DNA from: Candidatus Electronema sp.
Lineage (GTDB): Bacteria > Desulfobacterota > Desulfobulbia > Desulfobulbales > Desulfobulbaceae
DNA: 64,000 nt
NCBI GenBank assembly: GCA_026645415.1
Contig: JAPEVH010000022.1
Coordinates: 1 to 64,000 of the forward strand
Direction of reading: 5' to 3'
Shown here: piece by piece, positions 1-64,000 of the stretch
Layout of the letters: each line of letters begins with the position of its first letter
Numbering within the stretch: position 1 is the first letter of the stretch
Notes under the pieces: model-generated
Told to the model about the DNA's origin: nothing
What the model saw: only the letters and a program-made list of their open reading frames with translations
Databases searched by the model: none
Made by a program: the position numbers and the translations under genes

Positions 1-330
1 CTCATGAAAAGAAAATTCCTTGCCGTTATCGCACGTTATGGTGTGAACTTGTTCCTGATATGGGAGCAGTGCTCCGGCAAGAGCCTGTGTGACACTGTCC
101 GCCCGTTTGTCCGGCGCAAGGGCAATAATGCTGAAACGGGATTTGCGCTCAACCAACGTGACAAGGACAGCCCCGCCGCGACGACCGATGATCGTATCTG
201 CCTCCCAATCACCAATTCTGGATCGTTCTTCAACAATATCAGGCCTTTTATCTATCGACACACGATTTCTGATCTGACCCCGCCGGTCAGTGCTTCCATA
301 ACGTTTTTTTCTTTTCTTTCGGCAGCGTAA
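1..330 (-). pseudogene. IS30-family transposase remnant, cut by the window edge
   Basis: Reading the minus strand from about 330 to 1 gives an open frame with typical IS30 transposase sequence: YGSTDRRGQIRNRVSI, then RIGDWEADTIIGRRGG carrying the first catalytic Asp (D in WEADT), then TLVERKSRF, and ITCDNGKEF carrying the second Asp. The DDE core is therefore present up to the window edge, where the frame continues outside. The N-terminal helix-turn-helix part expected in IS30 enzymes is missing, because at about 325-335 the sequence changes to a PIN-domain gene. No ATG lies at the beginning of the frame. This is a broken copy, probably left by a deletion. Confidence 0.85.
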
Positions 331-467
331 GTCGTGATCTCTTCCCAGACCGCACTTGGAATAGCGGTATCATCGAACAGCTCAAGCTGGTCAAGCACAG
401 CCAGCGAAAAGATGGCTCCAGAGTCAGCAATAACCAGTCCGTTCTTATCGGAGCTTGCTGATGTCAT
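331..467 (-). pseudogene. Truncated PIN-domain toxin (DUF3368-like)
   Basis: The first about 45 residues (from MTSASSDKNG) read LVIADSGAIFSLAVLDQLEL and then AIPSAVWEEI. This is the N-terminal strand of DUF3368-type PIN nucleases, with the first metal-binding Asp in ADSG. After about residue 45 the frame runs into out-of-frame IS30 sequence and stops near 252. Later acidic residues of the PIN active site are absent, so the product should be inactive. It overlaps the end of the antitoxin gene by 23 bases, the usual toxin-antitoxin arrangement for UPF0175/DUF3368 pairs. Confidence 0.75.
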
Positions 468-705
468 CCAACACCTCGTCTACGTTCAGGTTCGATACTG
501 GGAACTCATGTTCCGCCAGCACAGTCTCAAACTGTAGTCTCGACAGTCCGGCAATCTGCGCCGCCTTGCCAATCGTGAGTTTCTCCGCTCTGTAGAGCTG
601 AACAGCCAAGGCCAGCTTGATGCGCTGGGCAAGCTGGTTCTCCGTCTCATTCAAGGCAAGAAGAATGTCAGCAGGAAAGTCCACAGATATTCGTTGGGTA
701 TTCAT
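445..705 (-). CDS. UPF0175-family antitoxin
   Basis: An 86-residue protein with the UPF0175 pattern: N-terminal strand (ISVDFPADILLAL), a helical stretch with LALAVQLYRAEKLTIGKAAQ, and a helix-turn-helix-like AGLSRLQFETVLAEHE. Members usually pair with PIN-domain nucleases of the DUF3368 type, which they are thought to neutralise and co-repress. An AAGGA element sits about 9 bases before the ATG. Its toxin partner is truncated immediately downstream, so this is an antitoxin without a working toxin here. Confidence 0.75.
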   Translation of the reverse strand: MNTQRISVDFPADILLALNETENQLAQRIKLALAVQLYRAEKLTIGKAAQIAGLSRLQFETVLAEHEFPVSNLNVDEVLDDISKLR

Positions 706-732
706 AGTCGTGTCCTTGTGTTGAGCAACAAG

Positions 733-2307
733 TCAGCGCAGCCGCTTCTCAGCCAGCCAGATCAACCATAATACGGGTAGTCCCATTAAGGTAGTAGCCA
801 AGAAGAACCATTGGTAGCCCCAGGCCGTGACCATCGTGCCGGAATAGCCACCCAGCAGCTTGGGCAGCAGGGTCATCAGGGAACTGAAGATGGCATACTG
901 CATGGCGGTAAAGGAGATATTGGTCAGCCCAGCAAGGAAGGCAACAAAGGCGGTCGTGGCAATGCCTGCACTCAGGTTGTCCGCCGCAATGACAGCGCAG
1001 AGCAGGGGCACGTTGTTACCGACCGAAGCCAAGAGCATGAAGAGCAGGTTGGTCAGGCTGGAGAGCAGCGCACCAAGAAAGAGGATGCGCACCACGCCGT
1101 AGCGGATGGTCAGGGTGCCACCAAGAAAGCCGCCTAGTAGAGTCATGAACAGGCCAAAGGTCTTGATCACGCTGGCAATCACCTCCTTGGAAAAGCCAAG
1201 GTCCTGGTAGAAGACATTGGAGATCACGCCAAGGACGATGTCTGAGACCCGGTAGAAGCCAATCAGGGTCAGCAGGAGCAGGGCGGTGCGCAGGCCGTAG
1301 CGGTCAAAGAAATCAAGCACTGGGTTGATATAGGTCTGGCTGACCATGCTGCCGTCTGCCAAGTTCGAGCGCATGAGGAAAAAGGCAGACAGCAAGGCAG
1401 CGCATAGGGACAGTACCAGTCGGATTGCTTCAGCGAGAAAGGTGGAAAAGGGCGTGATCTGCTCCATGAGGGCGGTGCTGAACAGGCCAGCAAACAAACC
1501 ATTGACGAGCGACACCACAGCACCGCTCCACCAGAAGACCGCGACAAACACTCCGACCGTGCAAAAGAAGAGCAGGAGGAAGCGCAGATAGTATGCTGCC
1601 GGGTAGTCAGTAGTATTCCTGTTCACCTCTGGTTCCGGGATGAGCAGGGTCGTTGCCACGCCAACCAGCATCACGGCGGCCATTGCCAAGTAACTGCCCC
1701 GCCACGCCGCGTAATGATACGCCGCGCTGCTCGTGCCAAACCACGCAGCCAAATAGAGCGCGCCTGCTCCAGCAGCCAGCATTCCCAGCCGATAGCCAGC
1801 AATGTAGGCCGAGGAGAGCAGAGCCTGTAGATCCTGTTCCGCGCACTCAATGCGGTAGGCATCAATAACAATGTCCTGCGTGGCTGAGGAGAAGCCGAGC
1901 AGCACGGCAGCCAAGGCCATGAAGGTCAAGCTCTGGCCCTCTGCGGCTGGATCAATCATGGCCATCAGGCAGATAGCGGCGATAATCGCGGTTTGAGCCA
2001 CGAGCAGCCAGCCTCGTCGTCTGCCCAGCTTGGCAGTCAGAAAGGGCAGCGGTAGCGTGTCAATCACCGGTGCCCAGACAAACTTGAACGAATAGCCCAA
2101 GGCTGCCCAACTGAAAAAAGTAACCGTAGAACGGTCTACACCTGCCTCGCGTAACCAGAGCGATAGAGTAGAAAAAATCAGCAGGAGCGGCAGCCCTGCC
2201 GAGAAGCCAAAGAAGAGCATAGTCAGCACTCTAGGGTGCGTCCATGCCTGTAGAGTTTCGCTCCAGTTTTTTTCTCTTGCCTGCTGTGTCTTCATGTGGT
2301 TGTCCAT
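733..2307 (-). CDS. ampG: AmpG-type muropeptide permease (MFS)
   Basis: A 524-residue polytopic membrane protein of the major facilitator superfamily. The N-terminus has the AmpG-like stretch HPRVLTMLFFGFSAGLPLLL followed by WLREAGV, WAPVIDTLPLPF and the loop KLGRRRGWL. AmpG imports anhydro-muropeptides released from peptidoglycan for recycling. Mpl, another recycling enzyme, is encoded at 32668 in this window. The ATG at 2307 is used; an ATG at 2295 (MKTQQ) is equally possible and neither has a strong ribosome site. It is divergent from cysS with a 70-base gap. Confidence 0.85.
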   Translation of the reverse strand: MDNHMKTQQAREKNWSETLQAWTHPRVLTMLFFGFSAGLPLLLIFSTLSLWLREAGVDRSTVTFFSWAALGYSFKFVWAPVIDTLPLPFLTAKLGRRRGWLLVAQTAIIAAICLMAMIDPAAEGQSLTFMALAAVLLGFSSATQDIVIDAYRIECAEQDLQALLSSAYIAGYRLGMLAAGAGALYLAAWFGTSSAAYHYAAWRGSYLAMAAVMLVGVATTLLIPEPEVNRNTTDYPAAYYLRFLLLFFCTVGVFVAVFWWSGAVVSLVNGLFAGLFSTALMEQITPFSTFLAEAIRLVLSLCAALLSAFFLMRSNLADGSMVSQTYINPVLDFFDRYGLRTALLLLTLIGFYRVSDIVLGVISNVFYQDLGFSKEVIASVIKTFGLFMTLLGGFLGGTLTIRYGVVRILFLGALLSSLTNLLFMLLASVGNNVPLLCAVIAADNLSAGIATTAFVAFLAGLTNISFTAMQYAIFSSLMTLLPKLLGGYSGTMVTAWGYQWFFLATTLMGLPVLWLIWLAEKRLR

Positions 2308-2377
2308 TGTTAATGACTGTGTTATATCTGGGAAACAAATCGTGCTCTAAACTCTTTTATCTCTCTTTGCCCTCTGA

Positions 2378-3853
2378 ATGATGAAGAATATTCGCATATA
2401 TAACACGCAGACCAAGAAAAAGGAACTGTTGATACCGCTTGAGGATGGCCATGTCCGCCTCTATGTCTGTGGTATCACCTCCTACGACTGGTGCCACATT
2501 GGTCATGCTCGCTCGGCCTTAGTTTTTGATATGGTGGTGCGCTATCTGCGCTGGCGCGGCTTGCAAGTAACCTTTGTCCGCAACTTCACTGATATTGACG
2601 ACAAGATCATCAACCGAGCTACAGAGCAAGGTCTTGATGCGCAGGCTTTGGCAGAACGCTTCATTGCCGAGTTTTACACCGACATGGACGCGCTGGGCGT
2701 GCTCCGGGCTGACCTTGAACCCAAGGCAACCGAGCACATTCTTGAAATGATTGAGCTGGTCGAGCAGCTTGTTGAGCGCGGCTTGGCGTATGCCGCAGGC
2801 GGTGATGTCTATTATAGAGTGCGCAGCTTCTCGGAATATGGCTGTTTATCAGGACGCAAGTTTGAGGACATGCAGGCCGGAGCACGGGTGGATGTCAACG
2901 AGCTGAAGGAAGACCCAATGGACTTTGTCCTCTGGAAAGCGGCCAAGCCCGGCGAACCAAAGTGGCCCAGTCCTTGGGGCGATGGTCGGCCAGGTTGGCA
3001 CATCGAATGTTCAGCCATGAGCCGCAAATATCTGGGCGCAACCTTTGACATTCACGGCGGAGGCCAGGATCTGATCTTCCCGCACCATGAAAACGAGATT
3101 GCCCAATCAGTGGGTGCGAACGGCCAAGCCTTTGCCAAGCTCTGGATGCACCACGGCTTTGTCACGGTTAAAGAAGAGAAGATGTCCAAATCGCTGGGCA
3201 ACTTTCTCACCATCCGCGAGGTGCTCAAGCAGTGGCCTGCGGAAGTGCTGCGCCTGTTCCTCTTCTCGACGCAGTATCGCAACCCGCTTGATTATAACGA
3301 GACTGCCCTGCGTGATGCAGAATCTGGATTAGAGCGAATGTATAGCTGCTTGGCCAAGATTGCCGAGCTGCCAGAATCTTCCAGCGGCATTGCGCCACCT
3401 TTGCTCAGTCCAAAGGATAAGAAGACGATTAGTTCTTTGCGCAAGCAGTTTACTACGGCAATGGACAATGATTTCAACACAGCCCAAGCCATTGGCCAGC
3501 TCTTTGATGCGGTCAAAGTGCTGAATAAGGCAGCAAGGCTGCTCCTTGAGCAACCGAGCAATACCGAAGAGATAGAGCTTGTCCATCAAGGTGCGGCAGA
3601 CTTGCGCGAACTGGCTGGTCTGCTCGGCCTGCTGGGACAGGATCCAGCAACATATCTACGCCAGAAAAAGGAGCAGCTCTTGGCTCTCACTGACCTAAGT
3701 GAAGAGGCAATCAATGCCCTGATCGCCCGGCGGAATGCAGCCAGAAGGCAGAAGGATTGGGCAGCCAGTGACGCGGTGCGAGATGAGCTATTGGCGCATA
3801 AAATTGAGTTACAAGACAGCCCGGACGGTACAACGTGGAGCGTGAAAGCATGA
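2378..3853 (+). CDS. cysS: Cysteine--tRNA ligase
   Basis: A 491-residue class I aminoacyl-tRNA synthetase. The HIGH motif is seen in [15 protein letters not shown] near residue 35 and the KMSKS motif in [11 protein letters not shown] near residue 270. Zinc ligands typical of CysRS are present: the Cys in [10 protein letters not shown], the Cys in WHIECSAMS, and the His residues in [10 protein letters not shown]. The C-terminal anticodon-binding part ends with the usual [20 protein letters not shown] helix. The stop codon overlaps the start of the next gene (ATGA), which suggests co-translation with the MEMO1-family gene. Confidence 0.97.
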
Positions 3854-4650
3854 GCCGAATACCAACAGTTGCAGGCAGCTTTTATGAGGCTGATCCAGCA
3901 AAGCTCCGCAAAAGTGTGGGCAAATTGATGCCGCGCAAGCGCGCAAAGATAGAAGCCAAGCTGCTGATCGTTCCTCATGCAGGCTATGTCTATTCAGGCT
4001 ACGTAGCAGGGACGGTCTTTGCTAACGTGAAAATCCCGGAAACTGTGGTTCTGCTTGGGCCTAATCATCACGGTGTTGGTGCGCCACTTGCCGTCAGCAC
4101 AGAAGACTGGGAAACGCCGCTCGGCCAAGTGCCTTTAGCTAAAGACCTTGCCACTGCCCTTGTCAAGAAATCAACACTTTTTGCTCCTGATAATCTTGGG
4201 CATGAGCAGGAGCATTCCCTTGAAGTGCAGCTTCCTTTTCTCCAGATGCTCCAGCCACAGCTGAACATCGTGCCGATTTCTGTTTCCCAACTTCCTTTGC
4301 CACAATGCCGACAGGCAGGTTTAGAGCTGGCTAAGGTGATCAAAAAACTTGCCAAACCAGTGCTGATGATTGCCAGCACAGACATGACGCATTATGAGCC
4401 TCGGAATCAAGCCTCGGAAAAAGATCAGCTTGCCTTGGGTGATATGTTGAGCCTTGATCCTGCTGCACTTTATCGCACGGTGCTGACCAAGCGGATTAGC
4501 ATGTGTGGCGTTATGCCTGTAACAATAGCCCTGTTTGCAGCTTTAGCACTGGGTGCGGAACTGGCTGACTTGCTCTGCTGCACAGATTCTGGCTATGTCA
4601 GCGGTGACACCGAACGAGTGGTGGGATATGCTGGGCTGATAGTACGTTGA
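3850..4650 (+). CDS. MEMO1-family protein (AmmeMemoRadiSam system protein B)
   Basis: About 266 residues starting [20 protein letters not shown], the standard beginning of the MEMO/AmmB family. Conserved motifs include VPHAGYVYSGYVAG, LLGPNHHG, HEQEHSLEVQLPFLQ, STDMTHYE and the C-terminal DSGYVSGDTERVVGYAG. The ATG at 3850 overlapping the cysS stop is chosen; an upstream in-frame start would lie inside cysS. The family usually works with an AMMECR1 protein and a radical SAM enzyme in a poorly understood modification system. Neither partner lies next to it here. Confidence 0.9.
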   Translation: MSRIPTVAGSFYEADPAKLRKSVGKLMPRKRAKIEAKLLIVPHAGYVYSGYVAGTVFANVKIPETVVLLGPNHHGVGAPLAVSTEDWETPLGQVPLAKDLATALVKKSTLFAPDNLGHEQEHSLEVQLPFLQMLQPQLNIVPISVSQLPLPQCRQAGLELAKVIKKLAKPVLMIASTDMTHYEPRNQASEKDQLALGDMLSLDPAALYRTVLTKRISMCGVMPVTIALFAALALGAELADLLCCTDSGYVSGDTERVVGYAGLIVR

Positions 4651-4669
4651 CAACGGTTCAGAGGTGTTT

Positions 4670-4742
4670 TTGCTTGCGAAGCAAAATCTCCTTGCTTTGG
4701 ACAGGCCGCAACCCGTAAACTCCTTATAAGGAGACCTTACGG
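4670..4742. other. Two hairpins between memo1 and the haemoglobin gene
   Basis: A 7-bp stem (TTTGCTT, loop GCG, AAGCAAA) lies at 4670-4686. A longer one runs 4713-4742: outer arms CCGTAA and TTACGG enclose the perfect palindrome CTCCTTATAAGGAG. No clean T-run follows either on the plus strand, so they are weak as intrinsic terminators. They may be a leader structure for the haemoglobin gene starting at 4830. Confidence 0.5.
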
Positions 4743-4829
4743 CTTGCAGTAGACATCTCCTCACACAAGAAGGTGCAAGCTATCAAAAAATGCCAAGGGC
4801 AACAGCCCACTAAAAAAGGAGCCTATCCG

Positions 4830-5390
4830 ATGCAGAAAGTAAAAATACTGTCAGCCACAGCAGCAATGTTTTTCGTACTTACCGCAGGTAATATTGCTTT
4901 TGCCTCAGCACCTTCTGCTTTTAGCAAAGAAATGCCGGAAGCCGCGAAAGAAGAGTTAGCTACTGCTACAGAGGCAAAAGCAGCAGCGGAAGAAAAAACC
5001 ACTGTTGAGGCGGAAAAACCAGCCGAGCCGTCTCTGTATGAGCAACTTGGCGGTGAGAAAGCTATTGATGCTGCTGTGGACAAGTTTTACGAGAAAGTTT
5101 TGGCAGATGACCGAGTGAACGGCTTTTTTAAAGGCGTTGACATGGATCGCCAACGCAGGATGCAGAAGGCATTTCTAACCTTTGCCTTTGGTGGCCCTAA
5201 TGCCTATGCGGGTCGGGATCTGCGGGCTGCTCATGCTCATCTGGTTGCCAGAGGTCTGAATGACACGCACTTTGACATCATTGTTGAGCATCTTGGTGCA
5301 ACGCTGAAAGAGATGGGCGTGAAAGATGAGCTGATTGCTCATGCAGCAAAGGTTGCTAACAGTGTTCGCAACGATATTCTGAACAAGTAG
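4830..5390 (+). CDS. Exported group 1 truncated haemoglobin
   Basis: 186 residues. The first about 25 form a signal peptide (MQKVKILSATAAMFFVLTAG, then a likely cut after AFA), followed by an Ala/Glu/Lys-rich linker of roughly 40 residues and a complete truncated globin starting SLYEQLGGEKAIDAAVDKFY. Globin features are visible: the B10 Tyr in DKFYEKVLAD, the CD/E stretch KAFLTFAFGGPNAY, and the proximal His in LRAAHAHLVARGLND. AAGGAG at 4815-4820 sets the start at 4830 over an earlier in-frame ATG at 4773. Family members bind oxygen or detoxify NO, usually in the cytoplasm; this one should be periplasmic. Confidence 0.88.
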   Translation: MQKVKILSATAAMFFVLTAGNIAFASAPSAFSKEMPEAAKEELATATEAKAAAEEKTTVEAEKPAEPSLYEQLGGEKAIDAAVDKFYEKVLADDRVNGFFKGVDMDRQRRMQKAFLTFAFGGPNAYAGRDLRAAHAHLVARGLNDTHFDIIVEHLGATLKEMGVKDELIAHAAKVANSVRNDILNK

Positions 5391-5393
5391 TCG

Positions 5394-6833
5394 TTAGGTT
5401 TCCAAGGCATTTTTAGGCAGGTTTTCCGCAAGGAGAGTCTGCCTTCTTTTTTGCCAATTGCCTGCCGCAGCCAGTAAACCTTTTGCCCACTGCGGCGCGC
5501 CCGGTGCCAGCACATGGGTATACAGGGCAAGGACATTGTTCTTCTGTAAACCGTCCCGCTTGCCTTGAAAACCAGTGCCTCGCTCCATCCGCAAAGCCAG
5601 TTCCTCTGCGTTCCCTTCCCAACTTTCCACTACAGAATAGCGGAACTCGTGCCCTTTGATTTGTGTACCAACTGGATAAAAGGGATTCTCTTGCTCGACC
5701 GTGAACATTGTATAGCCGTGCCCCTGTGGTTTCTTCGACATGGAGAATCGCACTGGAAAGACTCCAGTCAACGGATATTCACTCTCTGCAACAACAATTG
5801 AACTCCCCAAGAAGATCAGACCACCGCATTCCGCATAGATTGGTAAGCCCTGCTCGGCTGCTTGCCGGATAGACTCCCGGAAGGAAACGTTGTTTGCCAA
5901 CTGCGGCGCGCTGGTTTCAGGGAAGCCGCCTCCGATGTAGAGCGCGTCTAAGCCTTCTGGTAATCGCTCTGCGTTCAGCGCGTTGATCATGACCAATTCT
6001 GCACCACCTTCGCGCAGGGCATCAAGATTTTCCTGATAATAGAACTGAAAGGCTGCGTCGCGCAGCACACCAATCGTCACATTTGCGTTGCTGTTCACTT
6101 GCGATACCGACGGCAACTCAAAATGACGCGGCTCTGCCAAGCGGATAATCAGTTCTACATCAAAATGCTCCTCGGCCAGTGCAGCTAAGTGATTGACTGC
6201 TGCCCCAGCATTGGCATCGCCATACTCCTGATGAGGAATCACGCCAAGGTGCCGCATAGGAAAGATATCCTCTGCCAAACGGGGGATAATGCCGACCACT
6301 GGAACACCCGTGTCCTGCGCAATCGCTTGCCGGACGACCTGCTCATGACGTGGTGAAGCTATTTGATTAAGAATCACCCCAGCAATGCGTACCCGTTTAT
6401 CCAGCTCGCGGCAACCGAGCACCATGGCTGCCACTGTCCGGGTGGTCTTGCTGCAATTGACCACCAGCAGAATCGGCAGATCAAGGACAAGAGCCAGCTC
6501 GGCCGTAGAGAACTCTCCCTCTGCGGTCACTCCGTCATACAGGCCCCGATTCCCCTCAATCAGGGCAAAGTCTGCCCCTGCTGCGTGGTGCTGAAAGGAG
6601 GTCGTAATTACCTCTGTGCTCATCAGAAAGGGGTCAAGGTTCCAGCAAGGTTGGCCAGCAGCAGCACTGAGCCAGCCTGCGTCAATGTAATCTGGCCCTT
6701 TCTTGAATGGCACAATGTGTTGGCCGCGTCGTCGTAAAGCCGCTGCCAGTGCGACTGAAGCCACAGATTTACCAGAGCCGCCACTGAGTCCAGCAATGAC
6801 GTGGCAGCGAGTGCAAGTAGTTACCCTGTCCAT
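5394..6833 (-). CDS. cbiA: Cobyrinate a,c-diamide synthase
   Basis: About 479 residues. An N-terminal P-loop (GLSGGSGKSV) and PFKKGPDYIDAGWLSAAAG are typical of CobB/CbiA. The C-terminal half is a glutamine amidotransferase domain with the catalytic Cys in IYAECGGLIFLG and GHEFRYS. The enzyme amidates cobyrinate side chains with glutamine and ATP in corrin synthesis. The ATG at 6833 has AGGGAAAAG just before it; a TTG at 6860 overlapping the upstream gene is the alternative. It follows the DUF374 gene with a 7-base gap and ends 3 bases from the convergent haemoglobin gene. Confidence 0.92.
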   Translation of the reverse strand: MDRVTTCTRCHVIAGLSGGSGKSVASVALAAALRRRGQHIVPFKKGPDYIDAGWLSAAAGQPCWNLDPFLMSTEVITTSFQHHAAGADFALIEGNRGLYDGVTAEGEFSTAELALVLDLPILLVVNCSKTTRTVAAMVLGCRELDKRVRIAGVILNQIASPRHEQVVRQAIAQDTGVPVVGIIPRLAEDIFPMRHLGVIPHQEYGDANAGAAVNHLAALAEEHFDVELIIRLAEPRHFELPSVSQVNSNANVTIGVLRDAAFQFYYQENLDALREGGAELVMINALNAERLPEGLDALYIGGGFPETSAPQLANNVSFRESIRQAAEQGLPIYAECGGLIFLGSSIVVAESEYPLTGVFPVRFSMSKKPQGHGYTMFTVEQENPFYPVGTQIKGHEFRYSVVESWEGNAEELALRMERGTGFQGKRDGLQKNNVLALYTHVLAPGAPQWAKGLLAAAGNWQKRRQTLLAENLPKNALET

Positions 6834-6840
6834 CTTTTCC

Positions 6841-7506
6841 CTAATGTCCCTCTCGGCCAAGCTCCTGCCAGAGCTGTTGATACATACTGTTCATTGCTGT
6901 TTCAAGCTGCTGCCGGTAGTGCTCCACGGTCTCGGTGGTCAGTTCTGGTTCCACCCAAAGCAGCTCACCATACTGCAAGATAATCGTAGTAAAGGGCAGA
7001 GGTAGCACGGTGCGATCCCAAGAGTTAAATGCCTTGTAGCGTTTGGCTGCCCAGACAATCGGCATGATCGGCGAGCCAGATTTAGCTGCCAGCAGCACTG
7101 CGCCCGGCTGGGCCTTCAGGGCTGGGCCTTGTGAGCCGTCCGCAACAATACCTGCATTCTTGCCCTGCTTAACATGATCAACCATGCCCTTCAAAGCCCT
7201 GATGCCAAAGCGGTTAGACGAACCACGCACGGTCTCGAAGTTGAGTAATTCGGCAACGCGGGCAATGTATTCACCGTCCTTGCTTGCGCTGACCATTGCC
7301 ACGCCCGGATATTGGCGCAGATGATAGAGCATGTAGAAGAGCGAGTAGTGCCAGAACGGCACCACCCCGGCACCGTGTGCCAGTACCTTGTCCAGATTCT
7401 CCTGTTGGCGCACTTCAAGGCGACAGGTGCTGAACCAGAGCGAGGACAGGGCCACGTAGAGGCGTGGAATAAGAGCTATAGACGTTTTGTAGAGCAGATT
7501 AGACAA
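6841..7506 (-). CDS. DUF374-family lysophospholipid acyltransferase-like protein
   Basis: 221 residues matching the DUF374/LPLAT-like family found with lipid A synthesis genes in many Gram-negatives. The acyltransferase motif I region is PFWHYSLFYML (the His near residue 53). It is followed by SASKDGEYIARVAELL, GSSNRFGIRALK and ADGSQGPALKAQPGAVLLA, which resemble acyltransferase blocks II and III. A hydrophobic N-terminal segment may anchor it to the inner membrane. Acyl transfer to a lipid A precursor or phospholipid is inferred from the family. It forms a two-gene minus-strand unit with cbiA, though their functions do not obviously connect. Confidence 0.82.
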   Translation of the reverse strand: MSNLLYKTSIALIPRLYVALSSLWFSTCRLEVRQQENLDKVLAHGAGVVPFWHYSLFYMLYHLRQYPGVAMVSASKDGEYIARVAELLNFETVRGSSNRFGIRALKGMVDHVKQGKNAGIVADGSQGPALKAQPGAVLLAAKSGSPIMPIVWAAKRYKAFNSWDRTVLPLPFTTIILQYGELLWVEPELTTETVEHYRQQLETAMNSMYQQLWQELGREGH

Positions 7507-8023
7507 GTCGTTCTCCCAGTTCTCAGAAAGCTGATGTAAGCCAGTCTGTTTCAGTATAACGAAGAGTAGGGCAGAACAAAAGGATATATCAGCCGCTTAA
7601 GCTCCTTTCTTTCTCGTACAGCAACACCAACGTGGATGTAGAAAGACCTCGAACGCACGTTGGTGCTTTCCATCTATGTACATAAGTCTGTCGGACTTGT
7701 ATAGGTAAGTCTGTCGGACTTGTACACGTAAGTCTGTCGGACTTATATATGTTGGAGCAGTGCAGCACTGCATTTCAGCACGGCCCCCGCTGCTTGGCGC
7801 GAAGCAGCTTCAAACTGCTTGTCCATGCCCTATCCTGCTAGAATGCTTCAAAGGTGCGTTCAACGAAGGGATTGCTTGTTCATAGATACGGAAAATGAGC
7901 CGCTGCCATGCTCATGATGACTTCTGTTTTCAACTCCTCATTTGCATTGACAGTATGCGTGCTAGTTTATTACAACTCAACAAGGCAATTCCCTCATATT
8001 TTTCTTGGAGATAAGTCTAGTAT
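7507..8023. other. Palindrome-rich intergenic region upstream of the xer gene
   Basis: No gene was found in these 517 bases. They hold: a 9-bp inverted repeat (CACCAACGT at 7625-7633, ACGTTGGTG at 7657-7665); three tandem palindromic units at 7684-7744; a perfect GCAGTGC-A-GCACTGC palindrome at 7757-7771; and AAGCAG/CTGCTT at 7802-7820. A TTGACA at 7947-7952 with a poor -10 (TATTAC at 7968-7973) could serve the recombinase gene. Confidence 0.7.
7684..7744. repeat. Three tandem 23-bp palindromic repeats
   Basis: The 15-base core AAGTCTGTCGGACTT occurs at 7684-7698, 7707-7721 and 7730-7744, exactly 23 bases apart. Each core is an inverted repeat (AAGTC, loop TGTCG, GACTT). The 8-base spacers are similar but not identical (GTATAGGT, GTACACGT). 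The short fixed period and near-identical spacers separate this from a CRISPR array. Confidence 0.9.
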
Positions 8024-8971
8024 ATGCAAACAGAGCTAACGAAAAGCATGGATGTTTTTCCGGTAAACAGCTTCATTGATTGGCTAGAAATTGAACGAGG
8101 TTACTCAGCAAATACAGTGGAAAGCTATAGCAGGGATGTGGAGGATTTTCTTCGTAGTCTTGGCCGGAAAACAGATCTTTCTGAGGTTAACGCTCTGCAT
8201 GTGCAGCAATATCTCGCTTCGCTCTATCTGAGCAACTCGGCCTCGTCCGTGGCAAGGAAGATGTCTTCTTTACGAGCCTTTTTTCGGCACTGTCTCAGGC
8301 TGGGCCTACTTAGTACAGATCCGCTAGTAGGTTTAGCTGGGCCAAAATTACCCAAATATATTCCAATCTATCTGACCGTCGATGAGGTCTTTAGCCTGTT
8401 GGAGGAGCCGAAAAAGCAAGACAATCTGTTTCAACGGGATCGAGCAATAATGGAACTGATTTACTCTACAGGGATGCGAGTTTCTGAAGCAGCAGCAAGC
8501 AATCTAGCAGATATGGATTTTGAGGCGAGAATGATCAGAATTAGGGGCAAAGGTGACAAGGAGCGAATGGCTCCTTTTGGCAGGACCGCAGCGGAAGTCC
8601 TCCTGCAATGGCTACCTCTACGCAGCCAGCTCACTGCCGCCCGAATTACACGAGGAGATAAACCAGAACAAGCAGCACTCTTTTTGAATAGTCGAGGGAC
8701 TCGCCTAACTGCCCGCAGCATAGAACGGATGGTCGCAGCCTACGGACAACGAGCTGGGATTAGGGTGCAGGTCACACCCCATGCCCTACGTCATTCTTTT
8801 GCCACGCATCTGGTAGAAATGGGTATGGATCTACGTATGGTACAGGAGCTACTTGGTCATGCAAGCCTTTCTACCACCCAGAAATATACGCATCTTAATT
8901 TAGAACATCTAAGTCGAGTGTATGATAAGGCCCATCCTAAAGCGACTGCGCAAGGAAAAAAAGCTACTTAG
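8024..8971 (+). CDS. Tyrosine recombinase of the XerC/XerD type
   Basis: 315 residues, the usual Xer length. The N-terminal SAM-like core-binding domain (FIDWLEIERGYSANTVESYS) is followed by the catalytic domain. The six catalytic positions are present: Arg in STGMRVSEAA, Lys in RGKGDKER, His-x-x-Arg in PHALRHSFATHL, His in LLGHASLSTTQ, and Tyr in QKYTHLN. This is a chromosome-dimer resolution type rather than a phage integrase by length and layout. XerC and XerD cannot be told apart here. It converges with ctpA, overlapping it by 8 bases, and lies just after a palindrome-rich region. Confidence 0.92.
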   Translation: MQTELTKSMDVFPVNSFIDWLEIERGYSANTVESYSRDVEDFLRSLGRKTDLSEVNALHVQQYLASLYLSNSASSVARKMSSLRAFFRHCLRLGLLSTDPLVGLAGPKLPKYIPIYLTVDEVFSLLEEPKKQDNLFQRDRAIMELIYSTGMRVSEAAASNLADMDFEARMIRIRGKGDKERMAPFGRTAAEVLLQWLPLRSQLTAARITRGDKPEQAALFLNSRGTRLTARSIERMVAAYGQRAGIRVQVTPHALRHSFATHLVEMGMDLRMVQELLGHASLSTTQKYTHLNLEHLSRVYDKAHPKATAQGKKAT

Positions 8972-10217
8972 TAGAGATATGCTCTAAAATAAACAAAGCA
9001 GCACGGAGCTGATTGTCAGCAGCGAGGAGCTGTTCTTTCAGACTGGCATCTTTTTTTCCTTGTTCTTTATTTTCAAGATGGTGCAGCAGATCTTTCTCGC
9101 GGATGCTGTTCTGTTCCTCGTCGCCTTTTTCCTCTAACGGTACAACAAGATCTGGGGTGATACCTGTCTCTTGAATTGATCTCCCACTAGGAGTGCAGTA
9201 GCGAGCTGTTGTCAAGCGCAGTCCAGCTCCATCTGGCAGAGGAACTACAGTTTGGACAGAGCCTTTGCCAAAGGTTTTTGTCCCAAGGATCAGTGCTCGC
9301 TTGTGATCTTGCAGCGCGCCAGCGACAATTTCTGCTGCGCTGGCTGAACCAGCATTCACCAAGACTATTACGGAAAAATTGTATTTCTTCGTTCGAGGAT
9401 TCGCCTTAAAAAGCATATCATGCTCTTTGTCGCGACCTTTTGTTGAAACTAATACGCCTTGTTTGATAAATAAATCAGCTAATCTCACAGCCTGATCGAG
9501 TAAACCACCTGGATTGTTACGAAGATCTAAGATCAAACCCTTCAGCGGTTTTTCTTTTGCTGCCTTACCAAGAGCCTCTTTGAAATCGCGCGCCGTGGCA
9601 GATTGAAAACTGCTAATCTGTACATGCAGCAGACCAGAGCCAAGCTCAGTAGCAGTAACCGAATGCTGAGGAATAAGGCTGCGCACCAAGACAATGTCCA
9701 GTGTCTTGCCGTCACGCCCCAAAGAAAGCGTTACCTTGTCGCCGACCTTACCCCGGAGCTGTCGGATTGCCTCATTCAGGGTCATGTCTTGGGTTGGCAA
9801 ACCGTTGATGCCAAGAATTCTATCGCCGGCTTTCACCCCTTGAGCAAAGGCTGGGGTGCCGACAATAGCTGAAACTACAGTTAAAACACCATCCCGTACC
9901 GTTACTTCTATCCCTACTCCGCTGAAACTGCCGCTCGTATCTTCTTGCAGCTCCTTGAATTCTTGAGGTGTAAGGTAGGCTGAATGGGGATCCAAAGTGT
10001 TAAGCATTCCATTGACCGCCCCAATAAGCAACTCACTGCTACTGACTTTATCAACATAGTGCTTTTGCACCAAATCTAAAATATTAGCAAATGTCTCAAG
10101 ATTACTATATATTTCTGCATCAGAAGTCTGTTTGTTCTCTTTGGCAGATAGCGAACTAACAGATAATGCAGCAATAAAGGCAGTAAAAAAAATGACACGC
10201 AGCAGTAGAGATTTCAT
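8964..10217 (-). CDS. ctpA: C-terminal processing protease (S41 family) with PDZ domain
   Basis: 417 residues with a signal peptide (MKSLLLRVIFFTAFIAALSV) that places it in the periplasm. A PDZ domain (SGVGIEV, KAGDRILGINGLP) precedes the S41 catalytic part. The nucleophile Ser is in NAGSASAAEIVAGAL and the general-base Lys in GTKTFGKGSVQTV. Such proteases trim or degrade periplasmic proteins, often regulating peptidoglycan hydrolases. It is the last gene after ftsE-ftsX-envC, with 98 bases in between, so control of the EnvC-activated hydrolases is a reasonable inference. Confidence 0.93.
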   Translation of the reverse strand: MKSLLLRVIFFTAFIAALSVSSLSAKENKQTSDAEIYSNLETFANILDLVQKHYVDKVSSSELLIGAVNGMLNTLDPHSAYLTPQEFKELQEDTSGSFSGVGIEVTVRDGVLTVVSAIVGTPAFAQGVKAGDRILGINGLPTQDMTLNEAIRQLRGKVGDKVTLSLGRDGKTLDIVLVRSLIPQHSVTATELGSGLLHVQISSFQSATARDFKEALGKAAKEKPLKGLILDLRNNPGGLLDQAVRLADLFIKQGVLVSTKGRDKEHDMLFKANPRTKKYNFSVIVLVNAGSASAAEIVAGALQDHKRALILGTKTFGKGSVQTVVPLPDGAGLRLTTARYCTPSGRSIQETGITPDLVVPLEEKGDEEQNSIREKDLLHHLENKEQGKKDASLKEQLLAADNQLRAALFILEHISTK

Positions 10218-10315
10218 AGATATTCCGGGATGAAATTTTTCACTGTTCTGACAGCCTCTTTTTTCTTATACCGCAAAGCGGGCTGCTGAAGAACAAAAAA
10301 AAGCATTCCGGGTAA

Positions 10316-11458
10316 TCAGTCTGCTTTAAGCCACTGAAGAGGGTCTTGCGGCTCTTCTCCCTGGCGAATTTCAAAATACAGGCCTGGCTCGTAGAGCGTA
10401 GCAAGATCACCACTAACTCCAATTTGCTGATTACGCTGGACAACATCTCCTTCTCGAACCAATACTGTATCGAGCCGAGAAGTAACTGTGAACCAGTTTT
10501 GTCCATGATCGATGATCACTGCATTGCCATAGCTGCGCCGCCAACCTGCGAAGACGACTCGCCCCTTCTCAACTGCCCGAACTTTAGCACCTTTATCAAC
10601 CGCAATGTGGATACCTTTGACTGTCTCTCCTTTGTGTAAACCCGTTTTCAGCACTTCACCGAAATGCAGTGTCACTTTTCCTTCCGCAGGGAAAGGAAGT
10701 TTACCTTTGAAAGGCTGTAATCCTTGGCCAGGATTCCGCTTTCTTTCCTTGATTTTGGCCAACGTGTGTTTCATCTCGGCCTCAGCTTGACGCATTTCCT
10801 CAACTGCCAAGCGGTACAGTCCTTGCTGGGCCTTGATTCTGGTCAAGAGGTCTTCTCGTTGCTGGCGCAATTTTTTAAGAGGTTTCTGCTGTTCCTCGGC
10901 TTGGCGTACCAGTTCCTCTTGCAGCGATTCTTCCAATTCATGCGCGGTCTTCGCCTGTTCTAAAACGGCCAAACTCTTTCGATAGCGAGCAATAACCAGC
11001 CGATCATAGACAGACAAACTTCGGAAAGAATCTGTCATCAGCATCAGTTCTGGCAAGGTTTGGCTGGAAAAGGTCACATTGAGCACTCCCAGCCTTCCCA
11101 TCATATAGAAAGCGCGTAGGCGGTTGAGCATGTGCTGTTTGGCCAGATCTCGTGCCTGCATTGTCTGGTTAAGCGTTTCTTTGGTTCGGGCCAAGATCTG
11201 CTGCTGCCGCTGTAGCTGTTTTTGAAGTACAAGAATTTTTTCCTGCTGCTGCTCTACGTTGCTGCTGACTTGATCTAGCTCATCCAAAACCGTTAGCTCT
11301 TGCTCACCGCTTTGGCGAAGCTGATCTTCTTGGAGGGCAATCTCTTCCTGCAACCTGCCAATATTGATCTTGATCTCTCCTTCGTTTGCGCCAAGGCAAA
11401 AGAAAGGCCAGAGCAGAGCAGCGAGCAAAACAGCAACAGGCAGTTTTTTCGGCTTCAT
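10316..11458 (-). CDS. envC: EnvC-like murein hydrolase activator (degenerate M23/LytM)
   Basis: About 380 residues: a signal peptide (MKPKKLPVAVLLAALLWPFF), a long coiled coil of roughly 200 residues rich in Gln, Leu, Arg and Glu, and a C-terminal LytM domain (HFGEVLKTGLHKGETVKGIH). The zinc-binding HxH pair of active M23 enzymes is altered: the region reads GLYFEIRQGEEP where HFEIR is expected. EnvC proteins are catalytically inactive LytM factors that activate amidases at the septum under FtsEX control, and ftsX lies directly upstream. The ATG at 11458 is preferred over a TTG at 11464 that overlaps the ftsX stop. Confidence 0.9.
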   Translation of the reverse strand: MKPKKLPVAVLLAALLWPFFCLGANEGEIKINIGRLQEEIALQEDQLRQSGEQELTVLDELDQVSSNVEQQQEKILVLQKQLQRQQQILARTKETLNQTMQARDLAKQHMLNRLRAFYMMGRLGVLNVTFSSQTLPELMLMTDSFRSLSVYDRLVIARYRKSLAVLEQAKTAHELEESLQEELVRQAEEQQKPLKKLRQQREDLLTRIKAQQGLYRLAVEEMRQAEAEMKHTLAKIKERKRNPGQGLQPFKGKLPFPAEGKVTLHFGEVLKTGLHKGETVKGIHIAVDKGAKVRAVEKGRVVFAGWRRSYGNAVIIDHGQNWFTVTSRLDTVLVREGDVVQRNQQIGVSGDLATLYEPGLYFEIRQGEEPQDPLQWLKAD

Positions 11459-11460
11459 GC

Positions 11461-12348
11461 TCAAATACTGAGAATTTTACGGATGGAGACAAAGCTGCCG
11501 CCCGCGCAAAGCAACGTAGAAAGAACAATGATAGCAAGTAACGTCGAGGCACTGAAAAAACTAAAAGCAAACATGCTCTGGGCAGCCTGAGCAGCAAAAT
11601 TGCCTTGAATCCACCGAAAGAGCAAATACAATGCGCTCAAGCCCGCTGTTGAGCCAAACGCACCAAGGAGCGCGCCTTCCAGAAAAAAGGGCACCCGGAT
11701 ATAACTGTTCGATGCACCAACCAAGCGCAGCAACTCCAGCTCTCTTTTGCGGGAAAATACGGTTAAGCGGATGGAATGACCGATCATAAAAGTGGTTGTC
11801 AGAATAAGCAGTGTACCAGAGAGCAGTACCACCACCCGGAGGAGCTGCACAAAGGAGTAGAAACGCTCTACCCATTCCCTGCCGTACTGGACCTTCAGCA
11901 CTCCAGGCAGCTTTGCCAAATAGTCGGAAAAATCTTTAAGTTGCGCCAAACTATGCAGGCTTCGACGCGGATAAATTTCGATTGAGGAGGGAAGAAAATC
12001 TTTGGGAACATCTTTCAAAACATCGTCACTTTCTTTAAGCTGGGCCTTGAAGCGGTCATAGGCTTCCAGCTTAGAAACAAAAGTAATCCGCTCAACTTCA
12101 AACTTTTCGATTTTACGGCGATATTCCTGCTGAAGAGCTTGGTCTGGCTGTTCATCAAGATAGACGATTAAACGGAGGTCGTTGTCTAGCCGATTGCCAA
12201 GCTGCAAGGTATTGACATAAACTAAATAAAAAAAGGTAAAAATCAGCACGGACAAGGTAATAGTTATCAAAGAGAGGAGCTGGCTACGCCACGTCTCAGT
12301 AATGCTGCGCCACGTCTGGCTGAATACGGCGAGAAGAAAATTCATCAT
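11461..12348 (-). CDS. ftsX: Cell division protein FtsX
   Basis: 295 residues. It has one N-terminal TM helix, a periplasmic domain of about 120 residues (LIVYLDEQPDQALQ onward) and three C-terminal TM helices in an MacB/FtsX-type permease domain (LLILTTTFMIGHSIRL, RKRELELLRLVGASNSYIR). FtsX couples ATP hydrolysis by FtsE to activation of peptidoglycan hydrolases, and partners with the EnvC encoded next. The start overlaps the ftsE stop (ATGA), indicating translational coupling. Confidence 0.93.
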   Translation of the reverse strand: MMNFLLAVFSQTWRSITETWRSQLLSLITITLSVLIFTFFYLVYVNTLQLGNRLDNDLRLIVYLDEQPDQALQQEYRRKIEKFEVERITFVSKLEAYDRFKAQLKESDDVLKDVPKDFLPSSIEIYPRRSLHSLAQLKDFSDYLAKLPGVLKVQYGREWVERFYSFVQLLRVVVLLSGTLLILTTTFMIGHSIRLTVFSRKRELELLRLVGASNSYIRVPFFLEGALLGAFGSTAGLSALYLLFRWIQGNFAAQAAQSMFAFSFFSASTLLAIIVLSTLLCAGGSFVSIRKILSI

Positions 12349-13067
12349 GCCCGTGTCTCCGCTTTCCTCCCTGTTCCTACAGGTTTCTGGATTGCCAGCC
12401 GTCCGTTTTCAATTTTGATGATCTTACTGCCCGGATAGTCATAAATAGAATGATCATGGGTGGCAACGAGCAAAGTCGCGCCCTGCTCATTGTAGCGATG
12501 AAAAAGCTGCATGACCAGTTCTGTGGTTTCAGCATCCAGATTACCGGTTGGCTCATCTGCTAAAATAAGTTCTGGTTCATTGGCTGCGGCTCTGGCAATC
12601 GCCACTCTTTGCTGCTCGCCTCTGGACAAACAACCTGCTGGCGCGTCCATCTTGTCTAATAAATGTAGTTCTGTAAGTAGCTTTTCTGTCTGGCTGCGGA
12701 TGAACTGTCTGCTCCGGTAAGAAACCTCCATAGAATAGGCTATGTTCTGGGCGACTGTTTTATCTGGGAGCAGTTTAAAATCTTGATACGCCACGCCAAT
12801 GCGGCGACGCAAATTTTGTAACTCCGTATCAGTGGCGCGACTCAGATCTTGACCAGCAATTTCAATATAACCTTTGTCTGGGATATCAATAGCACAGAGC
12901 AGCCGCAACAGCGTGGTTTTACCAGCTCCGCTCTGACCAGTGAGAAAAATCATCTCTCCTTGCCGGATGCGCAGGGAAACATCGTCCAAAGCATGGGTAT
13001 CTGGCGGAAAGGTCTTGCTGACTCTTGCCAGATCGATCATAGTCGGTCGTTTTTCTTCGTTGCTCAT
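12345..13067 (-). CDS. ftsE: Cell division ATP-binding protein FtsE
   Basis: 240 residues, a compact ABC ATPase. Walker A is [14 protein letters not shown]. The Q-loop is in [20 protein letters not shown], with the FKLL signature common in FtsE. The ABC signature is [14 protein letters not shown], Walker B is [12 protein letters not shown], and the H-loop is ATHDHSI. It acts at the inner face of the membrane with FtsX. It overlaps both neighbours by four bases (ATGA), so cooC, ftsE and ftsX are probably one transcript. Confidence 0.95.
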
Positions 13068-13825
13068 TGTCCGAAAATACGGTCAAAGATGGCAAAAGCC
13101 TGCTGAATGATCTTGGAATCATCGGGAAGCTGCAAATAGGACGCACCACTCAGCTCCTGTCCCACTAGCTCCTCGCTGGCTGGAATAATACCTGCCAACT
13201 GCAGCTTGCTTTCTGCCACGGCTGCATCAATTTTTTCTTGGAGGGCAGAAGGGATAGGGTCAGGAGCGCGGTTGACAATCAGATACTGCTCATGAATATC
13301 AAGCTGGAGCGGGCCAGTCAACTCAGCAATCCGCCGGGCTGTAAGAATGCCTCGCGCCGAGGGATCAGAAACGATAAGCAGATAATCAATTTTGCGCAGA
13401 TTGAGGCGGCTAAGATGCTCCATACCTGCCTCATTATCAACAATAATATATTTATAGTTGTCTGCCAGACGATCCATAGTCATGGCTAAATACTGATTGG
13501 CGGCGCAGTAGCAGCCTGGGCCGTCAGGCTGGCCCATGACCATCAGGTCAAAACCCTGCTCTTCGATCAGTGCTTGATGGATTTTCATTTCCATATACTG
13601 ATCACGGGTCATACCGGGTGGCAGATCGCCTTTCAGCTCTTTGCGGATTGCGCCGAGAGTGCTATGAACTTCTAAGTTGAGCAGCTCGTTAAGGTTGGCA
13701 TTGGCATCAGCATCTACAGCAAGAGCTGGAGTCTTGCCATGTACGGTCAGGTATTTAAGCAGGAGGGCAGCAGTAGTGGTCTTGCCAGTTCCGCCCTTAC
13801 CTGCAAGAGCTATTACTTGAGTCAT
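13064..13825 (-). CDS. cooC: CooC-type nickel-insertion ATPase (MinD/ParA fold)
   Basis: 253 residues of the SIMIBI class. It starts with a deviant Walker A (AGKGGTGKTTTAALLL) and has the CooC hallmark Cys-x-Cys in GPGCYCAANQYLAM near residue 110. A switch-like YIIVDNEAGMEHLSR follows. CooC inserts nickel into carbon monoxide dehydrogenase, which fits an organism with a CODH/acetyl-CoA synthase pathway, but no CODH gene is in the window. It heads the ftsE-ftsX-envC group and overlaps ftsE by four bases, an unexpected partnership for this family. Confidence 0.8.
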   Translation of the reverse strand: MTQVIALAGKGGTGKTTTAALLLKYLTVHGKTPALAVDADANANLNELLNLEVHSTLGAIRKELKGDLPPGMTRDQYMEMKIHQALIEEQGFDLMVMGQPDGPGCYCAANQYLAMTMDRLADNYKYIIVDNEAGMEHLSRLNLRKIDYLLIVSDPSARGILTARRIAELTGPLQLDIHEQYLIVNRAPDPIPSALQEKIDAAVAESKLQLAGIIPASEELVGQELSGASYLQLPDDSKIIQQAFAIFDRIFGQ

Positions 13826-13920
13826 TGATCTCTCTGGGTTGGGGGATTATCAGTCATAAACAAAACTTCTCTGTATCATACTCAAAAACAGGCCTAGTTC
13901 CAAGGCAAACGAACTGCTGC

Positions 13921-14397
13921 TCACTCTGCATTACGTACGGTCACCACCTCAGCCTTGCGCAAAACAACATTTTCTTTTGTATCAATGTAGCCTTTTTTAA
14001 GCACCGTAAGAATTTCTTCGTCTTTTCTCTCTGGCATCCGCTTGGTTTCAACAATGCGGCACTGCTCTGCCTTTGCTCGGCGATCAGGAAATTCGAGCAC
14101 TTCAATATGACGAGAGGTCAGCAGCCGAAGGAGTTTACGCTGCACAGCACGCATATTGTTCAAGAGGCTAAGGCTGGTCTTCTCAAGTGGCTGCTGCCTG
14201 CGACGAACATTGTTTTCTACGCTGTCAAACGCATCTAATACCTCAAATAATTCTGTCAGCAAATCCTGCTCGCGGCAACGGCAGTTTTCTTCTTGCTCGC
14301 GTTGACTTCGTTTCAGTTCAGCGATTTCCCGCTGAAAGGTAACAAATTTTTCCCGTAAAAGGTCACTGGGATCGCTAGGCTTCATTCTTTTCATCAT
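13921..14397 (-). CDS. Divergent GrpE-like nucleotide exchange factor
   Basis: 158 residues. The N-terminal half is a helical coiled coil (FVTFQREIAELKRSQREQEE) as in GrpE. The C-terminal half has the GrpE beta-domain pattern: RIVETKRMPERKDEEILTVL followed by KKGYIDTKENVVLRKAEVV, matching the GrpE ending of a KGY element, a VLR element and a final Val-rich strand. It is shorter and more divergent than canonical GrpE (about 190 residues). As last gene of the cassette with the zinc-ribbon Hsp70 it probably serves that chaperone. A canonical grpE is expected elsewhere in the genome. Confidence 0.75.
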   Translation of the reverse strand: MMKRMKPSDPSDLLREKFVTFQREIAELKRSQREQEENCRCREQDLLTELFEVLDAFDSVENNVRRRQQPLEKTSLSLLNNMRAVQRKLLRLLTSRHIEVLEFPDRRAKAEQCRIVETKRMPERKDEEILTVLKKGYIDTKENVVLRKAEVVTVRNAE

Positions 14398-14399
14398 GA

Positions 14400-14660
14400 T
14401 TAAACAAAAATTTCAAGCAACTTGAGATCATCTGAGCCAAGCGGCTCTGTTGCTAACCTAGAAGAAGTCAGTAACGGCTCCAAATCAACAAAGCAGATAA
14501 AATCGAGCAGAGGTCGCAGTTCTGGGTTCATAAGCTGTTGTCGAGCTTCGGCGATCTCGCGTGCAGAATATTTTTTTTCTCGTAAGGACTTGGTGGCAGC
14601 AGCAATTATTTCCTTTGCTGTCGCCTCTGCCGAGAGTCCAAGTATCTTGTATGGATTCAT
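14400..14660 (-). CDS. Degenerate J-domain-like small protein, no HPD
   Basis: 86 residues. It begins NPYKILGLSAEATAKEIIAA, the classic start of helix I and II of a J domain, and continues with a helix III/IV-like region (REIAEARQQLMNPELRPLLD). Where HPD should be, the sequence reads KKYSA. HPD is needed for J proteins to stimulate Hsp70 ATPase, so this may bind an Hsp70 without activating it. The ATG overlaps the stop of the upstream repeat-protein gene (ATGA), and the GrpE-like gene begins 2 bases after its stop. The fold assignment is by eye. Confidence 0.65.
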   Translation of the reverse strand: MNPYKILGLSAEATAKEIIAAATKSLREKKYSAREIAEARQQLMNPELRPLLDFICFVDLEPLLTSSRLATEPLGSDDLKLLEIFV

Positions 14661-16468
14661 GCCATTTCTTGTTTTAGACGCAGATCATCAAGACTTCGCT
14701 GAATCTCACCAATCATCTGATGGCTCGTATCGACCCGAGTGACACTGCGGAGCAGATCTTCCAAAATCAAGATTGCAGCCTCCGTATCAGGATAATCGCC
14801 CTGTTCAAGCTGGACAGCTACTTGCTGTGCTGCTCCAAAAAATTGTTCAACAACCTGCTCATAGCGGCTGGCCGCAGCAATGCGAGCCGCCTTAGAGAGC
14901 CAGCCTTGATCTATAGCTTCATGCAGTTCAGCTAATTCAAAGGCAATACTCACTTCTTCCAACATCATCCGGGCAAACTCATCGTCAGGATTGAGAGCAA
15001 CCGCCTTTTGCATTGCTGCTGCCAAAAGCTGTGGCCGTGCCTTCTTGCTGTTATGCAGGCGCACTGCTAGTTTGGTCAGAGCGATACATAAAGCACGGGC
15101 AATCTCCTCTGGCGGGGAGCTTTTCGGCAGCAAGCTGAGGATACTCAGACAAGCTGCGAGACAAGGCGTTTCTTGACCATTTTCCTGCGCCAATACAGTC
15201 AATAGCTGCTTTTCTAGCTCCACGGACCAAACTGCTTGCGGTTCACCGCCAACTAGAATTTCCTCTGCCTCTCGGCACCGCCCATGCCGAAGAGCCTCAA
15301 GCCCACAGGCAGTTCTGACTTGTGCTGCACCATAGGCGAGAAAAGGGTCATCACGCTGTTCTTCCAAACTAACTAACTCTTTCAGAGCCGTCTCATACAT
15401 CGTGCTGCGTACTAAGAGGAGAGCTTCTGCCACAGCGTAAGCAGCCCCAGTCTCAATCCATTCCTTACTATTGGAAAAATCATCTCGACGCTCTCTGATC
15501 AAGGTACAAAGCTGATCGCTTAGGCCCGTGCGCAGAGCTAGAGTGGGCGTACAAATTGGCAGAGCCTGCTCCTGTACGGCAGGTAATTGAGCCAGCCTGT
15601 TCAGGAGAGCAAGATTTTCCTCCCATTCCTGTATGAGCTGCGGGCCTTCATGCAGGCGAGTGGAATGCCTACGGAGCAAATTTTCGCCAAAATCGAGCAA
15701 CGCCTGCCGCTGTTCTCCGGCCTCTTGGGAAATTTTTGGATGAAATAAGGCAGAAAGCCAGCTATCAATAAATTGCCGCAAGAGAGGCGCAGAAACCGCT
15801 GTTCTGTCGCCAAGCAAAAACTGACAAGTGGCCTTAGCTTGAATTTCTAATACAGTAGCATAGCGTAAATCATTTTGATCAGCCATTGCCATAAGTTCTT
15901 CAACTTGATCTTCTTGCCAGAGCCGAGCCAATCGTAGATGATTACAATGAGCCAACAGCTCTTTGCCACTCGGTAACGCATCTAAAGAGAATTCTTTTAC
16001 GAGCTGCCGAACTTCCTCTTCCCGCTCTATAGGCTGCTCGTCTAAGTGATGATAGAGTTCCTGTAACAGCAACTGGCAGACGCGCTCTTTCTGGGCAAGA
16101 AAGTCTGGATGAGCTGAATCTATCCGTTGCCAGAATCGCAGACTATCGGCAAAACGACCCACTTTGGCCGCAGCAAAGCCAGCATGATAGCAATCTATTG
16201 GAGAAAAACAATCTGCTACAGTATATGCCTCTACGGCCTCCTGCCACTGCCCAGCTCGTAGCCGACAGTAGGCTAATCGTCGAAGCCGCTTGCTATCAGG
16301 ACGGACCGTCTGTAACTGCTCTAACAATCCGGCTGCACGAAGATGATCATTAGTAGCCTCAGCCTGCTCTGCTGCCTCTAACAAGCGTTGGCAATCCGCC
16401 TCAACTTGGGCAGCTCGTCTTTTTTTGAAGAGCCATTGTAGGCTGGCAAAGCAGGTATGTTGCCTCAT
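14657..16468 (-). CDS. Large helical repeat (TPR-like) protein of the Hsp70 cassette
   Basis: About 603 residues, almost entirely alpha-helical by composition. The N-terminal third has TPR-like units (AAGLLEQLQTVRPDSKRLRR, then LAYCRLRAGQWQEAVEAYTV and HAGFAAAKVGRFADSLRFWQ). Further irregular repeats follow to the end. No signal peptide or TM segment is evident, so it is probably cytoplasmic. TPR proteins often dock Hsp70 or clients. The ATG at 16468 follows the LysM-gene stop by 5 bases; a TTG at 16477 overlapping that stop is the alternative. I do not recognise an orthologue with known function. Confidence 0.7.
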   Translation of the reverse strand: MRQHTCFASLQWLFKKRRAAQVEADCQRLLEAAEQAEATNDHLRAAGLLEQLQTVRPDSKRLRRLAYCRLRAGQWQEAVEAYTVADCFSPIDCYHAGFAAAKVGRFADSLRFWQRIDSAHPDFLAQKERVCQLLLQELYHHLDEQPIEREEEVRQLVKEFSLDALPSGKELLAHCNHLRLARLWQEDQVEELMAMADQNDLRYATVLEIQAKATCQFLLGDRTAVSAPLLRQFIDSWLSALFHPKISQEAGEQRQALLDFGENLLRRHSTRLHEGPQLIQEWEENLALLNRLAQLPAVQEQALPICTPTLALRTGLSDQLCTLIRERRDDFSNSKEWIETGAAYAVAEALLLVRSTMYETALKELVSLEEQRDDPFLAYGAAQVRTACGLEALRHGRCREAEEILVGGEPQAVWSVELEKQLLTVLAQENGQETPCLAACLSILSLLPKSSPPEEIARALCIALTKLAVRLHNSKKARPQLLAAAMQKAVALNPDDEFARMMLEEVSIAFELAELHEAIDQGWLSKAARIAAASRYEQVVEQFFGAAQQVAVQLEQGDYPDTEAAILILEDLLRSVTRVDTSHQMIGEIQRSLDDLRLKQEMA

Positions 16469-16473
16469 GCCAT

Positions 16474-17628
16474 TCAACGGAGAATAATATTAACCGTATT
16501 GCCAGGAGCCACCTTTTGGTCTCCAGGATAAAACACCCTGCCTGAATATCGAGGCGGGAAAAAACGAGCGTAGAGAGATTGCCACGTTTCTCCGGGTTGA
16601 ACTTTGTGTTTCCAGAGAAGTAGGCCATCTCGCTGCTCAGTTTTACGCCGATATTGGGCTGCTGCCTGCCTGCGATCCGCAAAAAGCCGGACTTTACTAC
16701 TACCCTTAACACTGCCTTTAAATATCTGTGGGTTCAACTCCATAATTACAGGGTAGTATTTACCCTCACCATAAAAACGTTCCGCTAGTTCCCAAACTGT
16801 TTCACCGTCCTGAGCTTGATAGAAAAAGAGAGCAGAAGAAGTTGCGCGAGTAGCTTGTCTTGAAAGTATTGGGCTAGATTCTCGCAACCCAGAGACCAAT
16901 TTTATCCATCGCTTCCGCGTAGCCTTGAGGACTGGCAAGGCCGTCGCTTGAGCAGCAACAGTCTCTGTAGCAGCGGATTGCGTCTCAGGTGTGGCTGCAA
17001 TTGCTTGCTTTGTCGCTGGCTCGGATAATTCTACAGGTTGATTTTTCTTCCCATTATCGCTTTTCTGTTCTGGGAGGTCAAAAATAACCTCTTGAGCCAC
17101 TTTTGCCTCGGAAAGAGTATCCTGCTGCGACGAGAGATCCGTGACAGAAATTGCTGCTTGCTCACCTTTTGGAGAAACAACAAGAGGCTGATTTTCAGAT
17201 TGTTTGTTTTCTTCAGATGCAGTCTTGGAAAGTTGAGATTTCTTTCCGGCTTGCCGATCATCCATAATACGAATTTGGGCATCAATATGAATCTTGCCGT
17301 CAGATTGATTGACTTCCGCATGAGAAACTATTTGCTGACTTGGTGCTGTTTCTGGTGCCGACAGAGTGACGACCTTATAATATAGCTCTGCAAAACTACT
17401 TTTCATATTCAGAGCGACGATAACAAGCAGTAAAAGGACAGTAGCCCCTGAGACCACGGCAAGCCAAGGAAAGCCTTGTTTTTTAGCAACAGGCTCAGAT
17501 GATGTCTTAGATGACAAGGCATCAAGAACCTGAAAACAGGTCAAATCAGAATCACATTGCGGACAATTAGCACAGTCTGGAGCCAAACCTTGCCGCCCGC
17601 AGACAGGACAGGAAGAGCTTTGGCTCAT
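16474..17628 (-). CDS. Zinc-ribbon membrane protein with C-terminal LysM-like domains
   Basis: 384 residues. Cysteines at about 7, 10, 19, 22 and 25 (CPVCGRQG, then CANCPQC) form a cytoplasmic zinc ribbon. One TM helix follows at about 53-72 (WLAVVSGATVLLLLVIVAL), then a low-complexity Gln/Ser/Glu linker of about 190 residues. At the C-terminus are two LysM-like regions (AQDGETVWELAERFYGEGKY and VQPGETWQSLYARFFPP). The topology suggests a link between a cytoplasmic chaperone and the cell wall. The start overlaps the Hsp70 stop (ATGA). Confidence 0.72.
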   Translation of the reverse strand: MSQSSSCPVCGRQGLAPDCANCPQCDSDLTCFQVLDALSSKTSSEPVAKKQGFPWLAVVSGATVLLLLVIVALNMKSSFAELYYKVVTLSAPETAPSQQIVSHAEVNQSDGKIHIDAQIRIMDDRQAGKKSQLSKTASEENKQSENQPLVVSPKGEQAAISVTDLSSQQDTLSEAKVAQEVIFDLPEQKSDNGKKNQPVELSEPATKQAIAATPETQSAATETVAAQATALPVLKATRKRWIKLVSGLRESSPILSRQATRATSSALFFYQAQDGETVWELAERFYGEGKYYPVIMELNPQIFKGSVKGSSKVRLFADRRQAAAQYRRKTEQRDGLLLWKHKVQPGETWQSLYARFFPPRYSGRVFYPGDQKVAPGNTVNIILR

Positions 17629-19940
17629 TTTTTGATATCTCGATAAATCTTTTGCGTACTACGGGCATGCTGATCCAAAACTTCTTCAACTTCTGGTAGT
17701 ACAGCCAGCACTTGTTCTGTAAAGGCGTTACTCTCAGTTTCAGCTACGGCCAGCATATCAGCAGCGACCCGCATGAACCGTTTTGCCTTGCTTGGATCAG
17801 TTTGATAGCAAATTTCGCAGGCATTTTCAATCTGGGTCAGAGCATGAACCAGTTCTAGTCTTGGGTCTTCAAGTACCTCGGCTAGTTCCTCCATTGCCTG
17901 TATGGTTTCCTCATAGGAACCGTCTTCGTCTGCTTGACGCAGGAGATCAATTTTTTTTTGCATCTGCGTTGCTAAATCTGCTTTGATCAGCTTGCCGTAG
18001 TCCTCTAGCATACTTTCTGCATAATAAATTCTCGTCAGAGGTGCTTCCTCTGCGCTAGCAATTTGCACGGCCTTGCTGATTTTTTCCTCGACCGAGCGAC
18101 GTAGTGCCTCATCAACTTGACCAGTTTCTGGATCAACTACCCGATGGATAGAGCGGATAATTGCTCTCGCCCGACTCAGCAGATCTGTTACTGTGTAGGT
18201 TGAATACCCTTGCTGATCAGCTTCGTTAATCGTTCGTTCCAAGGTGAGAAAAAGTTTTTCATCTGCTTTACCACGCGAGAGAGTGCCAGCCACCTTCACC
18301 TCTGGCTGGCCAACCAAAGCAGCCCGAACTGAAACTAAGTTGTTTTCGTCAATATCTAAAGTAACAGCAACTCGCGGTGGTTCATCGGTGTACTTTTCTT
18401 CAGCCTCTTGGCCATCCCGATCAATGCCAAGCCAAAGATCACCAATACTTTCTTCTCGCTCATTAACAATATTGAAAAATTTTATATGCACCAGTTCCTG
18501 CTCTGCATCTACGAGCTGAAAAATTTCAGTGCTAGAACAGGGCAAGGGACTGTTTTTCTCGACCATTAAAAAACGCCGGTCATTTTCCAGCCGAATGAAA
18601 TAATCATGCGCCGTTGCATGAACTATATCTACTAAACCTTGATTCGTGATATAGGCAGCTAAATCAAAACCACAGCTTGGACAGGCAGCATCGTTTTGTC
18701 CAGCTTCACCGCCGCAACCAGGGCATTCTTGGGTATCTGCTAAACGATGACTGAGAATGGCTGCGCCTTCTGCCACAGCCAGCATGGGGCGTTCGTGGAG
18801 CAAAACCTTTTCTTCACCAAACTCTTTTTGTAACGCCTTAATAAAAGATGGAATGCAGGAACTGCCACCTACTAAGAGCACCTGATCGATAAGGTCAGGC
18901 GTGAAATGCAGCTCGGCCAGCAGACGACGTAATAACTGAAGCACAGCCTCCCGCATCGGAGCCAGCAAAACATCTAGTTTCTCTTGCCGCAGTTCAACCT
19001 CAATATCTAGCGCGTCGCCGTCTTCATCTGTTAATAAACTAAGCACTTCAATATATACTTCTGTCTTCTCGCTCAACGTAATTTTGGCCTTTTCCACTGC
19101 GGTCTTCAACTCGGCCATAAAGCGATTTCGCTCTGTTTCATCTTGGCGCGCAAGGAGGGCGTAAATGCGGCTAATACCCTGTTCACCTCCGGCCTCTTGC
19201 AGGACATAATTAATGATCAGGCTATCAATATCTTCGCCGCCTAACCACATGTCACCGCCTTTCCCCATCTCGATGATTTGGCCGCCGCTGATGACAAGTA
19301 CAGAAAGATCAAGGGTGCCACCGCCAAAATCAAAGACCAGCAATGTCTTACCTTCATCACCAGAGACCTTATCCACGCCAAAAGAGATGGCCGCTGCTGT
19401 TGGTTCAGGCAAGAGACGGCTCACTTTCAATCCAGCTAGGGCAGCAGCAGTCCGCGTGGCATGTTTTTGCTTGTCGTTGAAATAGGCTGGCACAGTGATA
19501 ACTGCTGAGTCTACTTCATCACCCAGAGCTTGTTCTGCATCTACTTTAATTTTAAGCAAAATCTTGGCTGATATTTCCTCTGGAGTAAACTCCCGTCCGC
19601 CTGCTAGGATGGCTAAACTATTTTCTGAGCCGTGCGAATGTGCTGTTAAGTGATTGCGGAAACGTTGCCCGGCGATCAATTCCTGCACTTCTTTATCCTG
19701 AAAGCTCCGTCCGATTAGGCGTTTGACTGCGGTAATGGTATTCTCTGGCTCTTGCCGCAGCCACTCTAAGGCATGACGGCCCACAATAAACTCTGGTTTT
19801 CGCATCAATCGTTTACGCACCGTGACGCAAGACGGAGTGATGTATTCACCTTCGGCATTCCGCAGCACCTCAACGCTTACCTTTCTAATTGCGGCGGCAG
19901 AATTAGTGGTTCCTAGATCAATGCCTATTGATTTTTTCAT
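17625..19940 (-). CDS. Hsp70-family chaperone with inserted zinc ribbon
   Basis: 771 residues from MKKSIGIDLGTTNSAAAI, preceded by GGCAGGAT as ribosome site. The frame is open to 20081 but that would run into the preceding gene. The ATPase domain (1 to about 400) keeps phosphate loop 1 (IGIDLGTTNS), phosphate loop 2 (LLVFDFGGGTLDLS) and the adenosine motif (LLVGGSSCIPSF). Straight after it, at about 406-424, is a four-Cys ribbon (CPGCGG, CPSCGFDL). A beta-rich substrate-like domain and a long helical tail follow. The DnaK C-terminal EEVD-like end is absent. It is a paralogue distinct from housekeeping DnaK. Confidence 0.85.
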   Translation of the reverse strand: MKKSIGIDLGTTNSAAAIRKVSVEVLRNAEGEYITPSCVTVRKRLMRKPEFIVGRHALEWLRQEPENTITAVKRLIGRSFQDKEVQELIAGQRFRNHLTAHSHGSENSLAILAGGREFTPEEISAKILLKIKVDAEQALGDEVDSAVITVPAYFNDKQKHATRTAAALAGLKVSRLLPEPTAAAISFGVDKVSGDEGKTLLVFDFGGGTLDLSVLVISGGQIIEMGKGGDMWLGGEDIDSLIINYVLQEAGGEQGISRIYALLARQDETERNRFMAELKTAVEKAKITLSEKTEVYIEVLSLLTDEDGDALDIEVELRQEKLDVLLAPMREAVLQLLRRLLAELHFTPDLIDQVLLVGGSSCIPSFIKALQKEFGEEKVLLHERPMLAVAEGAAILSHRLADTQECPGCGGEAGQNDAACPSCGFDLAAYITNQGLVDIVHATAHDYFIRLENDRRFLMVEKNSPLPCSSTEIFQLVDAEQELVHIKFFNIVNEREESIGDLWLGIDRDGQEAEEKYTDEPPRVAVTLDIDENNLVSVRAALVGQPEVKVAGTLSRGKADEKLFLTLERTINEADQQGYSTYTVTDLLSRARAIIRSIHRVVDPETGQVDEALRRSVEEKISKAVQIASAEEAPLTRIYYAESMLEDYGKLIKADLATQMQKKIDLLRQADEDGSYEETIQAMEELAEVLEDPRLELVHALTQIENACEICYQTDPSKAKRFMRVAADMLAVAETESNAFTEQVLAVLPEVEEVLDQHARSTQKIYRDIKK

Positions 19941-19998
19941 ATCCTGCCTGCTGCGGCTGCGTTGCAAGCCCATCTCTTGCGTTGCAGCGGTATCCTTT

Positions 19999-21060
19999 TT
20001 AGGCAATGGGGAGGGTGAAGCTAAAAATGCTTCCGTTGCCAGTCTGCTTTTCTGCTTGCAGACGGCCTTGGTGGAGTTCAATAATTTTCTTAACCACCAG
20101 CAGACTGAGACTTTTTTCTCTGCTTCCAGTGGTAGAAGTTGGATTATTTGAAAAGGCTGCTAAGTCTTGATTGTTTAACTCTGGCCCTTGATCGGCAACA
20201 GCCACCTGCACTGAATCTCCCTCTGCTTGCACAGTCACAGTAATCATGGAGCCAGACGGAGTATGTTTGATCGCATTGCTCAAAAGTCTGTCCACAGCTT
20301 GACGAATACGCCTTGGATCACAACTGATTTGTGGCACTTCAGCTATCTGCTCTATCAGTTCTATTTTTTTATCTATAGCAGCTCGTTGCTGGGACGAAAT
20401 AGCTTCTTGAACGACTTGGTGCAGCGCGACCTGCTGCCGACTAATTTTAAAAGAACCTTCCCAAACAGCCGAAGCATCAAGAAGATCACTAATTAGGATC
20501 TGCATGGCTGAGGCAGTCTCATGGATGCCGTGCAGGTGATGATCCATATCTTGCCGGACATCAACAAAACTTTGATCAGTCAGCATCTCCGTCATCGTGA
20601 TAATATAACCGAGCGGATTGCGAAGATCATGAGCAGCGATACGAAGAAAATGATCTTTGAGCCGATCTAAATCCACGAGGCGGTCATGGGCCTCAACCAA
20701 GCGGCGACCTACGGCAATCCGGCTCTGTAGTTCGCCAATATGCACTGGTTTACTAAGAAAATCATGTGCCCCATGATCTAGGGCATGAATAATATCTTCT
20801 TTCTCATTTCTACCAGTGAGCAGGATTGTATAAATGAGTGGGCTATGTTCTTGAGCATTCAGTCTGGAGCAAAGTTCCACCCCATCCAAGCCAGGCATCA
20901 TCCAATCCACCACCGCAATTCGAGGTGGATTGGCTTCGCGTAGTCTCGCCAGAGCTTCAAGGCCGTCTGAAGCCTCCACAGTTTCATAGCCCCATTTAGC
21001 AGCGCAGTGCTGGAGAAATATTCTAGTTGATAGCTCGTCGTCAGCGATAAGCAGTTTCAT
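19999..21060 (-). CDS. Receiver-histidine kinase hybrid without sensor domain
   Basis: 353 residues, no TM or signal sequence. The receiver domain at 1-120 has the acidic pocket (LLIADDE), the phospho-Asp in VVDWMMPGLDGV, and the Lys in LSKPVHIGEL. A HisKA helix follows with the phospho-His in RIAAHDLRNPLGYI, then a HATPase domain with the N box (DRLLSNAIKHTPSGS) and G1 (VADQGPEL). The G2 box is degraded: SREKSLSLLVVKKIIELHQG instead of a GLGL-type loop, so ATP binding is doubtful. It lies 58 bases upstream of the Hsp70 gene on the same strand. Confidence 0.85.
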   Translation of the reverse strand: MKLLIADDELSTRIFLQHCAAKWGYETVEASDGLEALARLREANPPRIAVVDWMMPGLDGVELCSRLNAQEHSPLIYTILLTGRNEKEDIIHALDHGAHDFLSKPVHIGELQSRIAVGRRLVEAHDRLVDLDRLKDHFLRIAAHDLRNPLGYIITMTEMLTDQSFVDVRQDMDHHLHGIHETASAMQILISDLLDASAVWEGSFKISRQQVALHQVVQEAISSQQRAAIDKKIELIEQIAEVPQISCDPRRIRQAVDRLLSNAIKHTPSGSMITVTVQAEGDSVQVAVADQGPELNNQDLAAFSNNPTSTTGSREKSLSLLVVKKIIELHQGRLQAEKQTGNGSIFSFTLPIA

Positions 21061-21372
21061 GGAGATGACGTGTTTTTTTACCTTTTACCTGTGGATAACA
21101 GAGGGAGGCCAACAAGCAGCATAAAGAGGAAACTCAGCAAAGTCAACAGGAAGAATCGCCGAAGCTACGTCTAATAGCAATTTCTTGCTGCGCACCATAG
21201 ATACTGGAATGGATATTTTTTTCTCCCCATCGCGTAAGTTGTTTGTTGCTCATCCTCAGCAGTATCATATATTATGCCGCATGGAAAAGCATTATACTGT
21301 AAAGTATAAAAGACTGCATATATTGAAGCAGCCTTTCTGCTGCTGGTGTTTTTTTTCGCTGCAACTGAACTC
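21061..21372. other. Divergent intergenic region between kinase gene and msbA
   Basis: No gene is supported in these 312 bases. An inverted repeat TATACT-GTAA-AGTATA lies at 21292-21307. Just before msbA is an AGCAG-CCTTT-CTGCT hairpin followed by GCTGGTG and eight T residues (about 21329-21358), which resembles an intrinsic terminator or attenuator. A weak promoter-like pair (TTGTTG at 21243-21248, TATATT at 21268-21273, 19-base spacer) points towards msbA. Confidence 0.4.
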
Positions 21373-23106
21373 ATGACCACTCAAATTATCCTCCGCCGCT
21401 TGCGGGAGACGCTTCGTCCCTACAGCAAAAAGCTGCTCATTGCTATGACCGCAATGGTCATTGTTGCCCTCTTTAACGCGGTGCAAGCCTACATGGTCCA
21501 GCCACTGCTGGACAAAATATTTTATGAAAAAAATGCAAGCTGGCTAACCGCCTTGCCAGTGGCTCTATTGGTCATCTTTTTTATTAAAGGTATTTTTTAT
21601 TTTTTTTACTCCTACCTGCTGGAATGGGTTGGTCAGTCGATAATTAAAGATCTACGTAACGCTATTTACGGCCATCTCCATGAATTGTCGATGAATTTTT
21701 TCTATAAAAATTCTACAGGCGAGCTAGTTTCTCGGATCATGAATGACGTGGCCATGCTGCAAGGAACAGTCTCTCATGCCTTGATTTATGTGCTCCGTGA
21801 TTTGTTTACGGTACTCGGTCTGTTAGTAGTAATTTTTTATATGGATTGGCGGTTAGCCTTTGTTTCACTGATCTTTATTCCAATGGCTGCGGTGCCCATT
21901 GTCGTATTTGGTAAAAAATTTCGCCGGATCAGCACGCGATATCAGCAGGGCATGGGCGAGGCGAGCGACTTTCTCAACGAAACCATTCGGGGTATTCGCA
22001 TCGTTAAAGCTTTCTGTACTCAGGAACAAGAAAAAGCGCGCTTTGCCAACAAGATGCAGCAGCTTTTTGATACCTTAATGAGTGAGACCCGCTATCGCAG
22101 TCTTTCCCACCCGATGATCGAATTTCTTGGTGGTATAGGTATAGCGTTGATTATTTGGTTTGGTGGCATGGAAGTCCTCAAAGGGCATTCTACGCCGGGC
22201 ACCTTTATGTCGTTTCTTACGGCCTTGGTCATGCTCTATGAGCCAGTTAAAGGGGTAAGCAAACTCAATTCAACGATTCAGTCCGGCATGGCAGGCGCGG
22301 CGCGAATTTTTGCCCTGCTTGACATCAAGCCAGAAATTGAGGAAAAAATCCCGCCAATCATTCTTCCGCCTTTTTCTAACTCAATCGAGTTTCGTGCGGT
22401 TAGCTTTGCTTATCAGCCAAACGAATTGGTTTTACGTGATATCAATCTGAACATTACTCAAGGCGAAGTGCTTGCCGTAGTTGGGCCATCCGGGGGCGGC
22501 AAAAGTTCCTTAGCCAGCCTTTTACCTCGCTTTCATGACATCAGTTCAGGGGCAATACTCATTGATGGCCACGACATCCGTGACTTAAGTTTGCATTCCT
22601 TGCGCAGCCAGATTGCGATCGTCACCCAGCAAACCATTCTTTTCAACGATACAGTGCGCAGCAATATCGCCTACGGCAGCCCGAATTGTAGCGAGGATGC
22701 TATTCGTCGGGCAGCAAATGCGGCTTTTGCCTTAGAGTTTATTGAAGACTTTCCAGAAAGTTTTGACACTATGATTGGCGAGTCAGGAGTGCGACTCTCC
22801 GGCGGGCAGCAGCAACGAATTTCTATTGCAAGAGCGATTCTTAAAAATGCGCCAATTCTCATTTTAGATGAGGCAACGTCCGCGTTGGACACTCAATCAG
22901 AGCGCAAGGTACAGCAGGCTCTTGATAACCTCATGAAAAACCGTACAACTTTAGTCATTGCGCATCGTTTGTCAACGATTAAAAATGCAGATCGAATTGT
23001 GGTCATGCAAGAGGGGCGACTAATGGAAGAAGGTAGCCATGAGCAACTCCTCAATTTAGGCGGCATCTATAAGGGACTGTATACAATGCAGCATATCGAA
23101 CAATGA
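21373..23106 (+). CDS. msbA: Lipid A export ABC transporter MsbA
   Basis: 577 residues from the ATG at 21373 (MTTQIILRRLRETL); an upstream in-frame ATG at 21346 overlaps a hairpin/T-run and is less likely. Six TM helices (1 to about 320) precede a nucleotide-binding domain. Walker A is GPSGGGKSSLASLL, the signature is LSGGQQQRISIARA, Walker B is ILILDEATSALDTQ and the H-loop is IAHRLSTI. MsbA flips lipid A-core across the inner membrane. It leads an LPS operon: its stop overlaps the O-antigen ligase/glycosyltransferase start. Confidence 0.93.
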   Translation: MTTQIILRRLRETLRPYSKKLLIAMTAMVIVALFNAVQAYMVQPLLDKIFYEKNASWLTALPVALLVIFFIKGIFYFFYSYLLEWVGQSIIKDLRNAIYGHLHELSMNFFYKNSTGELVSRIMNDVAMLQGTVSHALIYVLRDLFTVLGLLVVIFYMDWRLAFVSLIFIPMAAVPIVVFGKKFRRISTRYQQGMGEASDFLNETIRGIRIVKAFCTQEQEKARFANKMQQLFDTLMSETRYRSLSHPMIEFLGGIGIALIIWFGGMEVLKGHSTPGTFMSFLTALVMLYEPVKGVSKLNSTIQSGMAGAARIFALLDIKPEIEEKIPPIILPPFSNSIEFRAVSFAYQPNELVLRDINLNITQGEVLAVVGPSGGGKSSLASLLPRFHDISSGAILIDGHDIRDLSLHSLRSQIAIVTQQTILFNDTVRSNIAYGSPNCSEDAIRRAANAAFALEFIEDFPESFDTMIGESGVRLSGGQQQRISIARAILKNAPILILDEATSALDTQSERKVQQALDNLMKNRTTLVIAHRLSTIKNADRIVVMQEGRLMEEGSHEQLLNLGGIYKGLYTMQHIEQ

Positions 23107-25574
23107 GACTCATCTGGCAGAAAATTCGCGCCAAGGCAGGCTTGGTTAATAGCTGGCTTCTTGCAGTGCTAGCCTTTGTTCTGCCACTTTCAACTTCAGC
23201 CGTGTCTGCTGTGGCTATCTTGATACTGCTTTTCTGGCTGCTTGAAGGCAATTTTTGGGAAAAATTTGCAGAAACTCTCTTTACGCCAGTTGCAGTAACT
23301 GTTCTGGCCTATCTTGCTTTGCTCTGTCTGGGGCTACTTTGGACATCATATCCAGTAGAAGGCTTTATTGTCCTGCGCGATCATTGGAAAATTGCGCTAT
23401 TGCCAGTCTTCCTCACGAGTGTTCGCTTTGAGCAGCGGTGGTTCTATCTGAGCAGCTTTCTTGCTGGAATGACAGCAGCTATGTTACTCACCTATCTAGC
23501 ATGGTTTGGCTTGCTGCAATACGCTGATGTCAGTCCAACACATCTGACCCCGAAAACCTTCCACGTCGTCTACAATCCGTTACTAGCCTTTGCAATCTAT
23601 TTGATTTTGCACAAAGTCTTATGGGGTGGATACGAAAAGAAAGTACGTGCCACACTCCTTATACTAGCCGGGCTGATGAGCTTCAATATGTTTATTACTG
23701 AGGGGCGTACAGGGCAGGCGGTCTTTTTTGTACTCATCAGCTTGCTGCTCTTGCAAATTTTTACAAAGAATCGCTTCCGAGCCATCTTAGCTATCTGCCT
23801 CTTACTACCTGTAGGCGGTTCGGTCAGCTATTTGGCCAGCCCTGTTTTTCAGCAACGGGTTGATTTAGCTTTGCAAGAAGTCGATAGTTTCAAGGAAAAT
23901 CCAAACACTTCGGTTGGGCTACGACTTCAATTCTGTGAAAATTCTTTACTTCTTTTCCAGCAGAATTTTTGCTTGGGAGTTGGCACTGGTGATTTCAAAT
24001 CTGCCTATGCGGTGATTAATCAACAGAAAAGTCCGAAATCCATCCCTACTGATAATCCGCATAATCAGTATCTGTTGAGTGCGGTGATGCTAGGACTGCC
24101 TGGTTTGCTTACTCTACTCCTTATCTTCGTAGCTATGATCTTGCAAGCTCGAACAGATGAGGACAGCATTCTACAGAGAGTGCGTTTTGCCTTCCCTGTG
24201 TTTTTTTTAGTCATCATGCTAGCAGAATCCTATCTCAAGGTATATCAAACCGGTTTTTTTTTCGTCCTGATGGCGGCAGTGCTGTATAAAAAACAACCAG
24301 AGCCGCAACCCAAAGGTCGTTGCTGGTTGATTCTTTCCTATCGAGCTAATATTCCCGGTTCAGCCTGCTCACAGCATATCGATGATCGTCTGCCTCATCT
24401 GCAAAAACAAGGTATCGAACCTATTTTGCTGACTGGGCCAGTAGGACAAAAATCTACGTTCTGGCGGCATTACCGTAGCCTGAGTATTGCCCCCTCTGGT
24501 ATCCGCTTTGAGTTGCGCCATTTTCTCCGCCGTCATCTCCAGAAACGTTGGCAGTTCAAGATAGTTGAGACCCTGCTTCTCTTGCCAGTTCTCCCTTTCT
24601 ATCTGTTAGAAAAAATCATTGTCAACTTGGAAAGCGAGTGGTCGTGGGGTTTGCTAGCCTCCTTGCGTGGCTTGCTTCTCTGCCGTCGCCTTCAGCCGGA
24701 AATGCTGTATTCGACTGGTGGCTCTGCCTCTGCCCATATTGCCGCCTTACTGATCAAAAATTGGACTGGGATTGGCTGGATTGCCGAAACCCAAGATCCG
24801 TTAGTTCATGATCAAGACTGGCGGCGGAGCCGTCTTGTTCTCCTGCTCTATAAAAATTTAGAGCAATTGATATGTAAACAAGCAGACCTATTTGTCTTTC
24901 TTGTCCAAGCGGCAAAGGAACACTGTCAGCAACGAACTGGAAGCTGTCGGGCTGTTACCATTTATCCTGGGGCAGAGCCGTCTTGGTTTAGCCAAGTGCA
25001 ATATGTTAAAAGCGACCGCTGTCGCTTTGCTCATTGTGGTTCCTTGGCTGGAACACGTAACTTAGCAGTCTTTTTTCAGGCGTTAGAGCAGGTGGTTAGC
25101 CGTAGACCAGAACTACGTAGGCTGGTTCGAGTTGAGGTTTATGGTTCTTTTGATAGCCTTTCCGAACGGGAAATGAAACGCCTGCGTCTCCATGATCTGG
25201 TACTGCTCCATGGTTCGATAAAACGGCAAGAGGCTCTTACTGCTATGCAACAGGCTGACTGTCTTCTACTGATTCAGAATACCATCTATTTTTCCTGCGA
25301 AACCATTCCTTCCAAAGTTTACGAGTACCTACTCACAGGCCGTCTAATCCTTGGCTTACTGCATCACAATCAAGAATTAGAAACCATGCTGACTAAAAAC
25401 GGCCATTGCGTTGTACCTGCGGATGATGTCCAAGCAACAGCAGCCGCAATTGAAGCCCTATTGGATGACTGGAAAACAGAACAGCAGGACAAAAGAACAG
25501 TAGTAACAGAGACTTGGACTGTTGCTAAGGCAGTGGACAGACTACTCTGCTTAACTGAACACCGATGCAGTTAG
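23103..25574 (+). CDS. O-antigen ligase fused to a glycosyltransferase
   Basis: 823 residues in one frame. Residues 1 to about 395 are polytopic with 10 or more TM helices and the Wzy_C/WaaL region (ITEGRTGQAVFFVLI, GVGTGDFKSAYAVIN and DNPHNQYLLSAVMLGLPGL with the key His). From about 405 a soluble GT-B-like glycosyltransferase follows (SYRANIPGSACSQHIDDRLP, YSTGGSASAHIAALLI, HCGSLAGTRNL, then SKVYEYLLTGRLILGLL). The linker is short and charged (KKQPEPQPKG). These functions are normally on separate proteins. The start overlaps the msbA stop (ATGA). Confidence 0.82.
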   Translation: MRLIWQKIRAKAGLVNSWLLAVLAFVLPLSTSAVSAVAILILLFWLLEGNFWEKFAETLFTPVAVTVLAYLALLCLGLLWTSYPVEGFIVLRDHWKIALLPVFLTSVRFEQRWFYLSSFLAGMTAAMLLTYLAWFGLLQYADVSPTHLTPKTFHVVYNPLLAFAIYLILHKVLWGGYEKKVRATLLILAGLMSFNMFITEGRTGQAVFFVLISLLLLQIFTKNRFRAILAICLLLPVGGSVSYLASPVFQQRVDLALQEVDSFKENPNTSVGLRLQFCENSLLLFQQNFCLGVGTGDFKSAYAVINQQKSPKSIPTDNPHNQYLLSAVMLGLPGLLTLLLIFVAMILQARTDEDSILQRVRFAFPVFFLVIMLAESYLKVYQTGFFFVLMAAVLYKKQPEPQPKGRCWLILSYRANIPGSACSQHIDDRLPHLQKQGIEPILLTGPVGQKSTFWRHYRSLSIAPSGIRFELRHFLRRHLQKRWQFKIVETLLLLPVLPFYLLEKIIVNLESEWSWGLLASLRGLLLCRRLQPEMLYSTGGSASAHIAALLIKNWTGIGWIAETQDPLVHDQDWRRSRLVLLLYKNLEQLICKQADLFVFLVQAAKEHCQQRTGSCRAVTIYPGAEPSWFSQVQYVKSDRCRFAHCGSLAGTRNLAVFFQALEQVVSRRPELRRLVRVEVYGSFDSLSEREMKRLRLHDLVLLHGSIKRQEALTAMQQADCLLLIQNTIYFSCETIPSKVYEYLLTGRLILGLLHHNQELETMLTKNGHCVVPADDVQATAAAIEALLDDWKTEQQDKRTVVTETWTVAKAVDRLLCLTEHRCS

Positions 25575-26629
25575 AGCGCAGCCGAATTTTAATTATCAAG
25601 CCGAGTTCGCTTGGTGATATAGTTCATACCTTGCCAGTGGTTCACGCCCTAAAACGGAGTTTTCCAAACTGCTTCATTGGCTGGATTGTGCAGCAGGCTT
25701 TTGCCCCTTTGCTGGAGGCAGATAAAAGCATAGATTGTATCTATCCAATCTATATTCCTTCAACGAGCGAGCCTCAAGCTGGTCGTTTTGCTTGGTTGGC
25801 AGCCTTTCAAGCGACTTTGCAGACTTTAAAAAAACTACATCATCAATTGCAGCAGGCTCCATATCATCTTGTTCTTGATCTTCATGCCTCTTTTCGTAGC
25901 GGGCTACTCGGCTCCTGTAATAATGGGGGGGTGCGGATTGGTTTTCGTGATGCTAAAGAGCTAAATACATTGTTCCAAGATCAGCTTGTTACCGTGCCTG
26001 ATGCTGTACACCATGCACAAGCAAAAAATCTGCTCTTCTGTCAGCATGTAGGTATTGTCCCAACAGATGAAGATTTTTATCTTTCTCGCCTTGAAGAAGA
26101 CCGAAAGGTTGTGCAAGTTTTTCTGCATGAACAAGGCGTAACAAATAATAAAATTATCTATGCTAATCCGGCTGCCCGCTGGCAAACAAAATTTTGGCCA
26201 ATTGAGAACTGGGCTTTATTGGCTGACACGTTTGCCAAAAATGGTAGCGTATTGATTTTTGGTGGTAGTGAGCAAGATATGGCGTATATCAAAACGATTG
26301 CCAGCCTCATGAGTACGCGCGCGGTGATTGCCGCAGGTGCCTTGAACTTAGCTCAATCTGCCGCCTTAATAAGCCAGTCTGCTCTGTATGTTGGTTTAGA
26401 TTCAGGGCCAATGCACATCGCTGCCTTAGCTGGAGTGCCAGTTGTAGCTTTATTTGGCCCTACTCATCCAGAGCGAGTTGGGCCTTGGCAGGTAGCGCAC
26501 CGCATTGTTAGAGCAGCAGGCTTAGATTGTTTAGAATGCCGAAAACGGCACTGTAGTCATCTTTCCTGTATGAAGGAGATTTCTGTGCAGATGGTTGCTG
26601 CGGCTGCCACCTCACTGTTGGAATCTTGA
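25565..26629 (+). CDS. Lipopolysaccharide heptosyltransferase (GT9)
   Basis: 354 residues of glycosyltransferase family 9. The N-terminus ILIIKPSSLGDIVHTLPVVH is the signature of heptosyltransferases. The C-terminal donor-binding part has YVGLDSGPMHIAALAGVPVV and LFGPTHPERVGPW. The enzyme adds heptose from ADP-heptose to the inner core of LPS; WaaC-like and WaaF-like roles cannot be separated by reading. A late Cys/His cluster (CLECRKRHCSHLSC) resembles the ending seen in several family members. It overlaps the preceding gene by 10 bases. Confidence 0.9.
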   Translation: MQLERSRILIIKPSSLGDIVHTLPVVHALKRSFPNCFIGWIVQQAFAPLLEADKSIDCIYPIYIPSTSEPQAGRFAWLAAFQATLQTLKKLHHQLQQAPYHLVLDLHASFRSGLLGSCNNGGVRIGFRDAKELNTLFQDQLVTVPDAVHHAQAKNLLFCQHVGIVPTDEDFYLSRLEEDRKVVQVFLHEQGVTNNKIIYANPAARWQTKFWPIENWALLADTFAKNGSVLIFGGSEQDMAYIKTIASLMSTRAVIAAGALNLAQSAALISQSALYVGLDSGPMHIAALAGVPVVALFGPTHPERVGPWQVAHRIVRAAGLDCLECRKRHCSHLSCMKEISVQMVAAAATSLLES

Positions 26630-26632
26630 GTT

Positions 26633-27424
26633 ATGACAATCAGTTTAATCATAACTACCTATAACTGGAAAGAGGCCCTAGGACTGGCCCTGAACAGTGC
26701 GCTCCAACAGACCCAGCTTCCAAAGGAGATAGTTATTGCTGACGATGGCTCTGGTTCAGACACTGCCGCAGTTATTCGCCGAATCGCAGCCACAGCTCCA
26801 GTGCCAGTAATCCACTCTTGGCAGGAAGATCAGGGCTTTCGTCTCGCTACCAGCCGCAATAAGGCTCTTGCTAAGACTAGCGGTGACTATATTGTCTTGA
26901 TTGACGGTGATATTATTCTTGAGCGACATTTTATTTTTGATCATGCTCGCTTTGCCCGATCTGGATACTTTGTTCAAGGAACACGGGTACTCCTTGGCGA
27001 ACTGTTGAGTGCACAAATTTTAACAGGGAAAAAAAATCTACACGAACCCTTCTGCCGCCGGGGCGTAGAAAATCGAAAAAACTGCCTGCGTTCTGATTTC
27101 CTCTGTCGCCTTTTTTCCTATCGAGAACGAAGTATGAGTGGGGTGCGGACTTGTAACTTTGCTTTTTGGCGTAATGATGCTCTGGCGGTAAATGGTTTTA
27201 ATGAAGACTTTATTGGCTGGGGTCGGGAAGATTCAGAATTCACTGCCCGCCTGTTAAACTACGGTCTGGTACGGCGAAATATCAAATTCAACGCCTTGGC
27301 CTACCATCTCTACCATCCCCACAATGACCGCAGCCATCTTGAGGAGAACAATCAGTTACTCAAGAAAACCATTGAAAACAAGTTAGTCTGGTGCGAGAAA
27401 GGGGTGAATAGTCATCTTGCCTAA
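26633..27424 (+). CDS. Family 2 glycosyltransferase of the LPS cluster
   Basis: 263 residues with a GT-A fold: SLIITTYNWKEALGLALNSA at the start, IADDGSGSDT, and the DxD-type metal site in VLIDGDIILE. The C-terminal part (VNGFNEDFIGWGREDSEFTA) matches the galactosyltransferase-C segment common in LPS core GT2 enzymes. It follows the heptosyltransferase by 3 bases and completes a four-gene LPS unit. The sugar transferred cannot be read from the sequence. Confidence 0.88.
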   Translation: MTISLIITTYNWKEALGLALNSALQQTQLPKEIVIADDGSGSDTAAVIRRIAATAPVPVIHSWQEDQGFRLATSRNKALAKTSGDYIVLIDGDIILERHFIFDHARFARSGYFVQGTRVLLGELLSAQILTGKKNLHEPFCRRGVENRKNCLRSDFLCRLFSYRERSMSGVRTCNFAFWRNDALAVNGFNEDFIGWGREDSEFTARLLNYGLVRRNIKFNALAYHLYHPHNDRSHLEENNQLLKKTIENKLVWCEKGVNSHLA

Positions 27425-27464
27425 TTCAGAGTTTCTGAACCTAAAAAATTCCTAAACAGAATCC

Positions 27465-28655
27465 ATGAAAAAGACCTCTGTCTCAGTGCTCTTAGTACGC
27501 ATTGTACTCTGCCTGCTGATCCTTGCTGGGGGCGTTGCCGGTATGAAATGGCTTAAGGCAATGAAAAAACCACCTGTACAGGTGCAGCAGAAAGAAAGTG
27601 CCTTGGCCGTGCAAGTGCAACGAGTTCAGCCTGAAACCGTGCCCGTACTGGTCTCAGGTTATGGCGAAATTGTCTCCCGCTCGGTAATTACGTTACCTGC
27701 CGAAGTTTCTGGCCGAATAACAACAGCATATAAAGATTTGCATGTTGGTGCGGTCATTCAGAAAGGTGAAGTCCTCTACGTTATCAATGATCAAGACTAT
27801 CGCTTAGAGTTAGACAGTGCTCAGGCGCGCTTAAACAGTTTGTCTCGCGATCTTGAACTAGCACGCAAAGAACATGATCGGCTTGGCGGTTTATATAAAA
27901 AGAATATTGGTACTCAGTCCAGCGTAGAACAGGCCGAACGAACTGTTAATTCTATTCAAACCCAGATTGTCCAGATGGAGCAAGCTCTCCGGCAGGCAAA
28001 GTTATATCTCTCTCGCTGCCTGATTCGCGCTCCCTTTACTGGACGGATCACCGAACTCTTTGCAGAACAGGATGAGTACGTGAGTCCTGGTAAAAATTTA
28101 GTCACCCTGACAAATGATAATGATCTTGAAATCCAAGTACCTTTAGACAGTCGAGAGGCTCTCAAATGGCTCCGCTTTCAACCAAGTCAGCAAGAAGGTT
28201 CTTGGTTTGGCAAACCAGAAAAGACGATCTGTACTGTGACATGGACAGAGAATACAGCCGTACAGGCTAAAGGCAGCGTAGACCGAGCCATCCGTTTTGA
28301 TTCTAAGCTCAGAAGCCTAGTCCTCGCGGTTCGTATCCAACCAGAACACAATACAGCTCTACCTTTGACCCAAGGTATGTTCTGCAAGGTTGATATTCAG
28401 GGTCATGCCATTGAACGAGCCTTTGTGCTGCCTCGACAAGCAGTGAGTTTTGAGAACACTGTCTATGTGGCTGAAGAGAATCGGCTTCAAACCCGTCCGG
28501 TTGACGTAGCCAGAATTCAGGACGGCAAGGCCATTGTGGTTAGCGGCTTGCAGGAAGGCGAGCAGGTGATTGTCACCCGGCTGGAAAATCCACCGGAAAA
28601 CTCATTGGTGCAGATTGCAGCAGTGGACGACAGTAGCGAATCGTCTGCGCAGTGA
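27465..28655 (+). CDS. RND efflux periplasmic adaptor (membrane fusion protein)
   Basis: 396 residues. An N-terminal signal anchor (VRIVLCLLILAGGVAG) is followed by a lipoyl/hairpin unit (ITLPAEVSGRITTAYKDLHV, GAVIQKGEVLYVINDQDYRL), an alpha-helical coiled-coil arm and the second lipoyl half (CLIRAPFTGRITELFAEQDE). A beta-barrel and membrane-proximal domain end the protein. It should connect the inner-membrane RND pump encoded at 29023 to an outer-membrane channel, which is not in the window. The two genes are 367 bases apart, with a small opposite-strand gene between them. Confidence 0.9.
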   Translation: MKKTSVSVLLVRIVLCLLILAGGVAGMKWLKAMKKPPVQVQQKESALAVQVQRVQPETVPVLVSGYGEIVSRSVITLPAEVSGRITTAYKDLHVGAVIQKGEVLYVINDQDYRLELDSAQARLNSLSRDLELARKEHDRLGGLYKKNIGTQSSVEQAERTVNSIQTQIVQMEQALRQAKLYLSRCLIRAPFTGRITELFAEQDEYVSPGKNLVTLTNDNDLEIQVPLDSREALKWLRFQPSQQEGSWFGKPEKTICTVTWTENTAVQAKGSVDRAIRFDSKLRSLVLAVRIQPEHNTALPLTQGMFCKVDIQGHAIERAFVLPRQAVSFENTVYVAEENRLQTRPVDVARIQDGKAIVVSGLQEGEQVIVTRLENPPENSLVQIAAVDDSSESSAQ

Positions 28656-28692
28656 AAAATCTTGATTTGCTGCATGAGGATTACTGCGGCAA

Positions 28693-28732
28693 GACCGCTG
28701 CCAGACAAAGGACAGCGGTCATTTCTGATTTT
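28693..28732. terminator. Intrinsic terminator after the adaptor gene
   Basis: An 8-bp stem (GACCGCTG at 28693-28700, CAGCGGTC at 28713-28720) is followed on the plus strand by ATTTCTGATTTTTT. It lies 38 bases past the adaptor stop. It would separate the adaptor from the RND permease at the transcript level unless read-through occurs. Confidence 0.65.
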
Positions 28733-28864
28733 TTACAAGGCTTGGCTGACGCTGGCCGGGGCTGATTCCTTGACGTGGTAAAAGGGATCGTTGCAGCGCT
28801 GGGCGGTGCAGAGAACAAATACGGTTGCGGCAAAAAGCAGTGCGTAGGTGATGCGTTTTTTCAT
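28733..28864 (-). CDS. Small exported protein, 43 residues
   Basis: A short gene with a near-perfect ribosome site (AAGGAGG, 6 bases before the ATG at 28864). The product starts MKKRITYALLFAATVFVLCT and continues AQRCNDPFYHVKESAPASVS to a stop at 28733. This is a signal peptide followed by a mature part of about 20 residues with one or two Cys. The site before Cys is not a strict lipobox. It lies on the strand opposite the RND operon, between adaptor and pump. No homologue is recognised; confidence comes from the ribosome site plus signal-peptide form. Confidence 0.6.
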   Translation of the reverse strand: MKKRITYALLFAATVFVLCTAQRCNDPFYHVKESAPASVSQAL

Positions 28865-29022
28865 AGCGAGCCTCCTTGTGTCTGAACAGAGCGGAAATAA
28901 TGCAATAATAATATATTTCTTCTTCCAACTATGTCAAGAATATTTTGTAATGATTTGATTTTATTCACCGGACGATTCATGCTGATACAGAACATCTTAT
29001 TTTTCCTGCCTGACTTGGAATA

Positions 29023-32000
29023 ATGAAAAAACTCCTTGCCGCCTTTGCTGCGAACACCGTTTTTGCCAATATTCTCATGACCATGATTATGGTCGGCGGA
29101 GCACTGTCTCTCAGTTACATGCTCCGAGAAACCTTTCCTGAATTTTCGATAGACAAGATTTCTATCCAAGTTGTCTATCCTGGCGCAGATCCAGAAGAGG
29201 TGGAAGAAGGAATTGTTTTCAAAATAGAGGAGGCATTAGAGGGCATTGAGGGAGTTAAGGAGTACACCACCACTGCCGCTGAAAATGTTGGTAGCGCAGT
29301 GGTTGATGTCCTAGAAGGTAGCGATCCTAGCGAAGTACTGGATGATGTTAAAGCCAAGATTGATGCTATTTCGACTTTTCCAGTGGATGCGGAAAAACCG
29401 GTAGTTACCGAAGTAACTATGCGCCGCTCTGTGACCATGCTCTCTTTGTCTGGCAAAATATCAGAAAAGCAGCTCAAAGTTTTGGCCGAGCAGCTCAAAG
29501 ACGAAATCAGGGGTTTGGACGGCATCTCGCAGGTGGAGCTGTTCGGCACCCGTGATTATGAAATCTCGATTGAAGTTTCCGAGGAACAGCTCCGCCGCTA
29601 CGGCATCAGCTTGGCGCAGGTCTCGGAAGCGGTGCGCAGTTCCAGCCTTAATCTGCACGGCGGCACCCTTCGCACCAAAGGAGAAGAAATCCGGGTGCGG
29701 ACTGTGGGCCGCAAATACACAGGCAAGGAGCTGGCTGAGATTGTTGTTTTGGCGGATTCCTCTGGCAAGCTGATCACCTTGGGCGATCTGGCGACAATCC
29801 GAGACGGATTCACTGAGGATCCGATCAGCTCCGAGGTGAACGGCGAACCAGCAGCCTTTATCATGGTTTTTAAAACCACTGAAGAGGACTCGATTCAGAT
29901 TGCTGACACGGTGAAACAATACATGGCTGAGAAGCAGCCCCAGCTCCCGCCGGGCGTGCATTTGCAGGAATTTTATGACGGCACTTCAGCCCTGCGCTCC
30001 CGCATCAGCCTGCTGACCAGAAACGGCTGTATGGGTTTGGCATTGGTCTTTTTTCTGCTCTGGCTCTTCCTTGACCTGCGCCTCTCGTTTTGGGCTGGTA
30101 TGGGCATCCCCATTTCCCTGTCCGGGGCCATGTTCATTCTCTGGTGCATGGGCGAGACCTTGAACATGGTTTCGCTCTTTGGCTTCATTATGGTGCTGGG
30201 CATTATCGTGGATGACGCGATTGTGGTGGGTGAGGCCATTTATGTTCACCGCAGCACGGGCCAGCCGCCTCTGAAAGCGGCAGTGGACGGAGTTGCTGAG
30301 GTGGCCATGCCGGTCATTGCCGCTGTAACCACTACGATTGTCGCTTTTATACCACTTTCTTTCATTGGCGGCATCATGGGCAAGTTTATCGCTATCCTCC
30401 CAGTGGTGGTCAATTCCAGTCTTTTGATCTCGCTCTTGGAGTCACTTTTCCTTCTGCCTGCCCATCTCAGTCATCTACCCGATCTAAGCAAAAGTAAACC
30501 AAGCCGCTTCCCCCTGAGCTGGCTCCAGCGCGGCACCCAAGCCGGGCTGGAGTGGTTTATCAGCAGACTTTATGTGCCTTTTGTAGCTGTGGCCCTGCGC
30601 TGGCGCTATATTTTCCTCGCCCTTGCCATCAGCTCTCTGATTTTGGCGGTGGGGCTGATCCAAGCCGGCTTGGTCAAGTTTCAGGTCTTTCCCAAGATGG
30701 ACAGCTTTCTCATCACCTCGACCGTGGAATTTCCAGAAGGCACTCCGGCAACAGTAACCCAAAAGGCTGTAGATCGACTAGAGCAGGCATTTCTCAACGT
30801 AGCTGAACGAAATAAAACTGCCAGTGGTAAATCGATTATTGAACAACGGCTCAAATTAGTGGGCCAGAGTCTGGGCGGCTCGCAGGGCGGCAACGGGCCG
30901 CATCTTGGCTCGGTTCAGTTCATTCTACTGCCTGCCGAGGAACGCGGCATCCATTCTAACGATCTGCTGATTGCTTGGGAACAAGAAGTTGGCTCTATTG
31001 CGGGAGCGAGATCGCTCACCTTTAGCGGTGAGGCGCACGGACCTGGTGGCTCTGAATTTGAAGTCTGGATTCAAGGCAACAATATGAACGATCTGTTAGC
31101 CGCTTCAGATAAACTGCAAGAGAAGCTGCACACCTTCAGCGGCATGATGCAAATTCGTTCTGACTTTTCACCCGGCAAAAACGAGTTCCGCCTCTCTCTG
31201 AAGCCAGAAGCCAGAGCTTTGGGTCTGACGGTCGAAAATTTGGCCCGGCAGGTCAATGCAGGATTTTATGGGAGTGAGGCGTTACGGATTCAGCGGGGTC
31301 AGGATGATATCCGAGTCAAGGTGCGCTACACCCAAGCGGAGCGCGCTAGCGTGACTGATTTTCAAGAGATGCGGATTCGCACCGCCGCCGGGCAGGAGAT
31401 TCCCCTGCTTTCCGTTGCAAACATAGACTTTGGCCCTGGCTTTTCGACCATCACCCGCACCAACGGCCTGCGCCGGGTGGCCGTGACAGCGGATGTTGAT
31501 CCCAAGCGGGCCAATGCCCAAGAAGTTTTTGCCGCCCTGTCCGCAAAAAACGGCTTCTTTCAGCAGCTTCAGGCGGCATATCCGGGCCTGCATATCTCCA
31601 TGCAGGGTGAGAAAAAAGACATGCGGGAATCCTTTTCCTCGATTGAGATCAGTTTCCCGTTGACCGTGCTGGGTATTTTTGTGATTGTGGCGACCATTTT
31701 CCGTTCTTATGTCCAGCCGCTGGTCATTCTGGTCAGTATTCCTTTCGGCATTATCGGCGCGATTCTCAGCCATCTGTTCATGGGCTATGACTTGTCCATG
31801 ATGTCCATGTTCGGCATTGTCGCCCTGAGCGGGGTGGTGGTCAATGACGCGATTGTCTTGATTGAGCGGATCAATGAAAATCTGGCTGAAGGCATGTCCT
31901 TTCACAATGCCATTGTCAAAGGAGGCGCGCGCCGTTTTCGAGCTATTCTCTTGACTTCGGTCTCGACCGTTGGTGGCCTAGCCCCACTGATTATGGAAAA

Positions 32001-32217
32001 AGATATGCAAGCCCAGTTTCTTATTCCAATGGCTTTGTCGCTCGCAGGTGGGGTTATCGGCTCCACTATTCTGACCTTAGTATTAATTCCTAGCCTGCTA
32101 GTAATTGTCAATGATGGCAGAAGGTTGATTGGCTGGTTGCGTACTGGCATCTGGCTGGAACGTGAAGCATTAGAGCCAGCAGCAGCCCGGCGAGCGAATA
32201 GGATGGAGTATGACTGA
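29023..32217 (+). CDS. RND-family efflux permease (AcrB/MdtBC-like)
   Basis: 1064 residues with the classic RND layout: 12 TM helices in two halves and two large periplasmic loops. TM4 has GFIMVLGIIVDDAIVVGEAI with the paired Asp of the proton relay. The second half repeats the pattern (FGIVALSGVVVNDAIVLIER). The N-terminal GGALSLSYMLRETFPEFSID and YPGADPEEVEE are typical of the HAE1/heavy-metal-like group. It should export hydrophobic compounds together with the adaptor at 27465. A third component (TolC-like) is not nearby. Confidence 0.94.
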   Translation: MKKLLAAFAANTVFANILMTMIMVGGALSLSYMLRETFPEFSIDKISIQVVYPGADPEEVEEGIVFKIEEALEGIEGVKEYTTTAAENVGSAVVDVLEGSDPSEVLDDVKAKIDAISTFPVDAEKPVVTEVTMRRSVTMLSLSGKISEKQLKVLAEQLKDEIRGLDGISQVELFGTRDYEISIEVSEEQLRRYGISLAQVSEAVRSSSLNLHGGTLRTKGEEIRVRTVGRKYTGKELAEIVVLADSSGKLITLGDLATIRDGFTEDPISSEVNGEPAAFIMVFKTTEEDSIQIADTVKQYMAEKQPQLPPGVHLQEFYDGTSALRSRISLLTRNGCMGLALVFFLLWLFLDLRLSFWAGMGIPISLSGAMFILWCMGETLNMVSLFGFIMVLGIIVDDAIVVGEAIYVHRSTGQPPLKAAVDGVAEVAMPVIAAVTTTIVAFIPLSFIGGIMGKFIAILPVVVNSSLLISLLESLFLLPAHLSHLPDLSKSKPSRFPLSWLQRGTQAGLEWFISRLYVPFVAVALRWRYIFLALAISSLILAVGLIQAGLVKFQVFPKMDSFLITSTVEFPEGTPATVTQKAVDRLEQAFLNVAERNKTASGKSIIEQRLKLVGQSLGGSQGGNGPHLGSVQFILLPAEERGIHSNDLLIAWEQEVGSIAGARSLTFSGEAHGPGGSEFEVWIQGNNMNDLLAASDKLQEKLHTFSGMMQIRSDFSPGKNEFRLSLKPEARALGLTVENLARQVNAGFYGSEALRIQRGQDDIRVKVRYTQAERASVTDFQEMRIRTAAGQEIPLLSVANIDFGPGFSTITRTNGLRRVAVTADVDPKRANAQEVFAALSAKNGFFQQLQAAYPGLHISMQGEKKDMRESFSSIEISFPLTVLGIFVIVATIFRSYVQPLVILVSIPFGIIGAILSHLFMGYDLSMMSMFGIVALSGVVVNDAIVLIERINENLAEGMSFHNAIVKGGARRFRAILLTSVSTVGGLAPLIMEKDMQAQFLIPMALSLAGGVIGSTILTLVLIPSLLVIVNDGRRLIGWLRTGIWLEREALEPAAARRANRMEYD

Positions 32218-32411
32218 AAGGAGTTAAGCGGTTAGCTCTAATGCCTTGTAATTACTTAATTTGTTTCACAAACAAGTAAAGCAAAAAGCAATTTGCTTAT
32301 GTAGGCTGCTCAAATCTCCTCCTCTCTTGCGCCGCAAACAAGCATGAGGTATAAAATCCACAAAAAAATGCTCCCGGGGAGTGCCGATGAGGTTTTTCCT
32401 GTGTGAGATAG

Positions 32412-32456
32412 CCCTTGCCACCAAGCTAGAATTGGCCTTCTTCAAGGTGGCAGGGG
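32412..32456. terminator. Hairpin between RND gene and the mpl operon
   Basis: An 11-bp stem, CCCTTGCCACC (32412-32422) against GGTGGCAGGGG (32446-32456) with one T-G pair, encloses a 23-base loop and is followed by TTCTTTGCATCC. It probably ends RND transcription. The long loop makes it a weaker terminator call. The rest of 32218-32486 shows nothing else clear. Confidence 0.5.
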
Positions 32457-32486
32457 TTCTTTGCATCCATTCTTTTTCACAACACC

Positions 32487-32684
32487 ATGTCTGAACAGCA
32501 AAAAGGACAGCCCTTTTCCCGACCTGTGACCGACGAAGCGATTTTGAAAGTGACCAAGGAAATTATGGTCAAATTCATTGAAATTGGCAGAGTAACTCCA
32601 GGTAACTTTGAGGAAAACTATGATAAGGTTTTCAAAACAGTGAAGCAATCTGCACAGGAGTTGAACAGTGACAGCCCGACTTGA
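32487..32684 (+). CDS. Small conserved hypothetical protein upstream of mpl
   Basis: 65 residues, soluble, no signal peptide: RPVTDEAILKVTKEIMVKFI then EIGRVTPGNFEENYDKVFKT. The spacing of hydrophobic residues suggests two helices. Its end overlaps the GTG start of mpl by 17 bases, so the two are likely co-translated. The form (VTKEIMVKFIEIGRVTP) resembles short unannotated proteins of Desulfobulbales, but I cannot assign a function. Confidence 0.65.
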   Translation: MSEQQKGQPFSRPVTDEAILKVTKEIMVKFIEIGRVTPGNFEENYDKVFKTVKQSAQELNSDSPT

Positions 32685-34149
32685 TCCGCAGCTCAATTGT
32701 GCGCCAGAACAAATTCGGCATATTCATCTGATGGGTATTTGTGGCACGGCAATGGCCGCCTTAGCAGGAATGCTCAAGGACAGCGGCTATGTGGTCAGCG
32801 GCTCGGATCAGAATGTCTATCCGCCGATGTCGGATTTCCTAGCTCAAGCCGGAATTGCGGTGATGCAGGGCTACCGAGCAGAAAACTTAGAGCCGCGCCC
32901 AGATTTGGTCATTGTCGGTAATGTTATCCGGGCGATTTATCCAGAAGCAGAGCGGTTGGCTGAATTGCGCATTCCTTATCTATCCATGCCCCAAGCTCTG
33001 GGACATTTTTTTCTCCACAGCGCGATCAAACCGCTGGTGGTGGCGGGAACGCATGGCAAAACTACGACTTCCTCGCTGCTTGCTACGGCTCTGCACCGCG
33101 CCGACCGCGCGCCGGGCTTTTTCATCGGTGGAATTGTCGAAGCATTTGGCAGCAACTACCGCATTGGTAAGGACAAGTTCTTTGTCATCGAAGGCGACGA
33201 GTACGACACCGCCTTTTTCAATAAGGTTTCAAAATTTCTGCACTACCGGCCTTTCTGCGCGATTATCACCTCAGTTGAGTTCGATCACGCCGATATCTTT
33301 ACCGATCTGGAGCAGATCAAGGCTTCCTTCCGCCAATTTGTCCAGCTCATTCCAACAGAAGGAGCTTTAGTTGCCTGCATGGATGCTCCGCTTGTTGCAG
33401 AAATTGCTGCTCTTTGCCCTGGCAAGGTGATCGGTTACGGCACAGGCGTAAACTGCCGCTGGCGGCTGGAAAATTTTACAGCTAAAGGTCTCAGCTCAAC
33501 CTTTGCAGCGCACAAGGACGGCAGACTATTCGGTGAATTCAGCCTGCCCATGCCGGGAAGACATAACGCGCTCAACGCCTTGGCCGTGATTTCCCTGCTG
33601 GAGCATCTTGGCCTCAGCCGCGAGGAAATCCGGCGCGGACTGGCTTCCTTTGAGGGAGTGAAGCGACGGCAGCAGGTGCGCGGCGAAGTCAACGGAATCA
33701 CAGTAATTGATGATTTCGCCCATCATCCCACGGCAGTGCGCGAGACCATCAGCGCATTGCGGTTAGCTTGGCCAGAACGCCGTTTGTTGATCGTTTTTGA
33801 ACCGCGCACTAACACCAGCCGCCGGGCGGTTTTTCAGCGGGACTACGAGACCGCCTTTGCGGGCGCGGATATAGTGATTGTGCGCGAGATTATGCCGCTT
33901 GACCACGCCGCACCGGGTGACAGCTTTTCCTCGCAACAGCTTGCGGCGGCCTTGAACGGGCAGGGCATTCCGGCGGAATATTTCCCGGACACCGATGCCA
34001 TTCTTGCTTTTCTGCTCCAGCAGGCCCGGCCCGGCGATGTGATCGCCATTCTTTCCAACGGCGGCTTTGACAACATTCATGCGCGGCTGCTGGAAGGGCT
34101 GCGCCTTGTCGGCCTGACCGCAAAGTCTGGCGGCAACTCTGCGCCGTAA
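32668..34149 (+). CDS. mpl: UDP-N-acetylmuramate:tripeptide ligase Mpl
   Basis: 493 residues of the Mur ligase family. The N-terminal Rossmann part begins RHIHLMGICGTAMAALAGML, as in MurC/Mpl. The ATP loop is VVAGTHGKTTTSSLLA and the metal/substrate region VIEGDEYDTAFF is typical of Mpl rather than MurC. The C-terminal domain has VIDDFAHHPTAV. Mpl ligates recycled L-Ala-D-Glu-mDAP tripeptide to UDP-MurNAc, complementing the AmpG permease at 733. The start is a GTG inside the preceding small gene. Confidence 0.93.
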   Translation: MTARLDPQLNCAPEQIRHIHLMGICGTAMAALAGMLKDSGYVVSGSDQNVYPPMSDFLAQAGIAVMQGYRAENLEPRPDLVIVGNVIRAIYPEAERLAELRIPYLSMPQALGHFFLHSAIKPLVVAGTHGKTTTSSLLATALHRADRAPGFFIGGIVEAFGSNYRIGKDKFFVIEGDEYDTAFFNKVSKFLHYRPFCAIITSVEFDHADIFTDLEQIKASFRQFVQLIPTEGALVACMDAPLVAEIAALCPGKVIGYGTGVNCRWRLENFTAKGLSSTFAAHKDGRLFGEFSLPMPGRHNALNALAVISLLEHLGLSREEIRRGLASFEGVKRRQQVRGEVNGITVIDDFAHHPTAVRETISALRLAWPERRLLIVFEPRTNTSRRAVFQRDYETAFAGADIVIVREIMPLDHAAPGDSFSSQQLAAALNGQGIPAEYFPDTDAILAFLLQQARPGDVIAILSNGGFDNIHARLLEGLRLVGLTAKSGGNSAP

Positions 34150-34221
34150 CGAAAAAATTTCAGCCGCTGCCCCCGAATCAGTCTGGCGGATCAACTCGTA
34201 TTTGCGGCAGATGAAATTTAA

Positions 34222-35279
34222 TAGGAGTTACGCAGTTGCATAAAGAGTGATTGGGTCAAGCGTATAAATCGGTTTCGTCAAATACGCCCGAACAGCGTCA
34301 CGGATGATGGCAGTCTTTGCCTCGAACCAAGAAATTCCTTTGACAAAACAATGATATTCAATGCGGAGAAAAGCCCGTATTGCCAGTTCGATGTAATTGC
34401 GTTGCGCTTTTTCTGACCGCGCCTGACAGCGTTCAATGCCGCAAAATTGTTTAACTCCGCGATGGTACGTTTCAAGCATCCAAGATAATTCAGCATATTT
34501 GAGCCGCATGAGATCGCTCATATTGAGGTCACTGCTGGCCCAGTATTCAATGTCAGCATCCGTTCTGACGATCTTGAATACCTTGATCATGCCGTAGCCT
34601 TTGAGATGAACAGAACGGCCCGACGGAGGGATATCGACCTGATTAAGCAAGATATTTCCCGTTCTGTTTGGATCAACATGGCGATTGTGTTCCAAGCGGG
34701 TCAGCCACTGCCAGCCAGCCGAACGAATAAGCTTGAGATTCTCCAAGCTGGCGTACCAACTGTCAAAAAGGACAAACTCAGGCTGAAATCCCCGCTGGCG
34801 AGCTACTTGCAGCATGGAGCGGAAGTGATCATTCTTGGTCAGGCCATCTTTTATTTTATTATAGATGCGGCAGTCTACAGGAATATGTCGTTCGCCGTAA
34901 GTCCACAACATCGTGACAAGATTAATGCCTGACACAACCCGTTTATGCTTTCCTGACCAATGCCGAGTCACCAGCTCGATCTTGCGGCTGTAAAATTTAT
35001 CTAAAGTGCTGTCGTCGATGATTAAACATCCTTTATTCAGATCAACATGCGTTTGAGCTTCTGACCATAGACGTTCAGTTGTCGGGAAAAGCCGGTGGAG
35101 CTGGCGCGTAGAGGCATCATGCGCAGGCCCGTTCTCTTGCTCAGGACTGACCCGCTCCGCTTCGGCACTGCTATAAACTCGCTGAGTGCCGATTAAAAAA
35201 TCAATATAATCGTACTCACTTACTTTGGATTTATTCATCCTGCTATGTTAACTGATTTTTACCAACTGCGTAACTCCTA
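34222..35279. mobile_element. Intact insertion sequence with 17-bp terminal inverted repeats
   Basis: The left end TAGGAGTTACGCAGTTG (34222-34238) and its exact reverse complement at 35263-35279 bound a 1,058-bp element holding one transposase gene. The transposase stop codon is formed inside the left repeat (TTA at 34228-34230). No convincing target duplication flanks it: the outer bases are TTTAA on the left and AGTCC on the right. It sits between mpl and the nuclease genes. Confidence 0.9.
34228..35238 (-). CDS. DDE transposase (IS4/IS701-like)
   Basis: 336 residues. Catalytic residues can be proposed: Asp in LIIDDSTLDKFYS, Asp in EFVLFDSWYASLENL, and Glu in YAELSWMLETYHRGVKQFCG followed by the Arg/Lys-rich helix ERCQARSEKAQRN. 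This is the arrangement of IS4-superfamily enzymes of the IS701 type; the exact family is uncertain. The reading frame is intact and both terminal repeats are present, so the element could be active. Confidence 0.85.
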   Translation of the reverse strand: MNKSKVSEYDYIDFLIGTQRVYSSAEAERVSPEQENGPAHDASTRQLHRLFPTTERLWSEAQTHVDLNKGCLIIDDSTLDKFYSRKIELVTRHWSGKHKRVVSGINLVTMLWTYGERHIPVDCRIYNKIKDGLTKNDHFRSMLQVARQRGFQPEFVLFDSWYASLENLKLIRSAGWQWLTRLEHNRHVDPNRTGNILLNQVDIPPSGRSVHLKGYGMIKVFKIVRTDADIEYWASSDLNMSDLMRLKYAELSWMLETYHRGVKQFCGIERCQARSEKAQRNYIELAIRAFLRIEYHCFVKGISWFEAKTAIIRDAVRAYLTKPIYTLDPITLYATA

Positions 35280-35328
35280 AGTCCTTTTCAGCCTGCGGCA
35301 GGCCACTTAACATGGAAAAAGGAAAAAG

Positions 35329-36147
35329 ATGAGCGGCAAACAGCGATGGGAAAGAGCTGAACTGTTTGTCGCATTCAGTCTTTATTGTCAGCTCCCATTT
35401 GGCAAGCTGCACTCGAAAAATCCAGAGATTATAAAACACGCCAAGCTGATAGGCAGAACTCCATCTGCTCTGGCGATGAAATTATGCAATATAGCCAGTC
35501 TTGACAATGCCATCATCGCTACAGGCCGGAAAGGGCTTTCCGGGGTTTCGCAGGCTGACCGTGACATGTGGCAGGAAATGCGAGAAGATTGGGAGAATTT
35601 CGTCCTCAATGCTGAAGCTGCACTGAAAAGTTTTGCTGCACCGTTGGATCAGACTGCTTGGCCAAACAACGCTGATTATGATTACACCGGCCATGAAAAA
35701 ATTGTGCAATCATCAGCACGAATTGGGCAGTCGTTTTTCCGCAGTGCGCTATTGAGCGCGTATGAACAAAAATGCTGTATAACCGGTTTGTCCGATCAGC
35801 GGCTTTTAGTCGCAAGCCACATTGTTCCGTGGCGTTACGACAGAAAAAATCGTCTGAATCCTCGTAACGGTCTCCTTCTGTCGGTGCTTCACGATAAAGC
35901 CTTTGATCTCGGCATCATTACTGTCAATGAGGATATGACACTCCGGGTGTCGAATCATCTTCCAGCCAACGACAGCTATATCGCAGCCTCTATTCTTGCA
36001 TACGAGGGGAAAACTCTGGTAATGCCATGCAAGTTTCCACCTGATCCTGCGTTTCTTGCCTATCATCGTGCTTATATTTTCGATAAAGCACAGCGCGAGG
36101 CTGGGATGCCTATTTGCAACTATAATAAACACGTTGAACGCAGCTAA
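35329..36147 (+). CDS. HNH endonuclease
   Basis: 272 residues. The C-terminal half has an HNH_2-type nuclease core: FFRSALLSAYEQKCCITGLS, then LLVASHIVPWRYD with the catalytic His, NPRNGLLLSVLHDKAFDLG with Asn and the last His. The N-terminal 130 residues (ELFVAFSLYCQLPFGKLHSK) are a helical region seen with many stand-alone HNH restriction-like proteins. GGAAAAAG precedes the ATG. It is followed after 16 bases by an EcoRII-type nuclease and lies just beyond the IS, so it belongs to an accessory island. Confidence 0.85.
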   Translation: MSGKQRWERAELFVAFSLYCQLPFGKLHSKNPEIIKHAKLIGRTPSALAMKLCNIASLDNAIIATGRKGLSGVSQADRDMWQEMREDWENFVLNAEAALKSFAAPLDQTAWPNNADYDYTGHEKIVQSSARIGQSFFRSALLSAYEQKCCITGLSDQRLLVASHIVPWRYDRKNRLNPRNGLLLSVLHDKAFDLGIITVNEDMTLRVSNHLPANDSYIAASILAYEGKTLVMPCKFPPDPAFLAYHRAYIFDKAQREAGMPICNYNKHVERS

Positions 36148-36163
36148 GGTCTGCTAACAGATA

Positions 36164-37420
36164 ATGAAAAAAGGATATCTTTCTCAATATTTTGACAGGG
36201 TAGCAGCTAAGTGTCTCAAGGCGGCAGAGACAGATAGGCTTGTTTCTCATCAGCACGAGTTCAACAGCGTAAACGACCTGAAAATTATTTTTGGTGAACC
36301 GGCAGGGAAGACTGTTTATCCGGCGAGATTCATTTATCTTTCAGATAACGATGAGCTAATTGCGGAAGATGGAACGCTGACTTGGTATGATGCTCGGCAG
36401 AAGGAGCATGAGGAGCGCAATGTCATGCGCCAGGAATATCGAATGCTCATTCAAGTCACCCGTGCTTCTCAGGTATGGAATGCAGGAAATGTCCTTATCA
36501 TCGCAAAACGCTCAGACGGCACGATACTCACTATTGCGGCTGACGAAGAATCTTCAGCTGCACAACAGATTCTCTGGCTTTTTGGTTTCTCCGGCTTGAC
36601 CTTTTCAGAATTTTCCATTCGTGAAGAGCTGGAAACAGAACATGACAAAATCAGTTTTACCTCACGATTCATTCTTGAGAGCATAGGTATCGTTATAGAA
36701 GAACGGGAAGAGTCATTTTTGGAGGACATGCTGCGACTTTTTGAAGGCAAGTTTCCCAGTGCAAAAATATTTTCCCAATACGCCCGGAACACTCTCCCAG
36801 ATGTCATACCGCAGGAGGAAACGGATGACGACACGCTGCTTATGGCGTGGCTGAAGCGGGAAGAAATTTTATTTAGAACCCTTGAAAAGCATTTGGCAAA
36901 CGAACGGATGCGGCAAGGATTCGCAGGTGATATTGATGATTTTTTTTCATTTTCATTATCTATGATCAATAGAAGAACAAGATGGATTAAGTTCGCCATT
37001 GAACATCATATTGAATTTCTTTTTCAAGAACGTGGAGTGCGCTACGCAAAGAATTTTGTTCTCGAAAATGGTATGAGGCCAGATTTTATTTTCCCAGGCA
37101 AGAAGGAATATCTCGATCTGTCGTTCAGCCAGGCAAATCTCACCATCCTTGGCTTGAAAGCGTCCTGTAAGGACAGATGGCGGCAAATTCTCTCAGAAGC
37201 GGATCGCATAGACAAAAAGCATCTGCTGACGCTGGAAGCTCCTATCAGCAGGAAACAGACTGATCAAATGCGGACAATGGGTGTTCAGCTTGTCCTGCCT
37301 AAAAAATTGCATCAAGCGTATCTGCCGGGACAGCAAGACTGGCTGCTGACTGTCTCGGATTTCATGCAGCATGTCCTTGAGAAGCAGAGGAATCTTCACT
37401 TTGATCAATTGAAGCTATAA
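36164..37420 (+). CDS. EcoRII-type restriction endonuclease
   Basis: 418 residues. The C-terminal about 170 residues match the EcoRII catalytic domain: YAKNFVLENGMRPDFIFPGK with the metal-binding Asp, then LGLKASCKDRWRQILSEADR containing the catalytic Lys, KHLLTLEAPISRKQTDQM, and VQLVLPKKLHQAYLPG. The N-terminal part would be the allosteric DNA-binding domain. EcoRII enzymes cut CCWGG and need two sites; specificity here is not known. No DNA methyltransferase gene is in the window, and none lies on either side of the nuclease pair. Confidence 0.88.
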   Translation: MKKGYLSQYFDRVAAKCLKAAETDRLVSHQHEFNSVNDLKIIFGEPAGKTVYPARFIYLSDNDELIAEDGTLTWYDARQKEHEERNVMRQEYRMLIQVTRASQVWNAGNVLIIAKRSDGTILTIAADEESSAAQQILWLFGFSGLTFSEFSIREELETEHDKISFTSRFILESIGIVIEEREESFLEDMLRLFEGKFPSAKIFSQYARNTLPDVIPQEETDDDTLLMAWLKREEILFRTLEKHLANERMRQGFAGDIDDFFSFSLSMINRRTRWIKFAIEHHIEFLFQERGVRYAKNFVLENGMRPDFIFPGKKEYLDLSFSQANLTILGLKASCKDRWRQILSEADRIDKKHLLTLEAPISRKQTDQMRTMGVQLVLPKKLHQAYLPGQQDWLLTVSDFMQHVLEKQRNLHFDQLKL

Positions 37421-37456
37421 CTTCATAGCTTTTTTCAAAAAAACAAACAGCACCAC

Positions 37457-38557
37457 ATGGAATCTTTCATCAAACAGGCTGGTCTTGCAGGCATTTTTAC
37501 CAAAATCAGGAATGAGGAACGACTTTCTCTTGAGGATGGTAAGCGACTTTATGAATGCCCAGATCTATTAGCGGTTGGTTGGCTGGCCAATTTAGTCCGC
37601 GAGCGTAAAAACGGTAATCAAGCGTTTTTTATATACAATCAGCATATCAATTACTCAAATATCTGTACCAATCTCTGCAAGTTCTGCGCCTTTGGCAAGG
37701 AGAAAGGGCATGAGTTAGCCTACGAGATGACGATTGCAGAGATTAAGGACAAGGTGCGGCAGCGGTTAGATGAGCCAATTACAGAGGTACACATGGTTGG
37801 CGGCATTCATCCTGATTTGCCCTATTCCTACTACCTTGATGCCCTGCGCAGTATCAAAGAAGTGCGGCCAGAAGTGCATATTCAGGCGTTCACCTGCGTA
37901 GAGATTCAACATCTGGCTGACTTGGCAGGTCAATCAGTGAGCGAAACCTTGGCGGAGTTGCAAGAGGCTGGGCTAGGCTCTTTGCCTGGTGGCGGAGCTG
38001 AGGTCTTCAGTCCCCGTATCCGTGAGCTGACTTGTCCGAAAAAGCTGGATGGTGCAGGGTGGTTACGGGTGGCGAAGACTGCACATCAGCAGGGACTAAA
38101 GACCAATGCCACTATGCTTTATGGTCATATTGAGACCATTGACGAGCGGTTGGAGCACCTAGATGCCCTGCGGCAGGCCCAAGACGAGACAGGCGGCTTC
38201 CTCACCTTTATTCCGCTGGCCTTTCATCCCAAGAACACAGAGCTTTCTGACCTGTCCCGTACCACGGGAGTAAAAGACCTAAAAAATATTGCTGTGGCCC
38301 GCCTGATGCTTGATAACTTCCCGCATATCAAGGCGTATTGGGTGATGATCGGCCCGAAGTTGGCCCAAGTAGCCCTATCATTTGGGGCGGATGATATGGA
38401 CGGCACAGTTAAGGAAGAGGTTATCACTCAGATGGCAGGCGGCGAGAGCGGGCAAGCCTTGGGTCATAAGACCTTGATTCGTCTGATTCGGGAAGCAGGT
38501 CGAGAACCAGTAGAGCGCGACACGCTTTATAATGTATTGACCAGACATCATGCCTAA
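37457..38557 (+). CDS. mqnE: Aminofutalosine synthase
   Basis: 366 residues, a radical SAM enzyme with the cluster motif CTNLCKFCAFG near residue 73. MqnE/MqnC family blocks follow: EVHMVGGIHPDLPYSYYLD, GLGSLPGGGAEVFSPRIREL, and TNATMLYGHIETIDERLEHL. The AEVF form and the overall length favour MqnE over MqnC. It makes aminofutalosine for menaquinone by the futalosine route. It shares an 8-base overlap with dusB. Confidence 0.92.
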   Translation: MESFIKQAGLAGIFTKIRNEERLSLEDGKRLYECPDLLAVGWLANLVRERKNGNQAFFIYNQHINYSNICTNLCKFCAFGKEKGHELAYEMTIAEIKDKVRQRLDEPITEVHMVGGIHPDLPYSYYLDALRSIKEVRPEVHIQAFTCVEIQHLADLAGQSVSETLAELQEAGLGSLPGGGAEVFSPRIRELTCPKKLDGAGWLRVAKTAHQQGLKTNATMLYGHIETIDERLEHLDALRQAQDETGGFLTFIPLAFHPKNTELSDLSRTTGVKDLKNIAVARLMLDNFPHIKAYWVMIGPKLAQVALSFGADDMDGTVKEEVITQMAGGESGQALGHKTLIRLIREAGREPVERDTLYNVLTRHHA

Positions 38558-39491
38558 AATAGGCCCTGTACAGCTCAGTACGCCCTTTATTCTCGCACCA
38601 TTAGCAGGATATACCGACCTGCCCTTCCGCTTGGTTTGCCGCGAGGCAGGAGCTGGACTGGCTGTCTCAGAGATGATTAGCTGCCACGGCCTAAACTATG
38701 GCCAGCCGCAGACCATTTCCATGCTCAAAAGTCTGCCAGAAGAGCGGCCTTGGGCAGTGCAGCTTTTCGGAGCCGAGCCAGAGAGCATGGGCCGAGCTAC
38801 TGCCACTGTTGCGGCAATGGCAGTGGACATCATTGATATTAACATGGGCTGTCCCGTGCCAAAGGTGGTCAAGAAAGGGGCAGGCTCTGCCCTGATGAAG
38901 CTGGAAAATCTAGGGACGGCTGAGGCCGTTATCCGGGCGGTAGTTCGTAACGCCGCAGATAAGCCCGTCACAGTAAAGTTCCGCAGCGGCTGGGATGAGA
39001 AATCAGTCATTGCTCCAGACTTTGCTCGGATGTGTGAGGCTGCTGGGGCGGCTGCGCTTACCATTCATGCCCGTACTCGCTCCCAGCAGTTTGGCGGCAA
39101 GGCTGACCGACAGATTATCGCCTCCGTCAAGCAGGCAGTCTCTATTCCGGTGATTGGTAACGGTGATATTTGTAGTTATGGAGATGGGCTGGCAATGATG
39201 GCAGAGACTGGGTGTGATGCAGTGATGATCGGCCGGGCTGCGTTGGGCAATCCGTGGATCTTCCAGCCAAGCGGACTACCTGATACCTTAGCAGGGCGGC
39301 TGCCCGTTATTCTGCGCTATATAGAGTTAGCAATTCAGCATCTTGATGCCGCCCGACTTCTCTTTCGTATTAAGCATCATCTCTGCCGCTTTCTGAGTGG
39401 CCTAGCCGGGGCAGCAGCACTCCGGCAAGAGATCATTGTCTGTGTTAATCTGGCAGAGGTGATGCGGTTACTACAAGAACGGGCAGGGTAA
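38550..39491 (+). CDS. dusB: tRNA-dihydrouridine synthase
   Basis: 313 residues, a TIM-barrel flavoenzyme. Motifs: APLAGYTDLPFRLVCREAGA, the catalytic Cys in DINMGCPVPKVVKKGAGSAL, TVKFRSGWDE, IHARTRSQQFGGKAD, and IGNGDICSYGDGLAMMAETG with MIGRAALGNPWIF. It reduces specific uridines in the D-loop of tRNA. The form is DusB-like. It overlaps mqnE by 8 bases and probably shares its transcript. Confidence 0.93.
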   Translation: MPKIGPVQLSTPFILAPLAGYTDLPFRLVCREAGAGLAVSEMISCHGLNYGQPQTISMLKSLPEERPWAVQLFGAEPESMGRATATVAAMAVDIIDINMGCPVPKVVKKGAGSALMKLENLGTAEAVIRAVVRNAADKPVTVKFRSGWDEKSVIAPDFARMCEAAGAAALTIHARTRSQQFGGKADRQIIASVKQAVSIPVIGNGDICSYGDGLAMMAETGCDAVMIGRAALGNPWIFQPSGLPDTLAGRLPVILRYIELAIQHLDAARLLFRIKHHLCRFLSGLAGAAALRQEIIVCVNLAEVMRLLQERAG

Positions 39492-39545
39492 GACAGATGA
39501 AATGGCACGTTTTTGCACGTGGCACCTGTCGCCATCCCTATGTAG

Positions 39546-40916
39546 TCATTGTTTTTTTTGCACTTCCCAGCTGCTAATTATAGTGACAATATCCTTTTGA
39601 TCTTTCTCAGAAAGAAAATTGTTTACACCATTTTGTTTGGCATGGGCTGCCATATTTTTAACTGTTGCCGCCCATTCTTCTTTACTCTTTACAGCCTCAT
39701 GCACCCGATCTAAATTATGGCAGGTTTCACATTTACGGGATATGAGAGGATGGGATGCACTGGATGAACGTAACTGTGAACCTGCTTTAGTCGTCTTTTC
39801 CTCATTAACAGGCTGACTTAAATAGTCAATAATATCCTTTTTCTCCTGATCAGAGAGAAAATCAGGGTCACCGGTAATTTCAATCATACTGTTGATGGTT
39901 TCTATCCATTGCTCTCGATTTTTCTCAGAACGACTCCGTAGAACCCGATCTAAAGCATGACAGCCTGCACTGCACTTACGGGCTAATAAACGACGAATTC
40001 TATTCATTTGTTCATCTGACAAGTCATCCACTGAAGTAGTTTTACTCCACATCTCTCTCCGTTCCCGTCGTCGGTCTACAAGAAATTCAATGATATCCTT
40101 TTTTTCCTGCGCAGAGATAAAATCAGGTAACCCAATAATTTTAATCATGTCATCTACAGTCTCTGCCCATCTATCCGCATTCATATTAGCACTGAAAACT
40201 TTGTCTAAGCTGTGGCATTTACCACATTTGGCTGAAACTAAATCGCGACCCCGTTCAACACCTGTGCGCTGAGGAACTCTATTGCGGAGTTGGTTTAGAT
40301 ATTCTGTGATCAGCTTGACATCAGATTCGTTGATATTTGGGTCAAAGCCAGCCATTTTTGTCACTGTTGCAGACCAATCCGTGGTATTGGTCGTGTAGAC
40401 TCGCTCAAGACTATGGCATTTACTGCATTTTCGATTCATAACTGCTTGGCCAGTCTCCACACTAACGATATTGCTATCTGTGGCGGCAAGAAGAGCGTAT
40501 TTTAAGTCTCCACCATGCAGGGCATAATACTTAGCGGCAATGCCGGTCAGTCCAAAGGAAAGGATAAAGATAGAAGAACCTAAAAGTAAGAGTCGAGTAC
40601 TAATCCGCGCCTTTCGTCGGGCAATTACCGCCCTGATAATCAGCAGCGGTACCAAGAGCAAGGCAAGAATGATATAAATAAGCTGCGGCGAATTAGAGAA
40701 ACTTTCTTGGAATCCTCCTGCACTAAAAATAAGATAAGCCAGTAACCCAGCAAAAAGGAAAAGAAAAATCGAGCTAAGGATATTATGAAAGGTGTTTTTC
40801 CCTGCTGATTCTTCCACCTCCATCTTGCTGTTCATTTCCAGCATGATCAGCACAGTGACAGCAGCGATGACCAACAATAAAACGGCCAGCATCGATGAAA
40901 ATTGATGATACATCAT
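39546..40916 (-). CDS. Membrane-anchored tetraheme c-type cytochrome with a CX3CH site
   Basis: 456 residues. The first about 130 contain four TM helices. The periplasmic remainder holds four repeats of about 70-85 residues, each starting with a haem site followed by L-D/E-R/K-V and later W, M and KKDII elements. Sites: CSKCH at 164, CGKCH at 231, CSAGCH at 315 and CETCH at 396. The third is a CX3CH, a rare spacing. No porphyrin-independent function is apparent, so an electron-transfer role between quinone pool and periplasm is inferred. I do not recognise a named orthologue. Confidence 0.87.
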   Translation of the reverse strand: MMYHQFSSMLAVLLLVIAAVTVLIMLEMNSKMEVEESAGKNTFHNILSSIFLFLFAGLLAYLIFSAGGFQESFSNSPQLIYIILALLLVPLLIIRAVIARRKARISTRLLLLGSSIFILSFGLTGIAAKYYALHGGDLKYALLAATDSNIVSVETGQAVMNRKCSKCHSLERVYTTNTTDWSATVTKMAGFDPNINESDVKLITEYLNQLRNRVPQRTGVERGRDLVSAKCGKCHSLDKVFSANMNADRWAETVDDMIKIIGLPDFISAQEKKDIIEFLVDRRRERREMWSKTTSVDDLSDEQMNRIRRLLARKCSAGCHALDRVLRSRSEKNREQWIETINSMIEITGDPDFLSDQEKKDIIDYLSQPVNEEKTTKAGSQLRSSSASHPLISRKCETCHNLDRVHEAVKSKEEWAATVKNMAAHAKQNGVNNFLSEKDQKDIVTIISSWEVQKKQ

Positions 40917-40977
40917 GGTAAGTTCCTTGTTTAAGGCAGCCTTCCTGTTACAGAGGAGAAGAGGATTCTAATAAATT

Positions 40978-42594
40978 CTATCGCTTCTCAGGCTGCAATT
41001 CAACCACCGAGTCTAGGCAGTGAATCCGCTTTTCTTTTTCTGCAAAAACAAAATGACTGTCATGCTCTGGCTGATGACAGGTCTTGCAGACTTGTTCTCC
41101 TGGCTTGGCATGTGGTACAGCGACTTGTGTTGGATCAGCATCATGAGCTGCTGTTGGGCCGTGGCAGCTTTCGCATCCCACACTACGAAACTGTTCTGGC
41201 AGGTTAAGCAGCAGCTTATCTGTCTTGATCTGCGCAACGGCTTCTGGTTCAGGCAATGTGACATGGCAAATCACGCAGTCTGGGTTAAACTGCTGCTGTT
41301 TTGCCTCTAATGCGGCCATACTCCGGGCATGACCGGTTTGCTGCCAAAAAGCTGCTTGAACAGCATGGCAGGCACTGCATCGTTTCCAGCCTACTAGATT
41401 GCGTAAAGTATTCTCCTGTCCTGTACTAAACGTATTGTTTGCTTTTTCCCCTTTGCTGAAGGTATTGATTCGCTGCATCGTTGTGCTCATAATTTCTTGC
41501 ACAGTTGGATCTTCAGGCAGCGAGGATTCCAATGGAATAAAGCGAGCAGTAAAACGAGAAAGAGTTTTATCTTGAGGCTGTTGCTTCCGTAGCATGGTGT
41601 TAATCTTGGTTTCTGCTGTCTTCTTTTCCGCCAACAGCTTCTGCCAGTCCTCGTCCTTGTTCAGCTTCCGATTTTCATTTTGCTGTTCAAGGCGGTGCAT
41701 CTGGAGAATGATCCGATCTAACTGACTTTGTTGCATACGAATGGCACTGAAATCATTCTGATCCCATTGCCCAGCCTCAGTCCAAACTATCCGCATTAGC
41801 CCAAGATTTTTACCCCGTGGCCCTGTCTGGGCAAAAACAGTCTCTTTGACCATGAATGGATAAGCTGTGGCTGCGGCTGGGCCAGAAGACAGAATCAAAT
41901 TGATCTCAGGATACGCCTCGGCAATTTTTTTATTTACTACATAAGGATAGCTCGATAGGAGAATAATCATATCCGCTTTTTTCTTTACCTGTGCCAAGGC
42001 ATTGGGCAAAGTTTTCTCCCACGGCAGCAGAGTATAGCTCGTTTTCTCTTGAGCTGAGAGTGGTATCTTCTCATCAGTAAGACCTAATATTGCTACAGAG
42101 ATTCCCGCTGTCTCTGTAAGTGCTGATGGAGTGAAAATTGCTTTTTTTCGTTTACTCTCAACAAGGTTCATAGAAAGCCATTTGAGCTGTCCTTTTTCCT
42201 GAAACTGCCGGAGTAGCTCCACACCACCTGCTAGGTCATGGGCCTCAATTCCTGTGGCTCGACAATCCATAGCCTGCATTGCCTCAATGATCCCTTGCGC
42301 CGCAATCCTTGCCTGTGCTTCCTCATCACTGGGAAGTCGGGTCTGTTTAAAAAGTAGGCCGCCGCTGTCCAGAAACAGATAGGGGAGCTTTTCTTTTTCT
42401 GCTATCTGCTTGATCTGGGCTGCTTTACGTGACATGCCCCCTCGCTGTTTAGCACTACAGCCGCAAGGCTCTGTTTCACCTCGCACATCATTACTGTAAA
42501 AAAGGAGAAATTCTGCTGCCATGACTGGAGCAGCAAGCAGGACGAAGAGCAGAGTTAACGGCACTGCGCTTTTCAGTATTTGCAGCATAGTCAT
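40978..42594 (-). CDS. Metallophosphoesterase-like protein with C-terminal tetraheme domain
   Basis: 538 residues with a signal peptide (LLFVLLAAPVMA). The N-terminal 250 residues resemble UshA/5'-nucleotidase-type folds (FLLFYSNDVRGETEPCGC, FLDSGGLLF, AILGLTDEKI), but several metal ligands of active enzymes are not apparent. A coiled-coil region follows. The last about 140 residues carry four haem sites (CSACH, CVICH, CESCH, CKTCH) in a cytochrome c554-like pattern. It would be periplasmic. It lies 61 bases upstream of the membrane tetraheme gene on the same strand. Confidence 0.87.
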   Translation of the reverse strand: MTMLQILKSAVPLTLLFVLLAAPVMAAEFLLFYSNDVRGETEPCGCSAKQRGGMSRKAAQIKQIAEKEKLPYLFLDSGGLLFKQTRLPSDEEAQARIAAQGIIEAMQAMDCRATGIEAHDLAGGVELLRQFQEKGQLKWLSMNLVESKRKKAIFTPSALTETAGISVAILGLTDEKIPLSAQEKTSYTLLPWEKTLPNALAQVKKKADMIILLSSYPYVVNKKIAEAYPEINLILSSGPAAATAYPFMVKETVFAQTGPRGKNLGLMRIVWTEAGQWDQNDFSAIRMQQSQLDRIILQMHRLEQQNENRKLNKDEDWQKLLAEKKTAETKINTMLRKQQPQDKTLSRFTARFIPLESSLPEDPTVQEIMSTTMQRINTFSKGEKANNTFSTGQENTLRNLVGWKRCSACHAVQAAFWQQTGHARSMAALEAKQQQFNPDCVICHVTLPEPEAVAQIKTDKLLLNLPEQFRSVGCESCHGPTAAHDADPTQVAVPHAKPGEQVCKTCHQPEHDSHFVFAEKEKRIHCLDSVVELQPEKR

Positions 42595-42720
42595 TACCTT
42601 TATGGCTAAGTTTACAGCCGTATCCTGTACAGATACAAGAAGTTCAGGCTTGCTTTTGAAAAAAAGAAAAAATTGTGTTTTGCAGATCGCAAAATATGGG
42701 GAAGGGAAGAAAAAAATTAT

Positions 42721-44523
42721 TCAGGCATCACCACAGACGCGGATAGCTTCCTCAACAGTAGTCAGACCATTTTTCACTTTTTGCCACGCATCTTCCTTCA
42801 AGGTTGTCATACCCTCGCGGATAGCCACTTGGCGCAGCTCGGCATCTGCGGCCTTTTCGGTTATCAACTTTTTTAGCTTATCTGACATTGGGAACAGTTC
42901 AAAAATGCCTATTCGGCCTGCATAACCAGTTTTACGGCATTCCTTGCAGCCCTTACCCCGCTTGAGTTCAATTTTTCCCTCCCCGGAAACCGGAAAGCCC
43001 ATCCGTTGTAGCTCGACCAGCTCTTTTTCATAACTTTCAATGCAGTGCGGACATATTTTCCGCACCAGCCGCTGCGCTAAGGCTCCAAGCATGGTTGAGG
43101 CAATCAAAAATGGTTCTAAACCAAGATCTTGCAGGCGGATAACAGTGGAAACTGCGTCGTTGGTATGAAGGGTAGAGAAAACCAGATGTCCAGTTAGAGC
43201 AGCCTGCACTGCATGGGTAGCAGTTTCAAGATCGCGAATCTCGCCGATCATGATCACGTCCGGGTCTTGCCGGAGGATATTGCGCAGGATGGTGGAGAAG
43301 GTGACATCAATGAGCGGTTGGACTGCAATTTGGTTAAAATCCTCATGCACCATCTCCACAGGATCTTCTACGGTGATAATGTTGATTTCTGGTGAGGAAA
43401 TTTTTTTCAGGGTGGAATAAAGGGTGGTTGATTTACCGCTACCAGTCGGACCTGTGACAAAGACGATGCCATGCTGGGCAGTCATGAAGGAATTATAGAT
43501 GGCCCGGTCGCGCTTGGAAAATCCCATGTCATCAACATCTTGAAAGATGACACTGGTATCCAAAATACGCATGACCGTCTTTTCACCAAAGGCAACCGGA
43601 ATAGTGGAAACACGTATTTCCACCTCCTTGCCGTCCTGCTGGCTGATTTTAATGCGACCATCTTGAGGCCGTCGCTTCTCAGCAATATCCATGCGAGCCA
43701 ATGCCTTGATCCGCGAACTGATAGCTGAGTGTACTACCTTGGGCAGCTTATAAATCGTATGAAGAATACCATCAATCCGATAACGAACTAAGCAGGCTTC
43801 TCGCTTTGGCTCAATATGAATATCGCTCGCCCGTTGCTCAATAGCATATTTGAAGAGGTGGTTAACTGCCGCCTTGATATGCTGATCTGTAGAACTGAGT
43901 TCGGTATTTGACAGCTTGACATACTGCTCCAGATTGCCAATATCTACTGCTGAACTGTTGCCAGTGTTACCAAACTGACTTTCTGCCGCAGTAATTGACT
44001 GCTGAAAACCGAAAAACTCAGAAAGAATTTTGCGAATATCAGAGCGAGTGCTCAACCACGGGTTAACCTTGATCTGATTGACCTGCTCAATGTCATCCAG
44101 CGGCGAGCGGTCTTCTGGGTCATAGGTAACAACCTGAAGCACCCCGTTGCGGACTTCAAAAGGCAGAATCAGATGGTTGATAGCAAAAGAGCGAGGAATG
44201 GTTTTGGTGACGATCTGAATATCCAGATCAAGTGGATCGAGCTTTTTGAAAGGAATGTTAAGATGATGCGCAACTGTCCGCATCACGACTTCTTCGGTGA
44301 GAACTTTTTTTTGATCGCCCGGAATTTCCAGCTTCATCGAGGTGATAATGTCCACCATGTCAGGATAACCCCGACCTGCTGGTAAGTTCCGCTCCTTTTG
44401 GAATTTGCGGAGCTGCTGCCGTTGCCGCTCCTTGTTGCGGAGGACAAATTTTTTCTGCTGCTCGCTAATCAGCCGTTGTCGGAGCAGCAGGTTAAGGAGT
44501 TCGTCGCTATCAAGAAGGCTCAT
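42721..44523 (-). CDS. GspE/PilB-type secretion ATPase
   Basis: 600 residues. An N-terminal MshEN-like domain (VVMRTVAHHLNIPFKKLDPL) leads into the ATPase core. Walker A is FVTGPTGSGKSTTLYSTLKK, the Asp box is NIITVEDPVEMVHEDF, Walker B is VIMIGEIRDLETATHAVQAA and the His box is GHLVFSTLHTND. The tetra-Cys zinc element is split as CPHC and CKECRKTGY. Type II secretion and type IV pilus ATPases cannot be separated by reading. No other secretion gene is next to it; bamD follows upstream with a 5-base gap. Confidence 0.92.
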   Translation of the reverse strand: MSLLDSDELLNLLLRQRLISEQQKKFVLRNKERQRQQLRKFQKERNLPAGRGYPDMVDIITSMKLEIPGDQKKVLTEEVVMRTVAHHLNIPFKKLDPLDLDIQIVTKTIPRSFAINHLILPFEVRNGVLQVVTYDPEDRSPLDDIEQVNQIKVNPWLSTRSDIRKILSEFFGFQQSITAAESQFGNTGNSSAVDIGNLEQYVKLSNTELSSTDQHIKAAVNHLFKYAIEQRASDIHIEPKREACLVRYRIDGILHTIYKLPKVVHSAISSRIKALARMDIAEKRRPQDGRIKISQQDGKEVEIRVSTIPVAFGEKTVMRILDTSVIFQDVDDMGFSKRDRAIYNSFMTAQHGIVFVTGPTGSGKSTTLYSTLKKISSPEINIITVEDPVEMVHEDFNQIAVQPLIDVTFSTILRNILRQDPDVIMIGEIRDLETATHAVQAALTGHLVFSTLHTNDAVSTVIRLQDLGLEPFLIASTMLGALAQRLVRKICPHCIESYEKELVELQRMGFPVSGEGKIELKRGKGCKECRKTGYAGRIGIFELFPMSDKLKKLITEKAADAELRQVAIREGMTTLKEDAWQKVKNGLTTVEEAIRVCGDA

Positions 44524-44528
44524 TGCCG

Positions 44529-45368
44529 CTATTGCTCATTACGAGACATTTCTGCTTCTTTGGCTGTATCCTCGACGGTATCACCTTTATCTTTCCACCA
44601 TTTCCAATCCGGCATGTGCAGATTAGGAAGCCATTTTTCCAAACCCCATTTAGGTGGCTTCCCAGCTTCCAGCTTGGCGAGCAGCTCTTTGGCCTTGGGT
44701 AGAACACTTGCATCAGGATACATAGCAATGATGTATTTCAGACGATGTTTGGCCTGATCGTATTTGTTGCTACGAACGTAAAACACGGCAACAAAATACT
44801 CATGATTGACCAAGAATTCCTGAGCCGCATGTCTTCTTGCTTTGGCTTCCCTTGTGTAGGGAGAATCGGGATGGATACGGAGGAGCCGGTCAAAGGATTG
44901 CACTGCATCTTTGGCTCCGCTGGGGTCACGGTCAATTCGGTCTGCACGAGAAAAATCGCACATCCCAATTTGAAACATAACATAGGGAACTGCCTCATTG
45001 GTGGGATGCTGTTCCTGAAAAGTTTTGTACAGCTCCTTGGCCTCGTCATACTTGCCAGTATAATACTGACAGTCTGCTGCCTTTAGCTCGGCCAACAGAG
45101 CTTCTGGGCTGAAAGGATAACGCTCAATGATTTCTTGGAACGATCGGAGCGCATCTGAGTAATTGCCGACCGTATAATCGTTCATGGCCTTGGTAGCCAA
45201 AGTTTCTGAGGATTCCGTGTTCTCTTCTTGATTTGCCCCAAAAGAAAAAGAGCTAAACATCTCTTTAATCGTACCACAGCCGCTTAAAGAAAGACAGGTG
45301 CTCGCAAGCAAGAAATAGCAAGCCGCACGAGGCAATATTTGGCGGCGGTCAGAAGCCATGTTCCGCAT
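44529..45368 (-). CDS. bamD: Outer membrane assembly lipoprotein BamD
   Basis: About 279 residues from the ATG at 45368 (MRNMASDRRQ), preceded by GAGGAG. A lipoprotein signal ends in LSLSGCG. Five TPR-like units follow (AMNDYTVGNYSDALRSFQEI, IERYPFSPEALLAELKAADC, YYTGKYDEAKELYKTFQEQH), the standard BamD layout. It is an essential part of the BAM complex that inserts beta-barrel proteins. The frame is open further upstream into trxB but that part has no lipoprotein signal. Confidence 0.92.
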   Translation of the reverse strand: MRNMASDRRQILPRAACYFLLASTCLSLSGCGTIKEMFSSFSFGANQEENTESSETLATKAMNDYTVGNYSDALRSFQEIIERYPFSPEALLAELKAADCQYYTGKYDEAKELYKTFQEQHPTNEAVPYVMFQIGMCDFSRADRIDRDPSGAKDAVQSFDRLLRIHPDSPYTREAKARRHAAQEFLVNHEYFVAVFYVRSNKYDQAKHRLKYIIAMYPDASVLPKAKELLAKLEAGKPPKWGLEKWLPNLHMPDWKWWKDKGDTVEDTAKEAEMSRNEQ

Positions 45369-45387
45369 AAGTTTTCGTCTCCTCGGT

Positions 45388-46326
45388 TCAAGCAGTCGGG
45401 CAATTACTAAGATAATGTTCTGCGGAGAGTTCGGCAGTAGCCCCTTCACCAGCAGCATTGATGATCTGACGGAACAATTTACTACGGATATCACCAGCAG
45501 CATAGACACCAGACAACCCCGCGCAGACCATCTCGCTATCTGTGATCAAAAAGCCACTCTCGTCAGTCTGTAGTTGGTCGAGCGGCAACATGTCGTTGTT
45601 AGGTACGACACCAATGAGGATAAAAACACCTGTTACTGGCAGCGTTGCTGTTGAATCATCATTATATGTGATACGCACTGCCTCAACGCTGTCTTGGCCG
45701 ACAATTTCGCTGATCTGGGCATTCCAAATAAAGTCAATTTTTGGCTCGGCAAATGCCTTTTCCTGCAAAATCGCGGTGGCTCGGAGGCTATCTCGGCGGT
45801 GAATTACCGTCACTTTTTTAGCAAATTTGGTCAGGTGAAGTGCCTCTTGAATAGCAGTATTGCCACCGCCCACCACTGCGATTTCCTGATCTCGATAAAA
45901 AGGAGCATCGCAGGTGGCACAGTAGGATACCCCTTTGCCTTGTAATTCTTTTTCGCCCGGTGCTTCGATCTTACGCGGTCTGGCACCAGTACAAATAATT
46001 ACTGCCTCGCAAGTCAGCTCCTCTCCAGAATCCAAGCGAATACGTTTCAAATCGCCTCGTAAATCCATAGATTCAACTGCGGCAAATTTTTTCTCCAAGC
46101 CAAAACGGTCAGCATGGGCAGTCATTTTGTCCATTAACTCAAAACCAGCCACACCTTCGGCAAAGGCTGGGTAGTTATCCACCCAGTCAGTAACTAAGAC
46201 TTGGCCACCAGTTGCTCCTTTCTCAATAAGCAATGTCTGAATCCGTCCACGGGCTGCATACAGTCCGGCAGTCAGCCCGGCAGGGCCACCGCCAACAATA
46301 ATCAACTGATAATCTGGCTTGTCCAT
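45388..46326 (-). CDS. trxB: Thioredoxin reductase
   Basis: 312 residues. FAD-binding N-terminus IIVGGGPAGLTAGLYAARG, redox pair CATCD in GVSYCATCDAPFYRDQ, NADPH-binding VVGGGNTAIQEALHLTKFAK and the C-terminal GVYAAGDIRSKLFRQIINAA are all typical. It reduces the thioredoxin encoded 77 bases upstream on the same strand, so trxA and trxB probably form one unit. Confidence 0.96.
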   Translation of the reverse strand: MDKPDYQLIIVGGGPAGLTAGLYAARGRIQTLLIEKGATGGQVLVTDWVDNYPAFAEGVAGFELMDKMTAHADRFGLEKKFAAVESMDLRGDLKRIRLDSGEELTCEAVIICTGARPRKIEAPGEKELQGKGVSYCATCDAPFYRDQEIAVVGGGNTAIQEALHLTKFAKKVTVIHRRDSLRATAILQEKAFAEPKIDFIWNAQISEIVGQDSVEAVRITYNDDSTATLPVTGVFILIGVVPNNDMLPLDQLQTDESGFLITDSEMVCAGLSGVYAAGDIRSKLFRQIINAAGEGATAELSAEHYLSNCPTA

Positions 46327-46403
46327 TATTTTTTCCTAAAAAAGAAAAGAGATGCCCCGGAGTACAAAGGTCATGCACCCCGGAGACTGCGCTGCTGGAA
46401 AAT

Positions 46404-46730
46404 TCAGATACCCTTGTTGATCAGATCAACAAGCTGACCTTTGCCCACTGCGCCGGTGATCTGGCCCAGCACTTTTCCATCCTTGAACAGAATCAAGGTG
46501 GGAATGGCTCGGATATTGTATTTGCCAGGTGTTTCTGGGTTGTCGTCAACATTCATCTTGGCGATCTTGACTTTGCCGTCAAATTCATCAGCAAGCTGGT
46601 CGATAACTGGACCAATTGCTTTACAGGGGCCACACCAAGGTGCCCAAAAATCAACAAGACAAGGAATCTCCCCGCTTATGATGCTCTCAAAGGCACTGTC
46701 TGTTGCTTGGATGACTTTCTCGCTAGCCAT
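46404..46730 (-). CDS. trxA: Thioredoxin
   Basis: 108 residues from the ATG at 46730 (MASEKVIQATDSAFES); GAGAAGGAGA lies about 7 bases before it, ruling against an upstream in-frame start at 46775. The active site is WAPWCGPCKAIGPVIDQL and the cis-Pro is in IRAIPTLILFKDG. It is a cytoplasmic reductant and partner of trxB. Confidence 0.97.
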   Translation of the reverse strand: MASEKVIQATDSAFESIISGEIPCLVDFWAPWCGPCKAIGPVIDQLADEFDGKVKIAKMNVDDNPETPGKYNIRAIPTLILFKDGKVLGQITGAVGKGQLVDLINKGI

Positions 46731-46801
46731 AATTAAATTCTCCTTCTCCGCTGAGTGGAAGTTATGTGGAACCAAAATGGTTATTGATGATCTGCATATA
46801 C

Positions 46802-46939
46802 TTAGTGATTTTTTTCTGTGTCTTCTTGATACGGATTGCCTGTAACGATACCGTCCTCTATATCTGGGAGTAGATCAATCAAGGTGCTTAGATCAGGGCT
46901 AATGACCGCTGTTTTTGAATACCGCCAGTTAAAAAGCAC
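46802..46939 (-). CDS. Possible small ORF overlapping the end of the J-domain gene
   Basis: A GTG-started frame of 45 codons reads from within the last codons of the J-domain gene: NWRYSKTAVISPDLSTLIDL, then LPDIEDGIVTGNPYQEDTEK. The acidic composition looks protein-like, but there is no ribosome site. It may be a remnant C-terminal extension of the J-domain protein reached by frameshift, or chance. Confidence 0.25.
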   Translation of the reverse strand: MLFNWRYSKTAVISPDLSTLIDLLPDIEDGIVTGNPYQEDTEKNH

Positions 46940-48074
46940 CTGTTGTAAAAATGCTATTCAAATCGACAAGCTCATCCTGCGGCTTGGGAATTTTATATGT
47001 TTTTAAAAAGGCTTTTAAAGCCTGATTGGATTGAAACTCTTGGATATCTTCTTTGATTCGTGCAATATCATCTTTAACATCTTCAATATCTTCATCAAGT
47101 TTTTTAAGGAGCTGATTCGGTGCCAAGGTGTAATAGAATGGCCAATGAGAATTTTGTTTTGCTTGATACTCAATAAGATTGATTTCCTCTTCCAGCTCCT
47201 TGAGTTGATTTTGCAAAATCTTGTTAAAATACTGCACCTTTTCTTCTGCTATGCTGCTTAAGTGAGCTTGATCAATATGCTCTAATTCCAATTGTAGTTC
47301 CAGCAGGCGCAATAAGTCCTTTTCTTTATATGCAATGTTAACTTGCTGCATGAGTTCATTTTTTCTTACTTTTTCTTCGCTATCAGATTCAAGGTCAGGA
47401 TGCAGTGCTGCCGCCAATTTTCGATACACCTCTTGAATGGATTTACTAATATTTTTTTCTTCCTGTGCCAATCGTGCCTCTTTTTCTAATTGTTTTGCTG
47501 TCTTTTTACGCTTGCGGCGTTTTTCTTCAGCCAAACGCTGCTGTTCTTTCTGCTCGGTTATTTTTTCATGCAAAGCAGCTTGCAATTTTTCTGGTGAACT
47601 GACATCAACATCATCATCAATTTTAACTCCTGTCATTGCTTCAAACATTGACTTCATTGCCATGCCAACCTGTTCATCTACATTCTGATCAAGACTGTCA
47701 AGGTCAACTTCGCTGTATTTACTGTACAACTCCTTCATCTCGTCCATGTCACAAGAAATCAGCTCCTCGGTAATCGAGCAGATAAGATGTTCTATTTTTC
47801 GCTTATCAGTTTTTGTGAACATTTTTTGTGAATAAGCAGCATCTAATAAGTATGCTAATTCTGCCCGTTGCTGATTGTATTGATCATACAATTCATCATA
47901 TTCCGTGAGAACACGTTGTCGGTAAAGAGGATATACTTCTTTCCAGCGTTGGAATAATTTTTTCTTTGCTTCAAGTTTTTTGATTAAGGAATTGAATCTT
48001 TTTTGACCCTTAGAGAGAACTTTCTTATCAGAAGTATTTGCGATACGGACAGCTTTGCAATCAGATGAACTCAT
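46929..48074 (-). CDS. J-domain protein with long coiled coils
   Basis: 381 residues from the ATG at 48074, preceded by AGGAGAAGACA. Most of the protein is charged and helical with predicted coiled coils (residues about 25-110 and 160-210). A partial J domain is central: KNISKSIQEVYRKLAAALHP carries the HPD motif at 225-227 and is followed by ELMQQVNIAYKEKDLLRLLE. Such proteins resemble the DnaJ-like coiled-coil proteins of gammaproteobacteria with unknown clients. It is not adjacent to an Hsp70 gene, but this window encodes a zinc-ribbon Hsp70 whose own J-like partner lacks HPD. Confidence 0.75.
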   Translation of the reverse strand: MSSSDCKAVRIANTSDKKVLSKGQKRFNSLIKKLEAKKKLFQRWKEVYPLYRQRVLTEYDELYDQYNQQRAELAYLLDAAYSQKMFTKTDKRKIEHLICSITEELISCDMDEMKELYSKYSEVDLDSLDQNVDEQVGMAMKSMFEAMTGVKIDDDVDVSSPEKLQAALHEKITEQKEQQRLAEEKRRKRKKTAKQLEKEARLAQEEKNISKSIQEVYRKLAAALHPDLESDSEEKVRKNELMQQVNIAYKEKDLLRLLELQLELEHIDQAHLSSIAEEKVQYFNKILQNQLKELEEEINLIEYQAKQNSHWPFYYTLAPNQLLKKLDEDIEDVKDDIARIKEDIQEFQSNQALKAFLKTYKIPKPQDELVDLNSIFTTGAF

Positions 48075-48234
48075 TGTCTTCTCCTGAGTATTGTTGGTTG
48101 ATCTTGTTTCCTGCTCAACTCGCCGCAGAGTTAAAACGCACGATTTCTTCCCAAGCGATTTCGCCACTGTCATTGCAGAAAGAATTGGCGAACCTGTTGA
48201 TCGTTTTGATTTTCATAACGTCAGAATAGATGGG

Positions 48235-48411
48235 TCAAGAAAAATTCTGTTCAAAAATCGCGTTAAGAATGGCATCATACCAGTTGATTCTTTTCGCTAT
48301 AGAATCTTTGATCATGTCAATCTCATCTGGAGTCAACTCACGATCAATATTTTCAGTGGCAACTAACTGAATATCCTCTGTAGTTAAATAGTAAAAGACT
48401 TCTTCTTTCAT
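48235..48411 (-). CDS. Small hypothetical protein
   Basis: 58 residues from the ATG at 48411 (MKEEVFYYLTTEDIQLVATE), ending NWYDAILNAIFEQNFS. The motif R-E-L-T-P-D-E-I followed by a W-Y-D-A-I helix is seen in many short unannotated bacterial proteins. A TTG start at 48465 would add 18 residues but lies inside a hairpin. No clear ribosome site is visible. Function unknown. Confidence 0.45.
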   Translation of the reverse strand: MKEEVFYYLTTEDIQLVATENIDRELTPDEIDMIKDSIAKRINWYDAILNAIFEQNFS

Positions 48412-48458
48412 GATTTTCAAACTGCAACTTGCTAACTTGTAACCCTTTTGGTTGAAAA

Positions 48459-48475
48459 ACTCCAAAGGAGTTTCT
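48459..48475 (-). terminator. Small hairpin with T-run on the minus strand
   Basis: On the minus strand AAACTCC-TTT-GGAGTTTTTC forms a 7-bp stem ending in five T residues. It lies 48 bases upstream of the small gene starting at 48411 and could be a terminator or attenuator in its leader. Confidence 0.4.
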
Positions 48476-48500
48476 GTTCAGGCGCAGCTCCCTGCTTTTA

Positions 48501-48530
48501 TTTGACAGCAGAAAAAACAACATGCTATAG
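48501..48530 (+). promoter_or_regulatory. Sigma-70 type promoter for hemL
   Basis: TTGACA at 48501-48506 and TATAGT at 48525-48530 are separated by 18 bases. Transcription should begin near 48537, giving a leader of about 138 bases before the hemL ATG. This also argues against an in-frame start at 48534. Confidence 0.75.
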
Positions 48531-48674
48531 TCTGTGGCCAGTAGTCACCTTGTTTTGCCTGCCAACTTGATTGTCGTAACCAAACGGCAACTTTTGCACC
48601 ATACCACAGAAGCGGCTGACAGTTCAAGGCAAACTCGGAATCATCAACACCAGTCTCAGAACCAGAAAAAAGCC

Positions 48675-49967
48675 ATGAAGACCCAGCATTCTGCATCTCT
48701 TTTTAGCCAAGCCTGCAACGTTATTCCCGGTGGCGTAAATTCTCCTGTGCGAGCCTGCAAGTCTGTGGGCTGCGACCCGCTCTTTGTCACCAAGGCTCAA
48801 GGCTGCACAGTTACTGATGCGGACGGCAACGAATTTATTGATTTTGTCGGTTCTTGGGGGCCGATGATTCTCGGTCATGGCCATCCTGAAGTAGTCAAAG
48901 CAATTCAGGAGGCTCTGCCGAACGGCACCAGCTTTGGCGCGCCTACTGCATTGGAAGTTGAGCTGGCCGAGTTGGTCTGTGAGTCTGTGCCTTCCATTGA
49001 AAAGGTGCGCTTTGTTAGCTCTGGTACTGAGGCCACGATGAGCGCAGTTCGTTTAGCGCGGGGTTATACTGGTCGTAAAGTAATCATTAAGTTTGACGGT
49101 TGCTATCACGGCCATGCAGATTCTTTTTTGGTTAAAGCGGGTTCTGGGGTGATTACGTTAGGCATTCCTGGCAGCCCCGGCGTGCCAGAGGACATTGTTA
49201 AAAACACGCTGTCCATTCCGTACAACAATATTGAAATTCTTGAAAGAACTCTCCGTGATGCCAGCTTGGATATTGCTTGCGTGATTATCGAGCCAGTGGC
49301 AGGCAATATGGGTGTGATCGTCCCAGAAATGGCTTTCCTGCGTAGGCTGCGCGATTTGACCGCCGAGCTGCGCATTGTCCTCATTTTTGACGAAGTGATC
49401 ACTGGTTTCCGGTTGGCCTTGGGCGGGGCGCAGGAACGCTTCGGTATTCTGCCTGATCTGACCTGTCTTGGCAAGATCATCGGCGGTGGGCTACCGGTTG
49501 GGGCTTATGGTGGTAAAAAAGAAATCATGGATATGGTTGCCCCGGACGGCCCGGTTTATCAGGCAGGCACGCTTTCTGGCAATCCGCTGGCTATGGCCGC
49601 AGGTTTGGCCATGCTGAAAGTGGTACGGCAGCCCGGTTTTTATGAGAAATTGGAAGAAAAAAGCACTTGGTTTGCGGAAAAATTGGCAGAAATCGGGGCC
49701 AAAGCTCCAGTGTCAACTGTTCTAAACCGGATTGGCTCAATGATGACCTGTTTTTTCACGGATGCACCAGTGACAGATTTTGATTCCGCCATGAAAGCGG
49801 ATACCCAGCGGTATGCGCAGCATTTCCGCAACATGCTTGCCAGCGGCATCTGGCTGGCACCGTCCCAATTTGAGGCCGCTTTTGTCTCTGCTGCCCACGA
49901 GAAGCCACATTTGCGGTTGGCCCTTGATGCGGCTGAGGAATCCTTGGCAAAATTGGCGGCGGTGTAG
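48675..49967 (+). CDS. hemL: Glutamate-1-semialdehyde 2,1-aminomutase
   Basis: 430 residues from MKTQHSASLFSQACNVIPGG. It is a PLP fold-type I enzyme: FVSSGTEATMSAVRLARGYT, KFDGCYHGHADSFLVKAGSG, LIFDEVITGFRLALGG and the PLP Lys in LTCLGKIIGGGLPVGAYGGK. It makes 5-aminolevulinate from glutamate semialdehyde, the entry to haem, sirohaem and corrin synthesis, which fits the many haem proteins and cbiA here. Confidence 0.96.
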   Translation: MKTQHSASLFSQACNVIPGGVNSPVRACKSVGCDPLFVTKAQGCTVTDADGNEFIDFVGSWGPMILGHGHPEVVKAIQEALPNGTSFGAPTALEVELAELVCESVPSIEKVRFVSSGTEATMSAVRLARGYTGRKVIIKFDGCYHGHADSFLVKAGSGVITLGIPGSPGVPEDIVKNTLSIPYNNIEILERTLRDASLDIACVIIEPVAGNMGVIVPEMAFLRRLRDLTAELRIVLIFDEVITGFRLALGGAQERFGILPDLTCLGKIIGGGLPVGAYGGKKEIMDMVAPDGPVYQAGTLSGNPLAMAAGLAMLKVVRQPGFYEKLEEKSTWFAEKLAEIGAKAPVSTVLNRIGSMMTCFFTDAPVTDFDSAMKADTQRYAQHFRNMLASGIWLAPSQFEAAFVSAAHEKPHLRLALDAAEESLAKLAAV

Positions 49968-50032
49968 AAAAAAACTTGCACTGGCTGCGCTACCGTGCTA
50001 TCTACATGGTTTGGTTGCAAGAGAGTCAGAAA

Positions 50033-50064
50033 AGAGCCTGATTTCAATGAGAGCAGGCTCTTTC
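50033..50064 (+). terminator. Intrinsic terminator after hemL
   Basis: Stem AGAGCCTG (50033-50040) against CAGGCTCT (50054-50061), 13-base loop, then TTCT. It lies 65 bases past the hemL stop. The T-tract is short, so termination may be partial. Confidence 0.6.
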
Positions 50065-50131
50065 TGGGAGGGCTGATGATAATAGTGCAGCACTTGAAGC
50101 AAGTTTACTTTGATATAATTAATCAATAAAT

Positions 50132-50626
50132 ATGAGTAGCAGTTTAGAGGATTTTAGCAATACAGCAAAAGTGCTGGCAAAAAATCCTTTAGGAATTATC
50201 GCTCTTTTTATAGTTTTAATATATGGATTCGCTGCATTAGTTGTTGGTACATCGACTCAACTACAACCTAATGAACGATTTCCGATTATTTTATTCTTAG
50301 TTATCTTTCCATTTGTAGTAATTGGTATTTTTACATGGCTGGTCATATACCATCACAGTAAACTATATGCACCATCCGACTATAAGGATGATGAATCATT
50401 CCTACGATCTATAAATGCAAAAAAAGATGAAATTTCAAAAATCGCAGGGGTAGTTATTAAAATAGCTCATGTATTGATAGATGGAGCGGGATGGGGCGGG
50501 CCATCAGAAAAACATGTGAACAAAATTAAAGAATATGAAGGACAAATTCGGAGACATCTTGATAGTAATTTACATGAAGAAATTCAAAGAGACATAAATG
50601 AGATAAAATGTAAGGATAGACAATAG
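50132..50626 (+). CDS. Two-TM membrane protein of unknown function
   Basis: 164 residues. Two TM helices lie in the first 75 residues (KNPLGIIALFIVLIYGFAAL and IILFLVIFPFVVIGIFTWLV), followed by HHSKLYAPSDYKDDESFLR and a charged cytoplasmic tail. The N-terminal NPLGIIALFIVLIYG through KLYAPSDY block resembles a two-TM region I associate with scattered accessory-gene proteins. The gene is clearly richer in A+T than its neighbours and has no strong ribosome site, suggesting transfer. It lies between hemL and the atp genes. Confidence 0.6.
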   Translation: MSSSLEDFSNTAKVLAKNPLGIIALFIVLIYGFAALVVGTSTQLQPNERFPIILFLVIFPFVVIGIFTWLVIYHHSKLYAPSDYKDDESFLRSINAKKDEISKIAGVVIKIAHVLIDGAGWGGPSEKHVNKIKEYEGQIRRHLDSNLHEEIQRDINEIKCKDRQ

Positions 50627-50708
50627 AATCAAACAAAAGAATGATAAACAGTGAATTGTTGTCTTGATAAGAGTTGCATAGAATTTACGTAATTGATTGA
50701 ATATTGAG

Positions 50709-50725
50709 CAACTTGCTACAAGTTG
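50709..50725. repeat. Hairpin in the AT-rich gap before the HU-like gene
   Basis: CAACTTG and CAAGTTG flank a CTA loop, followed by AT-rich sequence (TTGAAAATTTTAAAAT). It could end transcription of the two-TM gene. Nothing else was seen between 50627 and 50798. Confidence 0.4.
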
Positions 50726-50798
50726 TTGAAAATTTTAAAATAACAATACAGATACCAAGAGAAACAATAGCTATTTCTACTGCGTATTTTCTGAAAAA

Positions 50799-51062
50799 AT
50801 GGCACTATCAATCTCTAAAAAAGAACTTGCCCAAAAGATAGCAATAAAGATGAATTCCGATGAAAAGACTGCCACTCAATGGCTTGATGGCATCACGGAT
50901 ACTATCTACGAATCATTCAAGGAAGACACTGGAGTTAGTATTCATGGATTTGGAAGTTTTTATTTAGAAAGACGTGGTAGTACCTGTGCTTTTAAATTTA
51001 ATCCAAGCCAGAAACTTAGATCTTTTTTTGGTTGGAGTTCCACTTATAAAGGTAAACTTTGA
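50799..51062 (+). CDS. HU-family DNA-binding protein, short-arm variant
   Basis: 87 residues. The helical N-terminus (ISKKELAQKIAIKMNSDEKT) and GVSIHGFGSFYLERRGST fit the HU/IHF fold. The usual flexible arm with an RNP element is replaced by a shorter segment ending KFNPSQKLRSFFGWSSTYKG. Compared with housekeeping HU (about 90 residues), the arm and C-terminal helix differ. It is AT-rich like the preceding gene. It ends 7 bases before the atpZ start, so the accessory stretch abuts the ATP synthase genes. Confidence 0.7.
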   Translation: MALSISKKELAQKIAIKMNSDEKTATQWLDGITDTIYESFKEDTGVSIHGFGSFYLERRGSTCAFKFNPSQKLRSFFGWSSTYKGKL

Positions 51063-51069
51063 CCAAACC

Positions 51070-51327
51070 ATGCCTGAAGAAAAAAAAGGCATTTTGACAG
51101 ACTTGGCAGTATATGGACAGAGCGGCACAAGCTTTGCTTTTTGCGTAGTGATTGGCCTTGGCTTTGGTTGGTATTTGGACAATAAAGTCTTTGCAGGCCG
51201 CACAGCACCGTGGTTGACCTTCATCTTCTTCGGCTTTGGTATCGCCGCAGGCTTTAAGCAACTTTGGGATATGAGTCAAAAAATTGCTAAGGATGACAAA
51301 AAGCAAGCCAAAGAACCAAGAAAATGA
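51070..51327 (+). CDS. atpZ: AtpZ/AtpI-family membrane protein
   Basis: 85 residues from the ATG at 51070 (MPEEKKGILTDLAVYGQSGT). Two TM helices follow (FAFCVVIGLGFGWYLDNKVF and WLTFIFFGFGIAAGFKQLWD), the standard AtpZ pattern. These proteins often precede Fo genes and are linked to magnesium supply or assembly of the ATP synthase. Its end overlaps atpI by about 35 bases. Confidence 0.85.
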   Translation: MPEEKKGILTDLAVYGQSGTSFAFCVVIGLGFGWYLDNKVFAGRTAPWLTFIFFGFGIAAGFKQLWDMSQKIAKDDKKQAKEPRK

Positions 51328-51715
51328 GTATGTTGTGCTTCGCCGAGTCGAGCAATGCAGTCTTGTGCTCATTGTCCTGCTCGTGTTCATTAGCTGGCCG
51401 TTTATTGGCTGGAATTTCGCTCGTTCAGCTTTAATCGGCGGACTGTTGTCTCTTGGAAGTTTTCTTGTCCTAAAACGGACAGTGTTTGGCATAGTCAACC
51501 GAATCGGTACTCATAATCCGATGATAGGCTTTGCCATTAAATTTTATCTCCGGCTGCTTGTGCTGGCGGTACTACTGGTTGCCTTGAGCATGAGCATCAC
51601 GATTCACCTCATAGGTCTAGTTGCAGGATTATCCACGGTCATGGTCAGCATAATTGGCGTTGTCCTTGGCCGCAGTTTTATAGAATTTTTAGGAAACCAA
51701 GCAAAGGGAGCATAG
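51293..51715 (+). CDS. atpI: ATP synthase subunit I
   Basis: 140 residues from the ATG at 51293 (a TTG at 51284 is the alternative). Four TM helices are visible, including LIVLLVFISWPFIGWNFARS and LLVLAVLLVALSMSITIHLI, as in the AtpI family that assists c-ring assembly. It overlaps atpZ and is followed after 3 bases by atpB. Confidence 0.85.
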   Translation: MTKSKPKNQENEYVVLRRVEQCSLVLIVLLVFISWPFIGWNFARSALIGGLLSLGSFLVLKRTVFGIVNRIGTHNPMIGFAIKFYLRLLVLAVLLVALSMSITIHLIGLVAGLSTVMVSIIGVVLGRSFIEFLGNQAKGA

Positions 51716-51718
51716 GTC

Positions 51719-52441
51719 ATGGAGCATCCAATACTGTTTATTTCGGTGATTCTAAGCTGGATTGGGCTGCCGGTTCCGCATACGGAAATCGGGGCAACAT
51801 TTCTGGAAAAACTCTGCGAACCATATCTGACCTATAGCTGGTTGGTCATGGCTTTTCTCTTTGTCGTTCCGAAATTAACCTTGGGCAAGCTGGAGTTAGT
51901 CCCCGGAACTGGTCAAAACTTCTGGGAAACTTTGGTCGGTGGACTGATGGATTTCTTTGCCGAACACATGGGGAAGGAAAGAGCTAGAATACTTTTCCCC
52001 ATACTGGCTACCCTCTTCATCTATATCGCCCTTGCCAATATAATTGGTCTGATTCCAGGCTTTATGTCGCCGACATCTAACCTTAATATCACCCTTGCCA
52101 TGACTATTATTGTCTGGGTGACACATCATTATTTGGGCTTCCGCACTCATGGCTGGAAATACTATAAGCATTTCATCGGCCCGATTGCGATCATGGCTCC
52201 GTTCATGTTTGTTCTGGAGATGATCGGCAACTTTGCTCGGCTCATTTCGCTTTCCATGCGTCTTTTTGGTAATATTCTCGCCAAAGAGATCCTGCTTGCT
52301 GTTCTTTTCATGCTGGCAGGAGCGATTTTTGCGCCTCTGCCTATTTTATGCCTCGGTGTGCTTGTGTCCCTAATTCAGGCTCTTGTTTTTGTATTGCTTT
52401 CTGTTATCTACTGCGTCGGAGCAATGGAACACGCCCACTGA
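51719..52441 (+). CDS. atpB: ATP synthase Fo subunit a
   Basis: 240 residues, polytopic. The essential Arg of the proton channel is in ARLISLSMRLFGNILAKEIL. The flanking helix NIIGLIPGFMSPTSNLNITL and the C-terminal VLVSLIQALVFVLLSVIY are typical. It forms the proton half-channels against the c-ring. Confidence 0.96.
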   Translation: MEHPILFISVILSWIGLPVPHTEIGATFLEKLCEPYLTYSWLVMAFLFVVPKLTLGKLELVPGTGQNFWETLVGGLMDFFAEHMGKERARILFPILATLFIYIALANIIGLIPGFMSPTSNLNITLAMTIIVWVTHHYLGFRTHGWKYYKHFIGPIAIMAPFMFVLEMIGNFARLISLSMRLFGNILAKEILLAVLFMLAGAIFAPLPILCLGVLVSLIQALVFVLLSVIYCVGAMEHAH

Positions 52442-52512
52442 GAATTCTTTTGAATTGCAAACAACAGAAGAAGGCCAACTTTTTTCATTCTTAATTTTTT
52501 GGAGGTAGAACA

Positions 52513-52761
52513 ATGGACAAAATGTATATCGCCCTGATATGCTTCGCCGCTGCAACATCTATCGGTCTGGCCGGCTTAGGGGCTGGTATTGGTATGGGAC
52601 ATGGTGTTGGGAGCGCATGTACTGGTATTGCTCGCAACCCAGAGGCTAAAGGGCCAATCACCACCACCATGATCCTTGGTATGGCTCTGATTGAGTCCAT
52701 CGCCATTTACGGTCTGGTTATCTCTATCATTCTGCTCTTTGCTAATCCGCTGATCGGCTGA
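52513..52761 (+). CDS. atpE: ATP synthase Fo subunit c
   Basis: 82 residues forming two TM helices joined by the polar loop ARNPEAKG. The ion-binding Glu is in MALIESIAIYGLVI. The Gln expected in sodium-binding rings on helix 1 is absent (GIGMGHGVGSA), so proton coupling is likelier. GGAGG lies 8 bases before the ATG. No subunit b, delta or F1 gene follows, so the F1 genes must be elsewhere. Confidence 0.96.
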   Translation: MDKMYIALICFAAATSIGLAGLGAGIGMGHGVGSACTGIARNPEAKGPITTTMILGMALIESIAIYGLVISIILLFANPLIG

Positions 52762-52784
52762 TTCTGTGTAGAATAGGAAGAAAA

Positions 52785-52817
52785 AGGCTGTAGCTTTCGG
52801 GCTATGGCCTTTTTTTA
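52785..52817 (+). terminator. Intrinsic terminator after atpE
   Basis: Stem AGGCTGTAGC (52785-52794) against GCTATGGCCT (52801-52810), with two G-T pairs and a six-base loop, followed by seven T residues. It ends the atp transcript before mtaD. Confidence 0.85.
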
Positions 52818-52844
52818 TAGTGATGCAAAATTGGAAAAAATTTC

Positions 52845-54161
52845 ATGAACCAACACGTAAATTTGGTACTGACTGGTCGCTGGCTAGTCAGCATGGATGG
52901 TAACGAACCACTTGAAGAGGAAGGTATTTCTGTAGCAGTGGCTGGTGACAGAATTGCCGAGATTGGCCTGAATCTAGCCTGCAAATATCCACAAGCAGAG
53001 CTTTTGACCTGTCCGCAGGGCTTGATCATGCCAGGTCTGATCAACAGTCATAGCCATGCAGCTATGTCCTGTTTCCGAGGTTTGGCTGATGATCTGCCGC
53101 TCATGGACTGGCTGACCCAGCACATCTTTCCTCGTGAGGCGCAACTGACCAAAGAAATAGTCTATCAGTCCACCCTGCTGTCGCTTTGCGAGATGATCAA
53201 ATCTGGCACCACCTGCTGCAATGATATGTATCTCTTTACTCAGGAAGTAGCGCGGGCAGCAACAGATGCAGGAATGCGGGCTTGGATTGGTGAAGGCTTT
53301 TTTGATTTTCCTTCGCCCTGCTATGGTGAACTGGAAAACGGTTTTGCCTATGTTGAGGAGCTATTCAAAGCATACAAGGCCAATGATCTCATTACAATCA
53401 CAGTTACCCCTCATTCAGTCTATACCTGCTCGCCGCCGCTACTTCAACGGGCCGCAGCTTTAGCTGAGGAGAAGCAGGCTCTCTTACATATCCATCTTGC
53501 TGAAACGATGAGTGAGGTCAGCGGTTGCATGGAGCAATATGGCTGCTCACCAGTGCAGCATCTGGAACAGCTTGGTCTGCTCAACGAACGGGTGGTGATT
53601 GCGCACGGTGTGCAGATCAGCGAGGAGGAAATTGCTCTGCTGGCCAAACGCAAGGTCAAGGTGGCCCATTGCCCAGAATCAAATATGAAGCTGGCTTCTG
53701 GTATGGCTCCTGTACAGGCGATGTTCAACCAGGGCTTGACAGTCGGTATTGGCACAGACGGCAGTGCCTCTAATAATGATGTGGATATGTTCAGCGAGAT
53801 GAGCACCGCTGCCAAGTTACAAAAGGTGCGGGATTTAGACCCAACTGCTCTGAAGGCAGATGCCGTGTTACAGGCAGCAACAATGGGCGGAGCAGCTTTG
53901 CTGCGGGCTGATGCGGAGATCGGCAGCATCAAGGCTGGTAAAAAGGCGGATCTCATCATGCTGAATATGAATCAGCCGCACCTGACTCCATGTTATCAGC
54001 CAATTTCACATCTGGTCTATGCAGCCAAAGGTAGTGATGTCGTCCATTCAGTAATCAATGGCCAAGTAGTCATGCGTGACCGACAACTGACCACTCTGGA
54101 TGAACTTACAATTATAGAGGAAATGCGTAAGATTGGTGAGATCGTACTACGAATGCACTGA
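52845..54161 (+). CDS. mtaD: 5-methylthioadenosine/S-adenosylhomocysteine deaminase
   Basis: 438 residues of the amidohydrolase superfamily. Metal-site motifs: PGLINSHSHAAMSCFRGLAD, LLHIHLAETMSEV, VIAHGVQISEEE and IGTDGSASNNDVDMFSEM. These match the MtaD/TrzA-like adenosine-analogue deaminases. It would deaminate SAH or MTA to the inosyl form, salvaging products of SAM use. It stands alone after the atpE terminator. Confidence 0.87.
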   Translation: MNQHVNLVLTGRWLVSMDGNEPLEEEGISVAVAGDRIAEIGLNLACKYPQAELLTCPQGLIMPGLINSHSHAAMSCFRGLADDLPLMDWLTQHIFPREAQLTKEIVYQSTLLSLCEMIKSGTTCCNDMYLFTQEVARAATDAGMRAWIGEGFFDFPSPCYGELENGFAYVEELFKAYKANDLITITVTPHSVYTCSPPLLQRAAALAEEKQALLHIHLAETMSEVSGCMEQYGCSPVQHLEQLGLLNERVVIAHGVQISEEEIALLAKRKVKVAHCPESNMKLASGMAPVQAMFNQGLTVGIGTDGSASNNDVDMFSEMSTAAKLQKVRDLDPTALKADAVLQAATMGGAALLRADAEIGSIKAGKKADLIMLNMNQPHLTPCYQPISHLVYAAKGSDVVHSVINGQVVMRDRQLTTLDELTIIEEMRKIGEIVLRMH

Positions 54162-54271
54162 GGAGAGCAAGAAGAAATTTTCTCTATTCAATTAATGAAC
54201 TTTTGGAATGGCATGATATTTATTTAAACATGTTCAACAAATGCAGTATCTGAGTTTTTCATCTTCATTTC

Positions 54272-54301
54272 TTGACAAAGTACTACGGATGGAGCTAATA
54301 A
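54272..54301 (+). promoter_or_regulatory. Sigma-70 type promoter for the TlpA-like gene
   Basis: TTGACA at 54272-54277 and TAATAA at 54296-54301 with an 18-base spacer, about 60 bases before the ATG at 54363. Confidence 0.55.
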
Positions 54302-54362
54302 TGACAATGCTAGGATATCCAAAGGTGTTTTTCTTATTTTTTCTATATAGGTATTATTTGTC

Positions 54363-54866
54363 ATGAATCTCATTGCAACAACCAAGGCTATTACGTTGAC
54401 TGCGTTGCTGTTTCTTTTCCTTGGCAATACAGCACTAGCTGCTAAAGCCATGCCAGAATTTTCTCTTTCTTCCGCTGTAGATAGTGGCAAAATCGTAAAC
54501 AGCAAAGAGTTTCAAGGTAAGGTGCTGTTGGTAACTTTTTTTGCAACTTGGTGTCCTCCTTGTCGCCAAGAAATACCAGAATTCATTGAGTTGCAAAAAA
54601 CATTAAGTGATAAAGGCTTCTCTGTTGTGGCAATCTCGATAGATGAAGGCGGAAGTGAGGTCGTGAAAAAATTAGTTGAGATGGAGCAAATCAACTATCC
54701 TGTGTTGATGGCTAACGAAAGAGTTCTTTCTGGCTTTGGCGGTATTTCAGGGATTCCAACCTCTTTTCTGATTAACCGCAAAGGCAGTGTGGTAAAAAGT
54801 TATCCAGGCTATGTTCAACGTGATCTTGTTGAAGACGATATTGAGCAAATGCTGAAAACAAAATGA
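54363..54866 (+). CDS. TlpA-like periplasmic thiol-disulfide protein
   Basis: 167 residues with a signal peptide (TALLFLFLGNTALA). The thioredoxin-fold active site is TFFATWCPPCRQEIPEFIEL and the cis-Pro is in GISGIPTSFLINRKGS. WCPPC proteins of this group usually keep periplasmic cysteines reduced, for instance in cytochrome c maturation. That would suit the multihaem proteins encoded here, but no direct link is visible. Confidence 0.87.
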   Translation: MNLIATTKAITLTALLFLFLGNTALAAKAMPEFSLSSAVDSGKIVNSKEFQGKVLLVTFFATWCPPCRQEIPEFIELQKTLSDKGFSVVAISIDEGGSEVVKKLVEMEQINYPVLMANERVLSGFGGISGIPTSFLINRKGSVVKSYPGYVQRDLVEDDIEQMLKTK

Positions 54867-54890
54867 TTTCCTATTCCTTAGAAGTTGCTC

Positions 54891-54926
54891 TAATCCTGTA
54901 AGTTACGTAACAGGATTAGGATTTTA
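54891..54926 (+). terminator. Intrinsic terminator after the TlpA-like gene
   Basis: A 9-bp perfect stem TAATCCTGT (54891-54899) and ACAGGATTA (54910-54918), then GGATTTTA. It lies just before the next promoter. Confidence 0.65.
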
Positions 54927-54928
54927 TA

Positions 54929-54957
54929 TTGACATGACAAAGGGAACGCATTATAGT
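54929..54957 (+). promoter_or_regulatory. Strong sigma-70 type promoter
   Basis: TTGACA at 54929-54934 and TATAGT at 54952-54957 with the ideal 17-base spacer. It drives the small exported protein starting at 55012. Confidence 0.8.
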
Positions 54958-55011
54958 CGTTGGTAACTTTGATTCATTCGATATAATAATATATTTCAGG
55001 AGGTTTTTACT

Positions 55012-55206
55012 GTGAAGAAAATTATCGCTGTAGCTGTAGCCGCCGCTTTTGCTGTCACTGTTGGTATTGCTTGGGCCGCAACTGAGACATGCAAAGTTGA
55101 GTCTGTAGAAGGTGACACTGTTACCATCAAATGTGAAGGAACCAAACTGAAAGCGGGTGATGAAGTAAAAGTACAGAAGAAAAAAGCTCCTATTGCCGGT
55201 TGCTGA
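55012..55206 (+). CDS. Small exported cysteine-containing protein
   Basis: 64 residues starting at GTG, 8 bases after a perfect AGGAGG. A signal peptide (MKKIIAVAVAAAFAVTVGIA, cut after WA) leaves about 42 residues with three Cys: ETCKVESVEGDTVTIKCEGT, then KLKAGDEVKVQKKKAPIAGC. The alternating pattern suggests a small beta-barrel. A strong promoter and a strong terminator enclose it as a single-gene unit, so it is probably highly expressed. No named family is recognised; short periplasmic proteins of metal-reducing bacteria have a similar look. Confidence 0.75.
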   Translation: MKKIIAVAVAAAFAVTVGIAWAATETCKVESVEGDTVTIKCEGTKLKAGDEVKVQKKKAPIAGC

Positions 55207-55243
55207 AAAACAATACTAGTTACTTCATAAGTACAGCAGTAGA

Positions 55244-55280
55244 GACCGATGACGGTAACGTCATCGGTCTTTTACGTTTT
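55244..55280 (+). terminator. Very strong intrinsic terminator
   Basis: An 11-bp perfect stem (GACCGATGACG, CGTCATCGGTC) closed by a GTAA tetraloop of the GNRA type, followed by TTTTACGTTTT. It ends the small exported-protein transcript. Confidence 0.9.
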
Positions 55281-55342
55281 GAGGGCTAGAACTATTACAT
55301 ATTGCAAGATGAAAATGTTATTTCTCAACTCTGATTACCCTT

Positions 55343-55867
55343 ATGAAACAGCCTGTTCAAGAAGCAATTTTGACGCGACGGAGTATCCGCGAGTTCACTG
55401 ATCAACCTGTGGAGGCCAATCTTTTAAAGCACATCATCACTGCTGGTATCTGGGCACCATCAGGACTCAATAATCAGCCGTGGAAGTTTGTAATCATTCA
55501 TAATGCTAGTATCCGTGCCCGGCTGGCCGAACTAACCCATTATGCGCACATTGTCAAGGCAGCCCCAGCCTTAATTGCCGTTTACCTTGATCAGGAAAAG
55601 ATGTATGATCGGATAAAAGATCATCAGGCCGCCGGAGCCTGCATTCAAAATATGCTGTTGTCTGCACATGAGCTGGGCTTAGGTGCGGTCTGGCTAGGGC
55701 AAATTCTTGCCAATAAAGTACAGGTAAATGAAGTATTAGGTTTGAGTAACCAGTATGAATTGGCCGCAGTGATCGCCTTCGGTCATCCGCAGCATAAAAA
55801 TCAGCAGTCTCAGCGGTTGGCATTGGAACAGTTCATCTTACACGAATTCGGAGAAAACTCCCCATGA
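55343..55867 (+). CDS. Nitroreductase-family flavoprotein
   Basis: 174 residues. The FMN-binding N-terminus is ILTRRSIREFTDQPV and is followed by AGIWAPSGLNNQPWKFVIIH. The region AACIQNMLLSAHELGLGAVW is the typical central helix and GHPQHKNQQSQR the end. Members reduce nitro compounds, quinones or other acceptors with NAD(P)H; the substrate is unknown. Its stop overlaps the next start (ATGA). Confidence 0.88.
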   Translation: MKQPVQEAILTRRSIREFTDQPVEANLLKHIITAGIWAPSGLNNQPWKFVIIHNASIRARLAELTHYAHIVKAAPALIAVYLDQEKMYDRIKDHQAAGACIQNMLLSAHELGLGAVWLGQILANKVQVNEVLGLSNQYELAAVIAFGHPQHKNQQSQRLALEQFILHEFGENSP

Positions 55868-56397
55868 AACAAGGTGTTATAGCAGTAAAAAAAATTTTGT
55901 TGTTTGCCCTAAGTACTACTCTACTCCTCTCAAGCTGTGTTTTTCCTACCTCATCGATTCAGACAGATTTAGGAGGGCTGCCGCCTATTCCTGGCTTTGC
56001 TGACGACATCCACGATGTTATGCTGCCCGCAGAAATGGAATGGGATCGTGCTCGCTCTATGGCTATCAAAACAGAATCCTTTCATGGCGGAGTTTGGCAT
56101 TATACTGGGAAGGTCGAAACAGTGTCTTTGAAAGACTATATGTTTACCGCCATGCAAGACAGCGGCTGGAAATTGGTTGGTGAGGCAGCCTCGACAGACA
56201 TCATGTTTGCCTTTGTCAAACCACATAAAACCTGCATGATGATCATTTCTGAAGGGACTTTTGGTAGCACTGCCTTAACGCTCTATGTAACCATTGACAA
56301 AACTGCGGCGGTCAAGCTCAATCCCTTTGGTGAACCAGCTACAAAACCGCAGCCGCAACAAAATGCAATGGACAGCGGCTATCCAATGGCCTATTGA
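55864..56397 (+). CDS. Lipoprotein of unknown function
   Basis: 177 residues. A lipoprotein signal (ILLFALSTTLLLSSCVFPTS) places a lipidated Cys near residue 25. The body has a conserved-looking block: VMLPAEMEWDRARSMAIKTE, KDYMFTAMQDSGWKLVGEAA and KTCMMIISEGTFGSTALTLY, a pattern I associate with delta-proteobacterial lipoproteins of unknown role. It overlaps the nitroreductase gene by four bases, and coaBC starts 2 bases after its stop. Confidence 0.75.
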   Translation: MKQGVIAVKKILLFALSTTLLLSSCVFPTSSIQTDLGGLPPIPGFADDIHDVMLPAEMEWDRARSMAIKTESFHGGVWHYTGKVETVSLKDYMFTAMQDSGWKLVGEAASTDIMFAFVKPHKTCMMIISEGTFGSTALTLYVTIDKTAAVKLNPFGEPATKPQPQQNAMDSGYPMAY

Positions 56398-56398
56398 G

Positions 56399-57607
56399 AT
56401 GCGTGGTAAGAAAATTCTCTTTGGAGTTTGTGGCTCAATAGCTGCGTTCAAAGCTGCTGGCTGGGTTCATACTCTGACCAAAGAAGGCGCACAGGTGCAG
56501 GTGTTAATGACCTCTGCGGCAGCTCGTTTTGTCACACCGCTGACTTTTACCGCTCTGTCCGGTAGTCCAGCACAAAGTGAGATGTTTGCAGGAGACATGG
56601 CTCATATCGCCCTGTCTGCGGCAACAGATATAATTCTTATTGCTCCGGCTACGGCTCAGACCATTGCTCGGCTCGCACAAGGTTTGGCTGATGATTTGTT
56701 GGCAGCGGCCGTGCTGTCTAGCCCTGCGCCAGTAGTAATTTGCCCAGCCATGAATTCACGGATGCTGGATCATCCGGCAACGCAGAGAAATCTACGTATC
56801 TTGCGTGAATTTGGTTATACTGTGGTTGAGCCAGAATGCGGGCGATTAGCCTGTGGCGAAGAAGGTGCGGGGCGGCTTGCAGAGTGGGACACAGTTCGAG
56901 AAGTCTTGCTCAGTTTGCTGACAACACAAGATTTGGCCAAACAGCAGGTACTCATTACTGCTGGGCCAACGCGAGAACCACTCGATCCAGCCCGTTTTCT
57001 CAGTAATCGTTCTAGTGGCAAGATGGGCTATGCTTTAGCAAGAACAGCAAAACGGCGGGGAGCAACAGTAACTTTGATTTCCGGCCCAGTGGCCTTGGAG
57101 CCGCCGCCCGGTGTGCAGGTAGTGCGGGTGGAAACTGGTCTGGAAATGGCCGAGGCAGTAAGCCAGTATGCTCCGACAGCCTCTATAGTTGTCAAGGCAG
57201 CCGCAGTGGCAGACTTCCGGCCAGCCGCCTTTTCTGTAGAGAAAATCAAAAAAACAACAACGGAACCTCTGCTGGAATTGACTCCTAATCCAGATATTCT
57301 TGCAGAATTAGGACGCACACGGCGGGCGAGCCAAGTCTTGATTGGTTTTGCTGCGGAAAGCAGTAAGCACGAGGCAGAAGGCAAACGTAAGCTGCTGGCT
57401 AAAAACGCGGATATGATCGTGGTCAACGATATTCTTGGCCAAGACACTGGCTTTGATGTGGATACCAACCAAGTCACGCTGATTACGCAGGATAGCATCG
57501 AACAACTCGACCTGCTTTCTAAAGAAGAAACTGCTGACCGTATCTGGAACAAGGCATTGTCCTTATTGGACAGCAAAAGGAGGCAGTATGGAATTGAGCA
57601 GATCTGA
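56399..57607 (+). CDS. coaBC: Bifunctional phosphopantothenoylcysteine decarboxylase/synthetase
   Basis: 402 residues from MRGKKILFGVCGSIAAFKAA. The CoaC half has the flavin-site stretch ICPAMNSRMLDHPATQRNL (PAMNxxM motif) and ECGRLACGEEGAGRL with the catalytic Cys. The CoaB half has TAGPTREPLDPARFLSNRSS, SGKMGYALA and VKAAAVADFRP. It carries out two steps of CoA synthesis. The upstream in-frame start at 56294 would overlap the lipoprotein gene by about 100 bases and is rejected. Confidence 0.95.
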   Translation: MRGKKILFGVCGSIAAFKAAGWVHTLTKEGAQVQVLMTSAAARFVTPLTFTALSGSPAQSEMFAGDMAHIALSAATDIILIAPATAQTIARLAQGLADDLLAAAVLSSPAPVVICPAMNSRMLDHPATQRNLRILREFGYTVVEPECGRLACGEEGAGRLAEWDTVREVLLSLLTTQDLAKQQVLITAGPTREPLDPARFLSNRSSGKMGYALARTAKRRGATVTLISGPVALEPPPGVQVVRVETGLEMAEAVSQYAPTASIVVKAAAVADFRPAAFSVEKIKKTTTEPLLELTPNPDILAELGRTRRASQVLIGFAAESSKHEAEGKRKLLAKNADMIVVNDILGQDTGFDVDTNQVTLITQDSIEQLDLLSKEETADRIWNKALSLLDSKRRQYGIEQI

Positions 57608-58109
57608 GCAGAAGCGCAGAGCCAAGCGGCTAGAGGAATTGACTGGGGAATTAGCTGCGTTACCATCTGTTCTGATTGAACAGATTCCAATAAATGAAGA
57701 AGTCCGCTGCCTGCTCCAAGAAGCTGCTACTCTCGGCCGGGATGGTGCTCGCCGCCGCCTGATCAAACATATCACCAAGTTGCTGCGCGAAGAAAACTCT
57801 GTTGATGCGCTATATCAGTTTCTTGCAGAACGCAAGGGAACAACCTTGTTGCGCAAGAAGCAGCAGTGTGAAGTAGAACATCTGCGGGATGCGTTGATCG
57901 AAGAGGCCTTTACTGCTAAGGAAGCGCAGGTGGATTTCTGTGAAATGTGGACATCGAAAGTCGCTGGAGATATTGTTGAACAACTGCCTTTTGCAAATTC
58001 ACAGGAGTTAAGCCGACTCGCTTTTCTCTTTGCTGTTAGCCGCAATCCTCGGCATAGTCGAGAAATTTTCAGGATATTGAAGGCGGCGCAGGAGCGGAGT
58101 GCGCGTTAG
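57588..58109 (+). CDS. darP: DarP/YjgA-like ribosome-associated protein (DUF615)
   Basis: 173 residues. The pattern SEQKRRAKRLEELTGELAAL, then LIEQIPINEEVRCLLQEAA and GARRRLIKHITKLLREE matches the DUF615 family. The E. coli member acts in 50S subunit maturation. AAAGGAGG precedes the ATG, which lies 20 bases inside coaBC. The homology is moderate by eye. Confidence 0.75.
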   Translation: MELSRSEQKRRAKRLEELTGELAALPSVLIEQIPINEEVRCLLQEAATLGRDGARRRLIKHITKLLREENSVDALYQFLAERKGTTLLRKKQQCEVEHLRDALIEEAFTAKEAQVDFCEMWTSKVAGDIVEQLPFANSQELSRLAFLFAVSRNPRHSREIFRILKAAQERSAR

Positions 58110-58141
58110 TGAGTTTTGTCTGAGCAACTAGGACGAAAAAT

Positions 58142-58168
58142 AACCGCCTCCTTGTACAGAAGACGGTT
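58142..58168 (-). terminator. Intrinsic terminator for the CAP-domain gene
   Basis: On the minus strand, AACCGTCTTCT pairs with AGGAGGCGGTT (11 bp, two G-T pairs) around a short loop, followed by ATTTTTCG. It serves the CAP-domain gene and may also stop darP transcription weakly. Confidence 0.75.
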
Positions 58169-58198
58169 GTGCTAAGGGAGAGAAAATCAGCTTATTCC

Positions 58199-58858
58199 TT
58201 AGTAGGGTCTCTGACCAACCATATTACCTGGCGGGTAATAGCTACAAACCCAGATTTGCCCGTTATCACCACAGACAGACATAGCGCAGCCTACTTCTTT
58301 GGTGGTTTTCCAGACAAGCTGCGTGTAGTGACCACATACTCCAGAACAGCTATTGGCAGCATAGTTATAGTCCTTGATTTCATTGCCCCAAGCATCAGTA
58401 ACCTCTTGCGGGCTTTTATGTTGAAAATCCCTACGACCATCAGACCAGATCAGTGGGCTAGCTTGGTAGATATTCTCACCATAACCATTATTACTGTGGT
58501 ACATGGCGCAGTTATCTTTTTTCAGGTGATCAGCCCAACCTTGGGCTATGCTTGCCAGCTTATCTGACCATTTCAACGAAGGAGAGCCAACATCAGCTCG
58601 CCAGCGATTATGCACAGACAGCATGGCAGCTTGATCAACCGTGCCCGTTCCCACATTTCCTCCTGTAGATTCAGCAGACAACGTTGGAAAAACAGGAGGC
58701 AAGGCACTGTTTTCCTCCTCAATAGCACGAGGTGCTAACATTGTTGCTTCTGGTTTTGATTGGCAGGCTGCAAGGGTGGTAAGCAACACAATTCCGACTA
58801 GAATGGTTACCTGTTGGGGAAGTTTTGTTTTTCCTCCTATAACTGTTGCAGTTTTCAT
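58199..58858 (-). CDS. CAP-domain (SCP/PR-1) lipoprotein
   Basis: 219 residues from the ATG at 58858, with AGGAGG 6 bases upstream. A lipoprotein signal (ILVGIVLLTTLAACQS) is followed by a linker and a CAP domain. CAP motifs: HNRWRADVGSPSLKWSDKLA, GENIYQAS, GHYTQLVWKTTKEVGCA and WVCSYYPPGNMVG. Six or so Cys probably form disulfides. The role of bacterial CAP proteins is not settled. The leader resembles a cyclic dinucleotide riboswitch, so expression may follow that signal. An upstream in-frame start at 58927 would lie within the aptamer. Confidence 0.88.
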   Translation of the reverse strand: MKTATVIGGKTKLPQQVTILVGIVLLTTLAACQSKPEATMLAPRAIEEENSALPPVFPTLSAESTGGNVGTGTVDQAAMLSVHNRWRADVGSPSLKWSDKLASIAQGWADHLKKDNCAMYHSNNGYGENIYQASPLIWSDGRRDFQHKSPQEVTDAWGNEIKDYNYAANSCSGVCGHYTQLVWKTTKEVGCAMSVCGDNGQIWVCSYYPPGNMVGQRPY

Positions 58859-58881
58859 AATACCCTCCTGGTATGTGGTAA

Positions 58882-58955
58882 AGCAGACAACCCGGCTATC
58901 TACTAGAGACCCGTGGCTTTCCGACACCGCCTCGCGACGATTGTGGCCTTATGCA
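58882..58955 (-). promoter_or_regulatory. GEMM-I-like cyclic dinucleotide riboswitch
   Basis: The leader RNA contains GGAAAGCCACGGGUCUC (58922-58906), matching the GEMM core of the form GCAAAGCC-ACGGGuCU. It is followed by AGAUAGCCGGGUUGUC (58901-58886), matching the 3' strand. Upstream, AUCGUC-GCGA-GGCGGU makes a 6-bp helix with a GNRA loop, as the first GEMM hairpin does. The 5' strand (AAGGCCACA) is a poorer match. The element ends about 25 bases before the CAP-gene ATG. Ligand type (c-di-GMP or cGAMP) cannot be told. Confidence 0.7.
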
Positions 58956-58961
58956 ACTTTC

Positions 58962-58986
58962 CGGTACGGAAATTTTTTTTCCGTAC
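58962..58986. repeat. Perfect inverted repeat GGTACGGAAA/TTTCCGTACC
   Basis: Ten-base arms enclose five T residues (plus strand). In the CAP-gene leader it sits immediately before the aptamer-like element, with two more short hairpins further upstream (ACCAGA/TCTGGT and GCTTA/TAAGC). Confidence 0.8.
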
Positions 58987-59045
58987 CAACCAGAAAGTCT
59001 GGTACTCTGCTTACTTAATAAGCTAAAGCAGTTCTTTCTACTTTT

Positions 59046-59074
59046 ATGGTAGGTTAAAAAAGTTGACTTGTCAA
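59046..59074 (-). promoter_or_regulatory. Sigma-70 type promoter for the CAP-domain gene
   Basis: On the minus strand TTGACA (59074-59069) and TACCAT (59051-59046) with a 17-base spacer. The transcript would start near 59039 and carry a leader of about 180 bases. Confidence 0.6.
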
Positions 59075-59251
59075 GTGTTTTGATAATGGTTATCGTTAAG
59101 TATAAAGTTATATAACTTTTTAATATAAATTGATATTTATTTAAAAATATAGTCATAAACATTGGTATAATTTTTTAAATTTTATTTTTTCTATTGTTCA
59201 GAATGTTGTCACAGTGCAGCTATCGCGTTCTTCTTTAACAAACCTAAGCCA

Positions 59252-60766
59252 ATGAAAAAAACTGACCAACTCCTTTTAGTTTTGTCAATTCAGCAATTTT
59301 CGGCACTTAAAGCGAAACTGTCAGAAAAATTTTATCTAAACGAGCAGTCTCCCATTCCTTGTCAACGAATATTCTTTGATAGCTTTGATTGGCGTTTGTA
59401 TCAGAAAAATATTATCTGTTTCTATGAAAAAGAGCAGCTCCATTTACACGATTTTACTGATAGTCCTGTAACCCAGCCGCTCTCTCTGTATGACAAGCCT
59501 CCTCATTTCTGGCAAGAACTGCCTGAATCAGCTCTGCAAGAGAAACTGGCAGAGCTTCTCCAAATCCGCGCTCTTCTGCCGCAGGTGGAATTTTCTGGCA
59601 CCTTAAGCACGCTCGATTTGCATAAAGAACAAGAAGATAAAAGTTTTATCCGCGCCCAGATTATCGAAACCGGGACAGACGTTCTGGTCGAGCTACAGGC
59701 TCATACATGCCATCAAAAGCAATTCCGTAAACGAATCCGCCAGCTCAAAAAATTAGGAAAACCTTGCGCATTTCCTCTGAGACAACAGCTAGAATTTGCT
59801 CTAAAAAATGCAGGTCGCAGTATGGCAGAATGTGAGCCGTTTACCTTGCCTGTGCTAGAGCCAGAAATGGCCAGCCTGAAAGCGGCAAAGTTAATCTGTT
59901 ATTCTTTGTTAATGGTGATGCAGCGCAATCTACAAGGCGTGATCGATGACATTGACAGTGAATTTCTTCATGACTTTCGGGTAGCTGTGCGGCGCACTCG
60001 CTCTCTATTAGCACTACTAAAAGACAGACTGGAACCAGATATTCGGGATCGTTTTCGAGCTGACTTTCGGGACTTGGGAAGAATTACCGGCCCTGTCCGC
60101 GATCTGGATGTCCAGCTCCTAAGCACCAAAGAATGCCACGCGCAACTACCACAAAGCCTACATAAAGGGCTGCATAGTTTTTTTGCTGTTTTGCGGGAGA
60201 GACGAACCAATGAGCAGGACAAGTTAAAGAAAGAACTCGCTGCACCGGAATATCAAAGGCTACTTCAGGACTGGCAGGAATATTTGGAACAGGAAAGCAG
60301 TGAGACAGGCAAAACAATCGGCCAAACTGCCCAGAGAATTATTCAGAAGCAGTTTGCGAAAATGCTGCGGGCTATACAGGCACTTAACAATCAATCCCCT
60401 GATAAAGAGCTGCATCAGGTCCGCATCCAAGGAAAAAAGTTGCGCTATGCCCTAGAGTTTTTCCGCTCTCTCTATCCTTCCAAAGAGATTGAGCGATTGA
60501 TAAGGACACTCAAGCAACTTCAAGATGATCTTGGCTTTTGGAATGATTTATCTGTGCAGGAAAAAACACTAGCAGGGGAACTCAATAAGATTGTGCCAAA
60601 TACAGAGGAAACAGTATCTATTGCAGCAGCTATCGGTGCGTTGTTAGGTGACGTCGAGAGAAAAAGGCAGCTCGCACGAGAAGGGTTGGAAGCAGCCTTT
60701 CAGCAGTTTACTGGCAAAAAAAATATACATCATTGGCAGCAACTTTTTGGTGCAAAAGTGAAATAA
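59252..60766 (+). CDS. CHAD-domain protein with degenerate CYTH-like N-terminus
   Basis: 504 residues. The C-terminal about 290 residues form a CHAD domain with its basic helices: FLHDFRVAVRRTRSLLALLK, RDLGRITGPVRDLDVQLL, and LHQVRIQGKKLRYALEFF. CHAD domains bind polyphosphate. The N-terminal 200 residues occupy the place of a CYTH triphosphatase, but the ExExK signature is not evident and only scattered features remain. It may be a polyphosphate-associated protein without catalysis. Confidence 0.85.
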   Translation: MKKTDQLLLVLSIQQFSALKAKLSEKFYLNEQSPIPCQRIFFDSFDWRLYQKNIICFYEKEQLHLHDFTDSPVTQPLSLYDKPPHFWQELPESALQEKLAELLQIRALLPQVEFSGTLSTLDLHKEQEDKSFIRAQIIETGTDVLVELQAHTCHQKQFRKRIRQLKKLGKPCAFPLRQQLEFALKNAGRSMAECEPFTLPVLEPEMASLKAAKLICYSLLMVMQRNLQGVIDDIDSEFLHDFRVAVRRTRSLLALLKDRLEPDIRDRFRADFRDLGRITGPVRDLDVQLLSTKECHAQLPQSLHKGLHSFFAVLRERRTNEQDKLKKELAAPEYQRLLQDWQEYLEQESSETGKTIGQTAQRIIQKQFAKMLRAIQALNNQSPDKELHQVRIQGKKLRYALEFFRSLYPSKEIERLIRTLKQLQDDLGFWNDLSVQEKTLAGELNKIVPNTEETVSIAAAIGALLGDVERKRQLAREGLEAAFQQFTGKKNIHHWQQLFGAKVK

Positions 60767-60784
60767 TCTGAAAATGTTAGCAGA

Positions 60785-60820
60785 AGAGACTGCCTCGCAC
60801 AAAAACGAGCCAGTCTCTTT
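60785..60820. terminator. Bidirectional terminator between CHAD gene and gyrB
   Basis: AGAGACTG and CAGTCTCT arms with an inner CTCG/CGAG stem, flanked by A and T runs on both sides (TTTTGTG on plus). It serves the convergent CHAD and gyrB genes. Confidence 0.75.
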
Positions 60821-60824
60821 TGTG

Positions 60825-63236
60825 TCACACATCCAGTTCAGCAACCTCTAAGGCATGGCTCTGGATGAACTCGCGCCGAGGCTCCACCTTATCACCCATG
60901 AGAGTAACAAACAGATCGTCTGCTGCTTCAGCATCCTCAATCGTTACTTGCAGCAGAGTTCGATTGACCGGATTCATGGTTGTTTCCCAAAGCTGATCTG
61001 GGTTCATCTCACCTAAACCTTTATAGCGCTGTAAGTGGCTACCTCGGAAAGTTTCTTCCCGCACCAAGCGAATTAAGTCATGCCAGTTTTTTACAGGAAT
61101 CTCTCGCTCCTGCCCAGAATTAGCATTTTTACAGATCGTGAAACTGGTCTTGATATAGCTTTGGATTTCAGGGTATAAGTCAATACCAAGGCGATATTCA
61201 GGAATAAGCGGAATATGCGGCCCAATAACAGCGCGGCTGTGCCCTAGTCCTTGAAATACTGCATCTGCCTCAAAGCAACCGGGTCGAGTGGCACAGGAGC
61301 GGATACCGCTCATCGTTCCGCCTTGGCTAGAAAATTTAACCAACAGCTCCTGCAAAAAAGACTCGTCCTTGAATTGATCTGCTGAATGGACATCATTAGC
61401 CAATAAAAAAAGAACGAGTTGCTCGTGCAAATTCATTCGCTCTAAGAAACTACTAATTCGTTCAAAGAAGGTCAGTTTTTTGAGCAGATTCACCAAACTC
61501 TGGCCGGTAAGTTCACCGCCGCTTTCCAAACGGACTTGAACAAACTGGGCTGCTTGATCATAAAGATGACTATTAAGCGCATCATCATCAAGAAAATACT
61601 GTTCTTTCTTTCCGCGACCTAAGCGGTAAAGCGGTGGCTGGCCAATATATATATGGCCATTTTCGATGAGCGGCAGCATCTGGCGATAGAAAAAGGTGAG
61701 TAAGAGCGTGCGAATATGCGCCCCATCCACGTCTGCGTCAGTCATAATAATGACTTTGTGATAGCGTAGCTTGCCTGCGTCAAATTCTTCCCGGCCAATG
61801 CCTGTACCAAGAGCGGCAATAAGCTGCTTGATTTCCTCTGAATCGAGAATTTTATCAAAGCGAGCCTTTTCCACGTTCATAATCTTACCACGCAGCGGCA
61901 GAATAGCCTGAAAAGAACGGTCTCGGCCCTGTTTTGCCGAACCTCCGGCTGAGTCGCCCTCAACAATGAACAGTTCTCGCTCTTCCGGTTTTTTTGACTG
62001 ACACTCGGCTAATTTGCCTGCCATCATTATTGAGATACCGTCTTTTTTTCGCGATAGGTCTCTTGCGCGCCGGGCTGCTTCTCTTGCGCGGGCTGCCTCT
62101 ACGGCCTTGCTAAGAATTTGTTTAGCGACCTGCGGATTTTGCTCAAGATATTCTCCAAGCTGCTCGTTGCAAACTGAGGCAACGATAGACTTTACTTCTG
62201 AGTTGCCTAGCTTGGTCTTGGTCTGGCCTTCAAACTGCGGATTGGGTACCCGTACCGAAATAATAGCAGTCAGTCCTTCACGAACATCATCGCCTTCCAT
62301 CCGTTCCTTGAGATTTTTTGGAACGATGTCATCAGTCGCATACTTGTTAATACACTTAGTCAAGGCTACCCGAAAGCCAGCAAGATGGGTGCCACCTTCT
62401 CTTGTATTGATATTATTAACAAAGGAAGCAAGTCTCTCACTGTAACTATCCACATATTGAAGACAAACTTCAACCTGCACTTGCTCGCGCTCGCCTTCAA
62501 TAAAGATCGGCTTGGGATGAATCGCACTCCGATTACGATTCAGGTACTCGACATACTCAACAATACCACCTTCATAATGAAAGACATCTTCTGCCCCGCT
62601 TCGTTCATCCTTTAGGCTGATACGAATGCCTCGATTGAGAAAGGCCAGCTCTCGGAGCCGGTTGAGTACGGTCTCGTATTTAAAAAGAACGGTCTGGGTA
62701 AAAATTTCAGAATCTGGTTTAAAAGTGATACAGGTGCCCGTGCTTTCGCTGCTCCCGATCACCTCCAAATCGCTGGTTTTGTCTCCGTAGGCATAGGTTT
62801 GGCGGTATATCTTGCCGTTACGCCGTACTTCGGCGGTTACCTTGCTAGAAAGGGCATTAACGACGGACACACCTACGCCGTGGAGTCCACCAGAAACCTT
62901 ATAAGACGAGTGATCGAACTTGCCGCCCGCGTGCAGAGTAGTCATGACCAGTTCAAGGGCCGTCATCTTCTCTGTTGGGTGCATATCTACAGGAATACCG
63001 CGTCCATTGTCCTCGACCGAGCAGGAACCATCTTCTAGGAGTATCACTCTGATCTGGTCGCAGTGCCCAGCGAGAGCTTCGTCGATAGAGTTATCTACTA
63101 CTTCATAAATTAGATGATGTAGCCCTTCTTCTGCTGTGTTACCGATATACATGGACGGACGCTTACGCACGGCCTCAAGCCCGTCAAGCACCTTGATCTG
63201 ATCTGCCCCATAGGACGAGTTATTCTGTTCGCTCAC
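60825..63236 (-). CDS. gyrB: DNA gyrase subunit B
   Basis: 803 residues starting at GTG with AAGG upstream. The GHKL ATPase motifs are YEVVDNSIDEALAGHCD and VEDNGRGIPVDMHPTEKM, and GGLHGVGVSVVNALS. The TOPRIM part has LFIVEGDSAGGSAKQGRDR and VIIMTDADVDGAHIRTLLL. The ending YKGLGEMNPDQLWETTMNP is the GyrB tail. Length is as usual for GyrB, favouring it over ParE. Confidence 0.96.
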   Translation of the reverse strand: MSEQNNSSYGADQIKVLDGLEAVRKRPSMYIGNTAEEGLHHLIYEVVDNSIDEALAGHCDQIRVILLEDGSCSVEDNGRGIPVDMHPTEKMTALELVMTTLHAGGKFDHSSYKVSGGLHGVGVSVVNALSSKVTAEVRRNGKIYRQTYAYGDKTSDLEVIGSSESTGTCITFKPDSEIFTQTVLFKYETVLNRLRELAFLNRGIRISLKDERSGAEDVFHYEGGIVEYVEYLNRNRSAIHPKPIFIEGEREQVQVEVCLQYVDSYSERLASFVNNINTREGGTHLAGFRVALTKCINKYATDDIVPKNLKERMEGDDVREGLTAIISVRVPNPQFEGQTKTKLGNSEVKSIVASVCNEQLGEYLEQNPQVAKQILSKAVEAARAREAARRARDLSRKKDGISIMMAGKLAECQSKKPEERELFIVEGDSAGGSAKQGRDRSFQAILPLRGKIMNVEKARFDKILDSEEIKQLIAALGTGIGREEFDAGKLRYHKVIIMTDADVDGAHIRTLLLTFFYRQMLPLIENGHIYIGQPPLYRLGRGKKEQYFLDDDALNSHLYDQAAQFVQVRLESGGELTGQSLVNLLKKLTFFERISSFLERMNLHEQLVLFLLANDVHSADQFKDESFLQELLVKFSSQGGTMSGIRSCATRPGCFEADAVFQGLGHSRAVIGPHIPLIPEYRLGIDLYPEIQSYIKTSFTICKNANSGQEREIPVKNWHDLIRLVREETFRGSHLQRYKGLGEMNPDQLWETTMNPVNRTLLQVTIEDAEAADDLFVTLMGDKVEPRREFIQSHALEVAELDV

Positions 63237-63550
63237 CTAGCTGCCTTCTTTTGGAAAATTAATGAAGAAATACGATAGAATTGCGCGGTATAGCTACTTC
63301 CTAACGGAAGCGGTTCATTATACCATATTTCAGGAAAAATCGGGCAGAAATATCCTGTTTAAGAAGGGATTTTCTCTATTGAGGAATATTGAAAGAGAGA
63401 GACAAACCTTTCCTATAGTAATCATCTTAATTTTTTGACTACCACATTCCGTTCTTTTTTTAAAAGGAGATAAATTTTATTGCTTTTTTGTTATTTGTAG
63501 TGTACCACTTTTGACCATCCAAAATTTTTCAAAAATCTTGCTGGCAAATT
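63237..63550. other. Divergent promoter region between gyrB and dnaG
   Basis: 314 bases, AT-rich, no gene seen. A small hairpin CTTCC-TAAC-GGAAG lies at about 63297-63310. No promoter pair is clear enough to mark. The dnaG ATG has only a weak ribosome site. Confidence 0.5.
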
Positions 63551-64000
63551 ATGGCACATAGCCATTCTTGGGAAGAGGCTAAAGAACAGGTGCGCGAGGC
63601 AGCAGATATCGTGCAAGTGATCGGCGAGCATGTCCAGTTGCGGCGGGCCGGAGGGCACTTTACAGGACTTTGTCCTTTTCACAGCGAAAAAACGCCTTCT
63701 TTTTCTGTTAATCCACAACGACAGACTTATAAATGTTTCGGCTGCGGGGAGAGCGGCGATGTATTTTCCTTTTTAGTAAAATATCAAAATTTAAGTTTTC
63801 CTGAAGCATTACGCAGTTTAGCCCAACGGTATCAAATTAGTCTTCCCGAAGCAAAGCTTAGTGAACAAGAGCAACAACAGCGACAGCAGCGAAATGCGCT
63901 CTATCAGATTACTGCTGAGGCTGCCAAAATATATACGCAGCACCTGACAGAAGCTCCCCAGGCAGAAGCCGCACGTCGTTATTTACACCAACGCGGGGTG
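63551..64000 (+). CDS. dnaG: DNA primase, N-terminal part, cut by the window edge
   Basis: 150 codons are visible, open to the edge. The zinc-binding domain is complete: FTGLCPFHSEKTPSFSVNPQ and TYKCFGCGESGDVFSFLVKY, giving the CHC2 set. The sequence EEAKEQVREAADIVQVIGEH before it is typical DnaG. The RNA polymerase domain lies outside. The neighbouring gyrB diverges, a replication-gene grouping. Confidence 0.95.
   Translation, partial: MAHSHSWEEAKEQVREAADIVQVIGEHVQLRRAGGHFTGLCPFHSEKTPSFSVNPQRQTYKCFGCGESGDVFSFLVKYQNLSFPEALRSLAQRYQISLPEAKLSEQEQQQRQQRNALYQITAEAAKIYTQHLTEAPQAEAARRYLHQRGV

Follow-up and report, generated by a model that had tools for sequence, protein, structure and literature searches.

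A conserved five-gene operon of cable bacteria and other Desulfobacterota encodes an additional Hsp70 alongside a predicted single-pass LysM protein

Operon architecture and conservation of gene order

The window analyzed here, a stretch of 64,000 nucleotides, is part of a 2.7-Mb draft genome of the cable bacterium Candidatus Electronema, a genus that includes Candidatus Electronema aureum GS. An ORF check of this window confirmed six minus-strand ORFs, encoding a receiver–histidine kinase, an Hsp70 termed Hsp70b, a protein with a zinc ribbon, a transmembrane (TM) segment and LysM-like domains, a TPR-type repeat protein, a J-like protein and a second GrpE (GrpE2; Table 1). The spacing agreed with the original prediction made from the sequence, which had described five genes joined by 4-base overlaps or by gaps of 2–5 bases and a kinase gene upstream, its stop codon 58 bases from the Hsp70b start. 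This start, an ATG at 19940, is the same as in all homologues. For the TPR gene, an alternative in-frame TTG start would replace the gap with a 4-base overlap. Pfam matches for DnaJ, TPR and LysM are all weak in the window copy. Downstream of the operon on the same strand lies a cell-wall hydrolysis and division cluster (8964–13825) encoding a CooC/ParA-like ATPase, FtsE, FtsX, an M23 peptidase in an EnvC-like position and a PDZ/S41 C-terminal protease; this cluster was not seen adjoining the operon in other Electronema loci.

Table 1. Genes and protein features of the Electronema operon, with positions in the window
Feature	Position	Strand	Basis or remark
Receiver domain and histidine kinase, 353 aa	19999..21060	-	Pfam Response_reg/HisKA/HATPase_c, strong
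Hsp70b, 771 aa	17625..19940	-	Pfam HSP70, 3e-96
Hsp70b four-Cys zinc ribbon (C406, C409, C420, C423)	18660..18731	-	All Cys invariant in a 32-row alignment
Hsp70b conserved C-terminal tail, I-Y/H-K/R-D/G-I/L-x-K/R	17628..17657	-	In nearly all members
Zinc-ribbon/single-TM/tandem LysM-like protein, 384 aa	16474..17628	-	4-base overlap with Hsp70b
N-terminal zinc ribbon of the LysM protein (C7, C10, C22, C25), predicted cytoplasmic	17515..17616	-	Alignment
TM segment of the LysM protein, about residues 51–82	17383..17478	-	Hydropathy
First LysM domain, predicted periplasmic	16681..16833	-	Domain search and alignment
Second, degenerate LysM-like domain, C-terminus	16477..16617	-	Read from sequence
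TPR-type helical repeat protein, 603 aa	14657..16468	-	ATG start, 5-base gap after the LysM gene
J-like protein, 86 aa	14400..14660	-	4-base overlap with the TPR gene
GrpE2, second GrpE-type exchange factor, 158 aa	13921..14397	-	2-base gap after the J-like gene

Conservation of gene order in relatives had been proposed as a check of the prediction. The order Hsp70, zinc-ribbon/LysM, TPR, J-like and GrpE was found in Electronema and its nearest relatives, genus g4 and Electrothrix, and all 27 complete named loci from other genomes agreed in order and strand, which excludes a chance linkage. Genes flanking the operon vary between lineages. In the remaining Electronema loci (L047–L049) the receiver-kinase gene likewise precedes the operon, and it does not neighbor it in Electrothrix or g4; because it adjoins the operon only in Electronema, it was ruled out as a core member, and the six-gene unit originally described reduces to a conserved core of five genes.

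In most incomplete loci the operon meets a contig end. Exceptions are L090, which is frameshifted and has no LysM match, and Electronema UBA5173, where the TPR, J-like and GrpE genes are grouped on a different contig. An incomplete operon in genomes G002, G004 and G021 was rejected since these three genes are present there on other contigs. At locus L086 from the Electrothrix aarhusensis MCF assembly (G108:C60), the Hsp70b frame is broken near residue 640 and the TPR frame is also split, probably through sequencing or assembly error. The operon in genus g4 (CSMAG_1653; L050:6591-9235) is divergent from the housekeeping grpE–dnaK pair. A D-Ala-D-Ala ligase-like gene, identified by eye from its sequence, adjoins the operon downstream in Electrothrix (L052–L055) and upstream in Electronema UBA5173 (L048), which hints that the ancestral neighborhood may have been linked to peptidoglycan. 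An anti-phage defence system was rejected, as PADLOC returned no match for the five core proteins.

Hsp70b and the products of the linked genes

Hsp70b comprises an actin-like ATPase domain, a zinc ribbon, an interdomain linker, an SBD-beta and an enlarged helical C-terminal part. Its actin-type ATPase with the DnaK catalytic residues (D8, K70, E171, D194, T199 and D201 are kept in the alignment, as is R167) and its SBD-beta place it in the Hsp70 superfamily. The AF2 model (pLDDT 83) matches DnaK and BiP structures, with moderate confidence only in the ribbon region. Scores fell below the cut-offs for the DnaK equivalog (TIGR02350, 310 bits versus 823) and for HscA (255 bits versus 709). Phylogenetic analysis recovered Hsp70b as a single clade comprising 31 sequences (support 94/95) with DnaK apart (100/97); E. 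coli HscA and HscC fell on the DnaK side, on long branches that leave their exact placement unsure.

Contig C42 of the same genome carries a standard dnaK (910 bits) preceded by grpE, and complete J domains with HPD occur in three more of the encoded proteins. Since the genome thus has housekeeping copies of dnaK and grpE as well as dnaJ genes with HPD, the operon represents an additional chaperone set, in line with the dedicated set that had been predicted. Besides a lack of conserved gene order, a grouping of the Hsp70 with DnaK or HscA together with a genome devoid of another dnaK would have spoken against that prediction; neither materialized, given the 27 loci, the separate clade and the dnaK on C42. 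Elsewhere in the window (46929–48173), a 414-aa coiled-coil-like protein contains an internal J-domain-like stretch with an HPD motif (LHPDLES) that scores below the Pfam cut-off.

By regular-expression search and by re-alignment with the ribbon removed, the Hsp70b ribbon was located after the final helix of the NBD and ahead of the linker. The re-alignment also revealed a degenerate linker, and an earlier reading that the linker was missing was dropped. The DnaK linker VLLLDVTPL corresponds to roughly G-V/L-L/V-D-I-V-H in the Hsp70b family, with L391 changed to V/L/I, L392 to L/V/F and D393 kept in 27/32 sequences. On DnaK, according to a 2021 review (PMC8215388), the HPD motif of the J domain docks through its Asp (D35) on R167 and Q378 and through its His (H33) on L391. 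Hsp70b retains R167 and P419 at this J-contact site, and all 32 sequences have Q378 replaced by L and N170 by P or S.

The HPD motif itself is absent from the J-like protein of the window and from every homologue, so that none qualifies as a canonical J domain. The AF2 model of the J-like protein (pLDDT 80) contains helices at residues 3–7, 15–28, 33–44, 49–57 and 61–68, with a shortened loop at the usual HPD position. J domains dominate its Foldseek matches (top probability 1.00, TM about 0.5, E-values all above 0.04), and Pfam DnaJ weakly matches 17 of the 29 homologues through helix I; a sequence-profile search against the PDB returned designed coiled coils only. The model and these matches point to a predicted J fold lacking HPD, of the Pam16 type. 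With HPD lost in the partner and Q378 and N170 replaced in Hsp70b, the J–Hsp70 contact is altered on both sides. GrpE2 is a clear GrpE family member (PF01025, 1e-11; 45 bits versus a gathering cut-off of 25.8), shorter than usual yet retaining the R-x-A-x-V beta-wing motif. The earlier description of a full chaperone set therefore holds by gene count but not for canonical J function, as the J-like protein has no HPD.

These data bear on a simpler explanation, in which Hsp70b is a duplicated general chaperone served in trans by ordinary DnaJ, with the remaining genes loosely linked to it as passengers. Such an origin would fit the retained R167 and P419, the degenerate linker in which D393 persists and the canonical DnaJs encoded in the genome. 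The tree, however, shows that Hsp70b is no recent DnaK duplicate, Q378 and N170 are lost in all members together with HPD in the linked J-like protein, and the five-gene linkage is strict across distant lineages, making this explanation very unlikely.

The LysM protein is laid out as an N-terminal four-Cys ribbon followed by the TM segment, a variable spacer and LysM. Hydropathy analysis indicated one TM segment in 32/32 homologues, and LysM (PF01476) matched 28 of the 32 (best 8e-14), with the window copy below the cut-off; the family as a whole is a LysM family. Zn_ribbon_3 matched ten of the 32 homologues. The topology is inferred to place the ribbon on the cytoplasmic side and LysM on the periplasmic side, with a weak charge bias across the TM segment; the single-pass membrane protein with a cytoplasmic ribbon envisaged originally is thus supported as a prediction. 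All ten invariant alignment columns lie inside the ribbon. Column conservation averages 0.67 there, falls to 0.57 and 0.45 across the LysM-like domains and drops to 0.07 in the periplasmic spacer, and Desulfotignum copies keep the ribbon and TM segment with the LysM domains gone. Because some lineages have lost these domains, wall anchoring is not essential everywhere. Since the ribbon is the best-conserved part and Desulfotignum drops LysM, the core role of the protein, judged from these alignments, is probably that of a membrane-held cytoplasmic recruitment site, with wall attachment as an add-on.

For the repeat protein, TPR families matched up to 22 of 31 homologues. A combination of LysM, a single TM segment and TPR is known from FimV/HubP, in which periplasmic LysM, one TM segment and cytoplasmic TPR occur in one chain and LysM binds peptidoglycan (PMC12918733). 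With LysM-TM and TPR encoded by neighboring genes, the operon might analogously specify an envelope organizer in which these two proteins mark an envelope site and Hsp70b serves mainly as an ATP-switched assembly or positioning factor rather than in general folding. The combination is nevertheless split here between two proteins in an Hsp70-linked operon and does not qualify as FimV/HubP, and the orientation is reversed (ribbon, TM, LysM versus signal peptide, LysM, TM, cytoplasm in FimV). In addition, LysM is dispensable in Desulfotignum, and the retained GrpE and J fold fit a chaperone cycle. We therefore regard an organizer of this type as quite unlikely. The LysM region also resembles those of Kbp (YgaU) and TsaP, but the operon protein differs in its N-terminal, predicted-cytoplasmic zinc ribbon and TM segment, and no BON domain was found in it.

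Both ribbons had been noted in the original reading of the sequence, and every Cys proved invariant in the two wide alignments. Two invariant four-Cys sites could also belong to an envelope-stress or metal/redox sensor, with zinc loss or oxidation at a ribbon, or a wall-sensing LysM, switching Hsp70b on or off. The redox-regulated zinc-ribbon protein Rv0991c (Ruc) of Mycobacterium, a partner of DnaKJE (PMC7448276), offers a precedent, and Electronema has a two-component gene upstream of the operon. We nonetheless assign this sensor function a low probability: the kinase is not kept with the operon beyond Electronema, hosts are mostly strict anaerobes, and zinc ribbons more commonly play a structural role.

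Distribution across bacteria

A scan of 84,980 species, with one genome per species, identified 38 loci at 36–71% identity, nearly all in Desulfobacterota. Apart from cable bacteria, carriers are scattered among sulfate-reducing bacteria and include Desulfocapsa, Desulfatirhabdium, Desulfonema (D. magnum), Desulfamplus, Desulfotignum and strain NaphS2, and a system confined to cable bacteria was accordingly rejected. Single MAGs labelled Spirochaetales (L083), Kiritimatiellia (L090) and Pseudomonadota (L088) also have a copy, which may reflect transfer or mis-binning. For the Spirochaetales MAG, this follows from its branching inside Desulfobacterota in the tree.

Within the host order, Hsp70b was present in 16 of 258 genomes, comprising all eight Electrothrix genomes, four of five from Electronema and just four others. 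The fifth Electronema genome (69% complete) has the TPR, J-like and GrpE genes, and all 13 cable-bacterium genomes examined thus contain at least part of the system. In a phylum-wide spread of 395 genomes, Hsp70b occurred in two. By these counts, the system is universal among cable bacteria as far as tested, and elsewhere it occurs rarely and patchily. The association spans two related genera and does not prove that the system has a cable function.

Desulfotignum, Desulfatirhabdium, Desulfamplus and strain NaphS2 are unicellular. Because such relatives carry the system too, the specific role in filament assembly initially considered is not supported. The system may nevertheless have a cable-relevant client, given that all cable-bacterium genomes tested have it and few others of the order do.

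A putative membrane-tethered Hsp70 machine and its relation to known systems

We consider it moderately probable that the operon encodes a dedicated second Hsp70 machine tethered to the cell wall and the inner membrane, with an altered J-protein interface. In the model that we infer for the protein–protein contacts, zinc binding, the cycle and the clients, the LysM protein would reside in the inner membrane with its ribbon facing the cytoplasm and its LysM domains holding peptidoglycan. It would bring Hsp70b to the cytoplasmic face, probably by contacting the Hsp70b ribbon beside the NBD–SBD linker. Such docking between the two ribbons is plausible from their sequences; zinc ribbons are common recruitment modules, and their co-occurrence may not mean contact. 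The TPR protein would act as a scaffold or client adaptor, probably gripping the C-terminal tail of Hsp70b, a candidate TPR ligand comparable to the EEVD tails of eukaryotes. GrpE2 would carry out nucleotide exchange, and the HPD-less J-like protein would bind near the usual J-domain site to target or regulate Hsp70b, without providing a canonical ATPase trigger. The trigger might instead be the contact with the ribbon or adaptor, or else a housekeeping DnaJ. Clients would probably be membrane or envelope proteins emerging at the membrane.

Compared to DnaK–DnaJ–GrpE, the operon shares the Hsp70 ATPase and SBD folds, a GrpE homologue and a J fold but differs in the ribbon before the linker, the replaced Q378 and N170, the enlarged C-terminal helical part, the 86-aa HPD-less J-like protein, the membrane anchor and the TPR protein. 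E. coli offers another extra Hsp70, HscC, which has its own partners DjlB and DjlC and is presumed to work at the plasma membrane (PMC8215388). DjlB and DjlC are, by contrast, tail-anchored J proteins, HscC is described there as having no GrpE-binding features, and it sits on a different Hsp70 branch from Hsp70b in our tree; zinc-ribbon, LysM or TPR partners of HscC are not reported in the available part of this source.

Similar in layout is the mitochondrial import motor (mtHsp70, Tim44, Pam18/Pam16, Mge1 and Hep1/Zim17), which likewise combines a membrane-tethered Hsp70, a GrpE, a degenerate J-like protein and a zinc module. Pam16 is the degenerate J-like component, and the zinc-finger factor Hep1/Zim17 contacts the NBD/linker and can stimulate the ATPase (PMC3806816, PMC8347752). 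Unlike the motor, the operon has no Pam18-type J protein, and its zinc module is built into Hsp70b; neither a translocase gene nor homology to import-motor accessory proteins was seen in it. The likeness is one of design, by analogy, and does not imply membership.

A text search, with subscription literature mostly outside its coverage, found no paper joining Hsp70, LysM, GrpE and a zinc ribbon and nothing on DnaK in Electronema. The cable-bacterium papers examined did not discuss chaperones, one of them naming Hsp70 in its reference list only. The five-gene system is conserved and apparently undescribed.

Three bacterial Hsp70 types, DnaK, HscA and HscC, are distinguished in the 2021 review, which also states that J domains with a changed HPD motif failed to stimulate Hsp70 in all systems tested (PMC8215388). 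A conserved operon in which the J-like protein has no HPD and Hsp70b has altered contact residues therefore represents an unusual and testable rewired switch. A bolder and, in our estimate, unlikely reading is that of a fourth bacterial Hsp70 system type that cycles without an HPD J protein, the linker ribbon and pseudo-J replacing the trigger in a membrane- and wall-anchored motor whose layout converges with that of the import motor. If true, this would add to the known Hsp70s a fourth bacterial type, equipped with an anchor, a scaffold, a J-like subunit and an exchange factor of its own. The occurrence of the operon in 13/13 cable-bacterium genomes examined and its rarity elsewhere also mark it out as a possible contributor to the unusual envelope of cable bacteria.

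Follow-up and report, generated by a model that had tools for sequence, protein, structure and literature searches.

Does the leader of a CAP-domain lipoprotein gene in Candidatus Electronema sp. carry a cyclic dinucleotide riboswitch and, if so, how would ligand binding reach the gene? The window considered here is the whole stretch of 64,000 nucleotides that was analysed (positions 1 to 64,000 of contig JAPEVH010000022.1, assembly GCA_026645415.1), in which an earlier note, made from the letters alone, had proposed a GEMM-I RNA ahead of such a gene. We give a probability of roughly 0.6 to the reading developed below, which takes the element for a translational c-di-GMP-I riboswitch with a putative expression platform 5' of the aptamer and a ligand that would turn the gene OFF.

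The aptamer and the gene behind it

A cmscan of the whole window returned two Rfam matches above the curated cut-offs, one of which was the c-di-GMP-I family RF01051 (48.2 bits against a gathering cut-off of 35, E 2.3e-6), spanning positions 1-87 of the model. The covariance-model scan that the earlier note had suggested as a check was thus significant, and the two core strings it had named are in place, with the GNRA-capped helix (GCGA) and the conserved core surrounding AAAG and AGCCGGGUU. Judged by its aptamer class, the element is confirmed as a genuine c-di-GMP-class RNA sensor. The related models c-di-GMP-I-UAU (RF03168) and c-di-GMP-I-GGC (RF03167) belong to the same clan as the window copy. 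RF03168 outscored RF01051 in a 501-base scan (55.7 bits, E 2.2e-11) and stayed below its own cut-off of 65.9 bits, so the window copy is not counted as a member of that family; sister copies linked to CAP genes do reach clan cut-offs, with 66.3 bits for UAU in G053 and 59.6 for GGC in G055. The c-di-GMP-I class was found above cut-off at three places in the window genome. In the family, 41 of 73 genomes have RF01051 above its cut-off, a number that becomes 43 when E <= 0.01 is the criterion.

The gene behind the aptamer, which starts 25 nt past it, encodes a protein with a CAP domain (PF00188, E 3.9e-24, 86.2 bits against a Pfam cut-off of 21.1) and, by eye, a lipobox-like LAAC, as expected for the CAP-domain lipoprotein previously proposed. 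Its nearest solved relatives by sequence were a PR-1 protein (9lyt, E 8.9e-25) and Pry1 (5ete, E 4.5e-20). CAP proteins have a His/Glu tetrad, and the expected His and Glu residues were recognized by eye in conserved blocks here, as in plant PR-1 and yeast Pry1; those proteins are eukaryotic, whereas the window protein is a bacterial lipoprotein. A second CAP gene of the window genome lies on another contig and has no riboswitch. In sister genomes, two or three CAP genes stand in tandem behind a single riboswitch (L070, L071, L073), compared with one at the window locus.

CAP matches were obtained in 21 of the 73 family genomes, and 29 CAP loci out of 42 match rows were scanned with Rfam. The aptamer was located ahead of CAP in all four genomes of the window genus with any CAP match (G000, G053, G055, G056); the fifth, G054 (69% complete), had no CAP match. 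In g12, a second genus that we take as Candidatus Electrothrix, the same arrangement was present in seven of eight genomes (G057, G058, G059, G060, G062, G063, G064), the eighth (G061) having a CAP fragment only, at a contig end. No such aptamer was found at the scanned CAP loci of the nine other family genomes with CAP matches. The eleven linked genomes are not independent, G058 and G063 being very similar. CAP starts 20-25 nt past the aptamer in eight of the eleven; in G057, G059 and G062 the two are separated by a small ORF, and CAP starts 290-315 nt past the aptamer. The genes around the riboswitch-CAP unit differ among the species of the window genus, which indicates that the unit survived rearrangement. 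By computation, then, the aptamer stands in the leader of the CAP gene and the link is retained in relatives.

Candidate switch strands on both sides of the aptamer

The order promoter, leader, aptamer, AGGAGG and gene described earlier holds, with a weak promoter: such sites numbered 4, compared with 2.4 +- 1.5 in shuffled sequence, and the one found is compatible with a leader of about 180 nt. What that description missed is an anti-Shine-Dalgarno strand and a competing hairpin in the leader itself (Table 1). Upstream of the aptamer, CUUUCUGG has two possible partners, CCGGAAAG, with which it forms hairpin P0, or the Shine-Dalgarno (SD) sequence CCAGGAGG. When leaders are set side by side, CUUUCYGG ... 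CYGGAAAG precedes most aptamers of both genera. A transcription terminator was considered as the platform and rejected, as the stretch from the aptamer to the gene showed no terminator-like site on the minus strand and the one at 58958-58972 belongs to the plus strand. The leader upstream of the aptamer is, from its pairing potential, the likely expression platform.

Table 1. Features of the riboswitch-CAP locus in the window.
Feature	Position	Strand	Basis and remarks
Promoter-like TTGACA-17-TACCAT	59046..59074	minus	Consensus scan, 10/12 matches; leader start expected near 59040
CUUUCUGG, putative anti-Shine-Dalgarno strand (A), doubling as the 5' arm of hairpin P0	58990..58997	minus	Duplex, alignment
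Inner hairpin GGUACGGAAA/UUUCCGUACC between the P0 arms	58963..58987	minus	Folding
CCGGAAAG, 3' arm of P0 (B), with AAAG shared with the P1 5' strand	58957..58964	minus	Folding, alignment
P1 5' strand AAAGUUG, overlapping P0	58954..58960	minus	Alignment
c-di-GMP-I aptamer	58883..58957	minus	RF01051 match; ligand-contact positions read G20, A47, U92
GNRA (GCGA) capped helix of aptamer	58928..58939	minus	Sequence and Rfam scan
P1 3' strand CUGCUUU	58880..58886	minus	Alignment
CCAGGAGG, Shine-Dalgarno sequence, complement of CUUUCUGG	58864..58871	minus	Duplex, alignment
CAP-domain (PR-1/SCP-like) lipoprotein, 219 aa	58199..58858	minus	ATG at 58858; PF00188
Terminator-like stem past CAP gene	58142..58168	minus	Terminator scan

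Because P0 and P1 have AAAG in common, they exclude each other, and because CUUUCYGG is common to P0 and to the pairing of strand A with the SD (A:SD), these two compete as well; P1 can form together with A:SD, nested within it. With no ligand, CUUUCYGG would be held by CYGGAAAG in P0 and the SD would be less covered. Ligand binding is expected to stabilize P1 (AAAGUUG with CUGCUUU), which would take AAAG from P0 and free CUUUCYGG; the freed strand would then bind the SD, the resulting helix would enclose the aptamer completely, and the CAP lipoprotein would cease to be translated. The order that these overlaps predict is thus ligand, P1, opening of P0, anti-SD on SD, OFF. We infer its direction, as well as c-di-GMP as the ligand of the window copy and any physiological role.

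The same parts could work with the opposite sign, the ligand turning the gene ON as P1 frees the SD from a local cover, a reading we consider unlikely. Two covers come into question, CCUG at the 3' end of the aptamer with CAGG, and a small hairpin (AUACC-AGGAG-GGUAU) of the lowest-energy fold; the CUG/CAG complementarity is indeed present in the window, and the free fold does put the SD in the loop of that small hairpin. An ON switch needs such a cover, however, and none was found to be conserved: CCUG:CAGG was dropped as a conserved cover, being absent from loci with CUUUCCGG, which have SDs such as CGGGAAG with no CAGG. What is conserved, moreover, is the mutual exclusion of P0 and P1, and formation of P1 frees the anti-SD strand rather than locking it.

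Folding energies leave the two states of the proposed OFF switch in balance. Across 32 leaders, the forced states were nearly equal, differing by -0.1 +- 5.0 kcal/mol on average and by no more than 6 in 27 of the leaders, and the unpaired fraction of the SD was 0.35 in the P0 state against 0.03 in the A:SD state, so that the SD is open only in part in the former. For the window leader folded alone, the minimum (-55.7) is a third structure that is neither switch state, compared with -52.9 for P0, -54.9 for A:SD and -51.2 for aptamer, P1 and A:SD together.

Pairing statistics and the ligand pocket

We collected 99 aptamer loci from the two genera. By the pattern used, the literal CUUU[CU] element was present in 83 of them and missing from 16. 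Nine loci, in which no start codon with an SD lay within 75 nt, were dropped and 90 tested. The duplex test was unanchored and paired 67 nt upstream with the 24 nt before the start codon. Leaders paired with their own SD regions at -14.05 kcal/mol, against -12.67 +- 0.25 for permuted pairs (0 of 5000 permutations), and on 39 dissimilar loci at -14.53 against -12.26 +- 0.40 (0 of 5000). When the 14 nt adjoining the aptamer were excluded, 1 of 5000 permutations reached the own A:SD value on the 39 loci; the effect was weaker on the 90 (83 of 5000). P0 was reached by none of 5000 permutations on either set, and the control pairing of the SD with arm B by 463 of 5000 (90 loci) and 1043 of 5000 (39 loci). 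Permutation support for P1 was weak (7 of 5000 on 90, 105 of 5000 on 39) because P1 hardly varies.

Covariation was examined in a MAFFT alignment (A1) of 32 leaders, taken from 34 dissimilar ones of at most 165 nt with a CUU[UC][CU] anchor after four odd rows had been removed (L078, L087, L108, L111) and two added (L071, L073). The A:SD pairing was formed in 87.2% of cells, against at most 61.8% in slid registers, and P0 in 94.1%, figures that the choice of anchor and rows favours in the P0 and A columns. For A:SD, 22 cells were doubly changed, compared with 10.0 +- 3.2 in shuffles (0 of 500), and five of ten pairs changed on both sides; columns 31 and 179, for instance, read U-A in 18 rows, C-G in 7, U-G in 5 and unpaired in 2 (n=32). 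The covariation score of P0 was reached by 0 of 500 shuffles, with few double changes (2 of 8 pairs, 4 cells), and P1 was paired in 177 of 192 cells with little variation. In a plain alignment of the 90 loci, restricted to rows with the letters concerned, the choice between U and C at position 6 of the element follows that between A and G in the SD (42 and 13 in the first row of the table, 8 and 17 in the second; Fisher p 3e-4), and the same holds for dissimilar loci (19 and 5, 2 and 7; p 0.005). Conserved, covarying A:SD and P0 pairings and the P0/P1-exclusive overlap thus emerge from the computation.

These numbers bear on a plainer explanation, that of an ordinary c-di-GMP-I riboswitch whose upstream hairpin serves as a stability or transcription element and whose SD complementarity is incidental. 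CUUUC is pyrimidine-rich and selection keeps the SD rich in purines, so that some complementarity to a pyrimidine tract would arise anyway, and permuted pairs also reach about -12.5 kcal/mol. Incidental complementarity would not readily account, however, for own pairs beating swapped ones in 5000 of 5000 permutations, for double-sided changes at half of the pairs or for the tracking of the SD by position 6, and a different role of the hairpin is not helped by a minus strand with no terminator-like site from aptamer to gene. We regard this explanation as quite improbable.

For the ligand pocket, we placed the Vc2 residue numbers on the window sequence, a placement that is provisional for position 92 and in part for the others. 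The window copy then has G20 and A47, and U at position 92. An A at position 20, which we take to be the mark of the cAMP-GMP-sensing GEMM-Ib, is not found in the window copy, which has G there. The ligand contacts of Vc2 are G20, A47 and C92 according to the accessible text of PMC4744006, and owing to its U at 92 the window copy is not filed with the Vc2-like pockets. In the loci, positions 20 and 47 are 27 apart, as in Vc2, which also agrees with Bc1 in the accessible part of PMC11218506. UAU and GGC presumably name residues 20/47/92, which would make the window copy GAU.

Among the 99 loci, G, A and C were read in 89 and U92 in six, the window copy included, with one locus unread. The A20 pattern hit three of the 99, of which G058:4928718 proved by eye to be a misreading; the other two are similar loci in two genomes (L084, 3564-3709 minus, and L132, 1029-1170 minus; G058:2696897 and G062:1008362). 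The window genome has 6 GGDEF domains, and a search of two g12 genomes gave 18 and 17. The pocket readings point to c-di-GMP as the probable ligand of the group and, with less certainty, of the window copy. That the window copy would sense another cyclic dinucleotide instead, such as cAMP-GMP through U92 (A-U) with G20 kept, is very improbable: U92 does recur in 5 of the 98 other loci, three of them before similar secreted proteins of 122-123 aa, but the CAP-linked copies of three sister genomes have C92, G, A and C prevail in the group as a whole and a U-G wobble could still hold c-di-GMP.

Distribution and comparison with known designs

RF01051 matches numbered 9-27 per g12 genome and 0-4 per genome of the window genus. 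A model of the layout (R1) was searched in 257 genomes of the order, with at most 12 candidates scored per genome, and in 395 of the phylum. Among the matches listed for the order, those with 82.8 bits or more came from g1 or g12 only, G238 being next at 78.5; since loci with no literal element reach about 116 bits, and one with no usable SD 89, R1 alone is no proof of the layout. At E <= 1e-15, the 395 phylum genomes returned G000 and three weaker matches, with nothing comparable to the layout outside the window genome by R1. Among 18 order or family loci and three phylum loci inspected by eye, none had a CUUUC element rightly placed before the aptamer, and most had terminator-like hairpins; in other genera of the family, such hairpins follow the aptamer in most loci inspected. 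In these comparisons, the putative 5' anti-SD layout was found only in the two genera.

Not all g12 copies have this layout. At L078 (G058:C1:4928718-4929063), three c-di-GMP-I aptamers stand in tandem and look terminator-type, at least two being followed by terminator-like hairpins, an arrangement other than that of most G058 copies. Sets of similar small secreted proteins of 122-124 aa follow the riboswitch at the g12 GEMM loci L148, L113, L084 and L132 and also at L086, L102 and L126, the last set coming from three genomes and having U92 throughout; the two proteins that were tested had no Pfam match. At L094, L097, L106, L109, L114, L124, L145 and other loci, many copies that have CUUUCCGG or a sequence like it stand before short ORFs (about 20-100 aa) whose starts resemble one another, such as MSSLFHSS and MSSTRKV. 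At L085, L092, L093, L112 and L133, different exported proteins share the riboswitch and a similar N-terminus (MKTTG..YEHRGLIAFTGAFLA), as if one cassette had been copied. Elsewhere in the window, a match to the Rickettsia sRNA Rp_sR47 (9218-9524 plus, 63.5 bits) is antisense to an ORF (8964-10217 minus) with the look of an S41-type processing protease; the match probably reflects conserved coding sequence rather than an sRNA.

A dsrA gene is present in the window genome. An enolase match was absent from all five genomes of the window genus (G000, G053-G056) and from three of seven g12 genomes searched, and present in the four remaining g12 genomes and in 16 of 16 others; the accessible text of PMC10030654 reports absence of enolase for cable-bacteria genomes. 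The enolase pattern makes Candidatus Electronema a probable genus for the window, although four g12 genomes do have the gene. We see an even chance that the cable bacteria (Electrothrix, Electronema) have a c-di-GMP-I design of their own, with a 5' anti-SD strand and P0 in about 10-20 copies in each Electrothrix genome, by which c-di-GMP would shut off exported proteins including CAP lipoproteins.

In the largely open-access literature searched, we found no c-di-GMP riboswitch in cable bacteria and no link of a GEMM riboswitch to a CAP domain; nor did the accessible texts contain a natural case of a riboswitch anti-Shine-Dalgarno strand upstream of the aptamer. Natural riboswitches are usually drawn aptamer first, with the switch after it. 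The comparative evidence here places a candidate switch strand before the aptamer, in many copies and in two related genera, and suggests a known aptamer class with a new expression-platform layout. The window copy shares with the c-di-GMP-I (GEMM-I, RF01051) aptamers Vc2 and Bc1 the fold, the GNRA-capped helix and the conserved core, and, as is the case for that class, it stands in the leader of an exported-protein gene. The platform of Bc1 lies 3' of the aptamer, with two terminators after it (PMC11218506, accessible part), whereas the putative anti-SD strand of the window lies 5' and no terminator follows.

Another known system is the translational OFF switch of E. coli tbpA (TPP), in which, as described in the accessible part of PMC11487190, aptamer and anti-P1 are in competition and the SD becomes sequestered in response to the ligand. 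The proposed window switch resembles it in both respects. The switching sequences of tbpA presumably follow the aptamer, whereas those of the window lie on both sides of it, the anti-SD coming first. In engineered OFF riboswitches, a stem covering the ribosome-binding site encloses the aptamer and the tuned bases lie upstream of it (PMC8989549, accessible part), as the aptamer would be enclosed in the proposed window switch; those designs are synthetic and respond to histamine, whereas the window design would be a natural one, repeated across a genome.
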